From: Rhodocytophaga rosea
Lineage (GTDB): Bacteria > Bacteroidota > Bacteroidia > Cytophagales > 172606-1
Length of the DNA: 64,000 nucleotides
Direction: 5' to 3'
NCBI RefSeq assembly: GCF_010119975.1
Contig: NZ_CP048222.1
Coordinates: 3,614,501-3,678,500 of the forward strand
Of this stretch, positions 1-64,000 are shown piece after piece. The notes under the pieces were generated by a model that worked only from the letters and a program-made list of their open reading frames with translations, was not told the DNA's origin and did no database searches. Numbering within the stretch: position 1 is the first letter of the stretch; every line of letters begins with the position of its first letter. Both the position numbers and the translations under genes were made by a program.

Positions 1-1
1 A

Positions 2-550
2 CTGGCCATAGATATGATTTTGAAACGGGCTATGAAAGGAGAACTTGATCTGATGGGTCCGGCTATGGCCGTATCAAAAGAAATTATGTCTATTCCGGAG
101 ATGGGTGAAGAGGAAGAAGGATTATTTGCAGCTGAGAAAAAAGTATTAAGAAACCTGAAAAAAGCCGTATTAATGGTATCTGGCGCAGCCGTTCAAAAGT
201 TTTTGCAAAAATTATCGCACGAACAGGAAATCATTATGAACATTGCCGATATGCTGATCGAAGTATATGTGATAGAATCGGCTTTATTGCGTACCGAAAA
301 ATTAGTAAGTACCAGAGGCCAGGAAGCATGCTCGTACCAGATAGATATGGCAAAATTATACATGAACGATGCTGTAGAAAAAATTAACATTGCTGGTAAA
401 AACGCCATAAATTCTTTTGCTGACGGAGACGAACAACGGGTAATGTTGATGGGTTTGAAGCGGTTTACTAAAATTGTGCCTATCAATCCAAAAGAAACCC
501 GCCGCAGAATTGCTGATCATATGATTGCTGAAAACAAGTATACTTTTTAA
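2..550 (+). CDS. acyl-CoA dehydrogenase, C-terminal part (5' end outside window)
   Basis: The reading frame is open from the left edge (L-A-I-D before the first Met at 14), so this is the last ~182 residues of a longer protein. The all-helical sequence, with AAEKKVLRNLKKAVLMVSG and an ADMLIEVYVIESALLRTEK segment, resembles the C-terminal helical bundle of the long (~600 aa) acyl-CoA dehydrogenases of Bacteroidota, which oxidise acyl-CoA at C2-C3 with FAD in fatty-acid beta-oxidation. The catalytic and FAD-binding parts lie outside the window. A strong terminator follows 20 bp after the stop. The family call rests on remembered similarity of the tail only. Confidence 0.75.
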   Translation: MAIDMILKRAMKGELDLMGPAMAVSKEIMSIPEMGEEEEGLFAAEKKVLRNLKKAVLMVSGAAVQKFLQKLSHEQEIIMNIADMLIEVYVIESALLRTEKLVSTRGQEACSYQIDMAKLYMNDAVEKINIAGKNAINSFADGDEQRVMLMGLKRFTKIVPINPKETRRRIADHMIAENKYTF

Positions 551-570
551 TTGATTTTTGAATTCCTCTA

Positions 571-617
571 AATAGAAAGCCCCGGTATTACAAAATGTCG
601 GGGCTTTCTATTGTTTT
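571..617 (+). terminator. intrinsic terminator after the acyl-CoA dehydrogenase
   Basis: A 14-bp perfect inverted repeat (AATAGAAAGCCCCG / CGGGGCTTTCTATT) with a 14-nt loop is followed by GTTTTT. It is placed to end transcription of the preceding plus-strand gene. Confidence 0.85.
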
Positions 618-650
618 TAGAATGAATATTAGTATTGGCTAAACTTATTA

Positions 651-1035
651 TCAATCACACCCGGTAAACTCTGGCTTTCCTGTTTTAGGTTCAATAAGTA
701 CAGAACAGTGCTTTCCAAAAACAATTTCTATTACATCATTATGTATTTTCATATACCTGATTGCCGGTTCACCAATAATCAATCCACCATAAGCTTTTAT
801 AATATTAGTATTCCATAACTTTTCTTTATGGTAATAGGCAGATATCTGCTTCTACAAAAAAAATAATTCCATTTTTATCCTGAATTCCTCTTTTTAAGGA
901 GAAAGCAAAGTTTAATTCTAATTCCTCAGAAATCTCTTCGTATTGATAAGGTAATTTTTGCTTACAACTACCAATAATAAAAACAAGTCCCAACCAGAAA
1001 GCAGATAGAGAAAGGGTAATTTTAAAAAGTTTCAA
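651..1035 (-). pseudogene. small lipoprotein of unknown function, broken by one frameshift
   Basis: The first part starts at a TTG (1035) and reads as a lipoprotein signal with lipobox FIIGSC (Cys24). It then stops at 826 after about 69 residues. In the +1 frame the coding continues without a stop from about 840 to a TGA at 651-653 (AYYHKEKLWNTNIIKAYGG ... EPKTGKPEFTGCD), giving a plausible ~128-residue protein. The join must fall within the ~20 bases between a TAG in the second frame and the TAA in the first, so one extra base is the simplest cause. It lies 20 bp downstream of the HTH/coiled-coil gene on the same strand and may be co-transcribed. Family not recognised. It could be a true pseudogene or an assembly indel. 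Confidence 0.6.
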
Positions 1036-1055
1036 ATAAATAGTTAGAAAAAATA

Positions 1056-1685
1056 TTAATTACTCACATATGCATAAATCATCATTACGATGAATATGAT
1101 CAGTGCAGCAGCAGAAACAATGGCCACACCCATAAGTAATTGTTCCGTCGATGAGTTTTTCTTTTTCTGAGCAGATGTCGGAGCTTCAGGTAATTTGTAC
1201 TGGTAGGATACTTTTTCCTGTAAAGATTGAATAATAATGTTTTGTTCCCGGGTGCGTTCCGTAAGTTGAGCAAGATTTGTATGAGCAGTATCTAATAGGC
1301 TGGCAAGTTTATTAATCGTTGAATTTTTTGATTCTATGGATTTCTGAAAATCTTCAATTCGTTTATCTTTTTCCTGAATCAATTTAATCACACTTTCTCT
1401 TTCCTGCTTGATTAATAGTTCTGGTTCGCCCTGCGATCTTTCAATCATTTTATCTGCATGCGGATTATCAATATAATGAGCATTGATTCTTGCCTGATCC
1501 AAATGAGAATCGCTATAAGAAGTATTACGGGCAGGATAAACCTTTAAGAGATACTCTTTATCAATGGTATAGGAATCATTTAACTTCTTCACAAAATCTT
1601 TACTATCAGGATGTTTGATCAACCGATAAATGGTGGCCTGACTTCTGCCAGTAAGTTGAATGGCTTCGTGAATGGAAACTTGCAT
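1056..1685 (-). CDS. HTH-domain protein with coiled coil and C-terminal membrane anchor
   Basis: The ATG at 1685 is chosen over an in-frame TTG two codons upstream, giving 209 residues. Residues ~3-50 (SIHEAIQLTGRSQATIYRLI) look like an excisionase/MerR-type winged helix-turn-helix. Residues ~90-160 are rich in Glu, Lys and Gln with heptad spacing and should form a coiled coil. Residues ~183-206 (LLMGVAIVSAAALIIFIVMM) form one strong membrane segment ending four residues from the C-terminus, so the protein would be tail-anchored with a cytoplasmic HTH. No family is recognised; similar HTH-coiled-coil architectures occur in plasmid and mobile-element proteins. A regulator that holds DNA at the membrane is an inference only. 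Confidence 0.6.
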   Translation of the reverse strand: MQVSIHEAIQLTGRSQATIYRLIKHPDSKDFVKKLNDSYTIDKEYLLKVYPARNTSYSDSHLDQARINAHYIDNPHADKMIERSQGEPELLIKQERESVIKLIQEKDKRIEDFQKSIESKNSTINKLASLLDTAHTNLAQLTERTREQNIIIQSLQEKVSYQYKLPEAPTSAQKKKNSSTEQLLMGVAIVSAAALIIFIVMMIYAYVSN

Positions 1686-1777
1686 AGGCAAAAATACTTA
1701 TTTGATAATCGTTTTCTCAATTTTGATTCTAATGAGAAGTTAAAATATTTATCAATACTTACCTAATTAAGTTAAAA

Positions 1778-2095
1778 TTAAAACAAATTGTCTGGAAGCA
1801 GAGCATGGGGATCGCCATAATTAGTGATATTAACTGCTTCTACAGCTGTAATTTCAGGAACTGAGCGAATGATGGCTTCTTCTACTCCCGCTTTTAACGT
1901 CATGGTAGACATCGGGCATGAGCCACAGGCACCAAGCAGTTCCAGTCGTACTACTTTTTCATCAGTAATTTCCAGAATTTTCACATTTCCTCCATCAGCA
2001 TTCAGATAAGGCCGGATGCTATCGAGGGCTTTTTCAACTTTGGAAACAAGGTCAGGATTATTAAGGAGCGTATTCATGTTAATTTGGATAGTCAT
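1778..2095 (-). CDS. NifU C-terminal-domain Fe-S scaffold/carrier protein
   Basis: This 105-residue protein is a stand-alone NifU-like (Nfu) domain. It has the IRPYLNADGGNVKIL entry segment and the CGSCPMSTMTLKAGVE motif, whose CxxC pair binds a [4Fe-4S] cluster at a dimer interface for transfer to apo-proteins. It lies ~100 bp downstream of the Mrp-type P-loop ATPase on the same strand, a pairing that fits cytoplasmic iron-sulfur cluster assembly. Length and motif match the family; I see nothing unusual in it. Confidence 0.9.
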   Translation of the reverse strand: MTIQINMNTLLNNPDLVSKVEKALDSIRPYLNADGGNVKILEITDEKVVRLELLGACGSCPMSTMTLKAGVEEAIIRSVPEITAVEAVNITNYGDPHALLPDNLF

Positions 2096-2198
2096 TTGTT
2101 GGAATCTGCACTTACAGATTATAGTAGAACAGGATTTTACTAAAAAAATTTACTGCCGTCAGAAAATTGTACAAAGGTGAATTTACAAAAGAAAACAA

Positions 2199-3295
2199 TT
2201 AAACCTTTATTTCTACTGGCTTTGTTTTTTCTAATTTCGCATTCCGGATAGAAACCTCCTGTGCCAGGCTTTGGGCAAGTGCATGAAAAGCAGCAGCAGT
2301 TATTTCATCACTCATCACAGCTGGTTTACCAAAATCACCTGCTTCCCGGATACTTTGTACCAAAGGTATTTGTCCTAATAATGGAACACTATATTGAGTA
2401 GCTAATTGCTGACCTCCGCCTTTGCCAAAAATATAATATTTGTTATCGGGCAATTCATCTGGCGTGAAATAGGCCATATTTTCCACAATTCCTAAAACTG
2501 GTACATTGATCTGTGGCTGGCGGAACATGGCTAGTCCTTTCCGGGCATCAGCTAAGGCTACTTTTTGAGGGGTAGTAACGATAATAGCACCAGTTACCGG
2601 AACCGTTTGTACCAATGTCAGGTGAATATCGCTGGTGCCTGGAGGAAGGTCGATAAGTAGATAATCCAGTTCTCCCCATTCGGCATCCATAATAAACTGT
2701 TTTAAAGCCGAACTTGCCATAGGTCCCCGCCAAACCACGGCATTATCCGCTGGCGTTAGAAAGCCGATAGAGATCATTTTAATGCCATATTGCCGAACGG
2801 GAACAATCAGGTTTTTGCCATTTTTTTGAGTAACCATCGGCTGCATATTTTCCGCATCAAACATAGTAGGAATAGATGGTCCGGAAATATCGGCATCAAT
2901 AATTCCCACTTTTGCGCCGCTCTTATGGAGTGCTACCGCCAGATTCGCTGTAACCGTAGATTTTCCTACACCCCCTTTCCAGAAGCAATGGCAATGATAT
3001 TTTTTACTTCGGGCAACAAAGGTGTATTACCCACTCTGGTGGATGTTACATCAGCAGTAAGGTTAATATTGATTTGAATAGTTGGGCTTACATACTTCTT
3101 AATAGCTTCTATACAAGAAGTACGAATCAATTCTTTTAAAGGACAAGCAGGAGTAGTGAGTACGACTGTAAAGCTTACCTGATTTACACTAATTTCAATA
3201 TTACGGATCATATTCAGGGTCACCAGGTCTTTTTTCAGATCTGGTTCTTCTACCGTACTGAGTGCTTGTAAAATATTTTCTTTGGTAATAGTCAT
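2199..3295 (-). pseudogene. mrp: Mrp/ApbC-type Fe-S carrier P-loop ATPase, frameshifted in the Walker A motif
   Basis: Two overlapping frames make one ~363-residue Mrp/ApbC/NBP35 protein. The N-terminal frame (start ATG 3295, MTITKENILQAL) holds the DUF59/MIP18-like domain and ends with IIAIASGKGV then stop. The other frame resumes with the rest of the ATPase (VGIIDADISGPS, a Walker B-like LLIDLPPGTSD). The break lies in the G-run at 2971-2975 (CCCCC on the plus strand): one more G would restore GKGGVGKS, the Walker A loop. Mrp proteins bind and transfer Fe-S clusters. The downstream nfu gene fits that role. All other motifs look intact, so an assembly deletion in the homopolymer, or -1 slippage on A-AAG-GGG, is more likely than gene death. 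An in-frame Met near 3343 is a less likely start. Confidence 0.85.
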
Positions 3296-3417
3296 GCGTC
3301 TATGGGAGGTCGTTGGGTAAAAATTGCTACTTTTGGTTAACAAGGCAAATCAAAAATCAGCAGGCTGGAGAGAAAGTAAAGCGTTTAAAATAATTAACAT
3401 CCTGCTCAATCAATAAA

Positions 3418-3425
3418 CAAAAATA
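3418..3425 (-). promoter_or_regulatory. possible -7 element for the mrp-nfu unit
   Basis: On the minus strand the bases read TATTTTTG, matching the Bacteroidota -7 consensus TAnnTTTG, ~120 bp upstream of the mrp start in the divergent mrp/dnaG spacer. No -33 TTTG is present at the ideal 19-21 bp spacing. Confidence 0.3.
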
Positions 3426-3485
3426 AAAGCTTTCCGTCTCACAAATTTACCAAAAAAATACGAGAAGGCTATATAATTTACCAGT

Positions 3486-5465
3486 ATGAGAATCAGTAAT
3501 GAAGTAGTTCAGCAAATACAACAGAGTGCAGATATTGTAGAAGTGGTAGGAGATTTTGTTACACTCAAAAAAAGAGGGCAAAATCTGATGGCTTGCTGCC
3601 CTTTTCATAACGAGAAAACGCCTTCTTTTTCGGTGTCTCCGGCAAAAGGGATCTATAAGTGTTTTGGATGTGGTAAATCCGGCGATAGTGTGAAATTTGT
3701 AATGGATATTGAAGGCGTGAGTTATGTAGAGGCGTTACGTTATCTGGGCAAAAAATATGGTATTGAAATAGAAGAGCAAGCGGCACCCACTGATACGCAG
3801 TTACAGCAACAGCATGAGAAAGACAGTCTATACATTGTACTCAATTACGCTAAAAACTATTACCAGAATCTGCTTTGGCAAAGCGACGAAGGCCAGGCAG
3901 TAGGTTTAAGCTATTTCAAGGAAAGGGGCTTTAAAGACAATACCATCAAGGATTTCGAACTTGGCTATAGTACCGATGCCTGGGACCATTTTACAAAAGA
4001 TGCCATCAGCAAAGGCTATCAGCAGGAAATTCTTGAAAAAGCTGGCTTGCTTATCCGCAAAGAAGAAAAGCAATTTGACCGTTTCAGAGGCAGGGTTATT
4101 TTTCCGATTCACAATGTATCCGGAAAAGTAATTGCGTTTGGTGCCCGTATTCTTAAAGCAGATAAAAACCAGCCTAAATACCTTAATTCGCCCGAAACAG
4201 AAGTTTATCACAAAAGTAATATTCTATATGGAATGTTCCAGGCCAAAACTGCCATCCGGAATGAGGATACTTGTTTTCTGGTAGAAGGTTATACAGATGT
4301 GATTTCCCTCCATCAGGCTGGAATTAATAATGTGGTAGCTTCTTCCGGAACATCACTTACATTAGAACAAATCCGGTTAATAGGCCGCTTTACCCAAAAT
4401 GTTACGGTATTATATGATGGAGACGCAGCCGGTATCAAAGCTTCTTTGCGGGGTACGGATATGATTCTGGAGGAAGGTTTGAACGTGAAAGTAGTGGTTT
4501 TCCCGGATGGTAACGATCCGGATAGTTATGTACGGCAGATCGGGGCAACGGCTTTTAAGGAATTCATCCGCCAGCATAGCAAAGATTTTATCACATTCAA
4601 AACAGAGTTATACTTAGTAGAAGCGGCAAATGACCCATTTAAGAAAGCAGGGATAATTAAAGAGATTGTAGAAAGCATTACCAAAATTCCTGATCCGATT
4701 AAACGGGCGGTATTTTTCAGGCAAACGGCTAATCTGCTGCAAATGGATGAAGGTACGCTGATTGTAGAAAGCAACCAGATTCTCAAAAAACAACAGGCTG
4801 ATAAAGAGAAAAAAGGGAAAATGGCAAAAACCCAGTCAGCCTCAAATCCTCCTTCGCCTCCACCTCTGGTATACGATCTTCCGGAGGGCATAATGCCTCC
4901 GCCTGAACTGGATTTAGAAGAGCCGGTAGAATTTCAAGAGCCAAAAAAGAACCCGATTGTATACCAGGAACAGGAAAGTATCCGCTTACTGATTAGTTAT
5001 GCCGATCAGCCCATTGATGAGCATAATAAACTTTGCAATTACCTTCTGGCAGAAATAGAAGGAATTGAATTTCAAACTCCTATCTATAACCGAATTCTGG
5101 ATATTTTCAGGGCGCAGTTGCAAATGGGCCATATCGTAGGAACTGAATATTTTATCCGTCACTGGGATGCGGATATTCAGGCGGAGGCGATTAATCTAAT
5201 TAGCCAGAAGTATCAGCTAAGCGAAAACTGGCTGGACAAATTCCAGATTTTTATCCCGCAGGAAAAAGATATGCTTACGCATGTAGCCTATTCTAATATT
5301 CTTCGTCTGAAGCACCGCATTGTGCAGGATAAAATTACTGATAATATGAAAAACCTGGCCAAAGCACAGTCATCTGCCGAACAGGAAACGATTATGCGGA
5401 TTCATATGCAGCTCAAAGAAATCGAAAAACAAATTGCCAGTATTCTGGGGAATGTAGTGAGGTGA
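3486..5465 (+). CDS. dnaG: DNA primase
   Basis: This 659-residue protein makes RNA primers at the replication fork. The N-terminal CHC2 zinc-binding domain is complete: C38, H41, C59 and C62 in CPFHNEKTPSF...CFGCGKSG. The TOPRIM catalytic domain starts near residue 262 with FLVEGYTDVISL and contains LYDGDAAG and the following DPDSY. A Pro-rich linker (~residues 450-480) leads into a helical C-terminal region that would bind the replicative helicase. Length is normal for the family. The gene is divergent from mrp and its stop is 1 bp from the stop of a convergent small gene. Confidence 0.97.
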   Translation: MRISNEVVQQIQQSADIVEVVGDFVTLKKRGQNLMACCPFHNEKTPSFSVSPAKGIYKCFGCGKSGDSVKFVMDIEGVSYVEALRYLGKKYGIEIEEQAAPTDTQLQQQHEKDSLYIVLNYAKNYYQNLLWQSDEGQAVGLSYFKERGFKDNTIKDFELGYSTDAWDHFTKDAISKGYQQEILEKAGLLIRKEEKQFDRFRGRVIFPIHNVSGKVIAFGARILKADKNQPKYLNSPETEVYHKSNILYGMFQAKTAIRNEDTCFLVEGYTDVISLHQAGINNVVASSGTSLTLEQIRLIGRFTQNVTVLYDGDAAGIKASLRGTDMILEEGLNVKVVVFPDGNDPDSYVRQIGATAFKEFIRQHSKDFITFKTELYLVEAANDPFKKAGIIKEIVESITKIPDPIKRAVFFRQTANLLQMDEGTLIVESNQILKKQQADKEKKGKMAKTQSASNPPSPPPLVYDLPEGIMPPPELDLEEPVEFQEPKKNPIVYQEQESIRLLISYADQPIDEHNKLCNYLLAEIEGIEFQTPIYNRILDIFRAQLQMGHIVGTEYFIRHWDADIQAEAINLISQKYQLSENWLDKFQIFIPQEKDMLTHVAYSNILRLKHRIVQDKITDNMKNLAKAQSSAEQETIMRIHMQLKEIEKQIASILGNVVR

Positions 5466-5466
5466 A

Positions 5467-5865
5467 TTATCTCATGCCAGGAACTTCATTTAGGGTAAGA
5501 TGAGGTACTATATAAATAGATTTTATTAAATTAGTCTTTGCTGTAAAGTATTTTATTTCATGCGTAGCTGTATGAATTTTAAAATACTGTTGTTTACTAT
5601 AACCTGTAATTATTGTATCATTCCAGTTTAAACTATCAACATTTGGTATAATCCGCTTATATCCGTTTATTGATTTCAGGCAGACAGAATTTTCAGTTCT
5701 TAATAAAGAATACTCTTTTACGATGCTTGTATAATTTATATTAGCCTTATTTCCATCAATATTCGATAAAAACCATCCTGTGGCTTTAAATATGGAAAAA
5801 CATATTCCCAATGAAGTTAGAATTAGTAAAAATGCTATTACTAAACCAATGCCTAATTTACTCAT
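5467..5865 (-). CDS. hypothetical single-pass membrane protein
   Basis: A 132-residue protein not matched to a family. Residues ~4-30 (LGIGLVIAFLLILTSLGICF) form a membrane segment or uncleaved signal; the rest is a small, beta-rich hydrophilic domain probably facing the periplasm. It starts 27 bp from the stop of the M1 peptidase gene on the same strand, so the two may be co-transcribed. Its stop lies 1 bp beyond the dnaG stop on the other strand. Confidence 0.5.
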   Translation of the reverse strand: MSKLGIGLVIAFLLILTSLGICFSIFKATGWFLSNIDGNKANINYTSIVKEYSLLRTENSVCLKSINGYKRIIPNVDSLNWNDTIITGYSKQQYFKIHTATHEIKYFTAKTNLIKSIYIVPHLTLNEVPGMR

Positions 5866-5892
5866 AAGACTTTTCTAATACTATATACTTGA

Positions 5893-8802
5893 TTACTGCT
5901 CCTCTTCTTCCACATGTATAAAAAATCTTGTTTCATCCACTTCAAATTCATCTGATGTCATGTTGGGTAAAGTAATGGTTTTCCAGGTAGAAGTGGGATA
6001 GATAAAATCAAATTTATCTTTTGCTTTGGTCACTTTTACAGGCATCCGGAAATCTTTTACATCCGCTACCCATTTATAAGAAACGGTAAGTATTTCGCCT
6101 TTGATACTATATTTCAGGACTAGAGTAGGAAGAGAAGTATTTTTCAGATACTGGTCGAAAAAGTAGCTATAATCGGTTTTAGTTTTGCTATTGATATACT
6201 TGACAAAATCATCAGTAGTAATTGTTTTATACCTGAAATCTCGTTGTAATCCTTTTAAAATGTCTGACCAGAGCACATCATCATTTAATACATGTCTGAA
6301 AGTATATAGCATCAAAGCTCCTTTTTCGTACATATCTCCGATATCATAGTGAATATGGTTTACATCGTATACGCCAATAATGGGCTCTTTACCACCTACT
6401 TTCTCTTGTAAACTTTCCATATAATCCAGTTCCATTTGTTCTCCAAATGAAGCCTTTACTTGTAAACCTTCAGAATAGGTGGCAAATGCTTCATGTATCC
6501 ACATATCGGCTATATCTTTACAGCTTATATTATTCCCCCACCATTCATGTGCTACCTCATGCAAGACAAGGCCCATCGGTGCTTGTAGGGAATCGAGTAA
6601 GTCGCCATCGGGCAGTTTACCAAACGAAACAGCACTCTGGTGTTCCATCGGATACAGGGATTCCATCAATGTGAAGCCATCTCTGGGAAAGGGATATTTG
6701 CCATATGCATTTTCCAGCATCGCCAGCATAGGTTTGATACGGTCAAAAATGACTTTTCCTTTCTCCAGGTTATATGGCATTACATAAAAATCAATAGTTA
6801 ACGTATCTGTAGTAATATATAAATCCTGCAAATGGGCATATTTACCGATATTGAGCGTAACATTATAATTATTGATGGGATAGCTCACAAACCATTCGTA
6901 TCTGGTCTGATTGCCAGGCAATTTAGTAGTTTTGCGAAGCCTTCCATTGGAAATATTCATCAATCCGGTAGGCACTGTAACCGCTATTCTCACACTATCT
7001 GGCTCATCAGATAAATGATCTTTGTTAGGAAACCACAAACTGGCACCAGAACCCTGGCAAACTGCTTGCACCCATGGATTGCCATCTTTGTCTTTACTCC
7101 ACAAAAAACCACCATTCATCGGAATGGCAAAGTTTGGTTCTTGCGGTTTACCGGAATATTCAATTTTAATTTCTTGCTGGCTATTCACGGCTTGTTTCTC
7201 AGGTAAGTCAATAAAAACAGCATTAAATTCTCTGGTATAAGGTAGTTCTTTGCCTTTATATAAAACTTTATGAATCTGCATATTGGCATATAAATCCACC
7301 TGCAATTTTGTAAACGGCTCCATCACCTGATACCGGATTATATTGCTGCCGCTGATGAATTTATTATCAATATCTACTTTTACATCAAGGTCATAAAAGG
7401 TAACATCATAACAGGTGCGTAAGGGGGTAAGTTTACCTCGCAGGGTATCTGCCCTGGTAAATCCATTGTCCCGGTTAGAATACTTGAGTTGCGTGGATTT
7501 TGAAGTTGCTTTTATTTGGGTAGTATCTACTTTTTCTTCAAAAATGCCTGAGGTATCCGATGCAGCCGATTGAATGATATTCAAATCACCCCAGAATTCA
7601 TCGTTCTTTACTTTTTGACTGAGAGAATCATGAGAAGTATACACTATCTCCTTAACCATAACAGAATCCTGCATTCTTTTAATATCAGTAACAGCTACCA
7701 GTAAATCAGTTTGCCATTTTGCGTTTTCCATATTACGGCTTTTACTATTTACCCTGGCCTCAAAATGCCGCTGTACGTCTTTCAAATACCATTTTCCCTG
7801 GTATTGGTCCATGCGGTACGATTCTTTAAAATCTGTGAATTTAATACTAGATTTGGTTACCATACCCATTACACTTTTAAGTAAGGCATTGCGGCTATTC
7901 TCCATATCAAGCCCTTTTTGAGTATATTCCAGTTCCCACTTGGTAAAAGCCAGCGACTCCACATCTACATACATTTTGCCCTGAAGATAAGCTTTGCCAT
8001 TTTTCTTTTTAGGGCCTAGCTGTATTACATAGATTTTCTGTTCTCCATCCGAAATAATGGAGTTAACCTTAAAATCATAGTGCTTAAAGTTGCGGCTATT
8101 GAGTATACTTCTTTTATGTTTGGCTGCATTCGGCCTGAAATCACCGCTTCGTAATGAATTTCTTGCGCCACTGCCCAGGGTTAGCATCAGGTAAAACCGC
8201 AGATCTTTGGAATGGTCTATTTTCTTCCGGCGTTCCTTTATGGTTTTGATCTGGTCATTTGAACTTTCACTGGTCGCTACAGAGGGCCGGTTTACCTCCA
8301 GTACCGATTCTACAAAAGTAATCTGGAAATCTTCCAGCCTGGTATCTTCCCGGTAAAAAGCCATCATCTGAAATGCAGATGTATCATAATTGGATGGCAT
8401 AGCAGCAATGGCTTCTTTAAAAATATCCAGGCCGGTTTTGCCTTTCGCCTTTACCTGCACTTCATTCAGCTCTATGGTTGCTACCTGCAGAGGTATGATC
8501 AGAAATTTATCTGGAATATTTATAATGGCTTTTGTATAAGATTGATACCCCACAATGGATACTTTTAAACTATCCTGCTTATAAGCTGAAGGAATCTTGA
8601 AAATAAATTCTCCCTGCTGGTTAGATACTGTACCAATGCTTTTACCGCTTACTCCCACATTGGCAAATGGAACAGGCTGGGAAGTTTCTTTATCAATGAT
8701 TTTGCCTGAAATAGTAAGGTAGCTTTCCTGGGCAAATACAGGATTTCCAAGAAAAACTGTAAATGTATACAGCGCAATTATAAATTTGAAAGAATTGCTC
8801 AT
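5893..8802 (-). CDS. M1-family zinc aminopeptidase with N-terminal carboxypeptidase-regulatory-like domain
   Basis: 969 residues with a signal peptide ending near FAQ (residue ~25). Residues ~28-110 match the CarboxypepD_reg-like beta-sandwich (GKIIDKETSQPVPFANVGV, then GEFIFKIP and VGYQSY) common on Bacteroidota surface proteins. Residues ~115-400 resemble the DUF5686-type region that often follows it. The C-terminal half is an M1 peptidase: HEVAH at 748-752 and Glu771 after 18 residues form the HExxH-x18-E zinc site, with an exopeptidase-like MEHQSAV segment upstream. It should act in the periplasm or on the cell surface trimming peptides. The fusion of a regulatory-like half with an M1 catalytic half is the unusual point. 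Confidence 0.88.
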   Translation of the reverse strand: MSNSFKFIIALYTFTVFLGNPVFAQESYLTISGKIIDKETSQPVPFANVGVSGKSIGTVSNQQGEFIFKIPSAYKQDSLKVSIVGYQSYTKAIINIPDKFLIIPLQVATIELNEVQVKAKGKTGLDIFKEAIAAMPSNYDTSAFQMMAFYREDTRLEDFQITFVESVLEVNRPSVATSESSNDQIKTIKERRKKIDHSKDLRFYLMLTLGSGARNSLRSGDFRPNAAKHKRSILNSRNFKHYDFKVNSIISDGEQKIYVIQLGPKKKNGKAYLQGKMYVDVESLAFTKWELEYTQKGLDMENSRNALLKSVMGMVTKSSIKFTDFKESYRMDQYQGKWYLKDVQRHFEARVNSKSRNMENAKWQTDLLVAVTDIKRMQDSVMVKEIVYTSHDSLSQKVKNDEFWGDLNIIQSAASDTSGIFEEKVDTTQIKATSKSTQLKYSNRDNGFTRADTLRGKLTPLRTCYDVTFYDLDVKVDIDNKFISGSNIIRYQVMEPFTKLQVDLYANMQIHKVLYKGKELPYTREFNAVFIDLPEKQAVNSQQEIKIEYSGKPQEPNFAIPMNGGFLWSKDKDGNPWVQAVCQGSGASLWFPNKDHLSDEPDSVRIAVTVPTGLMNISNGRLRKTTKLPGNQTRYEWFVSYPINNYNVTLNIGKYAHLQDLYITTDTLTIDFYVMPYNLEKGKVIFDRIKPMLAMLENAYGKYPFPRDGFTLMESLYPMEHQSAVSFGKLPDGDLLDSLQAPMGLVLHEVAHEWWGNNISCKDIADMWIHEAFATYSEGLQVKASFGEQMELDYMESLQEKVGGKEPIIGVYDVNHIHYDIGDMYEKGALMLYTFRHVLNDDVLWSDILKGLQRDFRYKTITTDDFVKYINSKTKTDYSYFFDQYLKNTSLPTLVLKYSIKGEILTVSYKWVADVKDFRMPVKVTKAKDKFDFIYPTSTWKTITLPNMTSDEFEVDETRFFIHVEEEEQ

Positions 8803-8880
8803 AAGACTGGCTGATTGATTTTGAGCAATACAAGGCTAAATTAGGATATAAATCTACTCAAATCCGGATTTGAGAACAGA

Positions 8881-10095
8881 TTATGCTGATTTTTGTGGCT
8901 GAAGGGAAAGATATTCTTTGGGAGATACACCTACTGCACTTTTGAATGCCCGCTGAAAGGTAGCTTGGGAATTAAATCCGCAATCCAGGGCAATGCCGGA
9001 AATAGTTAAATGTTCATTTGCTTTTTCAACTAACCTTCTTTTTACTTCTGCAATCCGGTATTCATTTACAAATTCATTAAAGCTTTTTTTCTCATAGTTA
9101 TTTAAAATATAGGAAATGGTTTTCGGAGGAATATGCGTATGATTGCTCACGGCCTGCACATTCAAGGAAGGTTCCAGATACAATTTATCTTCCTGCATGG
9201 CTTTTTTCAGCGAACCTATATAAGCAGCTGCCTCTTCCCTGGGAAAAGACAAAGTGGAAGCAGGTATTTGTTGAGGACCAGATGATAGTGGAAACTGTAT
9301 GGTTACGGTTTCAGAAGAAATTAATTGGGTATGCAGATAGCCTTTAAAGGCAAGCCAGTAAATAAGAATAGCTAGAGGAATATAAATAGGATAATAACTC
9401 ATGTTATCCAATAAATATCCCCGGGTAGAAGGAATGATATAAGGCACCAGAAAAATAAACCAGATTACCTGAAATGCTAAAAATGCATGTAAAAACTGAT
9501 GAATCCACCTGATTCTTGCCTGAGTAAGACTATCTGAATCGGATGTGTTCTGTTTTTCTTCCGAAAGATTTGTTAGAAATCTTTTTGTTACCAATACATA
9601 CAATGTAATGGATAACCATCTGGGAATATCTGAGTAAGTATTGTAAGAATCAATAAAATCTCCCCATTCAGGGCCTTCTTCTATCTGAAAAATGCCTATT
9701 AGCAAACCTGCTAAAAATATCCAGACCAGCAACCTGGGTACTAAATCAATAATTACCGGATAAAAATGTCGGTATCGAATTGCATTCATCCGGAAATCTG
9801 AATTAACAAGCGATTGGATGTAAAAATAAATAAGTGGCCCGATGGGCATGATGATAATAAAGGGAAATACCTGTTGCAGAATTTGTACAAAAACATAATC
9901 CTCATACAAACCAGACTCCGTTATATACAGATTGCAACAGGCCAAAGCCAGCAGGAAAATGAGGCTGGCCAGCAATCGGTTCGATACTTTACCGGGTTGT
10001 TTTCTAAAAAAAAGCAATACACTCAGAATAAATCCTTGTACAGCGCCTACCAGGATAATGATATTCCACAGTTCTGACCCGGAAATGATAGTCAT
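8881..10095 (-). CDS. membrane-embedded AraC-family transcriptional regulator
   Basis: A 404-residue protein of the Bacteroidota type in which ~7 hydrophobic membrane segments (residues ~8-255, for example GAVQGFILSVLLFF and VFPFIIIMPIGPLIYFYI) precede a cytoplasmic AraC HTH domain. The C-terminal 100 residues carry both helix-turn-helix units: HTHIPPKTISYILNNY, and GIALDCGFNSQATFQRAFK followed by GVSPKEY. It is probably a membrane sensor that directly controls transcription; the ligand is unknown. It lies next to the M1 peptidase gene on the same strand (78 bp gap) and is divergent from the Gfo/Idh gene across a 300-bp spacer, so either may be its target. Confidence 0.88.
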   Translation of the reverse strand: MTIISGSELWNIIILVGAVQGFILSVLLFFRKQPGKVSNRLLASLIFLLALACCNLYITESGLYEDYVFVQILQQVFPFIIIMPIGPLIYFYIQSLVNSDFRMNAIRYRHFYPVIIDLVPRLLVWIFLAGLLIGIFQIEEGPEWGDFIDSYNTYSDIPRWLSITLYVLVTKRFLTNLSEEKQNTSDSDSLTQARIRWIHQFLHAFLAFQVIWFIFLVPYIIPSTRGYLLDNMSYYPIYIPLAILIYWLAFKGYLHTQLISSETVTIQFPLSSGPQQIPASTLSFPREEAAAYIGSLKKAMQEDKLYLEPSLNVQAVSNHTHIPPKTISYILNNYEKKSFNEFVNEYRIAEVKRRLVEKANEHLTISGIALDCGFNSQATFQRAFKSAVGVSPKEYLSLQPQKSA

Positions 10096-10394
10096 AGGTA
10101 TGGGAGCGATTAAATTTTGAAAAGGTGAGAATCCTATAGGCTAGTTTTTTACCTGCCTGCTATAACAAGGTACATATTTCTACAGAAAATTCCATAGGTG
10201 TTTAATAAAGTGTTGGCTCCAAATCCCATTTTGTGCATTTAATAAAGCAATTGGTTCAGATAGTTATTTTCAGCTTGAAAATTCATATATTTTCGGAATA
10301 CTATTTAAAATTGGAGTATAATAAGTTATAAGTAAATTCTGTCAGAATAACTCTTCACTTACGTTGTTATAATAAACCTCAAAACCATATTGTT

Positions 10395-11495
10395 ATGCTC
10401 TCTACTTCCCGCAGAAATGTACTTAAATCACTGGCTTTAGGTAGTGCGGCCACTTTATTTTCGCCAAATACTTTGCTTTCGGCTACCTTACAACAGAAAG
10501 ACCGCTTGGGAATAGCGCTGGTAGGATTAGGTTATTACAGTACCGACCTGCTAGCACCTGCTTTACAACAAACCAAACGTTGTTATCTGGCAGGAATTGT
10601 AACCGGATCGCCTGAAAAAGCCGAAACCTGGAAGAAAAAACACAATATTCCCGATAAGAACATTTACAATTACCAGAACTTCGATCAGATCTCTAATAAT
10701 CCGGATATTGATGTAGTGTATATTGTGCTGCCACCTTCCATGCACAAAGAATATGTAATACGGGCGGCTAACGCTGGCAAAGAGGTGTGGTGCGAAAAAC
10801 CAATGGCTATTACTGCTCAGGAATGTCAGGAAATGATTGATGCCTGCCGGAAAAACAAAAAATCGCTTGCTATCGGCTACCGTTTACAGCACGAACCAAA
10901 CACGCAGGAATACCGCCATATTGTTAAAGGCAGATTACTCGGAAAAATTGAGAGTGTAAATTGTGCAGCCGGATATACTGAAGGCCGTACCGACCACTGG
11001 AAACAGAAAAAAGAAATGGGAGGTGGGGTATTGTATGACATGGGGGTATATGCGATTCAGGGAGCCAGGTTAGGAAGCGGTGCGGAGCCATTGGCTGTAA
11101 TTTCTGCAAAAACTTCTACCACTCGTCCAGAGATATATAAAAACGGCCTCGACGAAACCACGGAAGCAAAACTTGAATTTCCAGGTGGATTAATCGCAGA
11201 TATTAAAACCAGTTTCGGGGAGAATATCAACTATCTCAATATTAACTGCCAGAAAGGGGACATAAAAATGTCGCCATATTCAGCGTATGCCGGTGTACAG
11301 GGAAGCAGCCCATTGGGACAGATTAACTTTCCATACCAAATTCCCTGGCAGCAAGCCAAACAAATGGATGATGATGCCCTGGCTATTTTGCAACATAAAC
11401 CTATGCTGGTTCCGGGTGAAGAAGGACTCCGTGATATCCGCATTGTAGAAGCCATCTATAAATCTGCCGGAAGTGGCCAACGAGTGAAAATCTGA
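10395..11495 (+). CDS. Tat-exported Gfo/Idh/MocA-family NAD(P)-dependent oxidoreductase
   Basis: 366 residues. The N-terminus MLSTSRRNVLKSLALGSAA is a twin-arginine signal (R6 R7), pointing to export in folded form with bound cofactor, as for glucose-fructose oxidoreductase. The Rossmann motif ALVGLGYYS is at ~41-49 and the catalytic-lysine motif CEKPMA at ~133-138. The C-terminal half has the GGGVLYDMGVYAI segment typical of the family. It probably oxidises a sugar or sugar derivative in the periplasm; the substrate cannot be told from sequence. A terminator follows at 11527. Confidence 0.88.
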   Translation: MLSTSRRNVLKSLALGSAATLFSPNTLLSATLQQKDRLGIALVGLGYYSTDLLAPALQQTKRCYLAGIVTGSPEKAETWKKKHNIPDKNIYNYQNFDQISNNPDIDVVYIVLPPSMHKEYVIRAANAGKEVWCEKPMAITAQECQEMIDACRKNKKSLAIGYRLQHEPNTQEYRHIVKGRLLGKIESVNCAAGYTEGRTDHWKQKKEMGGGVLYDMGVYAIQGARLGSGAEPLAVISAKTSTTRPEIYKNGLDETTEAKLEFPGGLIADIKTSFGENINYLNINCQKGDIKMSPYSAYAGVQGSSPLGQINFPYQIPWQQAKQMDDDALAILQHKPMLVPGEEGLRDIRIVEAIYKSAGSGQRVKI

Positions 11496-11526
11496 GTGTC
11501 CCAGTCTATATGATTCTGCCATTCAC

Positions 11527-11563
11527 AAACCTGTTAGAGTAAAACCTGACAGGTTTATTTTTT
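11527..11563 (+). terminator. intrinsic terminator after the Gfo/Idh gene
   Basis: AAACCTGT and ACAGGTTT form an 8-bp stem with a 14-nt loop, followed by ATTTTTTT. Confidence 0.7.
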
Positions 11564-11834
11564 AATGTCAGCTTATCAGGTATTTAAATAGCGAATTTTT
11601 GTATAGGGGCTACATTTTCTCACTAATTTCTCAGCATAAGAATCAAGCCATATCTTTGATTAATTACTGTTCAGATATCACTGCTAATCTCTTCATGAAA
11701 TAGTACAATTTTAATCGATATGTGTGTATAAGAAAAGTATTATTTTTCACTCTTTCTTTTGTTTACAGAATCTCTCTTATAGCAGCCTACGGGCCTGTTA
11801 ATACATAATATAACAATATAAATTTGTAGTTGCA
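11564..11834. other. non-coding gap before the LuxR gene
   Basis: AT-rich spacer with no supportable gene in any frame. It probably holds the promoter of the downstream regulator; no clear TAnnTTTG element with correct spacing stands out. Confidence 0.4.
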
Positions 11835-11854
11835 ATACCTAAAATTAGGTATTT
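11835..11854. promoter_or_regulatory. 20-bp palindrome upstream of the LuxR-type gene
   Basis: AATACCTAA and TTAGGTATT are perfect 9-bp arms separated by AA, ending 31 bp before the start codon of the LuxR-type regulator. The size and symmetry fit a dimeric HTH operator, possibly autoregulatory. A short run of T follows, so a weak attenuator hairpin is the alternative. Confidence 0.4.
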
Positions 11855-11885
11855 TTTAACGGACCACCCTTTAGAAGAGAACCAA

Positions 11886-12668
11886 ATGACACATAAAAAT
11901 CTTCCTAAAACGTATACAGAGATACTGGAAATTTGGGAATCTCAGAATTTTGAACAAGAATCAAATGATTATCAAATTTTACTAAGTAATAATCCGGCTC
12001 TTGATATAGTACTAAACGCTGGTCCATCTCTCACTATCATTATGGATATGCGTACCTCAAGCTTTGTATATGTGAGTAGAAACAGCTTACAAATGCTTGG
12101 CTATACTTCGGAGGAGTTAGTGATAAAAGGATTTCACTTTACCCTGTCTTTAATTCATCCGGATGATATTACAGAATACATGGAAGTAACAAAGGTAATA
12201 TGGGAGTTCCTGATGGCCCTGCCGGTTTCGCAAAGGAAATATTACAAAACAAGTGTAGACTTCCGAATTAAGAATAAGGAAGAAGCATATAAGCGGGTGC
12301 TGCAACAGAATACTGCCCTACAAACAGATAATGCAGGAAATATTGTACTCCTATTGATAGTAATAAGTGATATTTCCCATTTGAAAAAAGAAAATGGGAT
12401 ATCAGCGGCCATTATTTCTACCAAGCACGACGGTTTTCTGGTCTGGGATGGATCCGATACACATCTCAAATCTCAGATTCCTTTTAGCCGCCGGGAACGT
12501 GAAATCATTAAATTTCTGGCAGAAGGTTTTAGTAGAAAAGAGGTAGCAGAGCAGTTGAATGTGAGTGAATTTACGATAAGCACCCACCGGAGAAATATGC
12601 TCAAAAAAACCAGGTTGTCTAATACCAGAGCTTTAGTACGATTTGCAATTAACCACGGGATGATATAA
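11886..12668 (+). CDS. PAS-domain LuxR-family transcriptional regulator
   Basis: 260 residues. Residues ~35-150 form a PAS sensor (LTIIMDMRTSSFVYVSRNSL, then LGYTSEEL and LIHPDD). Residues ~199-255 form the LuxR/GerE HTH (SRREREIIKFLAEGFSRKEV, then the recognition helix VSEFTISTHRRNMLKKT). Without a receiver or kinase domain it is probably a one-component regulator responding to a small ligand or redox state. It has a palindrome just upstream and lies 190 bp before the haloperoxidase-like lipoprotein gene on the same strand. Confidence 0.88.
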   Translation: MTHKNLPKTYTEILEIWESQNFEQESNDYQILLSNNPALDIVLNAGPSLTIIMDMRTSSFVYVSRNSLQMLGYTSEELVIKGFHFTLSLIHPDDITEYMEVTKVIWEFLMALPVSQRKYYKTSVDFRIKNKEEAYKRVLQQNTALQTDNAGNIVLLLIVISDISHLKKENGISAAIISTKHDGFLVWDGSDTHLKSQIPFSRREREIIKFLAEGFSRKEVAEQLNVSEFTISTHRRNMLKKTRLSNTRALVRFAINHGMI

Positions 12669-12861
12669 GGATACTTCTTACTACTATAACATCACTTCTT
12701 GATACATTATTCCTAATGAGATGAATTACAATTTTCTCTAGGCAATAAGATAGATTGAAAGAGTATTCAAATGTGCTGGTAATTTTCATAAATTGCTTAT
12801 TAGTTATACACATGGTTATTTTAATATCAAAACCTGGTAAACCTTATACGCTCTATTGCCA

Positions 12862-14202
12862 GTGAAAAGAATACTATACTATATCGTAATACTGCTGTCT
12901 GCATATGCCTGTACACCAGAAGCAGATAAATTACCAGAATTAGAGGAAAATACTATTAATGAAGTCATTCAGGAGATGACTAAGGTGATGGTACATGATG
13001 TAACCAATCCTCCACTGGCATCCCGTTTTTTTTCCTATGCCTGCCTGTCCGGGTATGAAGTAATCGCCCAGCATGATTCTGCCTATCAAAGTATGTATGG
13101 AGTGTTACAGGAATTTCCTAAAATCAAGCGCCCGGATACAATTACAAATTATTCCTATCAGTTAGCGGCTGTATTAGCCATGATGGAAACGGCAAAAAAG
13201 ATGCAGCCCTCCGGAAATACGCTTGCTGAGTATGAGAAAAAATTAATAGCAGACTGCCATAAAAAAGGCTTTTCGGATGAAATAATTGAGAGTTCCCGAC
13301 AATATGCCCAAGCCATTAGTAAGCAGGTGATAGCCTATGCCAAAACCGATAAATACAACAAAATCAGCAATTTTTCCAGATATACTCCTCTTACCCAGGA
13401 GGGAAGCTGGTATCCAACACCTCCGGGTTTTTTCGCCCCGGTAGAACCCTATTTCAATACCATCCGGTCATTTACATTAAATTCAGCTGATCAGTTTAAG
13501 CCGATTGTGCCGGTAGTATTTTCATCTGATAAACAATCTGATTTTTATAAGTTGATGCTGGCATGTTATAAGGAAGGCATTAACCTGAGTGAAGAACATC
13601 GGAAAATAGCCGCCTTCTGGGATTGTAATCCTTTTGCTTTACAGGATAACGGACATATGCTGGTGGGGATGAAAAAGATTTCGCCTGGTGCCCACTGGCT
13701 GGGAATAACGGGAATTGCCTGTAAGCAAGCAAATGTCGGCTTCGAAAAAGCCATGAAAATTCACACAGTAGTAGCCATAGGATTAATGGATGGATTTATC
13801 AGCTGCTGGGATGAGAAATTCAGAAGCAACCGGATTCGGCCGGAAACAGCCATCCGCAAATACATCGATCCTTCCTGGAAACCACTTTTGCAAACGCCTC
13901 CTTTTCCGGAATACTTAAGCGGCCATTCTACCATTTCAACCACTTCTGCTGTTATTTTAACGCACTATTTTGGCGAGAATTTTCAATATACAGATACCGT
14001 AGAAGAACAATACGGATTAGATGCCCGTACATTTGCTTCATTTCAGGAGGCAGCCATAGAAGCAGGCCTTTCCCGTTTTTATGGTGGTATACATTTTATG
14101 GATGCCATTGACCAGGGCAGAGAACAAGGTATGAAAGTAGGAAAGTGGGTGCTCGAAAAAGTAGAAAAAAAACAAGGTAAGCTTACGCTGTCTGAAAAGT
14201 AA
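12862..14202 (+). CDS. vanadium-dependent haloperoxidase / PAP2-type lipoprotein
   Basis: About 447 residues from a GTG start at 12862; an in-frame TTG two codons upstream (12856) is possible and no ATG is available. The N-terminus is a lipoprotein signal (LLSAYAC, Cys17). The three vanadate/phosphate-binding motifs of the haloperoxidase-PAP2 superfamily are present: K319-x6-R326-P327, S353-G354-H355 and S404-R405-x5-H411. The enzyme is either a vanadate-dependent peroxidase oxidising halides with H2O2 or a phosphatase of the same fold; sequence alone does not decide. It would be tethered to a membrane facing the periplasm. The PAS-LuxR gene upstream is a candidate regulator. Confidence 0.8.
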   Translation: MKRILYYIVILLSAYACTPEADKLPELEENTINEVIQEMTKVMVHDVTNPPLASRFFSYACLSGYEVIAQHDSAYQSMYGVLQEFPKIKRPDTITNYSYQLAAVLAMMETAKKMQPSGNTLAEYEKKLIADCHKKGFSDEIIESSRQYAQAISKQVIAYAKTDKYNKISNFSRYTPLTQEGSWYPTPPGFFAPVEPYFNTIRSFTLNSADQFKPIVPVVFSSDKQSDFYKLMLACYKEGINLSEEHRKIAAFWDCNPFALQDNGHMLVGMKKISPGAHWLGITGIACKQANVGFEKAMKIHTVVAIGLMDGFISCWDEKFRSNRIRPETAIRKYIDPSWKPLLQTPPFPEYLSGHSTISTTSAVILTHYFGENFQYTDTVEEQYGLDARTFASFQEAAIEAGLSRFYGGIHFMDAIDQGREQGMKVGKWVLEKVEKKQGKLTLSEK

Positions 14203-14315
14203 ATTCACAAAATATCTATTTACAAATCAATCGTTTATCTCACACCGGTTTCAATACTACGCTATTGTTTTTGTGCAGGATATTATACTATATTGCCCGG
14301 TAATATATACACCCG

Positions 14316-15017
14316 ATGAAAAAAGAAATAACTCAGTCTGGGATTCCCTTTGACCCCAATTATTTTGAAGATCTATCAAAAAAAGGAGTAACTAAAGAAA
14401 TAAAAGATGTTTTTACCTTTATTTTCGAAACCAATCACTGGCAGGGTTCAGACTCCGTATCTGGTGCCGGTTCAGATTATGCACAGACGGTAGCCGTTGC
14501 CGAAGCATTGCCTTCTTTACTTGCAGCCCATTCTATTAAAACGATGCTTGATTTGCCCTGTGGAGATTTTTTGTGGATGAGCCAGCTGAATTTGCCATTG
14601 GAACAGTATATAGGCGCGGATATTGTAAATTCTTTAATTACCCATCATCAGCAGACCTATACCAGCCCCGCCAGGCAATTTCAGGTAATAGACCTTACGA
14701 AGGATTCTTTGCCGGAGGTGGATTTAATCTTCTGCCGTGATTGTCTGGTACATCTATCTTTTGACGATATACGAAAGGTTTTCCAGAATCTTGTTTCAAG
14801 CAATATTCAATATATTCTTACTACCACATTCACCGACCGAACAGAAAACAAAGATATTATAACCGGAGACTGGCGTACTCTGAATTTGCAAACAGCGCCT
14901 TTCAATTTGCCGGCTCCCATTGCTGTAATAAATGAGCAATGTACCGAGGGTAATGGTGCCTATGCTGATAAATCAATGGCTTTGTGGGAGGTAAAAGTGC
15001 TGACTGGTATGTTGTAA
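14316..15017 (+). CDS. class I SAM-dependent methyltransferase
   Basis: 233 residues. The Rossmann glycine-rich motif I is MLDLPCGDFLWM (~98-109), followed by the acidic YIGADIV strand and the post-motif CRDCLVHLSFDDI segment. The substrate is unknown. The ATG follows a 110-bp AT-rich spacer, so it may have its own promoter. No signal peptide; cytoplasmic. Confidence 0.75.
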   Translation: MKKEITQSGIPFDPNYFEDLSKKGVTKEIKDVFTFIFETNHWQGSDSVSGAGSDYAQTVAVAEALPSLLAAHSIKTMLDLPCGDFLWMSQLNLPLEQYIGADIVNSLITHHQQTYTSPARQFQVIDLTKDSLPEVDLIFCRDCLVHLSFDDIRKVFQNLVSSNIQYILTTTFTDRTENKDIITGDWRTLNLQTAPFNLPAPIAVINEQCTEGNGAYADKSMALWEVKVLTGML

Positions 15018-15074
15018 ACCTGCTTAAGGGCTAGGCCATAAAACAATTTTAATCTTTCTACTATTCAAGGAATT

Positions 15075-15113
15075 AAATGATACTGAATGAAATATTTTTA
15101 GTATCATTTTTGT
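15075..15113 (+). terminator. intrinsic terminator after the methyltransferase
   Basis: AAATGATACT and AGTATCATTT form a 10-bp perfect stem with a 15-nt loop, followed by TTTG. It lies ~60 bp past the methyltransferase stop in the 336-bp spacer before the S41 protease. The remainder of that spacer shows no gene. Confidence 0.7.
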
Positions 15114-15353
15114 TTATACTGATAAGGATAATAAATAGTACATGAGAACAGCCATTTGTCATCCCCATTTTCCTTTAATTGAACAATTCAACTATTTTAT
15201 TGGTATTTTAACTATCTTTATTTACAAACTTTGCGTATAGCAACCATATCCAGGTACATTAACCTTCACGGAACACAAGTATATCTACAGACAAAAGCAA
15301 GTGACCGGGGAAAACAATGGTACGCCGGAATGGTGGGATTAAATACATTTCCA

Positions 15354-17453
15354 ATGAAAAAAACTCTGATTTTCTTTTTTGTGCTGTTAACCAATATTTC
15401 ATTGCTTTCAGCACAGCAAACAGCCAAAACAGGACAGCAAATTGCCAAAAATACGACGGCTCAACCGAATGTAATGGCGGACCTGCGGCCTGACCAAAGC
15501 CAGGCAAAAGTAGAAATGCTGGTAACCCAGATCATGACACAGGGCCATTACAGAAAGGTAAACCTGGATGATTCTTTGTCGTCTGTTATATTAGATAAAT
15601 ACCTTCAATCACTTGACAACAGTAAGGTTTTCTTTCTGGCTTCAGACGTAGCTAATTTCGAAAAATACCGCAAGGAAATTGATAATGACCTTAAGAAGGG
15701 AGAACTGGAACCAGCATATCAGATCTTCAATATCTTCAAAACCCGTTTTGATGAGCGTATGACCTACGTTTCACAACTGCTGGAGAAACCCTTTGACTTT
15801 ACAGTAGATGAGAATTACGAAACAGACCGTGAGAAAGCTCCCTGGCCAAAAACAGTAGCAGAAGCCAATGAAGAATGGCGTAAAATGGTTAAAAGTCAGG
15901 CGCTTAATCTGAAGTTAAGTGGCAAAAAAACCGAAGAAATCAGCAAAATGCTGAAAGAACGGTATGAGAATCAACAAAAAGCCATTACCAAATCTACCAG
16001 CGAAGATGTATTCGAAATCTATATGAATTCTTTCTCAAACTCTGTAGATCCCCATACTTCTTATTTTTCTCCGGCTGCTTCCGATAACTTTAAAATTGAC
16101 ATGAGCTTATCTCTGGAAGGAATAGGTGCATCACTGCGTACGGAAAATGATTATACCAAAGTAGCTGAAATTATTGCTGGTGGTCCTGCTTTCAAAAGCA
16201 AACTGTTGCAGAAAGACGATAAGATTGTGGCCGTAGCCCAGGGAGAAACGGGTAAAATGGTAGATGTAATCGGCTGGCGTATTGACGAAGTTGTTAAACT
16301 AATCCGTGGACCTAAAGGCACAACTGTACGTTTGCAGATTATTCCTGCTGATGCCGGTACTTCAGCGATTACCAAAGAGATAAAACTGGTACGTGACAAA
16401 GTAAAACTGGAGGAAGCCGAAGCCAAAAAAGAAGTAGTGCCTATTACCCATAATGGCAAACCTTATAAAATGGGTGTTATTACTATTCCTTCTTTCTATA
16501 TGGATTTTGAAGCTGCCCAGAAAGGAAATAAAGATTATAATAGTACTACTAAAGATGTCCGTAAACTCATAAAAGAACTTAATACTGAAAAAGTAGATGG
16601 CTTAATCATCGATTTAAGATTTAATGGAGGCGGTTCGCTCTCAGAAGCTATTGAGTTAACAGGTTTGTTTATTAAAGATGGGCCGGTTGTGCAGGTACGT
16701 AATTCAAATGGTTCGATTGATGTAGGAAAAGATCCTGACGCTGGTGTGGTATACACTGGTCCGCTGGCAGTGATGATCAACCGGTTTAGTGCGTCAGCTT
16801 CCGAGATTTTTGCCGGTGCTATTCAGGATTATAAGCGGGGTATTATTATTGGTGAACAAACCTATGGCAAAGGAACTGTGCAGAACCTGATTGATTTGAA
16901 CCGATTTATGCCTGATGAAAAAGACAAACTGGGCCAGGTAAAACTGACTATTGCTAAATTTTACAGAGTAACCGGAAGCAGTACGCAGCACAAGGGTGTA
17001 TCGCCTGATATTGGGTTGCCTTCCAGATATAGCGCAGAAGAATTTGGCGAAAGTTCCCAGCCTAGTGCACTTCCTTGGGATCAGATACGTGCGACCAGCT
17101 TTACTCCAACTAATGATGTAACCAGTGCTCAGATTAGTAAACTGGAGAGTAACTATGAGAAACGCCTCAAATCAGATCCGGAACTAAAGCAATACCAGTC
17201 TGCCATTGAAGACCTGAAAAAAGCCCAGACGAAAACAGTTGTATCCTTGCAGGAATCCAAGCGTAAAAAAGAACGTGATGAAATAGAGCAAAAACGCAAA
17301 ACAGCTACTAAGATTGAATCTACCAATCCGGAAATTCCTGAAGGCGAAGAAGGAAACAAAGCAGAGGATTCTTCTAAACCAGATAAGAAGCCCAAAGATT
17401 TATATCTGAATGAAGGGGCAAAAATCCTTGCCGATTATATTTCCATCGGATAA
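15354..17453 (+). CDS. S41 tail-specific (Prc/Tsp-type) periplasmic protease
   Basis: 699 residues from the ATG at 15354, chosen because it starts a clean signal peptide (MKKTLIFFFVLL...SAQ); the longer frame begins at a TTG with no signal. After an N-terminal helical domain comes a PDZ domain (~residues 230-320, SLEGIGASLR...) and the S41A catalytic core. By alignment with E. coli Prc the dyad is Ser481 and Lys506 (FSASASEIF ... TYGKGTVQ), with Asp492. A Lys/Glu-rich C-terminal region (~590-699) matches the extended Tsp tail. It degrades proteins in the periplasm starting from their C-termini. It is flanked by terminators and is probably monocistronic. Confidence 0.93.
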   Translation: MKKTLIFFFVLLTNISLLSAQQTAKTGQQIAKNTTAQPNVMADLRPDQSQAKVEMLVTQIMTQGHYRKVNLDDSLSSVILDKYLQSLDNSKVFFLASDVANFEKYRKEIDNDLKKGELEPAYQIFNIFKTRFDERMTYVSQLLEKPFDFTVDENYETDREKAPWPKTVAEANEEWRKMVKSQALNLKLSGKKTEEISKMLKERYENQQKAITKSTSEDVFEIYMNSFSNSVDPHTSYFSPAASDNFKIDMSLSLEGIGASLRTENDYTKVAEIIAGGPAFKSKLLQKDDKIVAVAQGETGKMVDVIGWRIDEVVKLIRGPKGTTVRLQIIPADAGTSAITKEIKLVRDKVKLEEAEAKKEVVPITHNGKPYKMGVITIPSFYMDFEAAQKGNKDYNSTTKDVRKLIKELNTEKVDGLIIDLRFNGGGSLSEAIELTGLFIKDGPVVQVRNSNGSIDVGKDPDAGVVYTGPLAVMINRFSASASEIFAGAIQDYKRGIIIGEQTYGKGTVQNLIDLNRFMPDEKDKLGQVKLTIAKFYRVTGSSTQHKGVSPDIGLPSRYSAEEFGESSQPSALPWDQIRATSFTPTNDVTSAQISKLESNYEKRLKSDPELKQYQSAIEDLKKAQTKTVVSLQESKRKKERDEIEQKRKTATKIESTNPEIPEGEEGNKAEDSSKPDKKPKDLYLNEGAKILADYISIG

Positions 17454-17475
17454 TTTCTAATTAATATATCTTATC

Positions 17476-17516
17476 AGGACCTTCCATTCATAAACAAAAT
17501 TGGGAGGTCTTGTTAT
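17476..17516 (+). terminator. intrinsic terminator after the S41 protease
   Basis: GACCTTCC and GGGAGGTC form an 8-bp stem with one G-T pair and a ~16-nt loop, followed by TTGTTATTTTA. Confidence 0.65.
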
Positions 17517-17563
17517 TTTATATAATTTACTTTCGTAAGCCCAACACTATAGTCAATCAGCCT

Positions 17564-18304
17564 ATGCAGTTATTCTACAAAAAGGGTGTTTTGTGCTGGC
17601 AACTGGTTCTGTTACTATCTGTAATAACCCGTATAGGATGGACTCAGCCAAAAACGCCTTATGTTCAGTTAGGCACACAGTTTCCGCTACAATACACAGC
17701 CGGATTTGAGTACCAGTTTCATCCCCGTTTTTCCGCTGCTGTACAAGTAGGTTTGCTTGCCAAACCTTATGATAAATACCTGCTCTATTGTATGGAAGTA
17801 GCCGGATTAAGTAAAAACCTAAGCCACATCATCGAGAAATCGTTTGAAAAAGCATATATGGGAAGTATAGGTATAAATTATCATTTTAATCAGAAATATT
17901 ATGCTGGTGTATATGGATTGGCTTCAAGGATGTATGGAAAAGGGCCTTTACTTGAACTGGCCAATGTCTATTACAAAGGGAAGTTTCCTGCGAATGTTGA
18001 TCCGGCCTTGCTGGCTATCGCAGAAGGTTTGCAAATGAACTGGGAATCTGATTTAATTTGTGCCGGACTCTTAGCTGGCCGCAGATTTTTATTTCCTAAC
18101 AGCAAATTTGAATTTCGAGCTGAAATTGGGTTTACTAAAATCATGGGCTCTCAAAGCCGTTATAGCGTGGGGTACTCTATAATTGATGATTCTGTACTCG
18201 CCCAAAATTTATACACCCGCATGAATGATGAGTTTAAAAAATCATACTGGAAATATGGATATGTGCCTAGCCTGAACCTATATTTGGTATACCGGTTGAA
18301 ATAA
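17564..18304 (+). CDS. predicted outer-membrane beta-barrel protein
   Basis: 246 residues from the ATG at 17564; an in-frame TTG at 17510 lies inside the upstream terminator. The signal peptide ends near WTQ. The rest alternates short amphipathic strands rich in Tyr and Gly (YTAGFEYQF, YMGSIGINYHF, YAGVYGLASRMYG) and ends with an aromatic-rich strand (SLNLYLVYRLK), as in small outer-membrane barrels. No specific family recognised. It is convergent with the DUF6155-like gene, whose stop is 10 bp away. Confidence 0.6.
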   Translation: MQLFYKKGVLCWQLVLLLSVITRIGWTQPKTPYVQLGTQFPLQYTAGFEYQFHPRFSAAVQVGLLAKPYDKYLLYCMEVAGLSKNLSHIIEKSFEKAYMGSIGINYHFNQKYYAGVYGLASRMYGKGPLLELANVYYKGKFPANVDPALLAIAEGLQMNWESDLICAGLLAGRRFLFPNSKFEFRAEIGFTKIMGSQSRYSVGYSIIDDSVLAQNLYTRMNDEFKKSYWKYGYVPSLNLYLVYRLK

Positions 18305-18314
18305 GTATGACTTA

Positions 18315-18851
18315 TTAGCTTGCCTTACTGGCAGGGAAATATTCACTGAGAACCTGCTGCAAACTGCGATTCAGTCCATAGCCAGAATGTCCTGCAAACC
18401 AGATGCATTTTTCGCAGCGCTCTTTAAATTCATCAAATAGCCTGTTCTTAGCAATTAATTGCAGGGTTTCTGTAAATCCGGATTGCATAGATTTGTAAAA
18501 TGCTTCGCTGATGTAATGGTGTGCATTCATAAACTCTATGCTGTTTTCCACCCGGTACAGCAGTAAGTCAATCACATCATAGTCATATAATGCTACTTTT
18601 CTGAATTCAGTGATTAGTTTTTTGGAAGCGGCTGACCTGGGTCTGCGGATACGCTTATTAGGAAAATAGATCTTCCGGATTTTCTGCTTATACTGATTCA
18701 CTACTAACTGGGTATCTTCCCCGAATTCCATCTGGTAATACTCGTTCACATTTTTGAACCTTGTGAAAAGTTTTGCCAGTTCTTCTATCAAATCTTCCTT
18801 CTCTAAATGATTCAGGTGTTTTTGTAATCCAGCTTTGGTTAAACGCGACAT
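18315..18851 (-). CDS. DUF6155-like protein of unknown function
   Basis: 178 residues, cytoplasmic, mostly helical and basic. The N-terminus (LTKAGLQKHLNHLEKEDLIE, then ELAKLFTRF) and the overall size recall DUF6155 proteins, though that match is from memory. No catalytic motif is visible; the only cysteine pair is ERCEKCIWF near residue 149. The start codon lies only 3 bases from the end of a perfect 22-bp inverted repeat, so the mRNA leader is either very short or highly structured. Confidence 0.55.
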   Translation of the reverse strand: MSRLTKAGLQKHLNHLEKEDLIEELAKLFTRFKNVNEYYQMEFGEDTQLVVNQYKQKIRKIYFPNKRIRRPRSAASKKLITEFRKVALYDYDVIDLLLYRVENSIEFMNAHHYISEAFYKSMQSGFTETLQLIAKNRLFDEFKERCEKCIWFAGHSGYGLNRSLQQVLSEYFPASKAS

Positions 18852-18854
18852 AGC

Positions 18855-18909
18855 AAAAAAGCTATTTTTGTAGCAGAGGAAAATAGCCTGCTACAAAAAT
18901 AGCTTTTTT
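18855..18909. repeat. perfect 22-bp inverted repeat / bidirectional hairpin
   Basis: Arms at 18855-18876 and 18888-18909 are perfect reverse complements separated by 11 nt. Each arm starts with six A and ends with CAG, so a T-run follows the hairpin on both strands. It lies 62 bp past the stop of the GT61 gene (minus strand) and would terminate it, yet it ends 3 bases before the start codon of the next minus-strand gene. The arms also contain TATTTTTG, a match to the TAnnTTTG -7 element, on both strands. Confidence 0.85.
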
Positions 18910-18971
18910 GGTTGCGATTATTATCTAAAACAATTAAAGTTTGTGAAGTAAAATAACAGATTGGCTGATTA

Positions 18972-20186
18972 TTAATAGGAATTGCTTTCAGCAGAATATT
19001 TTTCCATGATTGTTTCCAGCATAGGCTTTAACTGGTTTAGATCTACGAGTAAGTTTAGCCGCATCCCCTGCTTTACATTTTCTGCACTTGCATCCGATTC
19101 GCAAGCCATATACTGATAATTAACGCCGGCTTTATTGGCCAGATCGTAATATACCGGAATAATATACTCACTGGCAAATAATTCAATAGCTGTAGTTCCG
19201 GGCTCGCAGAAAACTAAATTTGCCCAGCCAGCCCCATGAGGCCCGATAATTACTTTGGCAGAACCAAAAAGATTTACCTGCTGCTGGAAAGTCATATTTC
19301 CCAATTCAACTTTTTTGAAACCGTATTCAGCCAGGAAGTTTACAAGTTCGTTCTCATTAATCACAAACCGTTTATCAGAATCATTGCGGCTTACATATAC
19401 ATAGGGATATACTCTTTCCCCTGCTTCTATCACTTTCGGGAAATTATTTTTCAGGAACGAACATGCCCACGCAGGAACGTGAGAATGATATCTTACATAG
19501 TTCGTTGCTACCAGTGAATCCGCCACTATGTGTGTTTCTACATTTCCAGGGATAATTTTATTGTCATCTATACCCAGCAAACGCAGGGTATCTTTCTGGT
19601 AGCCTAATTCAAATCCGGGCACAATAAAATAATCTATCCGGTCGAACCAGCCACTTTTTTGTAATAAATGAATGCGGCATAAAGCGTCGAACAGCCAGTG
19701 AAAGTAATTGTTGTCTCCGCTTCCCCCGATAAGCAGATGAAAAGCAGTACCTGAATATTTCTTAGGTGTGATAAAAAAAGTTTGTTCAAAAATCGAGTTT
19801 TCTTTTGCCTTATTTTTTCCCATCTGATAAGAGACTCCACCCACCAGCTTGTTATCTCTGGAAATAATCGCTACACTAAAAACGGTATCTGTATGTAATC
19901 TTCCATGAGGAATTTCTACAATATAGGCAGTTGGAATAGCCGCCTGCCGGGGAAGGTCCATATAATCGGCACACTTGCTGTAAAATTCTTCGTCTATGTT
20001 GATAACAGAGGTATAGGAAGGATATAATTCTTTATATGCAGGTGCAGGTTTTTTGCGGTTATCTTCATGTAAATACTCCTGCACATTTTCATACACATCT
20101 TTAGGCCGGTAGGATACATTATGAGGAATGGTCTTGGCAATAATACTCTTAATTTTTCGAATAACTTTTTTAGATAGGCGGCGCAT
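18972..20186 (-). CDS. GT61-family glycosyltransferase (DUF563)
   Basis: 404 residues with no membrane segment and a basic N-terminus (MRRLSKKVIRKIKSIIAKTI). The centre and C-terminus match the GT61/DUF563 fold: FHWLFDALCRIHLL, then YVYVSRNDSDKR, and the hallmark IIGPHGAGWANLVFCEPGTT followed by AIELF. It would transfer a sugar, often xylose or a related sugar, onto a glycan or surface polymer. There are no other polysaccharide genes nearby, so it is an orphan. The hairpin at 18855-18909 is its likely terminator. Confidence 0.82.
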   Translation of the reverse strand: MRRLSKKVIRKIKSIIAKTIPHNVSYRPKDVYENVQEYLHEDNRKKPAPAYKELYPSYTSVINIDEEFYSKCADYMDLPRQAAIPTAYIVEIPHGRLHTDTVFSVAIISRDNKLVGGVSYQMGKNKAKENSIFEQTFFITPKKYSGTAFHLLIGGSGDNNYFHWLFDALCRIHLLQKSGWFDRIDYFIVPGFELGYQKDTLRLLGIDDNKIIPGNVETHIVADSLVATNYVRYHSHVPAWACSFLKNNFPKVIEAGERVYPYVYVSRNDSDKRFVINENELVNFLAEYGFKKVELGNMTFQQQVNLFGSAKVIIGPHGAGWANLVFCEPGTTAIELFASEYIIPVYYDLANKAGVNYQYMACESDASAENVKQGMRLNLLVDLNQLKPMLETIMEKYSAESNSY

Positions 20187-21094
20187 AATGTAAAAGGTTA
20201 TAATGAACTAAATGTGTATACTTATAACATAGGCATAGTACAATTTTCTTATTATATATATAGCAGCATAAACCCCTGTTCTACTTGTACCTTTCAACAA
20301 ACACTACCAGGTTCCTGACAACCAGATGATTAGAAATAATTACCTTGCAGAAACCGATTATTTTTCAAGCAAACCCAATGCTGACATGAATTGAAAACAC
20401 TCTTAAGATAAGCTTAAAATATTGCAAATCTCAAGAGTGTAGTACAACCTGTAACTGTAAGTATACTATAAATGTTATCTTAATCAAATCTTTTTTTTGA
20501 AATAATAGTTTGAAAATTTAAAAATCAATAAAACGCTAATAATCTGTTTCTAGCAGATATGTTACAAACAATAAAATATTGAAATAATGCAATTAATAGA
20601 AATGAGGCTTATATATTTTAGTTGCATTCATTCAATAGGAAACTAACGAAATTCCTATAACAAAGTTATTGGCACATATACTAATGCAGACTTCGGATAC
20701 AGTTTACATGAGGCAAAATAAAAATAGTGGTAGTTCTATAACCACAGGATCAATACATCAAATACAGATACTATTTCCAGGCTCAATAAAAAAATAAACT
20801 ATACTGGCAATAATAGATTGCCAGCTTAGCGAACCAATTAAAAGTAGATTGAGCAAATGCTGATAGCTATCTGTGTCGCATCTGATTATTCTTCTGCGAT
20901 ATAAAGCGATCTAACCTTAATTATCTGGCATGTACCGGAGTAAAACACAAGGTATATTTTTTCTGATAAAGATAGATGAAGCAAGAAAATACCTATCGCT
21001 GCTTAACAAGCGGAGAATATATTTAAATCGTGCTACAAAAACACATACCCATACACTTTACTCCCAGAATAAATACATAGAAAGGGCAAGCCAT
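20187..21094. other. 908-bp stretch without a recognisable gene
   Basis: AT-rich, with stop codons in all six frames and no ORF that looks coding. Small hairpins occur (ACACTCTT/AAGAGTGT around 20398-20442; CTGGCAA/TTGCCAG at 20804-20824) but none has a following T-run that makes a clear terminator. It lies downstream of the carboxylase gene and upstream of the GT61 gene on the minus strand. It could hold a small RNA or the remains of a lost gene; I see no sequence that proves either. Confidence 0.4.
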
Positions 21095-22663
21095 CTATAA
21101 AGGAATATTTCCATGTTTCTTTTTGGGCAAGCTATCCACCTTGTTTTCCAGCATCTGAAAAGCCTTTAATAACTTCTGCCGGGTTTGCTCCGGTAAAATC
21201 ACCTCATCAATATAACCCCGGTGTGCTGCCCTGTATGGATTGGCAAACTTGTTAGTATATTCCGTAACCTTTTCCTGCAATTTGGCTTCAGGGTCCGCAG
21301 ATTCGGCAATTTCGCGTTTGAATATAATTTCGGCGGCACCTTTGGCACCCATTACTGCAATTTCGGCTGTAGGCCAGGCATAGTTCATATCAGCCCCAAT
21401 GTGTTTGGAATTCATTACATCATAAGCTCCACCATATGCTTTCCGGGTAATTACAGTAATTCTCGGTACCGTAGCTTCACAAAAGGCATACAACAATTTA
21501 GCACCATTGGTAATAATGCCATTCCATTCCTGGTCGGTGCCAGGCATAAATCCAGGTACATCTTCAAACACCAGTAAGGGAATATTAAAACTATCGCAAA
21601 AACGCACAAAGCGAGCAGCTTTTGTACTGGCATGAATATCCAGCACGCCAGCCAGTACAGCAGGCTGATTGCCAACAATACCAATACTTCTGCCACCGAG
21701 CCGGGCGAACCCCACTACAATATTTTCAGCAAAATTGCGGTGTACCTCAAAAAAACTATCTGTATCAATTACGCCTTCAATCACTTCACGCATATCATAG
21801 GGCTGATTTGGATTTTCAGGAACAATACCGTTAAGTGCTGACCGGCTTTCGTCCTGATTAGCTTCGTAAGCTACTCTGGGGGCATCGTCCTCGCAGTTTT
21901 GCGGAATATAGCTGAGCAATTTTTTTATGGACTGGATACATTCTACTTCATTGGCACAGGCAAAATGGGTAACGCCGCTTTTAATACTATGTGTACTGGC
22001 ACCTCCTAATTCTTCGGCTGTTACATTCTCATGGGTTACTGTTTTTACCACATTTGGTCCGGTCACAAACATGTAGGAAGTATTTTCAACCATCATTATA
22101 AAATCGGTAATGGCTGGTGAATATACGGCTCCGCCAGCACAAGGTCCCATAATGGCCGAAATCTGGGGGATCACTCCTGAAGCCAGCGTATTGCGGTAAA
22201 ATATTTCTGCATACCCAGCCAGAGAAATCACTCCTTCCTGAATACGTGCACCACCGGAATCATTTAACCCGATCACTGGTGCCCCATTTTTCATAGCCAA
22301 GTCCATAATGCGGCATATCTTTTCGGCATGGGTTTCGGAGAGAGCTCCGCCAAATACGGTAAAATCTTGCGCATATACATATACTAATCTACCCTGAATG
22401 GTGCCATATCCGGTAACTACGCCGTCACCCAGGTAATATTCCTTATCCAGACCAAAATCTTTAGTCCGGTGCATCACAAATTTGCCGATCTCTTCGAAAC
22501 TTCCCTGGTCTATTAATAATTGAATGCGTTCTCTAGCCGTGAGTTTGCCTTTTTTATGTTGTGCCTCAATCCGTGTTTGTCCGCCGCCGAGCAAGGCTTC
22601 CTGGTTTTTTCTTTCTAAAACAGCAAATTTTTCTGCATGAACTTCCTGGCTTTTGTTTTCCAT
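21095..22663 (-). CDS. acyl-CoA (propionyl-CoA type) carboxylase, carboxyltransferase beta subunit
   Basis: 522 residues, the normal length for PccB/MmdA-type carboxyltransferases. The N-terminal crotonase-fold half has [16 protein letters not shown] and [14 protein letters not shown] (acyl-CoA oxyanion hole). The C-terminal half has [14 protein letters not shown] and [19 protein letters not shown] (biotin-site oxyanion hole). It transfers CO2 from carboxy-biotin to propionyl-CoA (or methylcrotonyl/acetyl-CoA) in the cytoplasm. No biotin carboxylase or carrier gene is adjacent, so its partner must be encoded elsewhere; a decarboxylase role is the alternative. Confidence 0.9.
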
Positions 22664-22827
22664 GTGTCTCTTTTAAGTAGGTATGGTCTGTTTGTCCAAA
22701 TATATCATTTAAATTATAGAGAATGAAAGCGGCAATTGAGTGAATTTATATATTCATGTGCAATCTGTTTTGCTCAAATACGTTTCGTAAATTGATAGCT
22801 TCGTATGTTTACAGAAATTTTTCACTT

Positions 22828-24933
22828 ATGCGTTATTACAGGTTAGTTGTTCTCTTTTTGCTGTTTGTTTCTTCGTTTGCTTTCGGACAGGCAGGAAAAC
22901 CTAAATTTTCCGTCTATAAATCCGATGTCAATCCAAATGCAGTAAAAGAAGGTATCCGGGGAATAGCCGTTTTGTTTAGCTGTGAGTATAACTTTTCGGA
23001 TGCCGAATATGCAGCCATGAAAAATAGTGAAGGCCGCAATTATTTTACGTTTTATGCCAGTATGGCGCATAAGAATAATGATTCATTTTACAGCGGATTA
23101 GATTACCGGCAATCTAAAAAAGCCTTTAATACCATTGCGCTTCATGTAGCAGAGGAACATGCCTACGAACCACAAAACAAAGCACAGGGACGGCGCAATA
23201 CAGGCATTGAACTCTTTATTCCTTTCTATCAGTTAAATCTTCCGGAAGGTAGTAGTGCTGTGAAGTTTATACTCAATGCAACTACTGAAAAAGAGAACAC
23301 TTTTGAGAGGATACACACTCAGGATATCACCATCAATAAACCAGCGGTAACATTTATAAGTCTGCAACCCAAACAAATCACAGTAACGGATAAAGCGGGT
23401 AAAAAATACGAGGCAGAAAGCATAGAACAGGATTTATTTGCCATTCCGGGCAGCAGCAAAACCAGTACAGATATTATCTCAGCCGGAAATGTTTCAACTA
23501 AAGTGCCTTTTAATTTTATATACTCAGAAGGCGATATAGTCCGGTTAAAACTGCAGAAAAGCACCAGTAAAGGCGTAGTCAGCAGCAATAAAGTTCGGGT
23601 GTTGAAAGCTTCTAATGGCCAGATAATGACCAATTTCGACAACAAAGCTGCTTTACAGGGAGAATGGCCACTAGACCCTAAACAGAAAACCATCGCCTTA
23701 ACAAACCCTGCCGTACAAATTAACCTGGAAGTAGGCCGTACAAAAGTGCCGGGTATCCGCATTACCGAATTTACCATTAACCCCTATAGTACCCACGAAG
23801 GAGTGGCTGGCGCTACGCTAACCATTGCCTATGAGTCTAAAGCTACTCCCGGTGCACCAGCCTTGGTTGCAGTTCCTTCTTATGTGAATGCGACACAAGA
23901 AACGGTTTTGTTAAAGGGGGGAATGGTGACAGCAGGGAAGAGTAGCATAGACTCTACCGGAGCGATTGCCCTTTCGCAGGAGCCAGGAAAAATATCGGTA
24001 TTCTATCCGGCTTTCAACTTATTGCTCTATCATCCGGGCATTCGTCAGCAAACACCCAATCAATTTGCTGTGCAGATAATGTTGCAAAGCGGCAGTGGCC
24101 TGGTTACCCAGAAACAGATCAAGCAAAACCTGCCGGTAAGTGTAATTCAGGATGCGAGAATTGCGCCAGCTGTAAAAGCCAAGGACACTACGTTTAATAA
24201 TATCCGGGGATTGGCCATTTCAATTCCTTACCAGCTTCCAAAACTCTATACGGACCTCCAAAAAGATAACCTCATGATTCAGCTGGTAGAGGCTTCAGGG
24301 AAAGACAGCCGGGGTGCCGATTTATTGCGAAATATGACCGTGGTTAATAATACGGTTGAAAAAGTAACAGACCCTACCAACAAAAAGGGGGCTTCTTTCC
24401 GCATCAGCAAGCCTACCGGTGTGATCAGTTTATTTTTGCCCTATACAGATTTAAACCGGCAGGAGAAAGCACCAGTGCCATTTTTTGCTAAAGCGGTCAT
24501 TAGTCAGAATGGAGCACCTGGGGCAGAGGTAGGAGGTAATTCTTCGGCCATCCGATTCGACATTGACACCAAAAAACTCAGGTTTGTTACGCTGGGTATT
24601 TCAAATATTAATCTCAAAAAAGCCAATACCGGAGATATTATGTGGCGAATTACTTCATCTGGCCGAACAATTTACCAGTCGGTGATGCTTCCGGCAGCTA
24701 AAACCATCGATAACCTGTATACCCTTGCAGGATATATGCACGAAGACGACATGGTAGCTATTGAAATGCTAAAAGGCAAAACTGCTGCTGATGCTAAACT
24801 GATGTTTAAATGGGAAAAGCCCGTAAAAGAACTAACAGCCAGCGAAATTCTGGAACTGGAACCTTCCAAATTGCCTAATAATACCGATGATGGGGACACC
24901 AAAAGTGTAAGCATTATGTATTCGGTGCAGTAA
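22828..24933 (+). CDS. secreted protein of unknown function with three internal repeats
   Basis: 701 residues from the ATG at 22828, which begins a signal peptide (YYRLVVLFLLFVSSFAFGQ); a longer in-frame ATG at 22756 gives no better N-terminus. Not matched to a family. Three copies of a ~210-residue unit can be seen. Each opens with a strand such as GIRGIAVLF, GVAGATLTI or NIRGLAISI, and closes with a strand such as IELFIPFYQLNL, ISVFYPAFNLLL or ISLFLPYTDLN. The composition suggests tandem beta-sandwiches. A fourth short domain (~residues 610-680, LGISNINLKK...) ends the protein. It is probably periplasmic or surface-exposed and structural or ligand-binding; no catalytic motif seen. Confidence 0.65.
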   Translation: MRYYRLVVLFLLFVSSFAFGQAGKPKFSVYKSDVNPNAVKEGIRGIAVLFSCEYNFSDAEYAAMKNSEGRNYFTFYASMAHKNNDSFYSGLDYRQSKKAFNTIALHVAEEHAYEPQNKAQGRRNTGIELFIPFYQLNLPEGSSAVKFILNATTEKENTFERIHTQDITINKPAVTFISLQPKQITVTDKAGKKYEAESIEQDLFAIPGSSKTSTDIISAGNVSTKVPFNFIYSEGDIVRLKLQKSTSKGVVSSNKVRVLKASNGQIMTNFDNKAALQGEWPLDPKQKTIALTNPAVQINLEVGRTKVPGIRITEFTINPYSTHEGVAGATLTIAYESKATPGAPALVAVPSYVNATQETVLLKGGMVTAGKSSIDSTGAIALSQEPGKISVFYPAFNLLLYHPGIRQQTPNQFAVQIMLQSGSGLVTQKQIKQNLPVSVIQDARIAPAVKAKDTTFNNIRGLAISIPYQLPKLYTDLQKDNLMIQLVEASGKDSRGADLLRNMTVVNNTVEKVTDPTNKKGASFRISKPTGVISLFLPYTDLNRQEKAPVPFFAKAVISQNGAPGAEVGGNSSAIRFDIDTKKLRFVTLGISNINLKKANTGDIMWRITSSGRTIYQSVMLPAAKTIDNLYTLAGYMHEDDMVAIEMLKGKTAADAKLMFKWEKPVKELTASEILELEPSKLPNNTDDGDTKSVSIMYSVQ

Positions 24934-25084
24934 GCAAATACTGGGTTTTTGCCAGATATCCTAGGTTTGATATATCAGTAATAAAAATTAAACTGTTTTC
25001 TGATACCCAATTAATTTTTGGCGAAATCAATTTATTTGGCCATTTTGTACGCTTCTTTAATAAACCAATCCTGAACCTGTGTTT

Positions 25085-27613
25085 ATGCGTACACTTCTAT
25101 GGCTATGCCTCTTTTTCTGGGGCACCTCTGCTGTTATTGGACAAAATTCCCTGCAAACTCCTGAACAATTTTTAGGTTATCCTTTAGGAAGCCAATTTAC
25201 CACCCATGCCCAGATTCTCGATTATACACGCTACCTAGCGGCGCAGGCATCCTCCCGTTGTAAGTTTCAGCAATATGGCTTTACTTATGAAGGACGGCCA
25301 CTGGTGGTTGCTATTATTTCTTCAGAAGCTAACATGAGCCGCCTGGAAGAAATCCGGACGGACAATTTGAAACGTACGGGTTTATTATCTGGCCAACCCT
25401 CTGGTACGCAACCGGCCATTGCCTGGCTGAGTTATAATGTGCATGGCAATGAGTCTGTTTCTTCAGAATCTGTAATGCAGGTGATGTATGATTTGCTGAA
25501 CACTGGAAATCAGCAAACCCAAAGCTGGCTTGCCAATACAGTAGTCATTCTGGACCCTTGTGAAAATCCAGATGGACGGGAACGCTACATACAGTGGTAC
25601 AAACAAACTATGGCTCAAACACCTAATGCTTCACCCTATGCCTGGGAACATTATGAACCCTGGCCAGGCGGACGGCCCAATCATTACCTGTTTGACCTGA
25701 ACCGTGACTGGGCATGGCAAACGCAGAAGGAAACCAAAGCTCGTATTTCTTTATACAACCAGTGGATGCCACATTTACATGCCGATTTTCATGAGATGGG
25801 TGTAGATGCCCCCTATTATTTTTCTCCGGCTGCCAAACCTTATCACCAGGATATTACTCCCTGGCAGCGTCAGTTTCAGAACATTATTGGAGAGCACAAC
25901 CGCAAGTACTTTGATACTAATAACTGGCTCTATTTTACCCGTGAGAATTATGATTTGTTTTATCCTAGTTATGGAGATACCTGGCCTACCTTTAACGGTG
26001 CAATCGGTATGACCTACGAACAAGGCGGTTCCGGACGGGCTGGTGTGGCGATAGCCCGGACTCAGGGAGATACCCTTACTTTAAGCCAGCGCATTGCCCA
26101 TCATCATGCAGCTAGTCTGGCTACACTGGAATCCATAGCCACCAGAAGCGAGCAGGTAGTGAAAGAGTTTGCCAAATATTACGATGATTCCCGAAATAAA
26201 CCCATTGGCGATTACAAAACCTATTTAATTAAAACCAAAGCCAATCCGGAAAAGCTGAAAGATTTTACAAGTTTCCTGGACAATCAGGGCATTGCTTATT
26301 CTTTTGCCAGTAAAGGAGCCAGCACCAAAGGTTTTAATTATGCCAATGGTAAAACGGAAAACGCTCCTGTTGAAAACAATGATATTCTCATCAGTGCTTT
26401 CCAGCCGAAATCTTCTTTACTCAAAGTATTATTTGATACCAATCCAGCTCTGGAAGATTCTCTCACCTATGACATTACTTCCTGGGCATTACCCTATGTT
26501 TTCGGGCTGGAGGCTTATGCGATCAGGGATAGGTTAGCTTCCGGACAAGCCAAACCCTCTGCTGTAGCGGCGAAGGAAATACCTGCTATCACCAAACCCT
26601 ATGCCTATCTGGCTTCCTGGCAAAACCTCAGCGATCTCAAGTTCTTGTCGACCTTATTGCAGCAAAAGATAAAAGTACGGTTCTCAGAAATTCCCTTTGA
26701 AATGAATGGACAACGTTTTCAGCCTGGGACTTTAATTATTACCCGAACCGGTAATGAAGCTTTACAAAATAAATTTGATCAGACGGTGCAAGAACAAGCC
26801 AGTAAACATGGCATTACATTGATGCCGGTGAGCACAGGTTTTGTCAATACTGGGTCTGATTTTGGTTCAAGCAATATCCGGTATATGAAAGCACCCAGAG
26901 TAGCCGTACTGGCTGGTGAAGGTATTTCAGCCTATAGCTTTGGAGAGGTTTGGCATTACTTTGAGCAGCAAATCGGTTATCCGATTACGGTATTAAAAAC
27001 AAGTTACCTGAGCAATGTACCCATGCATGAATTCGATGTATTAATATTGCCTTCAGGTTCTTATAGTAATATTTATAATGATCGCGCTTTAACCAGCCTT
27101 AAAGATTGGGTACGGGCCGGAGGTAAAATTATTGCACTTGAAAGTGCTGTCTCTTTTCTGGCAGGTAAACCGGATATAGCTTTAAAAAAGAAAACGCCTT
27201 CCACTAAAGCAGAAACAGTAAAAAATCCATACGATACCCTGCAAACCTATGCCAGCCGCGAGCGTGAAGGTATCAATGAAGAAGTATTAGGCAGTGTACA
27301 TAAAGTTAGCTTAGACCAGACACATCCCCTGGCTTTTGGTTATTCTGGTACGCACTATGTATTATTAAGAGAAGCCCCTGGCTATGAATTTCTGAAAACA
27401 GGATGGAATGTAGGCATTTTGAAAAAAGATGGCTATGTGAGCGGATTTGTTGGAAGAAAAGCAAAGGGCAACCTGCAAGACGCTCTTATTCTAGGCGTAC
27501 AGGAACTAGGTAAAGGACAGATTATATATATGGCCGACAGTCCCCTTTTTCGTGGTTTCTGGCATAGTGGGAAGTTATTATTCGGCAATGCAGTGTTTCT
27601 GGTAGGAAATTGA
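25085..27613 (+). CDS. secreted M14-family zinc carboxypeptidase
   Basis: 842 residues from ATG 25085 (a GTG two codons earlier is possible), with a signal peptide ending near IGQ. The M14 domain occupies ~residues 20-350: H120-G-N-E123 gives the HxxE zinc pair (SYNVHGNESVSSES), PCENPDGRERY follows, and the third zinc ligand is one of the histidines in PHLHADFHEMG (230-236). The remaining ~450 residues include a segment resembling a glutamine-amidotransferase-like fold (DVLILPSGSYSNIY, WVRAGGKIIALES) seen in large Bacteroidota M14 proteins. It likely digests peptides in the periplasm or outside the cell. Confidence 0.87.
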   Translation: MRTLLWLCLFFWGTSAVIGQNSLQTPEQFLGYPLGSQFTTHAQILDYTRYLAAQASSRCKFQQYGFTYEGRPLVVAIISSEANMSRLEEIRTDNLKRTGLLSGQPSGTQPAIAWLSYNVHGNESVSSESVMQVMYDLLNTGNQQTQSWLANTVVILDPCENPDGRERYIQWYKQTMAQTPNASPYAWEHYEPWPGGRPNHYLFDLNRDWAWQTQKETKARISLYNQWMPHLHADFHEMGVDAPYYFSPAAKPYHQDITPWQRQFQNIIGEHNRKYFDTNNWLYFTRENYDLFYPSYGDTWPTFNGAIGMTYEQGGSGRAGVAIARTQGDTLTLSQRIAHHHAASLATLESIATRSEQVVKEFAKYYDDSRNKPIGDYKTYLIKTKANPEKLKDFTSFLDNQGIAYSFASKGASTKGFNYANGKTENAPVENNDILISAFQPKSSLLKVLFDTNPALEDSLTYDITSWALPYVFGLEAYAIRDRLASGQAKPSAVAAKEIPAITKPYAYLASWQNLSDLKFLSTLLQQKIKVRFSEIPFEMNGQRFQPGTLIITRTGNEALQNKFDQTVQEQASKHGITLMPVSTGFVNTGSDFGSSNIRYMKAPRVAVLAGEGISAYSFGEVWHYFEQQIGYPITVLKTSYLSNVPMHEFDVLILPSGSYSNIYNDRALTSLKDWVRAGGKIIALESAVSFLAGKPDIALKKKTPSTKAETVKNPYDTLQTYASREREGINEEVLGSVHKVSLDQTHPLAFGYSGTHYVLLREAPGYEFLKTGWNVGILKKDGYVSGFVGRKAKGNLQDALILGVQELGKGQIIYMADSPLFRGFWHSGKLLFGNAVFLVGN

Positions 27614-27712
27614 TTTTACTATAATCAGATACTTCAAACAGTAGAATATATCCATTTATGGGTAGTCATACATTGCAAGTGATTTGAATTATAATATTTA
27701 TTAAATCCCGGC

Positions 27713-27752
27713 TTCTGTTGATTTTTATCACAGAGCTGGGATTTGTTTTTTC
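27713..27752 (+). terminator. intrinsic terminator after the M14 peptidase
   Basis: An imperfect stem pairs AAATCCCGGCTTCTGT with ACAGAGCTGGGATTT around a ~10-nt loop, followed by GTTTTTTC. Confidence 0.6.
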
Positions 27753-28102
27753 ATGCATCTCATTTCTTTAAAAGCCATATTTTGACTAATAGCGCCTTTT
27801 CACTAATAAGCTATCCTTTCATAGACTAATAATGTATTTTCATCGCTCAACTGCATTTTATAAGGATAAAAGCATTTTGTAGCGAATACCAGGTGATATA
27901 TCGGAGGAAGTAATACCACAAGCGATTTTATCAGCAGCCAGTAATCAGTAAGTATATATTTAGAGAAACAGCAGCAAAATGATTTAATATCAAAGGTTTA
28001 TCTGAGTATAGTATATCAATTAAGAGCATAATTATTCTAAAAACTATTGGACAGCTACAACTCAATCAGCTGCTGCAAAACATCACTTAAAACTATAAAC
28101 TT
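27753..28102. other. 350-bp non-coding gap
   Basis: AT-rich spacer between the M14 peptidase terminator and the small secreted protein. No gene or clear structured RNA is visible; it presumably carries the promoter of the small gene. Confidence 0.4.
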
Positions 28103-28462
28103 ATGAAAACACAACTCAACTTTCTCAACCGGCTACTAGTCACCATTATCCTTTTTACACTTACTCTTTTTTCTTCACAGGCGGCTATAGCTCAACTTCT
28201 AAGCAATGAAGGATACTGGGTAGTAGAATCGAATATAAATACAAAAGATTTTACAGTAGTAAAATTTTATGATAATACCCATAGCCTGATATATGAAGAA
28301 AAACTAACAGGAATTTGCCTGGATATCAGCCGGCGAAAAATTGTAAAAATGCTGAATCGTACCTTAAAAATGGTGCAACACAACCAGGTGGTTGCCGGGC
28401 AGATAAAAGGCTATTCCGACCTGATAGCATCTTCTATTTCTAAAAAAAGATATGATAATTAA
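28103..28462 (+). CDS. small secreted protein of unknown function
   Basis: 119 residues with a strong signal peptide (LLVTIILFTLTLFSSQAAIA, cleavage after AIAQ). The mature ~85 residues contain WVVESNINTKDFTVVKFYDN, predicted beta-strands, then a helix rich in Lys and Asn. I recognise no family. It stands alone between two non-coding gaps. Confidence 0.6.
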   Translation: MKTQLNFLNRLLVTIILFTLTLFSSQAAIAQLLSNEGYWVVESNINTKDFTVVKFYDNTHSLIYEEKLTGICLDISRRKIVKMLNRTLKMVQHNQVVAGQIKGYSDLIASSISKKRYDN

Positions 28463-28814
28463 CCATACGTAATAGTATTATCTTTCCCGGCTAAGGAGCG
28501 GTTCTCGTTATTCAGAATTGCTTCTTAGCTATTTTTATATCCTGCCATACACAGAATTCCTTAACCTAGTATGAGCCAATTAATACAGCTCTGAATTTTT
28601 ATTAATTGGGATATACTCACTTACTGGAACCTCACCACTAAAAATATGGTTTCTGGTACAACACTGGCCTTGAATTGCCGTACATACATCGAATAAACCT
28701 TAACCCAAAAATCACAAACAACTTCGTGGCTTATTGGTTAAATTGGTGTACTTTGCATGGGTCAGGCCATATAAGTGCATTGATTATAGTTTTGCCACCG
28801 AGTATTCCATATTC
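28463..28814. other. 352-bp non-coding gap before bshA
   Basis: No supportable gene. A promoter-like string TTGGTTAAATTGGTG followed by TACTTTGC lies ~60 bp before the bshA start, close to but not an exact match to TAnnTTTG. In-frame codons upstream of the bshA ATG exist from 28734 but do not resemble the family N-terminus. Confidence 0.35.
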
Positions 28815-29927
28815 ATGAAAATAGGTATTGTTTGTTACCCGACATTTGGCGGTAGTGGTGTTGTAGCCACTGAATTGGGAAAAGCCCTGGCTCAGGAAGG
28901 CCATAAAATACATTTCATCACCTATACACAGCCTGCTCGATTCGATTTCTTTAATGAGAATCTGTTTTATCACGAAGTTTCCATTTCTTCCTATCCTTTG
29001 TTTGAGTACCCTCCTTATGAGCTTGCCTTGGCCAGTAAAATGGTAAATGTGGTGAAGTATGAGAAGCTGGATTTATTGCATGTGCATTATGCCATTCCTC
29101 ATGCATCAGCAGCATACATGGCCAAACAAATTCTGAAAACGCATGGCATTCATATTCCTGTTGTTACCACCTTACATGGCACCGATATAACCCTTGTGGG
29201 AAAAGATCCCTCTTATGAGCCGGTGGTTACGTTTAGTATCAATCAATCGGATGGGGTAACAGCTGTTTCGGAAGACTTGAAACAGGATACCTACAAGCAT
29301 TTTGCTATTAACAAAGAAATAGAAGTTATTCCCAACTTTATAGACTTAGACCGGTTTAAAAAGCAAAAGAAAGAGCATTTTAAAAAAGCTATTGCGCCAC
29401 ACAACGAAAAACTGCTCGTACACACATCTAATTTCCGTAAGGTAAAGCGGATCGAAGACGTAATCAGGGTGTTTAGTGAGGTACGCAAACAAATTCCTAG
29501 TAAGTTATTATTGGTAGGCGACGGACCTGAAAGAACGGCGATGGAAAATTTAAGCCGCCAGTTAGATGCCTGCGATGATGTCCGTTTCTTGGGTAAGCTG
29601 GATGCTGTAGAGGAAGTATTGTCTGTATGTGACCTGTTTGTGATGCCCTCTGAAAAAGAAAGTTTCGGACTGGCTGCTCTGGAAGCCATGGCTTGTGAAG
29701 TGCCGGTAATATCTTCGGATGCCGGAGGTATACCAGAGCTGAATGTACATGGAAAAACAGGTTTTATCAGCAAAGTGGGTGATGTACCGGATATGGTAAA
29801 AAATGCGCTGTTTATTTTGAAAGACGAAAACCTTCCAACGTTCAAACACAATGCGATAGAAAGAGCCAAAGAGTTTGATGTGACAAGAATTCTGCCTATG
29901 TATGAAAATTATTATAAAAAGTACTAG
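28815..29927 (+). CDS. bshA: N-acetyl-alpha-D-glucosaminyl L-malate synthase (bacillithiol pathway)
   Basis: 370 residues from the ATG at 28815, chosen because MKIGIVCYPTFGGSGVVATE is the conserved BshA N-terminus. It is a GT4 glycosyltransferase: an N-terminal Rossmann half with LLHVHYAIPHASAAYMAKQ and VVTTLHGTDITLVG, and a C-terminal nucleotide-sugar half with LLLVGDGPER and the EX7E-type PSEKESFGLAALEAMA. It joins GlcNAc from UDP-GlcNAc to L-malate, the first step of bacillithiol synthesis, in the cytoplasm. The bshB and bshC genes are not in the window. Confidence 0.93.
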   Translation: MKIGIVCYPTFGGSGVVATELGKALAQEGHKIHFITYTQPARFDFFNENLFYHEVSISSYPLFEYPPYELALASKMVNVVKYEKLDLLHVHYAIPHASAAYMAKQILKTHGIHIPVVTTLHGTDITLVGKDPSYEPVVTFSINQSDGVTAVSEDLKQDTYKHFAINKEIEVIPNFIDLDRFKKQKKEHFKKAIAPHNEKLLVHTSNFRKVKRIEDVIRVFSEVRKQIPSKLLLVGDGPERTAMENLSRQLDACDDVRFLGKLDAVEEVLSVCDLFVMPSEKESFGLAALEAMACEVPVISSDAGGIPELNVHGKTGFISKVGDVPDMVKNALFILKDENLPTFKHNAIERAKEFDVTRILPMYENYYKKY

Positions 29928-30047
29928 CCTATGACTTAGTAAATTAGCTTTTATACCTCATAAGAAGCTTTCTTTATTCCTTTACATAAATGCATAAATG
30001 AAGTATATTAGCCCAAATTTTGAGAATAGCTTAAACCACCTTAATCT

Positions 30048-30671
30048 ATGTCCAAAACACCCAACACAGCCGTGAGACCTAAAAATACAGGCCAGAAAGT
30101 TATTTTTGATAATCCAGTTCTGGAAAGCCTGACCAGAACCCATATTGCCGTCCCTATTTCTATTTTTGTTCTATTTTCTATAGGATTAATTGTATATGCC
30201 TTTACGTATTCACAGTTGCCTAGTTATCTGATAGGCATTCTGTTTATCAGCGGTTTATTAATATTTTCGCTGGTGGAATATATAGTGCACCGCTATGTAT
30301 TCCATATGGATACCGATACGGACCTGAAAGAAAAGATACAGTACAATTTTCATGGAGTCCATCATGAGTATCCGAAGGATAAAGGCAGGTTAGCTATGCC
30401 ACCGATTGTGAGTGTGATATTGGCTATCAGTTTACTATATGTTTTTCATCTGGTAATTGGTGAATATACGTTTGCCTTTTTACCGGGCTTTGTAATGGGA
30501 TATGCTTCTTATTTATTTGTGCATTTTGCCGTACATGCGTATCAACCTCCGAAGAACTTTTTCAAAGTATTATGGGTGAATCATGGAATTCATCATTACA
30601 AAGATCATAACAAGGCTTTTGGAGTATCAACTCCACTGTGGGATTTTATATTTGGCACATTGCCTAAATAA
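30048..30671 (+). CDS. fatty acid hydroxylase / sterol desaturase-family membrane protein
   Basis: 207 residues with about four membrane segments. The di-iron histidine clusters of the superfamily are all visible: HRYVFH (~86-91), HGVHHEY (~103-109), HFAVHAY (~165-171) and HGIHHYKDH. These enzymes use O2 and a di-iron centre to hydroxylate or desaturate membrane lipids; in this phylum related proteins act on fatty acids, sphingolipids or carotenoids. The neighbours do not indicate the substrate. A very strong terminator follows. Confidence 0.85.
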   Translation: MSKTPNTAVRPKNTGQKVIFDNPVLESLTRTHIAVPISIFVLFSIGLIVYAFTYSQLPSYLIGILFISGLLIFSLVEYIVHRYVFHMDTDTDLKEKIQYNFHGVHHEYPKDKGRLAMPPIVSVILAISLLYVFHLVIGEYTFAFLPGFVMGYASYLFVHFAVHAYQPPKNFFKVLWVNHGIHHYKDHNKAFGVSTPLWDFIFGTLPK

Positions 30672-30683
30672 GCTATTCTATTT

Positions 30684-30728
30684 AACACAACGGAACCCTC
30701 TTTTGATAAAAGAGGGTTCCGTTGTGTT
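30684..30728 (+). terminator. 21-bp perfect-stem hairpin terminator
   Basis: AACACAACGGAACCCTCTTT(T) and its exact reverse complement form a 21-bp stem with a 3-nt loop, 12 bp after the hydroxylase stop. The stem is unusually long for a terminator; the T-run after it is short (GTTGTTACG). Confidence 0.75.
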
Positions 30729-30786
30729 GTTACGTATCTGTATGTAAAATAGTAGCAGTAAGAGGGAAAAATATGAGTTTATAAGT

Positions 30787-30840
30787 AGCAAATAAAAAAG
30801 CACTTACAAGTTTTATCTTATAAGTGCTTTTTTATTTGCT
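30787..30840. terminator. 20-bp inverted-repeat terminator at the 3' end of tRNA-Asn
   Basis: Perfect 20-bp arms at 30787-30806 and 30821-30840 with a 14-nt loop. The GC-containing core GCACTTA/TAAGTGC is followed by TTTTTTATTT on either strand. The right arm overlaps the last two bases of the minus-strand tRNA-Asn, so the hairpin should terminate that tRNA transcript and act bidirectionally. Confidence 0.8.
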
Positions 30841-30912
30841 CTTCCTCCTGGGCTCGAACCAGGGACCCTCTGATTAACAGTCAGATGCTCTAACCGGCTG
30901 AGCTAAGGAAGA
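30839..30912 (-). tRNA. tRNA-Asn (anticodon GTT)
   Basis: A complete 74-nt cloverleaf. The acceptor arms TCTTCCT and AGGAAGA pair perfectly with discriminator G. The D-arm is TAGCTCAGCCGGTTAGAGC, the anticodon arm CTGACTGTTAATCAG with GTT anticodon, the T-arm CCTGGTTCGAGCCCAGG. No CCA is encoded. A terminator hairpin begins at its 3' end. Confidence 0.97.
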
Positions 30913-31298
30913 CTGTTACTGACTTAAACGGTTGCAATAATAATGGGTTATTTTTAAATACCCAAAAAATTTATCACTTTTTTAATCCTGTTCATTTGCC
31001 CTTTACAAGTATTAAAGTTCGCCTGTCCTGGTATACTTGTTCTTTATTCAGAGGTTACTATATTTATTAGCTTTTCTGACCTATTTAGTAATTGGATAGA
31101 AAACATAAATTTCTTATCTTAGAAACTACTGGCATTATCCAATATTAATCCATGTTTCATCTTAATTTGATTATACTAAAACAGGCCATATATTATTTTT
31201 AAAGCTTAAAACAACCACATACTAATTTCGTTTTACTTGATACATCTTTCATCTGTATAAACACCCTCTTTCTTTCCTAACCTATCATTCTCATCTAT
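30913..31298. other. 386-bp non-coding gap between tRNA-Asn and htrA
   Basis: AT-rich, no gene seen. It should contain the tRNA-Asn promoter (leftward) and the htrA promoter (rightward). The last ~60 bases before htrA are pyrimidine-rich. Confidence 0.4.
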
Positions 31299-32791
31299 AT
31301 GAACCGGAAATTATTTATCCTAGGGCTTTTATTAGCATCTGTACTGGGGGGGTAATAGCCCTGGCGGGATTTAAATTCTTTACTACGCCTGAAAAAGTAT
31401 ATGAATCCTTTGAGCAAAAGCAGAATGTACACTTTTCTAATTATCTAAAAGATACAGCTATTATTGTTCCTGAAGGGTTGAATTTCATCTATGCAGCTGA
31501 AAGAGTGCGGCCGGCTGTAGTTCATATTAAAACTTCTTATGATGCTACTGCTATGGGTGGAGATGATGATATAGAGGGCATATTCCGTGAGTTTCATGGA
31601 GATGGTTCATCTAAAAGCCCTTTTGGCAGCCCAAGTCCCAGAGAATCTGCTGGCTCAGGGGTGATTATTTCAGCAGATGGATATATTGCAACCAATAACC
31701 ACGTAGTAGAAAGCGCTAATAAAATACAGGTGATTCTGGATGACAAGCGGAGTTATATAGGCACAGTTGTTGGAACAGATCCTACGACAGATCTGGCTCT
31801 GGTGAAAATTGAAGACGATGCGCTACCTTTTGTAAAATATGGAGATTCAGATAAACTAAAAGTAGGAGAGTGGGTACTGGCTGTTGGTAATCCTTTTGAT
31901 TTGACTTCTACTGTTACAGCTGGAATTGTAAGTGCAAAATCCCGTAACATTAATATTCTGCGTGACGAAAAAAATATGCAGGTAGAATCCTTCATTCAGA
32001 CAGATGCTGCTGTAAATCCAGGCAATAGTGGCGGTGCATTAGTTGATTTAAAAGGCCAACTGGTAGGCATCAATACGGCCATTGCAACTTCTACCAGGTT
32101 TTCTCAAGGATATTCTTTCGCTGTGCCAGTTACCCTGGTAAAAAAAGTAATGGATGATTTGCTTAAATATGGAGAGGTACAACGTGCTTTATTGGGTGTG
32201 ATTATCAGACAAGATATTGATGCCGACTTTGCCAAAGAGAAAGGGCTTAAATCATTAAAAGGTGTTTATATTGAAGATGTAAATGATGAAAGCGCTGCAA
32301 AGCAAGCTGGTATAAAAGCGGGTGACGTGGTAAAACGTATCAATGATATTGAAGTTAATTCATCTTCAGAATTGCAGGGAGTAGTCGCTACCTACCGCCC
32401 AGGAGATAAAGTGAAAGTAGCTTATGAAAGAGGTGGAAAAGAGTATATTACGCAGGTTACGCTAAGAAATAGCATGGGAAATACCAGTATTGTGAAGCGG
32501 GAAACCACAGCTAAAGAAAAAGGTATTCTTGGTGCGGAATTATTAGCAATTAGTGAGGCAGAAAAAAGAGTAGCCGGTATTGAAAGTGGGGTTAGAATTA
32601 CAAAGTTATCTTCCGGAAAGATGAAAGAGGCAGGATTTAAACCTGGTTTTATTATTACACATATCGATAAAAAAGCGGTTAAAACGCCTAATGATGTAAT
32701 CAAAAGTATCCAGAATGTGAAAGAAGGCGCTGTGCTCATTGAAGGAGTATATGCAGATGGCACCAAAGATTACAGAGCTATCGTACCCTAA
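31299..32791 (+). pseudogene. htrA: HtrA/DegP-type periplasmic serine protease, frameshifted in the signal peptide
   Basis: The natural start is ATG 31299 (MNRKLFILGLLLASVL), a signal peptide that runs into a G7 run at 31355-31361 and then double stops TAA TAG. One more G restores GGVIALAGFKFF and joins smoothly to the long frame, giving ~497 residues. The protease domain is intact: His codon 31700 (TNNHVVE), Asp codon 31790 (TTDLALV), Ser codon 32027 (GNSGGAL). Two PDZ domains follow (~32190-32460 and 32510-32790). DegP/DegQ proteins degrade or refold damaged envelope proteins. Without the extra base the enzyme has no export signal. Either the assembly lost a G or the gene needs slippage. 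Confidence 0.87.
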
Positions 32792-32813
32792 CAGTATGGA
32801 TTAAGGTCCTTCT

Positions 32814-32856
32814 AAAAACTCTTTAAATACCTGATTTTTTAAAGAGTTTTTTTATT
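32814..32856 (+). terminator. intrinsic terminator after htrA
   Basis: AAAAACTCTTTAAA and TTTAAAGAGTTTTT form a 14-bp perfect stem with a 10-nt loop, followed by a T-run. Confidence 0.8.
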
Positions 32857-32860
32857 TTTG
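32853..32860 (+). promoter_or_regulatory. possible -7 element of the aldehyde dehydrogenase gene
   Basis: TATTTTTG matches TAnnTTTG and lies 30 bp before the first possible ATG (32891), overlapping the T-run of the htrA terminator. No matching -33 TTTG is seen. Confidence 0.35.
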
Positions 32861-32911
32861 TGAAATTTTAAACAAAAGCCTAAATTTTCAATGATTTTTG
32901 GCTTTACTTTT

Positions 32912-34447
32912 ATGCAAGATACTTTAGCACTTCTGCAGATTCAGGCACATAATCCATCTTATAGCACTGGTTTACATTGGGGAAAGCCTGACACTGGTGC
33001 CAAGCATGATATTTATTCTCCTATTGATGCCCAGTTAATCGCTTCGGTCCAGATGGCTTCTGCAGACGACTATGAAAAGGTAGTACATACAGCCGAAAAA
33101 GCTTTTGTAGAATGGCGTAAAGTCCCTGCACCAAAACGAGGAGATATTGTCCGGCAAATTGGAGATGAATTACGTAAGCACAAAGCAGCCTTAGGAAAAT
33201 TAGTTAGCTATGAAATGGGTAAAATCTATCAGGAAGGCTTAGGAGAAGTACAGGAAATGATAGATATCTGTGATTTTGCTACCGGATTAGCCCGGCAATT
33301 ACATGGACTTACTATGCACTCTGAGCGGCCCGAACACAGAATGTATGAGCAGTATCATCCTTTGGGAATTATAGGTATTATATCTGCCTTTAACTTTCCT
33401 GTAGCAGTATGGTCATGGAATGCCATGCTTGCAGCAATATGTGGAAATGTATGTATCTGGAAGCCTTCCGAAAAAACACCGCTAAGCGCTATTGCCTGTC
33501 AGCGTATTTTAGCGAAAGTGCTAGAAGATAATAATTTACCGGAAGGTATTTTTAACTTGATTATTGGTGATGCAAGTACAGGCCAACGGATGGCAGAAGA
33601 CAACCGATTGCCTTTAATTTCGGCTACAGGTTCTACAAGAATGGGAAAACAGGTAGCAAAAACAGTAGCAGGCCGGCTTGGAAAAGCCCTTCTAGAATTA
33701 GGTGGAAACAATGCCATTATTATCACTCCCCATGCTGACATAGAGATGGCTGTAAGAGCCTCAGTTTTTGGTGCAGTAGGGACTTGTGGCCAACGATGTA
33801 CGACCACCCGAAGATTAATTGTACACGCTGATGTGTATGAATCTGTGAGAGAAAAACTGTTACATATTTATAAGCGCTTGCCTATTGGTAATCCACTAAA
33901 CGAGAATAAATTGGTTGGCCCACTCATTGATAAAGATGCAGTACAAGCTTTTGTATCTGCCATTGAAAAAGTAAAGCAGGAGGGTGGCAATGTGCTTACT
34001 GGAGGAACAGTTCTTAGTGGAGAGGAGTATGCAGCCGGTACTTATGTAATGCCTGCCATTATTGAAGTAAAGAACGAATATCCTACGGTTCAGGAAGAAA
34101 CTTTTGCTCCGATCTTATATTTAATACGCTATGAAGGAGATGTACAAAGCGCTATTGACATACAAAATAATGTGAGACAAGGACTTTCTTCTGCAATTTT
34201 TTCCAATCACTTACATGAAGCCGAAGCTTTTTTGTCTTCCATCGGTTCGGATTGTGGTATTGCCAATGTGAATATTGGAACCTCAGGTGCTGAAATTGGT
34301 GGAGCTTTTGGAGGCGAAAAAGAAACCGGAGGGGGTAGAGAGTCCGGTTCTGACGCCTGGAAAGTATATATGCGCCGTCAGACAAATACAATCAATTATG
34401 GAAAGACACTTCCCCTGGCGCAGGGGATCAAATTTGAGGTTGTATAA
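32912..34447 (+). CDS. ALDH7-type aldehyde dehydrogenase
   Basis: 511 residues from ATG 32912 (MQDTLALLQ); an ATG seven codons upstream at 32891 is also possible. It is an NAD(P)-dependent aldehyde dehydrogenase with GIISAFNFPVAVWSWN (cofactor domain), ATGSTRMGKQV, the general-base motif LLELGGNNAI and the catalytic Cys296 in GTCGQRCTT. The C-terminal GGGRESGSDAWKVYMRRQTN segment is typical of the ALDH7 group, which oxidises alpha-aminoadipate semialdehyde in lysine breakdown. Cytoplasmic. The lysine-degradation role is inferred from subfamily features only; no other genes of that pathway are near. Confidence 0.87.
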   Translation: MQDTLALLQIQAHNPSYSTGLHWGKPDTGAKHDIYSPIDAQLIASVQMASADDYEKVVHTAEKAFVEWRKVPAPKRGDIVRQIGDELRKHKAALGKLVSYEMGKIYQEGLGEVQEMIDICDFATGLARQLHGLTMHSERPEHRMYEQYHPLGIIGIISAFNFPVAVWSWNAMLAAICGNVCIWKPSEKTPLSAIACQRILAKVLEDNNLPEGIFNLIIGDASTGQRMAEDNRLPLISATGSTRMGKQVAKTVAGRLGKALLELGGNNAIIITPHADIEMAVRASVFGAVGTCGQRCTTTRRLIVHADVYESVREKLLHIYKRLPIGNPLNENKLVGPLIDKDAVQAFVSAIEKVKQEGGNVLTGGTVLSGEEYAAGTYVMPAIIEVKNEYPTVQEETFAPILYLIRYEGDVQSAIDIQNNVRQGLSSAIFSNHLHEAEAFLSSIGSDCGIANVNIGTSGAEIGGAFGGEKETGGGRESGSDAWKVYMRRQTNTINYGKTLPLAQGIKFEVV

Positions 34448-34575
34448 ACTTACGTATGTACGTTTAATCTTACTTGTTAAAAAAATTAATTTTTTTGCAT
34501 TTATACATACATTATTTATCTTTAACCATTAACACTCAAGAATAATCATAATATCTCAACTTTATATAAATAAGT

Positions 34576-34992
34576 ATGCCTGAGCAAAAAACCAAGTATA
34601 ATGCCATTATGCTAATCGACGATAATGAGATAGATAATCTTATCAACCAGAAGATTATAGAGTCGTCCAATATCTGCAAGAATATATTCACTCACACTGG
34701 TGGAAAGAGCGCTATTGAATTCCTGAAAAATATGGAGAAGATTGCGGCTTCGGTACCTGGATGTTTGCCAGAGATTATTTTTCTCGATATAGATATGCCT
34801 TTGATGGATGGATTCCAGTTTCTGGATGAATTTGACAAGCTATCGAAAGACACCAAGCAATATTGTAACGTGGTGATGCTAACTTCTTCCATCAATCCTC
34901 AGGATATGAATAAGTCTAAAAAATATGACTATGTTAAAAAATATGTAAATAAGCCTTTAACACAAGATAGTTTAAATAAGCTAAGCATATAA
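34576..34992 (+). CDS. single-domain response regulator receiver
   Basis: 138 residues, entirely a CheY-like receiver. Acidic pair D15/D16 (MLIDDNEID), phosphoacceptor D71 (FLDIDMPLMDGF), the signalling Thr/Ser in VVMLTSS and the Lys in KYVNKPL are all present. There is no output domain and no histidine kinase nearby, so it probably works in a phosphorelay or by protein contact. This type of receiver is common in Cytophagales. A strong bidirectional terminator follows. Confidence 0.92.
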   Translation: MPEQKTKYNAIMLIDDNEIDNLINQKIIESSNICKNIFTHTGGKSAIEFLKNMEKIAASVPGCLPEIIFLDIDMPLMDGFQFLDEFDKLSKDTKQYCNVVMLTSSINPQDMNKSKKYDYVKKYVNKPLTQDSLNKLSI

Positions 34993-35000
34993 ACTTTTAC

Positions 35001-35051
35001 TAAGCTCAAAAAAGAAGCCTTGCAAATTGCAAGGCTTCTTTTTTGAGCTTA
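35001..35051. terminator. 25-bp perfect inverted repeat, bidirectional terminator
   Basis: The arms at 35001-35025 and 35027-35051 are perfect complements separated by one base. With A6/T6 flanks outside a GAAGCCTTGCAA core it can terminate both the receiver gene (plus) and the convergent helical-protein gene (minus). Confidence 0.9.
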
Positions 35052-35059
35052 GACTCAAA

Positions 35060-36505
35060 TTATGTAGTGAGTCTAGCAATAAAGCTTTCATCCATTTTGA
35101 TATAGTTGGAAATAGAGAAGCCCTCTTGTTCAGTACGATTCAGTTTGTCGACTAAAGCACGGATTTTTGCTGCTTTTCCATTCTTGCTATCATATAAAGA
35201 TGTCTTAAGAATTTTGGTAAATACCAGCATACGCTCGCAATTGTCTTTACCTAGTATTCTGATTTGTCTCTGAATACTATTTAACAATTGGCTAAATAAT
35301 TCATAATCATTTAATAAGCAATATTGTAGGGCAAGTAACAGCTTAACTTCTAGTTGTGCCTGCGGATATTTTTTAAGGCTCAAATCATTTAATAAATTGT
35401 TAATCCATTTAGATGCCTCATCATACTTATTGGCGTAATAACACGAAAGCGCCCGATAAGTTACATATGATATATATTTGGGTAAATCATGTGTATCTAC
35501 TTCAAAGTCCTGGAATAAGCCTTCGTTTTCTTCATACATTAAATGTTCCGCGTCCATACGGATATGGCGGTTCACTTTTGTAAATAGAAACTGCGAAGGA
35601 TATGTGTATAGACTATAGTTAGTGAGTAGGGTGCTGATGGCATCGTTTACTTCATCGAAGTATTTTTCAGCTTTTTTGTATACTTTATAATGCGTGTAAT
35701 ACTCTAGTTTAAGGAATTCAAATACTAGTTTGAGATGATAGTAAATAGAGTCGAGGCTATACTGAGTAAAGATTTTTTCCACATTGGCCAGAATGTCTTC
35801 AATGGGTTCTAAATCATCTTGTGTTTTCTCAATCTCATCTTCTACAAAGAGACGGTGGAAAATACTCATGCAATGCTGGTAAATATACAAGCGGTGAGAC
35901 TGATATAATCGGCATACATTATCCATTTCCCTATGTAACAGGGTTAATTCAAGTTTTTCAGTTGAATTTCCTGATAAGGTATACAATCCATATTTTTTGA
36001 AATATTCCGCCAGCAGATCCTCTGCTTTATCTATGGCCAACATATAGGCAACATGCCGGTTATACAACTGTGAGTAGTTAAACAGTTCCGGCGTGTTGAT
36101 GTGGAGCTTTTTGAGTGTCTTGTAAATAACGGTTAATTCGTTAGATAAATCATAATCCAGAAGTTCCTTTTCCAGTTTCTTCAGCGTTGCAACAGCAATA
36201 GCTCTCTTCTTAGTAAATATTATTTCATTAATATTAGCCACCTTTTTCAGCAGGTCAGTACGAGGACTTTCCATTTGCTGCAAAAGATATTCTTCTATTT
36301 TTTGATTTAATCTGGAACGCAGGGTATAATAAGCATTGGTATTTACTTCCAGTTGCTCCATTATTTTATTATCTGAAAGCTGCTTTTCCCGCATAAATTT
36401 TAGCAAGTACGCCGATTTTTCAGCGTTACTCGTCATCAACGAATCATATATAGCTTTATAGTCTTCCAGTGACAACTGTTTAATAATATTCTTTAGTTTA
36501 GCCAT
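35060..36505 (-). CDS. large all-helical protein of unknown function
   Basis: 481 residues, cytoplasmic, no signal or membrane segment. Nearly all helical, with repeated aromatic/Leu spacing suggestive of degenerate TPR-like repeats in the second half (YVTYRALSCYYANKYDEASK, ALQYCLLNDYELFSQLL). The N-terminal ~70 residues (LSLEDYKAIYDSLMTSNAEK, MEQLEVNTNAYYTLRSRL) resemble a HTH-like start. I do not recognise the family; proteins like it seem restricted to Cytophagales, but that is an impression. It may be a scaffold. Confidence 0.6.
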   Translation of the reverse strand: MAKLKNIIKQLSLEDYKAIYDSLMTSNAEKSAYLLKFMREKQLSDNKIMEQLEVNTNAYYTLRSRLNQKIEEYLLQQMESPRTDLLKKVANINEIIFTKKRAIAVATLKKLEKELLDYDLSNELTVIYKTLKKLHINTPELFNYSQLYNRHVAYMLAIDKAEDLLAEYFKKYGLYTLSGNSTEKLELTLLHREMDNVCRLYQSHRLYIYQHCMSIFHRLFVEDEIEKTQDDLEPIEDILANVEKIFTQYSLDSIYYHLKLVFEFLKLEYYTHYKVYKKAEKYFDEVNDAISTLLTNYSLYTYPSQFLFTKVNRHIRMDAEHLMYEENEGLFQDFEVDTHDLPKYISYVTYRALSCYYANKYDEASKWINNLLNDLSLKKYPQAQLEVKLLLALQYCLLNDYELFSQLLNSIQRQIRILGKDNCERMLVFTKILKTSLYDSKNGKAAKIRALVDKLNRTEQEGFSISNYIKMDESFIARLTT

Positions 36506-36726
36506 AAAATTTATTTACTAAATTATACCGTTATAATTGCTGTTTATTTAACAAGGATATGAATTATTTTCTTTCCAGAACTAATTTGTTAGGGCAATGT
36601 AATAAAAAGAATGAAAAAAGAAATCATACTATATTATAAAAAATGTAAGATATTTAACATTTTGAATCAATATAAGTACATTATATTCATCCATTTGCGG
36701 TAATTTTGGAATTTAGTAATAAAACC

Positions 36727-37140
36727 ATGAAGATTGTATCCCGCATTATGTTGCAAGATTTTGACACATATTATCAGTTACCTCGATAGATTTTTTGGAA
36801 GCCTTGAGGCCAACTCTGAATTGGCGAAATTCTGAACGTTGAAGAATACAGCATTCGCGCTATGATTTGTACAGATGATGGAGAGGTAACCGGCTTTGTG
36901 CATCTGCATTTTGATTTATCTGCCAAAATACAAGTACGGTTTTTTGTTATAGATAGCAAGTACCGTTAAAAAAGTGCTGAAAAATTCTGATGATACATCT
37001 TAGCTAAGCAAAACGACACTTCCAAACTTGTATTAGATATTTAGTAGAAGACATTATCTTTTTATAAAAACCTAGGCTACAAAATTTTGGACAATAACTT
37101 TATGCAGTTTGGAGACATGCAATACTACAGGACGGATTTT
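36727..37140 (+). pseudogene. decayed GNAT-type acetyltransferase
   Basis: Fragments of one acetyltransferase can be read with several stops and at least one frame change. MKIVSRIMLQDFDTYYQLPR (then TAG) and GEVTGFVHLHFDL...RFFVIDSKYR (then TAA) are in one frame; FYKNLGYKILDNNFMQFGD, the typical GNAT C-terminal strand-helix, is in another frame from ~37070. Multiple independent lesions make this true decay, not a single sequencing error. Its 3' end runs into the DUF4174 gene on the other strand. Confidence 0.7.
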
Positions 37141-37152
37141 TTTATAAACAAC

Positions 37153-37593
37153 TTACTTATTTTTACCCTTCGCTTCCTGCTGCCTCATAGGCATAGCATC
37201 AATTGTCTGAAATAAGTCATCTGCTTTTAATGGTTCATCAGAGCGACGTTTTTCTCCACCATCTTTTCCTATGAGAATAATACAAAAATTTTGATCATGT
37301 ATTTCGAACTTTTTTCTTATAAAAGTTTTATCCATATAGTTAAGATTATTGATTGATATATATAAAATTTCCAAATCTCTATCTTCTACACCAACTTTTT
37401 TTGTTTCTAAATTACTTTTCTGTGCTAAGAACTCACTCTCATAAGAAGAGGAAGCCATTACGAGAATCACTCTCTTTTGCCACTTTAACGATTGGAGTCT
37501 TTCCTCTAATGAGCTGCTTTGATTAATTTGAAACTGACATAAAAGAGTGCCTGATATAACAAGTACAATTCCAATAATATAAGTTGTAAACAT
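37153..37593 (-). CDS. DUF4174 domain protein with N-terminal membrane segment
   Basis: 146 residues. Residues ~3-21 form a membrane segment or signal anchor. The rest matches DUF4174: the domain opens with LEERLQSLKWQKRVILVMAS, continues with EDRDLEILYI, and ends with the signature IILIGKDGGEKRRSDEPL and FQTIDAMPMRQQEA. The fold is thioredoxin-like and function is unknown; the domain is common in Bacteroidota and Proteobacteria. It is divergent from mfd. Confidence 0.85.
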   Translation of the reverse strand: MFTTYIIGIVLVISGTLLCQFQINQSSSLEERLQSLKWQKRVILVMASSSYESEFLAQKSNLETKKVGVEDRDLEILYISINNLNYMDKTFIRKKFEIHDQNFCIILIGKDGGEKRRSDEPLKADDLFQTIDAMPMRQQEAKGKNK

Positions 37594-37682
37594 ATTTTTG
37601 TTTATTAAAGTATTCCCTTCAAACGAACCTAAATCTTATTAGTTGAGTAATACTACTGTAACAAACCAAATGTTTATTTTGT

Positions 37683-37690
37683 TAATTTTG
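37683..37690 (+). promoter_or_regulatory. possible -7 element of mfd
   Basis: TAATTTTG matches TAnnTTTG and lies 20 bp upstream of the TTG start, implying a leader of about 15 nt. No clear -33 element. Confidence 0.4.
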
Positions 37691-37710
37691 CGCATTCAAA
37701 CCCTTTAGTA

Positions 37711-40700
37711 TTGAAAATTCGAGACTTTTTAAAGCTATATCAGGAAGATAGTTTCATTCAAACCATTGCTCAAAGCATTCATCGAACTACCAAAGAACCT
37801 GTAAGTATTCAAGTAAAGGGATTAATAGGTAGTCTGGATGCTGTGCTGGGTACAGCATTACATTTTATTCAATCCAGGCATCATTTATATATATTGCATG
37901 ACCGGGAAGAAGCGGCTTATTTTCAGAACGACCTTCAAAGCCTGTTGGGCGACCAGGAGGTTTTGTTTTTTCCTACTTCTTATAAAAGACCTTACCAGTT
38001 TGAAGAGATAGAAAATGCGAATATCTTACGCCGGGCGGAGGTATTGAACCGGATGAGCCAGAAAAGCAGTAAAGAAATAATAGTTACCTATCCGGAAGCA
38101 CTCACTGAAAAAGTAATTAATAAACGTTCGCTGCGGGAAAATACATTTTCGGCTAAAATAGGTGATAAGCTAGATACTGGCTTTGTAAGTGAGTTTTTGG
38201 TGGGTTATGATTTCGACAAAACGGAATTTGTGTATGAGCCTGGTCAGTTTTCTATCCGGGGTGGTATTATTGATGTATTTTCCTATGCGCATGACCTGCC
38301 TTACCGCATAGAGCTCTTCGGCGATGAGATAGAAAGCATCCGCACCTTTGACCCTAATACGCAGCTTTCGGTAGAAAATGTAAAAGAAGTTTCATTGATT
38401 CCGGATGTTCAAACCAAACTATTACAGGAATCCCGGGAATCTTTTCTGGATTTTCTGCCAGAGGAAACACTAGTATTTGTTAAAGATATAGAGTTTACAC
38501 TTGATACTATTCAGAAATATTATGAAAAGGCAGAACAGAGTTTTCAATTGATATTACAGGAAAGCGGCAACACAAAAATAGTAGCTCAGCCGGAAGGTCT
38601 GTTTGAAACAAGAAAAACGTTCCTTAGCCAGTTAAAAGAAAAAGACATAGTTGAATTCGGCAAACGATTTTATTTTAAGAATACAACCAAATTTACCTAT
38701 CCATCCTCTCCCCAACCTTCTTTCAACAAAGATTTTAAACTCCTCATCGAAAATCTGCATGACAATCAGTCGCATGAGATTTCAAATATCATCGTAGCTG
38801 ATTCTGTGAAGCAGATGGAAAGACTGCGGACTATTTTCGATGAACTGGATCCTTTTGTTAAGTTTCAGTCTTTAAATATATCGTTCCGGGAAGGCTTTGT
38901 AGATAAACAGTTGCAACTCGCTTGTTATACTGATCACCAGATTTTCGAGCGTTTTCATCGGTACAAAACCAAGGACAAGTTTTCCAAAACTAAATCACTT
39001 ACATTAAAGGAGCTTCGCACTTTACAACCTGGCGATTACGTAACCCATGTTGATTATGGAATTGGCCGTTTTGCAGGATTGGAAAAAGTAGAAAATAATG
39101 GCCGGGAGCAGGAAGCCATCCGATTGGTATACCGGGATGATGATTTGCTGTATGTGAGTATTCATGCTTTGCATAAGATTGCTAAGTACACTGGTAAAGA
39201 AGGCGCTCCTCCAATAATGAGCAAACTGGGTTCGCCAGACTGGGAAAACAAGAAAGCCAGGGCAAAAAAACAGGTAAAAGACATTGCCAAAGAATTAATA
39301 GAATTATATGCCAAGCGCCGGTCAGCACCAGGATATGCTTTCAGTAGAGATAATTTTATGCAGGCAGAACTGGAATCTTCCTTTATATATGAAGACACCC
39401 CTGACCAGGCTAAAGCTACTACCGATGTAAAAGCAGATATGGAACAGCCTCATCCGATGGATAGATTAGTGTGTGGAGATGTAGGCTTTGGAAAAACTGA
39501 AGTTGCCATTCGGGCTGCTTTCAAAGCCGTTTGCGATAATAAACAAGTGGCTGTTTTGGTGCCTACCACAGTTCTGGCTATTCAGCATTATAAAACTTTT
39601 AAAGAAAGACTGGAAAAATTTCCTGTCAAAATTGAGTATATCAACCGCTTTAAAACCACCCAGCAAATCAAGGAAACCCTCAAAAGAGTGGAGGTTGGCG
39701 AAACAGGTATATTAATAGGTACACACCGGATCGTGAGCAAGGATATTAAGTTTAAAAATTTAGGCTTAATGATTATTGATGAGGAACAGAAGTTTGGCGT
39801 AAAAACTAAAGAAAAACTAAAGGAGATGCGGGTAAATGTTGATGCTTTAACCCTTACAGCTACTCCTATTCCCCGAACTTTACATTTCTCTTTGATGGGT
39901 GCGCGTGATTTATCTATTATTGCCACTCCTCCACCTAACCGGCAACCAGTAACCACTGAACTTCATATTTTTAATGAGGTTTTAATTAGAGATGCCGTTA
40001 GTTTTGAATTGCGTAGGGGAGGGCAGGTATTTTTTGTACACAACCGGGTAAGTGATATTGAAGCTATGGGTAATTTAATTTTGAAACTCGTCCCTGATGC
40101 AAAAATTGGAATTGCACATGGACAGATGGAAGGTGATCGCCTCGAAAAAGCAATGCTGAAATTTATTGAAGGCGAATTTGATGTACTAGTTTCTACCAAT
40201 ATTATTGAATCAGGGCTGGATATTCCTAATGCCAATACTATTATTATTAACCAGGCACATATGTTTGGCTTATCTGATCTACATCAGATGAGGGGTCGTG
40301 TCGGAAGATCGAATAAAAAGGCTTTCTGTTATTTGCTTACGCCAGCCATTTCTGCCATGACTACAGATGCTCGAAAAAGGCTAAGCACACTGGAAGAGTT
40401 TTCTGAGCTAGGTGATGGATTTAAAGTTGCCATGCGGGATCTGGATATTCGGGGGGCGGGAAACTTATTAGGTGCTGAGCAAAGTGGATTTATTTCTGAC
40501 CTTGGTTTTGAAATGTACCATGATATTCTCGACAAAGCTGTTCAGGAATTAAAAGAATCTGAATTTAAAGATTTGTTTGTAAAGGAGTTACCTGTAAAAG
40601 AACTGGTCACAGATTGTGTAATTGAAACAGATTTGCAGATATTGATCCCAGAAAAATATGTAACAAGCATTTCTGAAAGGCTGAGTTTATATTCCCAATT

Positions 40701-41052
40701 GGATAACATTAAAGATGAAGAAGCTTTACGAAAATTCCAGCAATCGGTAACAGACCGGTTTGGTCCCTTACCTGACGAAGTACATGATCTGATTGAAATT
40801 GTGCGTCTGAGGTGGATTGCTGAGAGAATTGGCCTTGAAAAGATGGTGATTAAGAATGATTCCTTAAAGGGCTATTTTGTTTCATCAGAAAATGAAGCTT
40901 ACTTTAAATCTGATAAATTTAGTCGGGTGTTACAATTCTTACAAAAAAATCCTAAAAAAAGCCGTCTAAAAGAAGCAAAAAATAAACTGTTTATTATTTT
41001 CGATAATATTTCCTCTGTTAAAAGTGCGATAGAAGCCTTATCACAAATATAG
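37711..41052 (+). CDS. mfd: transcription-repair coupling factor
   Basis: 1113 residues from a TTG start at 37711; an in-frame stop at 37648 with no ATG between makes TTG the only choice, and the sequence (MKIRDFLKLYQEDSF) fits. The protein releases RNA polymerase stalled at DNA damage and recruits UvrA. Visible parts: UvrB-like N-terminal domains (~1-420), the RNA-polymerase-interacting CarD-like domain (~440-505, PGDYVTHVDYGIGRFAGLE), the translocase Walker A at ~589 (GDVGFGKTEVA), the Walker B DEEQ at ~690, motif VI region QMRGRVGRSNKKAF, and a C-terminal TRCF domain. Length is normal for the family. Confidence 0.97.
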   Translation: MKIRDFLKLYQEDSFIQTIAQSIHRTTKEPVSIQVKGLIGSLDAVLGTALHFIQSRHHLYILHDREEAAYFQNDLQSLLGDQEVLFFPTSYKRPYQFEEIENANILRRAEVLNRMSQKSSKEIIVTYPEALTEKVINKRSLRENTFSAKIGDKLDTGFVSEFLVGYDFDKTEFVYEPGQFSIRGGIIDVFSYAHDLPYRIELFGDEIESIRTFDPNTQLSVENVKEVSLIPDVQTKLLQESRESFLDFLPEETLVFVKDIEFTLDTIQKYYEKAEQSFQLILQESGNTKIVAQPEGLFETRKTFLSQLKEKDIVEFGKRFYFKNTTKFTYPSSPQPSFNKDFKLLIENLHDNQSHEISNIIVADSVKQMERLRTIFDELDPFVKFQSLNISFREGFVDKQLQLACYTDHQIFERFHRYKTKDKFSKTKSLTLKELRTLQPGDYVTHVDYGIGRFAGLEKVENNGREQEAIRLVYRDDDLLYVSIHALHKIAKYTGKEGAPPIMSKLGSPDWENKKARAKKQVKDIAKELIELYAKRRSAPGYAFSRDNFMQAELESSFIYEDTPDQAKATTDVKADMEQPHPMDRLVCGDVGFGKTEVAIRAAFKAVCDNKQVAVLVPTTVLAIQHYKTFKERLEKFPVKIEYINRFKTTQQIKETLKRVEVGETGILIGTHRIVSKDIKFKNLGLMIIDEEQKFGVKTKEKLKEMRVNVDALTLTATPIPRTLHFSLMGARDLSIIATPPPNRQPVTTELHIFNEVLIRDAVSFELRRGGQVFFVHNRVSDIEAMGNLILKLVPDAKIGIAHGQMEGDRLEKAMLKFIEGEFDVLVSTNIIESGLDIPNANTIIINQAHMFGLSDLHQMRGRVGRSNKKAFCYLLTPAISAMTTDARKRLSTLEEFSELGDGFKVAMRDLDIRGAGNLLGAEQSGFISDLGFEMYHDILDKAVQELKESEFKDLFVKELPVKELVTDCVIETDLQILIPEKYVTSISERLSLYSQLDNIKDEEALRKFQQSVTDRFGPLPDEVHDLIEIVRLRWIAERIGLEKMVIKNDSLKGYFVSSENEAYFKSDKFSRVLQFLQKNPKKSRLKEAKNKLFIIFDNISSVKSAIEALSQI

Positions 41053-41272
41053 AAATATTAGCAGGTTACTGGTTTAGCGTTTTACCATTAATGTACAATT
41101 TGTGTTTATTTATTACACAGTCATTTTTTTACCATCTATACATTTATTATTTGCGTGAATTAGATGAATTTAGCATCAGATATAATACCCAATTGCAGAT
41201 TAGCGTTTAATATTGGCAAAGTTTTAATAATTGTATATCTTAGCAATCCCCAATAACATTTAAAAACAGGTT

Positions 41273-42475
41273 ATGAATAAGTTTTTTGGATTATCGAAAG
41301 GCATTCTCCTCCTTATGGGTGTACTTGTCTTTGCTTCGGCTTGTAGAAAGTCTAAACATCCGACGGCTGCTAATCCCGGCCAAGAAAGCACAGCTACGGG
41401 ACTAGCATATAATGAGGATGACGGTTTTCAGGTACCTGACTTTGAAGGTCAGCCTGCCGGACCTAACCTTGTATTTATTGAAGGTGGCCGTTTTACTATG
41501 GGTTCTGCTGAAGAAGATATATTAAACACCCGAGATAACCGTGAAAGAACGATTAGTATACAATCTTTCTTCATGGATGAAACAGAAATTGCTAATATTC
41601 ACTGGTTAGAGTACTTATATTACATTGAGAAAGATTCAGGTGGCGTAGATGGTGAATTCTATCAGTCTGCTTTACCAGATACTACAGTGTGGGCTAGTGA
41701 ACTGGCTTACAACGATTCATATGTAGACCATTATTTAAGATATCCCGGTTTCAGGTATTTCCCAGTTGTAGGCATTTCATGGGTACAAGCGGTTGATTAT
41801 TGTACCTGGCGTACTAATACAGTTAACTTTAAATTAGCTCAAGATGCAGGTGTAGATCCTCCAGCGAATGGTGGCCGTATTCCTTTGGAAACTGGTGTTG
41901 TACTACCAGATTACAGATTGCCTACTGAAGCGCAGTGGGAGTATGCAGCAAAAGCTTTGATTGGTACTCAATATTTAGATGAAAACCAGACAAATGGAAG
42001 ATTGTATCCCTGGGATGGCCATGCATTAAGAAATCCATATGGCAAACAAATGGGTACTTTTTTGGCCAACTTTAAAAGAGGCCGTGGTGACTATGCAGGT
42101 ATTGCTGGTAGATTAAACGATGGTGCATTAATTACCGATCAGATCTATGCCTATCCACCTAACGATTTCGGTTTATACAATATGGCTGGAAACGTAAATG
42201 AGTGGGTATGGGATGTATACCGTCCGCTTTCTTTCCAGGATTTTGATGATTTAAACCCAGTGAGAAGAGATGGCTTTCTGGATAAAAATTCCAATTATGA
42301 TAAAGCTAATTTTGGCTCATTGATTGATGATTCTGTACGTGTATACAAAGGTGGTTCATGGAAAGACGTAGCTTACTGGCTGGCTCCAGGTACCAGAAGA
42401 TATCTGGAACAAGATTCTGCCACAGCTACTATTGGTTTTAGATGTGCTATGATTAATGCAGGAACAAACAGATAA
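41273..42475 (+). CDS. gldJ: gliding motility / type IX secretion lipoprotein GldJ
   Basis: 400 residues with a lipobox (VFASAC, Cys24). The body is a formylglycine-generating-enzyme-like (SUMF1) fold: NLVFIEGGRFTMGS, FFMDETEIANIHWLEYLYYI, LPTEAQWEYAAKAL, MAGNVNEWVWDVYRP, and VYKGGSWKDVAYW ... GFRCAMIN. The EYLYYI and WASELAYNDSYVDHYLRYPG segments are characteristic of GldJ, which stabilises GldK and is needed for gliding and the type IX secretion system in Bacteroidota. No catalytic cysteines of true FGE are evident. Other gld genes are outside the window. A terminator follows. Confidence 0.85.
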   Translation: MNKFFGLSKGILLLMGVLVFASACRKSKHPTAANPGQESTATGLAYNEDDGFQVPDFEGQPAGPNLVFIEGGRFTMGSAEEDILNTRDNRERTISIQSFFMDETEIANIHWLEYLYYIEKDSGGVDGEFYQSALPDTTVWASELAYNDSYVDHYLRYPGFRYFPVVGISWVQAVDYCTWRTNTVNFKLAQDAGVDPPANGGRIPLETGVVLPDYRLPTEAQWEYAAKALIGTQYLDENQTNGRLYPWDGHALRNPYGKQMGTFLANFKRGRGDYAGIAGRLNDGALITDQIYAYPPNDFGLYNMAGNVNEWVWDVYRPLSFQDFDDLNPVRRDGFLDKNSNYDKANFGSLIDDSVRVYKGGSWKDVAYWLAPGTRRYLEQDSATATIGFRCAMINAGTNR

Positions 42476-42492
42476 CATTTAAATATATCAGT

Positions 42493-42525
42493 AAAAAGCC
42501 TTCAATATTCTTGAAGGCTTTTTTT
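42493..42525 (+). terminator. intrinsic terminator between gldJ and comF
   Basis: AAAAAGCCTTCAA and TTGAAGGCTTTTT form a 13-bp perfect stem with a TATTC loop. It is A/T-flanked on both sides and ends at the stop codon of the convergent comF, so it should serve both genes. Confidence 0.85.
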
Positions 42526-43201
42526 ATGCACTGGCAATTGCTGCTATACTTACTTCTTTACAGCCTTCATCCAATAATAGTGTAGCACAAGCTTCTAAAG
42601 TGGAACCTGTAGTTACTACGTCATCTATTAACAAAATCCTCTTGCCTGCGATTTTCTGTTGATTCTTAATCTCGAATACTTTTTCTACATTTTCCCATCT
42701 CTCCAGCCGCTTCTTTTTTGTTTGAGTTTCACTGGCTGTATTTTTCACTAAAACTTTGCCATCCCATTCAACAGACATAACTTCCGACATGCCTTTAGCA
42801 ATGGTATCACTCTGGTTATATCCTCTTTTCTTTAGTTTAGAAATGTGCAAGGGTACCGGAAGTATTAAATCAAATTCTATATGCAATCCCTGCTCTTTCA
42901 ACTCATGACCATACCAATAACCCAGCAATTCACCAACCTCCGCATAACCATCGTATTTCAATTTATGTAATGCTCGTTGAACTTGTCCTTTTTTAGAAAA
43001 TTTCAAATATGCCCAGGCATACTTCAAGGATAGTTTACCCCAGAATTTCCTGGCTATAAAATTCTCTGCATCCTTATGCGATTCTGTTCTTGGAAGTGTA
43101 TGCCGACAATACATACAAATTAGTTTTTCATCTTTTACCAACCCATCTTCGCACATCAAACAATACTCAGGAAATATCAGGGATATAAAATCTTGCATCA
43201 T
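42524..43201 (-). CDS. comF: ComF-family phosphoribosyltransferase-like protein
   Basis: 225 residues from the ATG at 43201 (MMQDFISLIFPEYC), the first ATG of the frame; a TTG at 43261 would add 20 unlikely residues. The N-terminus carries the zinc-ribbon-like cysteines (CLMCEDG, CMYCRHTL). RGYNQSDTIAKGMS and the PRPP-binding ILLIDDVVTTGSTLEACA define the phosphoribosyltransferase domain. ComF proteins act in DNA uptake in transformable bacteria; in non-competent bacteria the role is unclear. Convergent with gldJ, divergent from the CMD-family gene. Confidence 0.88.
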   Translation of the reverse strand: MMQDFISLIFPEYCLMCEDGLVKDEKLICMYCRHTLPRTESHKDAENFIARKFWGKLSLKYAWAYLKFSKKGQVQRALHKLKYDGYAEVGELLGYWYGHELKEQGLHIEFDLILPVPLHISKLKKRGYNQSDTIAKGMSEVMSVEWDGKVLVKNTASETQTKKKRLERWENVEKVFEIKNQQKIAGKRILLIDDVVTTGSTLEACATLLLDEGCKEVSIAAIASA

Positions 43202-43329
43202 ATTACTACTTATTTTACTTACACTAATATTTTGTATGTATGATTCTGATACAACTTTCAATTGCTGTTTTTATAACATTTAACATATATTTAGTAGTTT
43301 AGCAATGAATTAATGTGGAAAGTGCAATA

Positions 43330-43671
43330 ATGAATATTGTAGAAAGTTTCAATGAATATAGAAGTCAGATGAATGAAAAGATTCTCTCATCTGATAATAT
43401 TATTCTAAAAAGGTTATTCAATCTGGATACAAATTGCTATGCAGCCGGGAGTGTAGATGTGATCACTAAAGAAATGATTGGGCTTGCTTGCTCGATGGTA
43501 TTACGGTGCGATGACTGTGTAAGGTATCATTTAGGCAAATGCAAAGAACTTGGTGTAAGTAATGAACAGATTTATGAAGTTTTTGCAATAGCTAATTTGA
43601 TAGGAGGGACAATTGTTATTCCACATCTCAGGCGAGCAGTGGAATATTGGGAAGCTTTACAGGAGGCGTAA
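43330..43671 (+). CDS. carboxymuconolactone decarboxylase-family (AhpD-like) protein
   Basis: 113 residues from ATG 43330 (a GTG five codons upstream is possible). The CxxCxxxH redox motif RCDDCVRYHLGKC is the AhpD-like signature; EMIGLACSMVL precedes it. Members act as small thiol peroxidase partners or lactone decarboxylases. First gene of a three-gene plus-strand cluster ending with xth; its last codons contain the Shine-Dalgarno sequence of the next gene. Confidence 0.85.
   Translation: MNIVESFNEYRSQMNEKILSSDNIILKRLFNLDTNCYAAGSVDVITKEMIGLACSMVLRCDDCVRYHLGKCKELGVSNEQIYEVFAIANLIGGTIVIPHLRRAVEYWEALQEA
43661..43666 (+). promoter_or_regulatory. strong Shine-Dalgarno AGGAGG, decides the start of the next gene
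   Basis: AGGAGG lies 7 nt before ATG 43674, inside the last codons of the CMD-family gene. It supports 43674 over an upstream in-frame start at 43647. Such a complete SD is rare in Bacteroidota. Confidence 0.7.
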
Positions 43672-43673
43672 CT

Positions 43674-44030
43674 ATGAAGAAATCTCAAGATATCGCTTTA
43701 GAAGAAAAGTGGGAACACTTATTAGATAAACTCCGTCAGCTTGTCGGAAAAAAGCCTGCCGACTTAAATGCTGTGCTTTTTTTAATTGGTGTTCAAGAAC
43801 TGGGAAAGGGGATTAGAAATTTCTCTAAAGAGCAGAAGCAAGACCTGATGCATATTGCCGTTTGTAAGCTGTTAAGCAGTCTTGGAATTTATGAGTTTGA
43901 AGGTTTAGATGAACAAGGCTGGCCTCATTGGAAATTGGTTAAAAAGCTTCCACATGTAGACCTGCTTGAACAAGAAAGCCTGCTTAAATCTCTTGCTATT
44001 GATTACTTTGAAGAATTAGATTCTATTTAA
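43674..44030 (+). CDS. hypothetical cytoplasmic protein
   Basis: 118 residues, no signal or membrane segment; helical, with a conserved-looking centre (DLNAVLFLIGVQELGKGIRN, then FSKEQKQDLMHIAVCKLL, and GLDEQGWPHWKLVKKLP). I do not recognise a named domain. It starts 2 bp after the CMD-family stop with a strong ribosome-binding site and ends 28 bp before xth, so it is translated as part of an operon with both. Confidence 0.7.
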   Translation: MKKSQDIALEEKWEHLLDKLRQLVGKKPADLNAVLFLIGVQELGKGIRNFSKEQKQDLMHIAVCKLLSSLGIYEFEGLDEQGWPHWKLVKKLPHVDLLEQESLLKSLAIDYFEELDSI

Positions 44031-44058
44031 CAGACGACTGCTTATAGTTTTTCAATAC

Positions 44059-44823
44059 ATGAAAATAATATCCTATAATGTGAATGGTATTCGCTCAGTT
44101 ATCTCTAAAGGATTTATTGATTGGGTAAAAGCTGTTGATTCAGATATTATTTGTTTACAAGAAGTTAAAGCGGATATAGACCAGATAGATTTGTCACCCT
44201 TTACTGAAATGGGGTATACTCCTTTCTGGTTTTCTGCCAGAAAAAAAGGCTATAGTGGTGTAGCCATATTTTCAAAGCATATGCCTGTAAGCGTTACCTT
44301 AGGTTGTGGAATAGATTGTTACGATTTAGAAGGTCGGGTAATTAGATTTGATTTGAAAGACTTTTCTATCATCAATACTTATATGCCCTCTGGCTCTTCA
44401 GGTGATTCCAGACAGAGCTTTAAAATGCAGTGGTTAAGCGATTTTGAAGAGTATATTCGTCAACAAAGAAAACTAATTGAGAATATAATTGTATGTGGCG
44501 ATTATAACATTTGTCATCAATCCATTGATATTCATAATCCTAAATCCAATGCCAATAGCTCTGGTTTTCTTCCTGAAGAAAGAGAATGGATAAGTAAATT
44601 TTTGAATTCTGGTTTTATTGATTCATTCCGGTATTTTAATCAAGAACCTCATCATTATACCTGGTGGAGTTACAGAGCAGGTGCACGTCTAAAGAATTTA
44701 GGTTGGCGCATAGATTATCAAATGGTAACGCAGCCTCTACAAGCCAGACTCAAACGATGTGTAATTTTATCTGACGTGAAATTTTCAGACCATTGTCCAA
44801 TTCTATTAGAACTACATTCATAA
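44059..44823 (+). CDS. xth: exodeoxyribonuclease III / AP endonuclease
   Basis: 254 residues of the ExoIII/APE1 exonuclease-endonuclease-phosphatase fold. Conserved residues are all visible: Asn7-Val-Asn-Gly (SYNVNGIRS), metal ligand Glu35 (CLQEVKA), GYSGVAIFSK, the IVCGDYNICH catalytic Asp/Asn strand, YTWWSYR, and the final Asp-His pair in FSDHCPILLE. It cuts at abasic sites and trims 3' ends in base-excision repair. Third gene of the CMD-family cluster. Confidence 0.95.
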   Translation: MKIISYNVNGIRSVISKGFIDWVKAVDSDIICLQEVKADIDQIDLSPFTEMGYTPFWFSARKKGYSGVAIFSKHMPVSVTLGCGIDCYDLEGRVIRFDLKDFSIINTYMPSGSSGDSRQSFKMQWLSDFEEYIRQQRKLIENIIVCGDYNICHQSIDIHNPKSNANSSGFLPEEREWISKFLNSGFIDSFRYFNQEPHHYTWWSYRAGARLKNLGWRIDYQMVTQPLQARLKRCVILSDVKFSDHCPILLELHS

Positions 44824-44867
44824 CTACTCAACAACTTTAGCAATACAGTACATTTTAATCTTGTCAA

Positions 44868-46640
44868 ATGAAGCTCACTTATTATATTCTGCTATTTATT
44901 GCCATTCTATCTTCCTGCGAAAGCGCTAGTAACACTTCAAGTTCCGAAGCGAATACTCCCAAAGAGGCTAAGGGAGGGAGGAACTATGGCGGCGTATTCC
45001 GGATTAGCGAAGCTGAATATATTAAAAGTTTGTATCCTCCTAATATTACAGATGCCTTTTCTTATAGGGTCGCTACTCAGATTTATGAAGGACTTTTCAA
45101 GTTTGACCAGACTAATTTAAATGTAATTAACTGTCTGGCTGAAAGTCATGAAATAGATGCCAATGGAACCTTATACACAATAAAATTAAAGAAAGGTGTA
45201 TTTTTTCATGATGATGCTTCTTTTTCTGATGGAAAAGGACGCGAAATGACAGCTGAGGATGTAAAATATTGCTTTACCCAAATTTGCACCCAACATACCG
45301 ATAACCAGAGTTTCTCTATTTTTAAGGATATACTTAAAGGTGCTAATAAATATTTTGAAGCTAGTGCCGGTGGAAAAAAGCCTAGTTTCGAAATCGAAGG
45401 GATAAAAGTACTGGATAAATATACTGTTCAACTCCAGCTTGAAAAACCTTCTTCTATCTTGCTATTCAACCTTGCCCGTCCCGGAACTTTCATCTATCCG
45501 AAAGAAGCTTATGATAAATATGGAGTGGATATGCGTATCCGGACAGTTGGAACTGGCCCATATAAACTCTCAGAAGCCGATGTTGATGAGGGGGTATCGC
45601 TTGTTTTGAAAAAGCATAACCGCTATCATGGAGTAGATAAACACGGAAATCAGTTGCCCTTTTTAGATGCAGTAAGCATTCAATTTATTAAAGATAAAAA
45701 AATTGAATTGTTCGAGTTCAAAAAAGGAAATCTGGACATGTTATACCGCCTTCCTACCGAATACATTATTGAAATTCTGGAAGAGATAAACAATCCATCT
45801 GGTAGCAATGGTGAATATGCACAATTTGAGTTGCAAAGGGCACCTGAAATGATTACTCAATTTCTATCTTTTCATACACAGGAAGGGGTTTTTAAAAATA
45901 AAAATGTACGGAAAGCATTCTCATTTGCGATCAACCGCGATTTAATTCTGGAACAGATTCTGAATGGAGAAGGTTTTGCAGCAGGCAATCATGGCGTAAC
46001 CCCTCCATCTTTTAATAATTATGATATCAATAAAATTAAAGGATATAGTTTGAATATTGATTCTGCCAGATATTATTTAGATAAGGCTGGCTTCCCTAAC
46101 GGAAAAGGATTTCCAGAAATTACACTTCAACTTAATGCTGAAGGAGAGCGAAATACAAATGTAGCGGTTGAAGTACAAAAACAATTAAAGGATAATTTAA
46201 ACATCAATATTAAATTAAATGTAGTTCCACTTGCTCAATTGATTGAAAACAGCATTAGTGGCAATTTCGCATTTACCCGTACAGCCTGGCAAGCTGATTT
46301 TCCAAGTGCTGAAAATTTCTTATGGTTATTTTATGGAAAAGAGGTTCCTAGTTCATCTTCAGAGAAATCTTTTCCAAATATAATGCGTTACAAAAGTTCA
46401 GCGTTTGATAAATTATATGACCAGGCTTTGAATGCAAAGTCTGTTGAAGAAGCTAATAGTTACTTTCTTCAGGCTGAGCAGATACTTATGAATGACGCTC
46501 CCATTGTTGTATTATGGTATGATGAAGGGTATAGGCTTATTCAGTCGTATGTTAAAAATTTTCCTAACAACCCTATGCAATATAGGGACTTAAGTGAAGT
46601 TTATTTAGAACAAGCTAAAGATTCCACCAAAGACTTATAA
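44868..46640 (+). CDS. ABC transporter substrate-binding lipoprotein (peptide type, SBP family 5)
   Basis: 590 residues with a lipobox (IAILSSC, Cys17) and a Ser-rich linker. The family-5 solute-binding fold is clear: YEGLFKFDQTNLNVINCLAE, GREMTAEDVKYCFTQI, YTVQLQLEKPSSILLFNLAR, RTVGTGPYKL, and NVRKAFSFAINRDLI. It should bind oligopeptides in the periplasm and deliver them to an Opp/Dpp permease. No permease or ATPase genes are adjacent, so it works with components encoded elsewhere. Confidence 0.9.
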   Translation: MKLTYYILLFIAILSSCESASNTSSSEANTPKEAKGGRNYGGVFRISEAEYIKSLYPPNITDAFSYRVATQIYEGLFKFDQTNLNVINCLAESHEIDANGTLYTIKLKKGVFFHDDASFSDGKGREMTAEDVKYCFTQICTQHTDNQSFSIFKDILKGANKYFEASAGGKKPSFEIEGIKVLDKYTVQLQLEKPSSILLFNLARPGTFIYPKEAYDKYGVDMRIRTVGTGPYKLSEADVDEGVSLVLKKHNRYHGVDKHGNQLPFLDAVSIQFIKDKKIELFEFKKGNLDMLYRLPTEYIIEILEEINNPSGSNGEYAQFELQRAPEMITQFLSFHTQEGVFKNKNVRKAFSFAINRDLILEQILNGEGFAAGNHGVTPPSFNNYDINKIKGYSLNIDSARYYLDKAGFPNGKGFPEITLQLNAEGERNTNVAVEVQKQLKDNLNINIKLNVVPLAQLIENSISGNFAFTRTAWQADFPSAENFLWLFYGKEVPSSSSEKSFPNIMRYKSSAFDKLYDQALNAKSVEEANSYFLQAEQILMNDAPIVVLWYDEGYRLIQSYVKNFPNNPMQYRDLSEVYLEQAKDSTKDL

Positions 46641-46731
46641 CATGCTGATTATATTTCAGGTATAAGTATTTAATTCTGGAATTTATTTAGTAAATTCTTG
46701 CTTTCGTAATTAATACTAATATCCTAAATAT

Positions 46732-49700
46732 ATGTCCGGCGCATCTTACCAAAATCTTGTAGATAAGCTCACTGCTTATAAGAGAAAATATTATAGCAAT
46801 TTATTAATCAGAGGTATTATTGTGTCAACAGCATTACTTCTGAGTGCTTTTCTTATTGTAAATACGCTGGAGTATTATGGTAATTTTAATCCAGTTTTAC
46901 GTGGTTTACTATTCTTCTCCTTTCTTAGTTTATTTCTATTTTCAACAGTATATTGGATTGTTAACCCAATCTTAAAATTATACAATATTAATCATCCCCT
47001 TTCTGATGAGGAGGCTGCCGTACAAATAGGTAAATTCTTTCCTGAGATAAAAGATAAGCTTTTAAATACTGTACAATTGCACAGCTTAAGTCATTCTCAA
47101 AATGAATTGCTCCAGGCAAGTATAGCCCAAAAAACTCAGTCATTAAGTATTGTAAATTTTAAAGATGCTGTAGACTTCCGTGAAAATAACCGTTATGTGA
47201 AATATGTAGCAGTTCCTTTTGTTATTATTGTTTGTCTTTTTATTTTCTCTCCTCAGTTCCTCACCGAGAGTTCTGCACGTATTGTTAATTTCAATAAAAC
47301 TTATGTGCCTGCGGCTCCTTTTTCATTTCTTCTTAAAAACTCCTCTCTTGACGTTTTTAAGAATGAAGACTTTACTGTGTATTTGAATATGCAAGGCAAA
47401 GCTATTCCTGAAAATGTTTTTATTTCCTATAATGACAGACGATATAAAATGACTTCACTAGAAGGAAATAGCTTTTCTTATACTTTTTCAAAAATTCAGA
47501 AAGCAATAGATTTTTCTTTTGATGCAGCAGGATTTAATTCTACCTCTTTTTCACTTAATCTTATTACCAGACCAAGCCTTACACAGTTCAATGCTCAGGT
47601 AAATTATCCTGTATATCTTAACCGGGCTAACGACAACTTTAATAATGTTGGAAATTTGGTCGTTCCAGAAGGATCGCAGATTACCTGGTCATTTTCTTCT
47701 GTTGAAACTGATAGTTTGCTTGTTGCATTCGACAATAACACCGATTTCGTTTCTGCTCAGAAACGTTCAAATAACAAGTTTCAATTCACTAAAGAGGCTG
47801 AATCGTCTTTGCCGTATCAAATCAAGCTTAAAAACACATATGGTGCCAATAAAGAAGATATTAAGTATTATTTAGAGGTAATTCCTGATCAATATCCCAA
47901 AATCAATGTTGAATATTTCAGGGATACAACTTTGTATAACTATATTATTCTGGGCGGAAATATAGCTGATGATTATGGTTTAAATAAACTATCTCTTCAC
48001 TACAAAGTCATCCGTTCTGATGGGTCTACAAATCAAAACTTTCGTTCAATGGCTATTGGCATTCAGCCTAAACAAGCTATTCAGAAATTTTATTATCAGT
48101 GGGAACTTGATTCACTTAATTTGAATCCTGGCGAAAAGCTTGAATATTTTGTTCAGGTATGGGATAACGATGGTGTAAATGGCAGCAAAAGCACTCGTTC
48201 TACTCATTTTACTTTCCAATTACCTACCGAAGCTGAATTAGAGAAGGATCTAATTAAAGAGGTAGATCAGACAAAAGGCGGAATGAGTTCTGCACTTAAT
48301 AAGGTAGATAAAATTAAAAAAGAAATTAATAACCTGGAGAACCGCTTGAAGTCTAAAAAAACGCTCGATTTTCAGGATAAGAAAATGATTGAAGATTTAC
48401 TCAATAAGAAAGCGGAGTTGATGAAAGAAGTAGAATCGCTTCAAAAACAGGTAGATGAGTTAAATCAAAAACGAGAACGTTTTTCAGAAAGTAGTCCTAA
48501 GTTGACCGAAAAAGTAGAGCAGTTACAAAAGCTAATGGACGAATTACTTGATGATGAAACAAAAAAACTATATGATGAACTTAAGAAATTACTTGAGTCT
48601 AATAGAAATAATGCATCCGATTTACTGGAGAAAATAGATAAAAAGGAGGCCAACTTTGAAAAGGAAATTGCCCGTGCTCTTGAGATGTTTAAACAAATTC
48701 AGTTTGAACAGAAACTAGAAAAAGAAATCGCCGACTTAAACAAGCTGGCTGAGGAGCAGAAAGAACTGAGTGAAAAATCTTTGGATGATAAAAAAACCAA
48801 AGAAGATAAAAAGAGTAATGATGATAAACTAAATGAGCAAAAAAAAGATGAGAAGTCTACTGACAAATCCGAAGTTTTAAAAGAACAAGCAGAAAAGAAC
48901 CAGGAGAATAAAGATGCTAACAAAGATAACCCTGAACAATCCTTGAAACAGGATGAAAAACAAAGTTTAGAAGAAAAACAAAAAGAATTAAATCAGAAGT
49001 TTGAGGATACTAAAAAGGCTTTGGAAGAGCTTAAAGAGCTAAACAAATCTATGGAAGAGCCCAATGAAATGCAAAACACTTCTGAAGAAGAGCAGAAAAT
49101 TTCTGAGGAACAACAAAATAGCATGGAGCAACTTCAGAAAAATCAAAATAAAAAGGCTTCCCAATCTCAGAAAAATGCTTCTGAACAAATGCAGGAAATG
49201 GCTGAAAAGTTATCTCAAATGCAGAGTGAGATGGAGATGGAGCAAACTCAAGAGAATCTTGACCATTTGCGCGATATTCTCGAAAACTTAATTACTCTTT
49301 CTTTTGATCAGGAAAAACTAATGAAAGATTTCAGAAATGTTAATCTTTCTGATCCACGTTTTGTAAAACTTTCTCAGGAACAACTTAAGTTAAAAGATGA
49401 CGCTAAAATAATTGAGGATAGTCTTTATTCCTTAGCCAAACGCGTTTTCCAAATTGAATCATTTGTAACACGTGAAGTAAGTGCAATGAAAGAGTACATG
49501 GATGAGAGCGCAGAAGGCATCAAAGAAAGAAGGCTTAACATTGCCACTGGCAATCAACAGTTAGCTATGACATCTATGAATAATTTGGCACTTTTATTAA
49601 ATGATGTTTTAAAGCAATTGCAGGATCAGATGTCTTCAATGGCTAAATCTGGTAAAAAGCAAAAAGGTAATAAAAAGACTCCTGGTTTAAGTGAGTTACA

Positions 49701-50202
49701 ACAACAATTGAATAATAAAATTCAACAATTACAACAAAGTGGTAAATCCGGTAAAGAACTTTCAGAGGAATTAGCAAAATTAGCAGCTGAGCAAGAAATG
49801 CTCCGTAATGCTCTTCAACAACTTCAAAAAGGCCGTGCTAAAGATAAGGGTAAAAATGAAAAAGGCGGTGAAGGTGAAGATGGCACATTGAGTGATATCC
49901 TGAAAAAAATGGAAGAAACTGAAAAAGAATTAGTTAATAAGAATCTGAATAATCAAACTATTAACCGTCAAAAAGAAATTTTAACCAGGTTGCTAGATTC
50001 TGAAAAAGCACAAAAGGAGAGGGATGAAGAAGAGCGTCGTGAAGCGGAACAAGCTAAGGAAAAACCCCGAACTCCACCTTCTCAGTTTGCTGATTATATC
50101 AAAGCAAAGGAAAAACAGATTGAATTGTTAAAAACAGTACCCCCTTCATTGTCTCCTTATTATAGAAAAGAAGTTGATGAGTACTTTAAAAAAATAGATT
50201 AA
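46732..50202 (+). CDS. DUF4175-family giant membrane/coiled-coil protein
   Basis: 1156 residues. Three N-terminal membrane segments (~24-45, 56-78, 156-174), a beta-rich periplasmic region (~185-500), then ~500 residues of highly charged coiled coil (Glu/Lys/Gln) from ~510 onward, including long QMQEMAEKLSQM- and LQQQLNNKIQQLQQ-type runs, and a C-terminal region ending YYRKEVDEYFKKID. The N-terminal part matches DUF4175 proteins of Bacteroidota, whose function is unknown. It likely spans the envelope or forms a scaffold. Confidence 0.82.
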   Translation: MSGASYQNLVDKLTAYKRKYYSNLLIRGIIVSTALLLSAFLIVNTLEYYGNFNPVLRGLLFFSFLSLFLFSTVYWIVNPILKLYNINHPLSDEEAAVQIGKFFPEIKDKLLNTVQLHSLSHSQNELLQASIAQKTQSLSIVNFKDAVDFRENNRYVKYVAVPFVIIVCLFIFSPQFLTESSARIVNFNKTYVPAAPFSFLLKNSSLDVFKNEDFTVYLNMQGKAIPENVFISYNDRRYKMTSLEGNSFSYTFSKIQKAIDFSFDAAGFNSTSFSLNLITRPSLTQFNAQVNYPVYLNRANDNFNNVGNLVVPEGSQITWSFSSVETDSLLVAFDNNTDFVSAQKRSNNKFQFTKEAESSLPYQIKLKNTYGANKEDIKYYLEVIPDQYPKINVEYFRDTTLYNYIILGGNIADDYGLNKLSLHYKVIRSDGSTNQNFRSMAIGIQPKQAIQKFYYQWELDSLNLNPGEKLEYFVQVWDNDGVNGSKSTRSTHFTFQLPTEAELEKDLIKEVDQTKGGMSSALNKVDKIKKEINNLENRLKSKKTLDFQDKKMIEDLLNKKAELMKEVESLQKQVDELNQKRERFSESSPKLTEKVEQLQKLMDELLDDETKKLYDELKKLLESNRNNASDLLEKIDKKEANFEKEIARALEMFKQIQFEQKLEKEIADLNKLAEEQKELSEKSLDDKKTKEDKKSNDDKLNEQKKDEKSTDKSEVLKEQAEKNQENKDANKDNPEQSLKQDEKQSLEEKQKELNQKFEDTKKALEELKELNKSMEEPNEMQNTSEEEQKISEEQQNSMEQLQKNQNKKASQSQKNASEQMQEMAEKLSQMQSEMEMEQTQENLDHLRDILENLITLSFDQEKLMKDFRNVNLSDPRFVKLSQEQLKLKDDAKIIEDSLYSLAKRVFQIESFVTREVSAMKEYMDESAEGIKERRLNIATGNQQLAMTSMNNLALLLNDVLKQLQDQMSSMAKSGKKQKGNKKTPGLSELQQQLNNKIQQLQQSGKSGKELSEELAKLAAEQEMLRNALQQLQKGRAKDKGKNEKGGEGEDGTLSDILKKMEETEKELVNKNLNNQTINRQKEILTRLLDSEKAQKERDEEERREAEQAKEKPRTPPSQFADYIKAKEKQIELLKTVPPSLSPYYRKEVDEYFKKID

Positions 50203-50210
50203 AATTTGTT

Positions 50211-50218
50211 TAATTTTG
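50211..50218 (+). promoter_or_regulatory. possible -7 element of the rsbW-like/ybeY pair
   Basis: TAATTTTG matches TAnnTTTG, 30 bp before ATG 50249. It starts 8 bp after the DUF4175 stop. Confidence 0.4.
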
Positions 50219-50248
50219 TTTCACAATTAATTATATCATAATTATCTA

Positions 50249-50650
50249 ATGGAATCTATTAACATTCAAATTCCTTCTTTAATCGAAAATATTAGAATTA
50301 TTGAAAGCTTTATTGATAACGTGAAAGACCTTTATAATATAGATGACGATATCTATGGCAATATTATGATTGCTGTTACCGAATCTGTAAACAATGCTAT
50401 TAAGCATGGCAACAAAGAAGATAAAAATAAGAATGTTAATCTCTCTTTACATCTTCGTGAAAATCTCGTTAAGTTTATTATTGAAGATCAAGGTAATGGA
50501 TTTGATTTCTCTTCTCCTCCTGACCCTACTTTACCTGAAAACATTGACAAACCAGGAGGAAGAGGTATATTTCTTATGAAAAATCTTTCTGATGAAGTTC
50601 ACTTTCTTAATAATGGGCGTACTGTTGAGCTAATTTTCTATTTTAATTAA
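50249..50650 (+). CDS. RsbW-like GHKL anti-sigma/serine kinase ATPase
   Basis: 133 residues of the HATPase_c (GHKL) fold. The N-box is MIAVTESVNNAIKHGNK, followed by IIEDQGNGFDF (G1 box) and KPGGRGIFLMKNLSDEV (ATP lid, G2). This is the RsbW/SpoIIAB-type kinase that phosphorylates anti-anti-sigma factors. No sigma factor or RsbV partner is adjacent. Its stop codon overlaps the ybeY start by one base (TAATG), so the two are translationally coupled. Confidence 0.9.
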   Translation: MESINIQIPSLIENIRIIESFIDNVKDLYNIDDDIYGNIMIAVTESVNNAIKHGNKEDKNKNVNLSLHLRENLVKFIIEDQGNGFDFSSPPDPTLPENIDKPGGRGIFLMKNLSDEVHFLNNGRTVELIFYFN

Positions 50651-51081
50651 TGCTTACTTCTAACATTGAATTTTTTTGTGAAGATATTTCATTTTCTCTT
50701 CCTAACCCCACGCTTATTTCGGAATGGATAATCTATACTATTCATTCCGAATGCTATAAATTTGAATCTTTAACAATTGTTTTTTGTTCCGATCAATACC
50801 TTCTCTCTATTAATCAAAGTTTTCTTCAGCACGATTTTTTTACTGATATAATCACTTTTGATAATTCCGATGTCGAAAGTGTTATAGAAGGTGATTTATT
50901 TATCAGCATAGATCGAGTTTCAGAAAATTCTAAAACTTATAATAATTCATTCATTGAAGAGCTTTATCGTGTTATCATCCATGGCGTATTACATTTACTC
51001 GGATATAACGACAAAGCCTCCATAGATAAAATTTTAATGAAACAAAAGGAAAATTATTATTTATCTATACTTAAACTCTAA
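50650..51081 (+). CDS. ybeY: endoribonuclease YbeY (16S rRNA maturation)
   Basis: 143 residues. The metal-binding motif reads HGVLHLLGYND where the classical motif is HGxLHLxGYDH: the third histidine is replaced by Asp, a substitution I know from other Bacteroidota YbeY proteins. SINQSFLQHDFFTDIITF and VIEGDLFISIDRV are the other family segments. YbeY processes 16S rRNA and acts in ribosome quality control. It is coupled to the rsbW-like gene and its stop sits 1 bp from the first parS-like palindrome. Confidence 0.92.
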   Translation: MLTSNIEFFCEDISFSLPNPTLISEWIIYTIHSECYKFESLTIVFCSDQYLLSINQSFLQHDFFTDIITFDNSDVESVIEGDLFISIDRVSENSKTYNNSFIEELYRVIIHGVLHLLGYNDKASIDKILMKQKENYYLSILKL

Positions 51082-51082
51082 A

Positions 51083-51098
51083 TGTTCCACGTGGAACG
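51083..51098. promoter_or_regulatory. parS-like site 1 (ParB-binding)
   Basis: TGTTCCACGTGGAACG differs at one end base from the palindrome TGTTCCACGTGGAACA, a known variant of the near-universal parS consensus TGTTNCACGTGNAACA. It lies directly after ybeY and 36 bp (centre to centre) from site 2. Confidence 0.85.
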
Positions 51099-51118
51099 TT
51101 TTTTTATAATAATTCTAA

Positions 51119-51134
51119 TGTTCCACGTGGAACA
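51119..51134. promoter_or_regulatory. parS-like site 2 (ParB-binding)
   Basis: TGTTCCACGTGGAACA is a perfect 16-bp palindrome (18 bp with flanking A/T) that matches parS in full. It ends 16 bp before the mnmG start codon. No parA/parB genes lie in the window. Confidence 0.9.
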
Positions 51135-51150
51135 TAAATATTAATAAGAT

Positions 51151-53013
51151 ATGTTCAAAGAATATGATGTTATTGTAGTAGGGGCAGGTCATGCCGGTTG
51201 TGAAGCTGCAGCAGCAGCTGCAAATATGGGATCAGATGTATTATTGATTACGATGAATATGCAAACTATAGCGCAAATGTCTTGTAATCCGGCAATGGGA
51301 GGTGTAGCAAAAGGTCAGATCGTAAGAGAAATTGATGCATTAGGGGGTCAATCAGGAATAATAACGGATAAAACAATGATCCAATTTAGGATGCTAAATT
51401 ATTCTAAAGGGCCTGCAATGTGGAGTCCAAGAGCACAGAGTGATAGAATGAAATTTGCAGAAGAATGGAGATTGACCTTGGAAGGGATTGAAAAATTAGA
51501 TTTTTGGCAAGATATGGTTAAAAACTTGATTATTAAAAATAAGAAAGTTATAGGAGTCAAAACATCAATTGGAGTAAATATTTATAGCAAATCTGTAGTG
51601 TTAACAAATGGAACATTTCTGAATGGATTAATACATATTGGAGAAAAGAATTTTGGGGGAGGAAGAACAGCAGAAAAAGCAGCAACAGGTATAACTGAAC
51701 AATTGATTGAATTAGGTTTTGAATCGGGTAGAATGAAAACAGGAACTCCACCAAGAGTAGACGGGAGAAGCTTGAACTATGAAGTTATGGAAGAACAGAA
51801 AGGAGACGAAAATCCAAGTAAGTTTTCTTATACAAATACGCCAAAGTTATCAAAACAAAGGAGTTGCTATATAACATATACAAATACTGAAGTACATGAG
51901 ATTTTAAAAACCGGTTTTGATAAATCACCTATGTTTACAGGACGAATTCAAGGCCGGGGTCCAAGATATTGCCCTTCTGTAGAAGATAAAATAAATAGAT
52001 TTTCAGATAAAGATAGACATCAAATTTTTGTTGAACCTGAAGGATGGAATACAGTAGAAATATATGTTAATGGTTTTTCTACATCACTACCTGAAGATAT
52101 TCAATACAAAGCTTTGAAAAAAATCCCCGGTTTTGAAAAAGTAAAAATGTTCAGACCTGGTTATGCCATTGAATACGATTACTTTCCACCTACACAACTG
52201 AGTGCAACCTTAGAAACTAAACAAATTGAAAATTTATATTTTGCAGGTCAAATTAACGGAACAACAGGTTATGAAGAAGCGGCTTGTCAAGGTTTAATGG
52301 CGGGGATAAATGCTCACAATAAAGTAAAAAACAAAGAGCCTTTAGTTTTAAAAAGGTCGGAAGCGTATATAGGAGTGTTAATAGATGATTTAATAAACAA
52401 AGGGACAGAAGAACCTTATCGTATGTTTACTTCAAGAGCAGAGTACAGAATTTTACTTAGGCAAGATAATGCCGATGTACGATTGACAGAGATAGGATAC
52501 AATATTGGTTTAGCATCACAAGAAAGATTAGAATCCATGAAAAATAAAAAAAAGAAAGTTGAAGAGCTCATTCAGTTAATAAAATCTACGAAAATTCAAC
52601 CTGAAGAAATAAATCCATACTTAGAAAGTATCAGTACAGCGACAATACGAGAAAAAACTTCAGTATACAATTTATTAAAAAGGCCAGATGTAGATATCAA
52701 AATAATAGAAAATCAGGCGATAATTCAGTTTAGTAGTCTAAATAGTTACGAAGCTGAAATAAAGGAACAAGCTGAAATTTCAATTAAATATGAGAGCTAT
52801 ATTGAGAAGGAACAAAAAAATGTTGAAAAGTTGAATGAATTGGAAGGACTAAGAATCCATAATAATTTCAACTATGATGCCTTGATAGCAATGTCAAAGG
52901 AGGGAAGAGAAAAATTAAAGAAAATTAAGCCAGAAACCATAGGCCAGGCATCACGAATTAGCGGAGTATCTCCCTCAGACATATCCATACTTATGGTATA
53001 TATGGGGAGATAA
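51151..53013 (+). CDS. mnmG: tRNA uridine-5-carboxymethylaminomethyl modification enzyme MnmG
   Basis: 620 residues. FAD-binding Rossmann motif IVVGAGHAGCEAA (~9-21), MSCNPAMGGVAKGQIVREID, FRPGYAIEYDYFPP, GQINGTTGYEEAACQG and YRMFTSRAEYRILLRQDNAD are the MnmG/GidA signatures. With MnmE it modifies U34 of certain tRNAs. In many bacteria this gene borders oriC; here a DnaA-box cluster is ~2.7 kb downstream and two parS-like sites are just upstream. Arg codons are almost all AGA/AGG and third positions A-rich, unlike the upstream genes. Confidence 0.97.
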   Translation: MFKEYDVIVVGAGHAGCEAAAAAANMGSDVLLITMNMQTIAQMSCNPAMGGVAKGQIVREIDALGGQSGIITDKTMIQFRMLNYSKGPAMWSPRAQSDRMKFAEEWRLTLEGIEKLDFWQDMVKNLIIKNKKVIGVKTSIGVNIYSKSVVLTNGTFLNGLIHIGEKNFGGGRTAEKAATGITEQLIELGFESGRMKTGTPPRVDGRSLNYEVMEEQKGDENPSKFSYTNTPKLSKQRSCYITYTNTEVHEILKTGFDKSPMFTGRIQGRGPRYCPSVEDKINRFSDKDRHQIFVEPEGWNTVEIYVNGFSTSLPEDIQYKALKKIPGFEKVKMFRPGYAIEYDYFPPTQLSATLETKQIENLYFAGQINGTTGYEEAACQGLMAGINAHNKVKNKEPLVLKRSEAYIGVLIDDLINKGTEEPYRMFTSRAEYRILLRQDNADVRLTEIGYNIGLASQERLESMKNKKKKVEELIQLIKSTKIQPEEINPYLESISTATIREKTSVYNLLKRPDVDIKIIENQAIIQFSSLNSYEAEIKEQAEISIKYESYIEKEQKNVEKLNELEGLRIHNNFNYDALIAMSKEGREKLKKIKPETIGQASRISGVSPSDISILMVYMGR

Positions 53014-53028
53014 ATTGTAAAAAGAATT

Positions 53029-53907
53029 ATGTTAGAAAAAATTGAGAAATGTCCGGTATGTAATTCTGAAAATTATTATATGGACATCATTTGTAAAGAT
53101 TATGTTATATCGCAAGAAGAATTTCAAATTGTAAAATGTCAAAGCTGCAATTTTAGGTTTACCAACCCTCGTCCCGGACAACAAGAGATTGGCAAATATT
53201 ACCAATCAACAGATTATATATCTCATCAGGATGATAATGAAGGAGTGATTAATAAATTATATTATATAGTAAAACAGAAGAATTTAAATAGTAAATTACA
53301 GTTAATCAATGACTTATATAATAAAGGAAGTGTTTTAGATATAGGTTGCGGTACGGGATCATTTTTAGAAATATGTAAAAAAGATGGCTGGATTACAGTA
53401 GGAATTGAGCCAGATGAAAAAGCCAGAAAAAAAGCAGTTCAAAAAACACAAGGTGAGGTAAAAGAAAATATATATGAATTGCCTTTTCAAAAATTTGATA
53501 TAATTACGATGTGGCATGTATTAGAACATGTACATTTATTAAATGAAACAATAGAAAAAATAAAGCAGTTATTAAATGAAAATGGTAAGCTTATAATTGC
53601 CGTTCCAAACAGGGATTCATACGATGCAAAAAGATTTGGAACTTACTGGGCAGCATATGATGTACCAAGACATTTGTATCATTTTACTCAAGAAACTTTG
53701 ATGCAACTAATGAAAAAACACCAATTGAAGATATTTAAGGTTTTGCCAATGAAATATGATGCATATTATATCAGTTTAATGAGTTTAAAACACAAATATA
53801 ACCAGACAAGATTCGTATCAGCCATTACAACAGGATTATTATCAAACAAATGGGCAAAGAAAAACAATAATAATTACTCAAGCCTGACCTATATATTCTC
53901 CAAATAA
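53029..53907 (+). CDS. class I SAM methyltransferase with N-terminal zinc ribbon
   Basis: 292 residues, starting 15 bp after mnmG. Residues ~8-45 hold two CxxC pairs (CPVCNSE and CQSCNFRF). The methyltransferase domain (~95-240) has motif I SVLDIGCGTGSFLEIC, ITVGIEPDEKA and the MWHVLEHVHLL segment of the Methyltransf_23 group. The substrate is unknown; similar proteins often methylate glycans or small molecules. Probably co-transcribed with mnmG. Confidence 0.82.
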   Translation: MLEKIEKCPVCNSENYYMDIICKDYVISQEEFQIVKCQSCNFRFTNPRPGQQEIGKYYQSTDYISHQDDNEGVINKLYYIVKQKNLNSKLQLINDLYNKGSVLDIGCGTGSFLEICKKDGWITVGIEPDEKARKKAVQKTQGEVKENIYELPFQKFDIITMWHVLEHVHLLNETIEKIKQLLNENGKLIIAVPNRDSYDAKRFGTYWAAYDVPRHLYHFTQETLMQLMKKHQLKIFKVLPMKYDAYYISLMSLKHKYNQTRFVSAITTGLLSNKWAKKNNNNYSSLTYIFSK

Positions 53908-53930
53908 AATTATTTATTGAATTTTCAATA

Positions 53931-53970
53931 AATAAACCCTCAAGCAGGCATATGCTTTGAGGGTTTATTC
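53931..53970 (+). terminator. intrinsic terminator after the methyltransferase
   Basis: AATAAACCCTCAA and TTGAGGGTTTATT form a 13-bp stem around a 13-nt loop, followed by TTC and AT-rich sequence. Confidence 0.75.
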
Positions 53971-53984
53971 ATTTTTAAAAAACT

Positions 53985-55619
53985 ATGAAACAAAACGCCA
54001 TAAAATTTATAACTAATATCCTCTCAATTTTTTATTTATATGGATGCGCAAGTCAGGCCGTTCCTACAGGTGGAAAAAAAGATATCGAACCACCCAATAT
54101 TGAAGCTTCCATACCGAAAGATAAAAGTACAAATTTTCCAGGCAAACAGATAGAGATAGTTTTCAATGAATTGGTAAGTATTGAAAATATAAAACAAGAA
54201 CTCTTAATTACACCCAGACCAGAAGGAAATTATGAATATGAACTAAAGAAAAATCGATTAAGCTTAACATTTGAAAAGCCATTTCAAAAAAATACTACCT
54301 ATACATTCAATTTCAGAAAATCGATTAAAGATGTAACAGAGAAAAATATTGCCGAAAATGCAAAAATTGTATTTAGTACAGGAGATATAATTGATTCATT
54401 ATACATAGCCGGAAAAATGACTGATTTATTAACAAATAAACCAGTAGAAGAAGGATTAATTTTATTGTATAAAGCAGATGATACATTAAAAATTACAAAG
54501 CATGCTCCTTATTATTTAACCAAAACAGATAAGAGTGGAAATTATCTTTTAGAAAATTTAAAAGAGGATACTTATCTTATATATGCTTTATCAGAGAAAA
54601 ATAACAATCAAAAGTACGATCAGGAAAAAGAAAAAATTGGCTTTTTAAATACTCCTATTAATCTGACAGATAATATAGACACACTGAATTTTACACTAAG
54701 CATTATTGATACCCTTCCACCAAAACTGTTAAAACCCAGGCCGGATGCAGAATATTATCAATTAGAATTTAATGAAGGTTTGAGCAAAATATCTATAAAA
54801 CATGCCTCAAATAACAATCAATTATATTATCAAATACAAGATCCGAATAAAGTAAGAGTATATAATACAATAAACTCAAATGATAGCATTCCTATAATCG
54901 TAACAGCCTTAGACTCAATTGGAAATAAACTTGAAAAGGAAGTAAATATTAAATTTAATTCTACAGCAAATACAAGTGGTAATAACAATACCAAAGAAAA
55001 AAGAAAGGAAAAATTAAATATATCTATAAAGCCATCTGATGGAGAAAAGGTAGAGAAAAATTTTATTTACAATATAGGGTTTAGTAAACCGATTCAGAAA
55101 TATAGCCTTGATAGTGTCAGTTTACTGGCCGATACACTTACACCTATAAAATTGAATTTAAGAGAAGATTTTAAATGGAATGAATATTATACAGAGTTAA
55201 GTATCAATAAAAAAATTGTAATTCAAAAAAATATTCGGGTTATAATTCCCGAAGGTACGTTTTATAGCGTAGAAGGAGATACAAGCGCTAAGTTTGTTAC
55301 CACCCATGACTTGAAAGACATAGCGGATTATGGTTCAATAAGCGGAAATGTAAATACAACCGAAAAAAAATTTATCGTACAACTTATAGATGCAGAATCT
55401 AAAGTAATGGATGAACAAAAAAATATCCAAAAATATAGGTTTGATTACCTGGCTGCCGGTAAATATAGAATCAGAGTTATTATTGATTCAAATGGAAATG
55501 GGAAATGGGACCAGGGAAATTTTAATGAAAAGCGCCAACCTGAGTCAATCGTATTTTCACAAGAAGAAATTAATTTGAAAGAAAATTGGGAAATGGTTTT
55601 CAACGAAATTAACATTTAA
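53985..55619 (+). CDS. Ig-like domain lipoprotein
   Basis: 544 residues with lipoprotein signal (IFYLYGC, Cys21) followed by ASQAVPTGGKKDIEPP. Residues ~35-130 form a Big_5/SbsA-like Ig fold (NFPGKQIEIVFNELVSIENI, TTYTFNFRKSIKDV). A middle carboxypeptidase-regulatory-like unit follows (TDKSGNYLLENLKEDTYLIY), and the C-terminus repeats a similar motif (YLAAGKYRIRVIIDSNGNGK). This architecture is widespread in Bacteroidota with no known function; probably an envelope structural protein. It ends just before the probable oriC. Confidence 0.82.
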   Translation: MKQNAIKFITNILSIFYLYGCASQAVPTGGKKDIEPPNIEASIPKDKSTNFPGKQIEIVFNELVSIENIKQELLITPRPEGNYEYELKKNRLSLTFEKPFQKNTTYTFNFRKSIKDVTEKNIAENAKIVFSTGDIIDSLYIAGKMTDLLTNKPVEEGLILLYKADDTLKITKHAPYYLTKTDKSGNYLLENLKEDTYLIYALSEKNNNQKYDQEKEKIGFLNTPINLTDNIDTLNFTLSIIDTLPPKLLKPRPDAEYYQLEFNEGLSKISIKHASNNNQLYYQIQDPNKVRVYNTINSNDSIPIIVTALDSIGNKLEKEVNIKFNSTANTSGNNNTKEKRKEKLNISIKPSDGEKVEKNFIYNIGFSKPIQKYSLDSVSLLADTLTPIKLNLREDFKWNEYYTELSINKKIVIQKNIRVIIPEGTFYSVEGDTSAKFVTTHDLKDIADYGSISGNVNTTEKKFIVQLIDAESKVMDEQKNIQKYRFDYLAAGKYRIRVIIDSNGNGKWDQGNFNEKRQPESIVFSQEEINLKENWEMVFNEINI

Positions 55620-55654
55620 ATCAAAAAAGGTCTATTTAATATAGAAAATATCAT

Positions 55655-56010
55655 AATAAAATGTGGATATGTCTGTGGATATGTGCAAAAACTATGTAGA
55701 TAAGACATACCTCCATAATGTATAAATGTTGGAATAAGTTTCTACCTTTCATAATACACTGCTGTATTTCTTATATTGTGAATAAATCTCATTAAACATA
55801 GATTATCTACACACATATATCCACATAAGGAAATTGATAATAATTAAAAAGTTAACCACAAATTAGGCTATGTGGAAAAGAGTGGATAAAATTTATAACT
55901 ATCAGATTGACAAAGGCAAAATGGTGGATAACCCTGTGGATAACTAATCACTTATCCACATTTTAAAGAAGCAATTTCCAGGTAATAAATATTTATCCAC
56001 ATATCTACAG
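55655..56010. other. probable chromosomal replication origin (oriC): DnaA-box cluster
   Basis: The intergenic stretch holds about 14 DnaA-box-like 9-mers in 350 bp. Three are perfect TTATCCACA or its complement: 55935-55943 (minus orientation), 55952-55960 and 55993-56001. About eleven more differ by one or two bases, including 55662, 55674, 55695, 55777, 55803, 55817, 55852, 55871, 55881, 55923 and 56001. They are mixed in orientation. The density is far above chance and the next ~80 bp are nearly pure A/T. Nearby mnmG and parS sites add support. dnaA itself is not in the window, and flanking gene directions are not typical of an origin. Confidence 0.82.
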
Positions 56011-56091
56011 CTTAATAATATATAATAACAATTAAATAAATATTTAAATAATTAAAATAAGAAATTGAAAGAAATCTAAAAGAAAAACTAT
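56011..56091. other. AT-rich probable DNA-unwinding element of oriC
   Basis: About 81 bp with nearly no G or C (TTAATAATATATAATAACAA and similar) immediately after the last DnaA boxes and before the TPR gene. This is the usual position of the duplex-unwinding element beside a DnaA-box cluster. Confidence 0.6.
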
Positions 56092-57927
56092 ATGAGAAGA
56101 TCAAATAAATTTATAGGAGTAGTATTAAAAATTACCTGTGTAGGAATTTTACTTTTTCATACAAGTATTCAGGCACAAAACCAGGATATAGATTTAGCAA
56201 ATCAATATTTAGAGCAAAAAGAGTATGAAAAGGCTAAAGCGATATTTCAGAAAATAATAAAGCGCGATGATATTGATAAAATAGTGTATAAAAACTATTT
56301 ATATACATTACAGGAATTAAAAGAATGGAATGAAGTTGATAAATATCTGAAAAGGCATATAAAAAATAATCCTGAAGAAATGAAATATAAAATAGATTAT
56401 GCATTTAATCTTCAAAAACAAGGAAAAGAAAATGAATCAGAAAAATACGTAGAAAAGTTAATAGATGAATCCAAAAAGGACTTAGCCAAATCAGAAGTAC
56501 TGGCTAGCGCATTAATGAAAGAAAATAAATTGGAATGGGCTGAAAAAGTATATTTAGAAGCAAGAAAAAATTCTGGTAATCCTAATCTCTATGCACTTCA
56601 AATAGCAAATCTATATAAGATCCAGAATAATACCATAAAGATGATTGAGGAGTACATTAATCTGGCAATGGAAAATAAAAACAATTTAACAGTTCTTCAG
56701 AATGTGTTACAGGATAATTTAACAAAACCGGAAGAATATGAAAAATTAGAACAGGTATTAATATCAAGAATACAAAAGGAACCTACAGAAAATATGTATA
56801 GTGATTTGCTAATATGGTATTATATACAGCAAAAAGATTTTAATAAAGCATTTTTTCAGGCAAGATCTATGGATAAACGTATGAAACTTGAAGGATCAAA
56901 GCTTACTGAAATCGGAATGATCAGTTTACAAAACAAAGATTATAAAAGTGCAAGTACCATATATGAATATCTAGTAAAAGAATATCCCCAAAGCCCAAGT
57001 TATCCGATATACCGCCGCTACCTGATTATGTCAAGGGAGGAGCTTGTAAAAAATACATTTCCTATTAACAGAGATCAAATACAATCATTAATTGTTGATT
57101 ATCAGCGCCTTATAGGAGATATAGGAAAAACTCAACAATCTGCTGAAGCTATGAGGAATATGGCCGTGCTGTACGGATTCTACTTAGACAACAAAGATAC
57201 GGCATTGTTTTACCTGAAGGAATCTGTAAAATATGCCAGGCAAAACAGTGATTTGATTGCAAAATGTAAAATAGATATGGGAGATATTTATCTCTTGAAA
57301 AATGAACCATGGGAAGCGACACTTTTGTATTCACAGGTTGAAAAAAGCAATAAAGAGCAGCCCATTGGGTATGAGGCAAAACTGAAAAATGCGAAATTAT
57401 CCTATTACAAAGGGGAGTTCGAGCTGGCGCAAGGTCACTTAGATATTCTGAAACTGGCAACTTCCCGAGAAATAGCGAATGATGCAATGGATCTGAGTTT
57501 ACTTATTCAGGATAATCTGGCCATGGATACAGTAGGCGAAGCGATGAAAGAATATGCTTCAGCGGAACTATTGCTTTTTCAAAACAAAGATCAGGAAGCA
57601 TTGCGAAAACTGGAAGCCATGAATGAAAAATATAAGGGTCATAGTTTGTCTGATGAAATCTTATGGCTGGAAGCACAGATAAATATCCGTAGCAATGAAA
57701 ATTTGAAAGCTGTAGAAAAACTCGAAAAAATAGTGAACAATTATGGACATGATATTCTTGGAGATGATGCCCATTTTATGATGGCTAAACTTCTTGAAGA
57801 AAAATTAAATGATAAAGAAAAAGCAATGGAGCTATATCAAAATCATTTAATTAAATATCCAGGAAGCATCTATTCTGTGGAAGCACGCAAGAGATTCAGA
57901 CAGTTACGAGGAGATAGAGTAAATTAG
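56092..57927 (+). CDS. secreted TPR-repeat protein
   Basis: 611 residues with a signal peptide ending near SIQAQ. Most of the length is tetratricopeptide repeats: ANQYLEQKEYEKAKAIFQKI near the start, YKSASTIYEYLVKEYPQSPS in the middle, and NDKEKAMELYQNHLIKYPGS at the end. It should act as a periplasmic scaffold, as in BamD-like or gliding/secretion machinery proteins; the partner is unknown. Base composition changes from A-rich (first ~900 bp) to more balanced toward the 3' end. The stop codon lies in a 15-bp tandem repeat. Confidence 0.82.
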   Translation: MRRSNKFIGVVLKITCVGILLFHTSIQAQNQDIDLANQYLEQKEYEKAKAIFQKIIKRDDIDKIVYKNYLYTLQELKEWNEVDKYLKRHIKNNPEEMKYKIDYAFNLQKQGKENESEKYVEKLIDESKKDLAKSEVLASALMKENKLEWAEKVYLEARKNSGNPNLYALQIANLYKIQNNTIKMIEEYINLAMENKNNLTVLQNVLQDNLTKPEEYEKLEQVLISRIQKEPTENMYSDLLIWYYIQQKDFNKAFFQARSMDKRMKLEGSKLTEIGMISLQNKDYKSASTIYEYLVKEYPQSPSYPIYRRYLIMSREELVKNTFPINRDQIQSLIVDYQRLIGDIGKTQQSAEAMRNMAVLYGFYLDNKDTALFYLKESVKYARQNSDLIAKCKIDMGDIYLLKNEPWEATLLYSQVEKSNKEQPIGYEAKLKNAKLSYYKGEFELAQGHLDILKLATSREIANDAMDLSLLIQDNLAMDTVGEAMKEYASAELLLFQNKDQEALRKLEAMNEKYKGHSLSDEILWLEAQINIRSNENLKAVEKLEKIVNNYGHDILGDDAHFMMAKLLEEKLNDKEKAMELYQNHLIKYPGSIYSVEARKRFRQLRGDRVN

Positions 57928-57950
57928 GCTTGTCTAAATTAGGCTTGTCT
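57921..57950 (+). repeat. 15-bp tandem duplication over the TPR stop codon
   Basis: AAATTAGGCTTGTCT occurs twice in a row (57921-57935 and 57936-57950). The first copy contains the TAG stop of the TPR gene. It looks like a recent local duplication. Confidence 0.9.
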
Positions 57951-57963
57951 AAAAAATTAATCA

Positions 57964-58008
57964 GCCCCAATATAGTTTAGATGAGTCTAAACTATATTGG
58001 GGCTTTGG
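57964..58008 (+). terminator. 18-bp perfect-stem terminator after the TPR gene
   Basis: GCCCCAATATAGTTTAGA and its exact complement at 57986-58003, with loop TGAG, followed by TTTGG. The T-run is short but the stem is strong. Confidence 0.8.
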
Positions 58009-58484
58009 CATAAATAACCAAATTAGGATAGATGCCATTATGTCATAGAGAGTATTGTAATTTTAACAATCGGTGCAAAAGTTGTTGGATGAAATAAGAG
58101 AATGTATGAGCGATGTAAGAAAAGTTTACACTCTTCAGAAGGAGGAAGACATATACCCATTATAAAAGCATTAAGAATAATTTAAACGCATGAAAACTGA
58201 AAGGAATATTCTCAGCTTAACTAATGATCAAAATTGATTACAGCGCCTTTAAATCAATAATCACTTTATGTTGTATTGAATACTAGATACGGGGTTAAAG
58301 AAAATGAAAACAAATATTCTAAGCAGGTTGAGGAGAAGGCAGATGTGGAATCGATTTAAAAGGCTTTAGAACGAAAAATTTACTTAAAGGTTGTCTTATA
58401 AGGATTATAGGATAAAAATTGTTTATAGACCTTTTAAAGCAGAAATAAAGCTATGTAAGATAAAGCTTAAGAAGTGGAAAATAA
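58009..58484. other. ~475-bp stretch without a recognisable gene
   Basis: Purine-rich on the plus strand, with stops in all frames. Short open fragments (for example MKTERNILSLTNDQN from ~58191) do not join into a known protein. It may be the remains of a degraded gene; nothing supports a specific identity. Confidence 0.35.
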
Positions 58485-58515
58485 AAAAGCCCTTGTATTT
58501 TTTACAAAGGCTTTT
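58485..58515 (-). terminator. terminator after gltD
   Basis: On the minus strand AAAAGCCTTTGTA pairs with TACAAGGGCTTTT (one G-T pair) followed by TTATTTT, 25 bp past the gltD stop. Confidence 0.8.
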
Positions 58516-58540
58516 AACTAAAAACAATAAAAATGATAAA

Positions 58541-60022
58541 TTATGCGATGCGGCTTACATTAATTAGCGAATCATCTTTAGATTCTAATGTGGAAGTACC
58601 CATCAGGTAAGTATCAACGGCTCTGGCAGCTTCACGACCTTCAGAAATAGCCCATACAACAAGTGATTGCCCACGACGTGAATCTCCAGCCGCGAAAACT
58701 TTGTTCACACTCGATTGGTAATTGTTACATTTTACATTTCCTCTTTCATCTAAAGAAAGATTCAGTTCCTGCACTAAACCTGACTTTTGAGTATGTAAAA
58801 AACCAATAGCTAACAATGCTAATTCACAAGGCAGTATTTTTTCGGTTTCCGGTAATTCAACAAAAGAGGATCGGCCGGTTTGCTTATCGAGTTGCCATTC
58901 AATTTTAACTACTTTTATACCGGTTAAATTTCCTTGCTCATCACCAATAAATTCTTTGGTATGCATACACCAGTTCCGGTCAGCTCCTTCTTCATGCGAG
59001 GATGAAGTACGGAGAATCATAGGCCATAAGGGCCAGGGATTGTCAGACGCACGTTCAGAAGGAGGCTGGGTAAGTAATTCAATCTGGGTAACAGAAGTTG
59101 CTTTATGGCGGTTAGAAGTACCCACACAGTCAGAACCAGTATCACCACCACCAATAACCACCACATTTTTTTCAGTAGCTAATATGTCTTCCTTCCACAT
59201 TCCTCTTCTGCCGCCTGTAACCCGATTGTTCTGCTGGGTAAGAAAATCCATAGCAAAATGAACGCCTTTTAAGTTACGTCCGGGAATAGGAAGATCTCTG
59301 GGAACAGTAGAACCAGTGCATAACACAATCGAATCAAATTGTGACATCAGGTCTGAACCAGATATATCTACGCCCACATTAACATTGGTTTTAAATACAA
59401 TGCCTTCTTCTTCCATCACTTTTACACGTCTATCAACCACCCATTTTTCGAGTTTAAAATCAGGAATACCATACATTAGCAAGCCTCCTATTTTATCGTC
59501 ACGTTCAAAAACAGTTACCCAATGACCAGCTTTGTTTAACTGAGCAGCTGCAGCCAGGCCAGCAGGGCCAGAGCCAATAACGGCTACTTTTTTACCTGTT
59601 CTTACATCAGGAATAGTGGCTTTGATCAAGCCCATTTCAAATGCTTTTTCAGCAATAGTTTTCTCGATCAGTTCAATAGTAACAGGAGGTTTATTTATTC
59701 CCAATACACAGGAACCTTCACAAGGAGCCGGGCAAATTCTGCCGGTAAATTCCGGAAAGTTATTGGTAGCACTTAATATTTCTATTGCATATTCCCAGTT
59801 TTGAGCATACACAGCATCGTTGAAATCAGGAATATTATTTCCCAAAGGACAGCCGTTGTGACAAAAAGGAACCCCACAATCCATACACCTGGAGGATTGT
59901 TGCTTTACTTTATCATCGGCAAATTCCAGGTATATTTCTTTATATTCATTAATCCGATCTTTAGGCGCTTTTGATTTTGGCGTTTCCCGGCCAAATTCCA
60001 TAAATCCCGTAGGTTTTCCCAT
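58541..60022 (-). CDS. gltD: glutamate synthase, small (beta) subunit
   Basis: 493 residues. The N-terminal cysteines C46, C49, C54, C58 (CMDCGVPFCHNGCPLG) and C97, C101, C105 (CPAPCEGSC) coordinate two [4Fe-4S] clusters. FAD-binding GSGPAGLAAAAQL (~149-161) and NADPH-binding VIGGGDTGSDCVG follow. The subunit passes electrons from NADPH to GltB for making two glutamates from glutamine and 2-oxoglutarate. Same strand as gltB, which lies 124 bp upstream; the gap holds an inverted repeat. Confidence 0.96.
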   Translation of the reverse strand: MGKPTGFMEFGRETPKSKAPKDRINEYKEIYLEFADDKVKQQSSRCMDCGVPFCHNGCPLGNNIPDFNDAVYAQNWEYAIEILSATNNFPEFTGRICPAPCEGSCVLGINKPPVTIELIEKTIAEKAFEMGLIKATIPDVRTGKKVAVIGSGPAGLAAAAQLNKAGHWVTVFERDDKIGGLLMYGIPDFKLEKWVVDRRVKVMEEEGIVFKTNVNVGVDISGSDLMSQFDSIVLCTGSTVPRDLPIPGRNLKGVHFAMDFLTQQNNRVTGGRRGMWKEDILATEKNVVVIGGGDTGSDCVGTSNRHKATSVTQIELLTQPPSERASDNPWPLWPMILRTSSSHEEGADRNWCMHTKEFIGDEQGNLTGIKVVKIEWQLDKQTGRSSFVELPETEKILPCELALLAIGFLHTQKSGLVQELNLSLDERGNVKCNNYQSSVNKVFAAGDSRRGQSLVVWAISEGREAARAVDTYLMGTSTLESKDDSLINVSRIA

Positions 60023-60071
60023 GGTATTGAATTGTTATTGTAGTAAAGGTTTTATTAAAAGACAGGTATAA

Positions 60072-60134
60072 AAAGAAACTTAACCTAATCATAATTCGGT
60101 AGTAAAATCCACCTGTGTTAAGTTAAGTTTCTTT
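60072..60134. repeat. inverted repeat in the gltB-gltD spacer
   Basis: AAAGAAACTTAAC (60072-60084) and GTTAAGTTTCTTT (60122-60134) are perfect 13-bp complements 37 nt apart. The position between two operon genes suits a protein-binding site, RNA processing site or partial terminator that sets the GltB:GltD ratio. Confidence 0.6.
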
Positions 60135-60146
60135 AGAGGTAAAAAA

Positions 60147-63100
60147 TTAAACAGCTTCTTTCAGATTGATTTTAGCTTTGAGCAGTGCAGCTTTGTATTC
60201 ACGAGGCATCACTTTTACAAACGAAGAGAGAGCATCTCCCCAATTGAGCAGGATCTGCTGGGCAATATCGCTACCGGTAAATTTGAAATGATTTTCAATC
60301 AGGTCTTTCAAAGTATTTACATCTTCATATTCCACCTCTTCAAACTCTACCAGCTCTTTATTGCAATACTGAGAAAACTTCTTTTCAGGATCATATACAT
60401 AAGCAATACCCCCACTCATGCCTGCAGCAAAGTTACGTCCGGTATCACCTAATATTACAGCAATACCACCAGTCATATATTCGCAGCCATGGTCACCTAC
60501 TCCTTCCACAACTGCTTTCATTCCTGAATTACGCACGCAGAAACGTTCTCCAGCAAGACCCCTAATGTACGCTTCACCGGAAGTTGCTCCATAAAACGCC
60601 ACATTACCAATGATCATATTTTTGCTTGGATCGAAGGTAGCTTCTTTGGCAGGATACACAATGAGCTGGCTTCCAGACAAACCTTTACCAAAATAATCAT
60701 TGGCTTCTCCTTCCAGTTCAAGCCTTAATCCAGGCGCACCAAAGGCACCAAAACTCTGACCGGCAGAACCGTTAAATTTAAAGTGAATAGTTCCCTCAGG
60801 TAAGCCTTCGCCTTTGTATTTTTTCGAAATCTCATTAGACAAGAGCGTACCTACTGCCCGGTCAGTATTGAGAATATTGAATTCACCCTGAACAGCAGCG
60901 CCATTTTCCAATGCTGGTTGTGAAGCTTCCAGTAATTTCCAGTCCAATACGCCATCAATACCATGATCCTGCTCCAGTTGCTTATAAATTCCAACTGTTG
61001 GATCAGCAGGCTGTTTGTACAAAATAGGGCTAAGATCCAGGTCTTTTAATTTCCAGTGCTCTACATTCTCTCTTACTTTCAGCACATCTACCTGACCTAC
61101 CATTTCCTGAATAGTACGAAAACCTAAAGCGGCCATCGTTTCACGCAAATCCTCAGCCAGGAAAGTGAACAAATTCACCACATGATCTACTTCACCAGTA
61201 AACAACCTTCTCAGTTCAGGATCTTGTGTGGCAATACCTACCGGACAAGTATTCAGATGGCATTTACGCATCATAATACATCCCTCTACGACAAGGGCAG
61301 CAGTAGCGACACCAAATTCTTCAGCACCTAACAAAATTGCAATAGCCAGGTCTTTTCCAGTTCTGATTTGCCCATCAGATTGCAGAGTAACACGGCTGCG
61401 TAAATTATTTCTAACCAACGTCTGATGAGCTTCTGCCAGACCAATTTCCCATGGAATCCCAGCATGACGGATTGAACTAATCGGAGAGGCTCCGGTACCC
61501 CCATCGTGTCCGGCAATAAGAATAACATCAGCATGAGCTTTAGCTACACCTGAGGCAATGGTACCTACACCCGCTTCGGCAACGAGTTTTACATTGATTC
61601 TGGCAGCCCTATTTGCATTTTTCAAATCGAAAATAAGTTGAGCTAAATCTTCGATAGAATAAATATCGTGGTGGGGTGGAGGAGAAATCAACCCAACACC
61701 AGGTGTAGCATGACGTACACGGCCAATCCAATCATCCACTTTATGACCTGGTAACTGTCCACCTTCGCCTGGTTTTGCACCTTGAGCCATTTTGATCTGT
61801 AATTCCTGTGCATTGGTCAGGTAGTAACTGGTAACACCAAATCTGGCAGAAGCTACTTGTTTAATGGCTGAACATTCCCAGTCTCCATTTTCTTTACGTT
61901 CGAAACGAACTTCGTCTTCACCACCTTCGCCGCTGTTACTCTTTCCTCCGATACGGTTCATGGCAATGGCAAGGGTTGTATGCGCTTCATGAGAAATAGA
62001 ACCGAAAGACATAGCACCAGTAGCAAAACGCCGGAAGATGCTTTCTTTACTTTCTACTTCTTCTATTGGAATAGACTTGCGCTTTTTAAACTCCAGCATA
62101 CCTCTTAAGGTAAGGGCTTTCTCTATCTGGTCGTTTATTTTCTGAGCGTATTTTTTGTATAAGTTATAATCTCCACGTTTGGTAGAATACTGAAGTAAAT
62201 GGATTGTTTCCGGATTGAACAAGTGCGCTTCACCAGTACGTTTCCACTGCATTACTCCACCTACTTCCAGACGTGAATTCTGAATAGGCTTCAGAGGGAA
62301 GGCTAATCTGTGTTTAATTAAAGCTTCGTTGGCAATTCCATCAAAATCCAGGCCTTCAATTCTGGAAATGGTTCCAGTAAAGCATTTTTCAATTACATAA
62401 CTATTAATACCCAATGCTTCGAAAATCTGGGCACCCTGGTAAGACTGAAGCGTAGAAATTCCCATTTTAGAGAATATCTTCAATAACCCATATCCAATCG
62501 CTTTTATATAATTATAGTGCGCCTGGGCTTCACTGATATTTTCAGGTAATAAATTATCCCGCTTGAATGAAGAAATAGTTTCAAAAGCGATATACGGATT
62601 AATCGCAGAAACACCATAGCCAATTAAAGTAGCGAAATGATGGGTTTCCCGCACATCGCCGGCTTCCACAATCAGACTTGCTTTGGTACGCAGGCACTTT
62701 CTGATCAAATGATGGTGTATAGCTCCTGCCGCAAGCAAGGATGGAATCGCTACATTCTTCTTGTCAAAATTTTTATCGGAAATAATCAGAATATTACAAC
62801 CATCCAACACGGCTTGTTCTGCTTCCGCACAAAGTTTATCTATGGCTTTTTCCAGAACACCTTTTTTGCCTTCAGCAGGAAAAATGGCATCCAGCGTTTT
62901 GGATTTAAAGTCAGGATGACTGATGTATTTGAGTTTATTTAAATCGTCGTTAACTAACACCGGATGCGACAAGTGCATTTGTTTGCAATGGTCAGGTGTT
63001 TCAACCAATATATTATGAGTAGGCCCAATGGTAGTAAACAAAGACATGACCATACGTTCGCGGATGGGATCGATAGGAGGATTGCTTACCTGGGCAAACA

Positions 63101-64000
63101 GCTGCTTAAAATAGTTGGATAAGTGCTGGCTCTGAGAAGACAAAACAGCAAGCGGCGTATCTGTTCCCATAGAACTGATTGGTTCTTGTGCAGAAAGGGC
63201 CATTGGCTGCAAAATCACTTTTAAATCTTCAGCCGTATAGCCAAATGCCTGCTGGCGGTGCACCAGGGTTTCATGGTCTAGCTGATAGGTAAGCTGCTTG
63301 GGTCCAGGTAACTGGTCTAAGCTTACTTTGTTTTTCTGAAGCCACTTGCCATAGGATTGCTGGGCACATAGATCTCTCTTCAATTCATCATCGCTAATGA
63401 TGCGGCCTTGCGTAAGATCAGCTACAAACATTTTACCTGGTTGCAGCCGTCCTTTTAATATTACTTTAGATTGGTCTACTACTAATGCACCAGCTTCAGA
63501 AGCCATAATGAGATAATCATCACTGGTCAGGCAATATCTGGAAGGGCGTAAACCATTTCTATCCAACGTTGCACCTACCAGATTTCCATCTGTAAAACAG
63601 ACAGCAGCCGGACCATCCCAGGGTTCCATCATGGAGGCATGATATTCATAAAATGCCTTCTTTTCTTCAGACATTAACTTATCTTCCTGCCAGGCTTCCG
63701 GAATCAGCATCATTAAGGCATGGGCAATAGAACGGCCGCCTAACACCAGTAATTCTACCAGGCTATCCAGGTTAGCTGAATCAGAATCGTTGGGGTTACA
63801 GATAGGCAGTAACATCTGGATTTCTTCATCAGTAAAAAAGGATGAGTGCAGAATAGCTTCCTTAGATTTCATCCAATTGATATTTCCCCGGATGGTATTG
63901 ATTTCTCCGTTATGGGCAATATAGCGGAATGGCTGAGCCAGCTTCCACTTAGGAAACGTATTGGTAGAAAACCTGGAATGTATCAGCGCCAGTCCGGAAA
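60147..64000 (-). CDS. gltB: glutamate synthase, large (alpha) subunit, N-terminus outside window
   Basis: The frame is open through the right edge: upstream of the internal Met at 63872 it continues as GLALIHSRFSTNTFPKW...RYIAHNGEINTIRGNINWM, the class-II glutamine amidotransferase domain, so about 1284 of ~1500 residues are present. The FMN/central domain, the [3Fe-4S] cysteines in MMRKCHLNTCPVG, the GGEGGEDEVRF synthase segment and the C-terminal GXGXG helix (GVGDHGCEYMTGGIAV) are all present. It makes glutamate from glutamine-derived ammonia and 2-oxoglutarate. The catalytic N-terminal Cys is outside the window. Confidence 0.97.
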   Translation of the reverse strand, partial: SGLALIHSRFSTNTFPKWKLAQPFRYIAHNGEINTIRGNINWMKSKEAILHSSFFTDEEIQMLLPICNPNDSDSANLDSLVELLVLGGRSIAHALMMLIPEAWQEDKLMSEEKKAFYEYHASMMEPWDGPAAVCFTDGNLVGATLDRNGLRPSRYCLTSDDYLIMASEAGALVVDQSKVILKGRLQPGKMFVADLTQGRIISDDELKRDLCAQQSYGKWLQKNKVSLDQLPGPKQLTYQLDHETLVHRQQAFGYTAEDLKVILQPMALSAQEPISSMGTDTPLAVLSSQSQHLSNYFKQLFAQVSNPPIDPIRERMVMSLFTTIGPTHNILVETPDHCKQMHLSHPVLVNDDLNKLKYISHPDFKSKTLDAIFPAEGKKGVLEKAIDKLCAEAEQAVLDGCNILIISDKNFDKKNVAIPSLLAAGAIHHHLIRKCLRTKASLIVEAGDVRETHHFATLIGYGVSAINPYIAFETISSFKRDNLLPENISEAQAHYNYIKAIGYGLLKIFSKMGISTLQSYQGAQIFEALGINSYVIEKCFTGTISRIEGLDFDGIANEALIKHRLAFPLKPIQNSRLEVGGVMQWKRTGEAHLFNPETIHLLQYSTKRGDYNLYKKYAQKINDQIEKALTLRGMLEFKKRKSIPIEEVESKESIFRRFATGAMSFGSISHEAHTTLAIAMNRIGGKSNSGEGGEDEVRFERKENGDWECSAIKQVASARFGVTSYYLTNAQELQIKMAQGAKPGEGGQLPGHKVDDWIGRVRHATPGVGLISPPPHHDIYSIEDLAQLIFDLKNANRAARINVKLVAEAGVGTIASGVAKAHADVILIAGHDGGTGASPISSIRHAGIPWEIGLAEAHQTLVRNNLRSRVTLQSDGQIRTGKDLAIAILLGAEEFGVATAALVVEGCIMMRKCHLNTCPVGIATQDPELRRLFTGEVDHVVNLFTFLAEDLRETMAALGFRTIQEMVGQVDVLKVRENVEHWKLKDLDLSPILYKQPADPTVGIYKQLEQDHGIDGVLDWKLLEASQPALENGAAVQGEFNILNTDRAVGTLLSNEISKKYKGEGLPEGTIHFKFNGSAGQSFGAFGAPGLRLELEGEANDYFGKGLSGSQLIVYPAKEATFDPSKNMIIGNVAFYGATSGEAYIRGLAGERFCVRNSGMKAVVEGVGDHGCEYMTGGIAVILGDTGRNFAAGMSGGIAYVYDPEKKFSQYCNKELVEFEEVEYEDVNTLKDLIENHFKFTGSDIAQQILLNWGDALSSFVKVMPREYKAALLKAKINLKEAV

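Follow-up and report, generated by a model that had tools for sequence, protein, structure and literature searches.

The non-coding region at positions 55655-56091 of the 64,000-nucleotide stretch of Rhodocytophaga rosea DNA that was analyzed (the window) is very probably the chromosomal oriC of this bacterium, an origin of the ordinary type that lies far from dnaA. In genome coordinates the region corresponds to 3,670,155-3,670,591 on a single contig of 8,983,451 bp. Dense DnaA boxes are contained in a non-coding spacer, an AT-rich element adjoins them, and the arrangement is found in the same place in relatives. An earlier note on this DNA had proposed a probable oriC here, and the proposal is now supported by the conservation of the cluster, its box-spacer-trio end, the rank of that end under a sequence-only model (R1), the AT tract, the presence of mnmG (gidA) nearby, and, with mixed results, the strand composition of the chromosome after correction for gene strand.

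The DnaA-box array and the AT-rich tract

The spacer extends from 55620 to 56091 between the ORFs at 53985-55619 and 56092-57927. Thirteen DnaA boxes with no more than one mismatch are present on the two strands within 340 bp of this spacer (55662-56001), consisting of three perfect copies of TTATCCACA (55935, 55952 and 55993) and ten copies with one mismatch. Over the whole of 55655-56091 the count rises to 15 boxes at up to two mismatches and 24 at up to three. The positions of the boxes and of the other features are listed in Table 1. The 80 bp at 56013-56092, of which only 7 are G or C, are lower in stability than any other 80-bp stretch of the whole 64 kb. These observations agree with the layout described in the earlier note, namely three perfect boxes in a non-coding spacer, an adjoining tract of about 80 bp with almost no G or C, and an Ig-like lipoprotein gene (a Big_5 protein on the left) and a TPR gene (on the right) as flanks. 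Its figure of about eleven near matches was right in substance but approximate as a count, as there are 10 at one mismatch and 12 at up to two.

Table 1. Features of the proposed origin and its surroundings (window coordinates, except for the last row, which is in genome coordinates)
Feature	Position	Strand	Remarks
mnmG (gidA)	51151..53013	+	NCBIfam TIGR00136, 851.9 bits (cut-off 524.85)
Ig-like (Big_5/DUF2141) probable lipoprotein gene, left neighbour	53985..55619	+	
Left and middle DnaA-box array	55662..55889	both	9 boxes, all one mismatch from TTATCCACA
Left and middle boxes, singly	55662(-), 55674(-), 55695(-), 55777(-), 55803(+), 55817(+), 55852(+), 55871(-), 55881(-)	both	each one mismatch
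Right DnaA-box array	55923..56001	both	55923(-, one mismatch), 55935(-, perfect), 55952(+, perfect), 55993(+, perfect)
Basal-unwinding-type element	55993..56020	+	box, weak tandem box, GC, three trio-like triplets
Terminal box TTATCCACA	55993-56001	+	perfect
Weak overlapping tandem box ATATCTACA	56001-56009		two mismatches
GC dinucleotide	56010-56011		
DnaA-trio-like triplets TTA-ATA-ATA	56012-56020		10 bp from first box to trios
AT-rich tract, probable DNA unwinding element	56012..56091		lowest stability at 56013-56092
TPR-repeat protein gene, right neighbour	56092..57927	+	matches in 50 of 59 genomes, own included
Frames weakly matching the DnaA family model (L102-L108)	7697483, 7653356, 1280297, 3309387, 2922781, 8891451, 2381833		own genome

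The window contains 29 boxes at up to one mismatch, compared to 21.2 (sd 4.5) in shuffled sequences, and 13 of the 29 fall inside the 340 bp. A one-mismatch survey of 2.87 Mb, which is 32% of the genome (500 bp of it counted twice), gave a background of 0.137 boxes per 400 bp; the next densest 400 bp held 4 boxes and the cluster 13. A chance cluster in AT-rich DNA would draw on the AT-richness of the region and on nothing beyond it, and such an accident is hardly credible given 13 boxes where about 0.1 would be expected and comparable clusters before the same TPR gene in relatives.

Perfect boxes number 77 genome-wide, and three of them lie within 67 bp of one another at the cluster only. Two other loci, at 4.25 and 6.29 Mb, each have two perfect boxes that start less than 100 bp apart; they were rejected, with just 3 boxes per 400 bp. 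A spaced double-box pattern was likewise discarded for the genome-wide search because it was too loose, with 102 matches against 93 for a reversed control. The single one-mismatch match to this pattern falls inside the cluster.

Sites of the E. coli datA or DARS type also carry DnaA boxes, and the spacer also lies directly upstream of the TPR gene. The cluster could therefore be a site that titrates or recharges DnaA, or a promoter through which DnaA controls the TPR gene, with the true origin elsewhere. We consider this improbable, because neither three close perfect boxes anywhere else in the genome nor more than 4 boxes in any other 400 bp of the 2.87 Mb were found, because the box-spacer-trio end and the AT tract are features of origins, and because the switch in corrected skew lies close to the cluster.

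The distal end of the array

The sequence at 55993-56020 reads TTATCCACA-TATCTACA-GC-TTA-ATA-ATA. The strand of the trios relative to the box was taken as in Bacillus subtilis. When the rule for the basal unwinding system (BUS) was applied (a box, a spacer of at most 16 bp, and at least three trios with a middle A), it found a match at 56012-56020 with the A on the minus strand. Three triplets are the minimum that the published rule accepts, and the match would be weak if taken alone.

The basal unwinding system of B. subtilis comprises DnaA-boxes 6/7, a short spacer and DnaA-trios (PMC8287927, PMC6669920) with the consensus 3'-GAT-5' (PMC6669920, PMC8287927), and the spacing between box and trios peaks at 10-13 bp with a limit of 16 bp (PMC8287927). 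The end of the R. rosea array is similar in its box or boxes, its short spacer and its triplets by an AT-rich tract, and the 10 bp measured here fits the spacing given in PMC8287927. It differs in having only three triplets, and the CTA-ATA-ATA of relatives is nearer to 3'-GAT-5' than is the TTA-ATA-ATA of R. rosea.

In the cluster-bearing relatives, a box and a short spacer are followed by CTAATAATA, or by a more or less near form of it, before the AT tract, and a tandem box pair is seen at the distal end in 14 of the 18 relatives that were aligned by eye. The model R1, which describes this end from sequence only, was made from 18 relatives (the 17 that bear a cluster and G015) with the own genome left out. 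Run on the 8.98-Mb genome, R1 placed the cluster site at the top of 12 matches with an E-value of 0.0137, which is weak as such, while the next match had 0.108; this rank holds among the candidates scored, which were 150 of 3928 first-look candidates. On the window itself the E-value was 0.011. A second run covered the window and 38 of 80 named loci, mostly picked for having boxes, and in 22 of the 38 a match with an E-value below 0.01 was located at the start of the TPR match or up to 270 bp before it. One of these 22, L219 (G030), was part of R1 itself.

Conservation of the cluster in relatives

To compare the same place in other genomes, the 29 best-scoring TPR-gene loci among the 59 genomes searched were used as relatives. 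Of the 29, 17 carry at least 8 boxes in the 1.5 kb upstream of the orthologous TPR gene and the other 12 carry 0-3 boxes; simulated sequence of like composition contains 0.05-1.0 boxes per 1.5 kb on average. Within the family, six members gave a match to the TPR gene, and the cluster precedes it in all six; the seventh member, G007 (72% complete), gave no match. In 12 of the 17 cluster-bearing relatives, a homologue of the Ig-like protein ends no more than 1.5 kb upstream of the TPR gene. It is also kept upstream in four relatives that have no cluster (G058, G015, G010 and G029), where the boxes are altered or eroded, and several other cluster-less relatives have, by eye, different DNA upstream of the TPR gene.

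A scan of named genomes, which are partly the same as those in the 29-relative set, covered the best 80 loci, 78 of which had enough upstream DNA. At least 8 boxes were found before the TPR gene in 31 of the 78 loci and at least 5 in 43, compared to 2 of 78 with at least 5 boxes in the control region, the first 1.8 kb of the TPR gene. No box was found in 22 of the 78, and 19 of these 22 are from Pontibacter, Adhaeribacter or Botryobacter. Taken together, the three genera contribute 24 loci (among L184-L263; L204 with only 453 bp upstream), every one of which has 0-2 boxes, and the origin of that branch has therefore probably moved away from the TPR gene. The G010 and G029 loci (L127 and L128) have no one-mismatch boxes though they have the same left neighbour, and G044, which belongs to the same genus, has 15 boxes before its TPR gene. 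A recent loss of the origin in G010 and G029 is possible.

The box word itself differs by lineage, being TTATTCACA in G044 (L126), TTATCAACA in G053 (L125) and G039 (L136), and TTTTCCACA in G030 (L123). Many Cytophagales seem to have retained the origin upstream of the TPR gene, and in some branches it seems to have disappeared or shifted. A broader reading can be put forward tentatively, and we give it slightly less credence than doubt: the Cytophagales may share one origin address and one unwinding end (boxes and CTAATAATA-like trios), with a box word that drifts by lineage. In Pontibacter and its relatives, and in G010 and G029, the origin would then have eroded or moved. If true, the order would offer a natural series in which to follow how the code and the position of a dnaA-less origin change.

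The dnaA gene and the DnaA protein

The locus had been described as dnaA-less in the earlier note, and this is correct, as the sole match above the DnaA cut-off lies at 883,414-884,814, at a distance of 2.79 Mb from the cluster. The Bacillus-type context, with oriC adjacent to dnaA, is not present at the cluster. The genome does encode a DnaA with a box-reading domain: the protein scored 535.8 bits with the family model (cut-off 343.9) and matched the solved DnaA 8btg (E 5.1e-117) in an alignment that spans the C-terminal box-reading domain and includes its GGRDH-TVIHA stretch. It also matched 1j1v (E 1.8e-15), which we take to be the E. coli box-reading domain. When 12 relatives were searched, dnaA and the TPR gene were on different contigs in 10, which are mostly drafts and hence give no distance, and at least 1 Mb apart on one contig in 2.

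Seven open frames of 243 aa elsewhere in the genome match the DnaA family model weakly, six of them with one and the same score. They are probably the IstB-like ATPases of an insertion sequence that is present in several copies.

Strand composition of the chromosome

Skew was sampled in 140 stretches of 20 kb and the window, with raw skew calculated from the first 100 of these stretches plus the window. As a check on the proposed origin, the earlier note had asked whether the minimum of the cumulative GC skew falls at 51-56 kb of the window. The raw minimum was instead found at ~2.25 Mb, 1.4 Mb off, and the raw maximum at 8.1-8.2 Mb. A minimum elsewhere in the genome was part of what the earlier note had named as evidence against an origin here, and at face value this is the case. 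Once gene strand is counted the objection seems to lapse, with mixed results for the corrected skew. The raw minimum was set aside because raw skew mixes gene strand with replication arm. Genes at 2.43-3.53 Mb are on the plus strand on balance in 9 of 13 stretches.

With a first correction, the cumulative minimum was located at 3.96 Mb for third-position skew and at 3.42 Mb for non-coding skew. Skew was then fitted with one gene-strand term and one replication-arm term at four-fold degenerate and non-coding sites, using 2066 ORFs from 141 stretches. On a 50-kb grid the best origin was at 3.70 Mb, and restricting the fit to coding sites gave 3.75 Mb; a 30-kb grid gave 3.72 Mb. The cluster is at 3.67 Mb. 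None of 300 permutations of the stretches fitted as well as the data. In 1000 bootstraps over stretches the 95% range was 2.94-4.05 Mb, with 62% of the bootstraps no more than 150 kb from the cluster, a second mode at 3.0-3.3 Mb (284 of 1000), and none either at 2.1-2.5 Mb or less than 0.3 Mb from dnaA. Leaving out the window and its flanks shifted the corrected optimum to 3.27 Mb. The best terminus, at ~0.1 Mb, results in unequal arms of ~5.4 and ~3.6 Mb and disagrees with the raw maximum. TA skew was uninformative.

The raw minimum would suit a cluster that is a former origin, with replication now beginning elsewhere, for example near ~2.25 Mb, and relatives do suggest that origins at this address can be lost. 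However, the boxes, the trio-like repeat and the AT tract are all still present in R. rosea, none of the 1000 corrected-skew bootstraps falls at 2.1-2.5 Mb, and the DNA around 2.25 Mb has at most 3 boxes per 400 bp in the part that was read (under half of that region). A former origin is thus very improbable, even more so than a titration site or promoter.

Searching the available sequence of the genome for 16S rRNA gave no match, and the genes for 5S rRNA served instead; they are located at 1.139 Mb (+), 2.616 Mb (-) and 5.435 Mb (+). Two of the three are directed away from an origin at 3.67 Mb, compared to one of three for an origin at 2.25 Mb. Replication from the proposed origin would meet the 5S gene at 1139493-1139604 (+) head-on, which may be a hint of an inversion in that arm.

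Proposed initiation and comparison with known origins

If the region is the oriC, DnaA from the gene 2.79 Mb off would bind the box array, where the boxes are observed and the binding is predicted. The later steps are modelled on the extension and opening course of the B. subtilis system, as outlined in PMC10721633. By this analogy, a DnaA oligomer would extend from the terminal boxes at 55993-56009 onto one strand of TTA-ATA-ATA, the AT tract at 56012-56091 would be opened by the oligomer, and replicative helicases would be loaded at the opened tract in both directions.

An origin distant from dnaA is common in Bacteroidetes, according to PMC4755523. The same paper describes the oriC of Prevotella intermedia OMA14 (Ori-Finder/DoriC), which is similar to the R. 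rosea locus in its multiple DnaA boxes and distant dnaA; in OMA14, however, GC skew turns clearly at the locus, while the raw skew of R. rosea does not. For Cytophaga hutchinsonii, a member of the same bacterial group by name, oriC plasmids have been reported (Xu et al. 2012, cited in PMC5891637), and the title indicates that oriC drives the plasmids. PMC5288383 tabulates oriC vectors. Origins distant from dnaA in Bacteroidetes and the C. hutchinsonii oriC plasmids are thus already known. Searches of open-licence literature brought up no entry that names the place of a Cytophagales origin, and no title on a constant TPR-gene address or on lineage-specific box words. Two descriptive findings may be new, namely the fixed location upstream of the TPR gene and the box words that vary by lineage.

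The result assigns an origin to a 9-Mb Bacteroidota chromosome on which raw GC skew would point 1.4 Mb off. For other Cytophagales drafts, the TPR neighbour gene and R1 may aid in locating the origin without recourse to skew. The location can be of use in growth-rate (peak-to-trough) work and for oriC vectors, and the general understanding of origins is unchanged.

Genes flanking the proposed origin

The gene mnmG/gidA is a frequent neighbour of bacterial origins. In R. rosea it is preceded by ybeY and is 2.6 kb from the cluster, which is a likeness to the E. coli-type oriC. The origin of E. coli and Y. pestis lies between gidA and mioC, as stated in PMC10225481. The R. rosea locus differs from the E. 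coli type in that two genes are located between mnmG and the cluster and in that the other flank is the TPR gene. The best named match of the TPR protein is from Rhodocytophaga aerolata (68% identity; order Cytophagales). The stretch 57924-58000, inspected by eye, begins at the end of the TPR gene with TTAGGCTTGTCTAAA twice in tandem and continues with a perfect hairpin that has 15-base arms and a TGAG loop.
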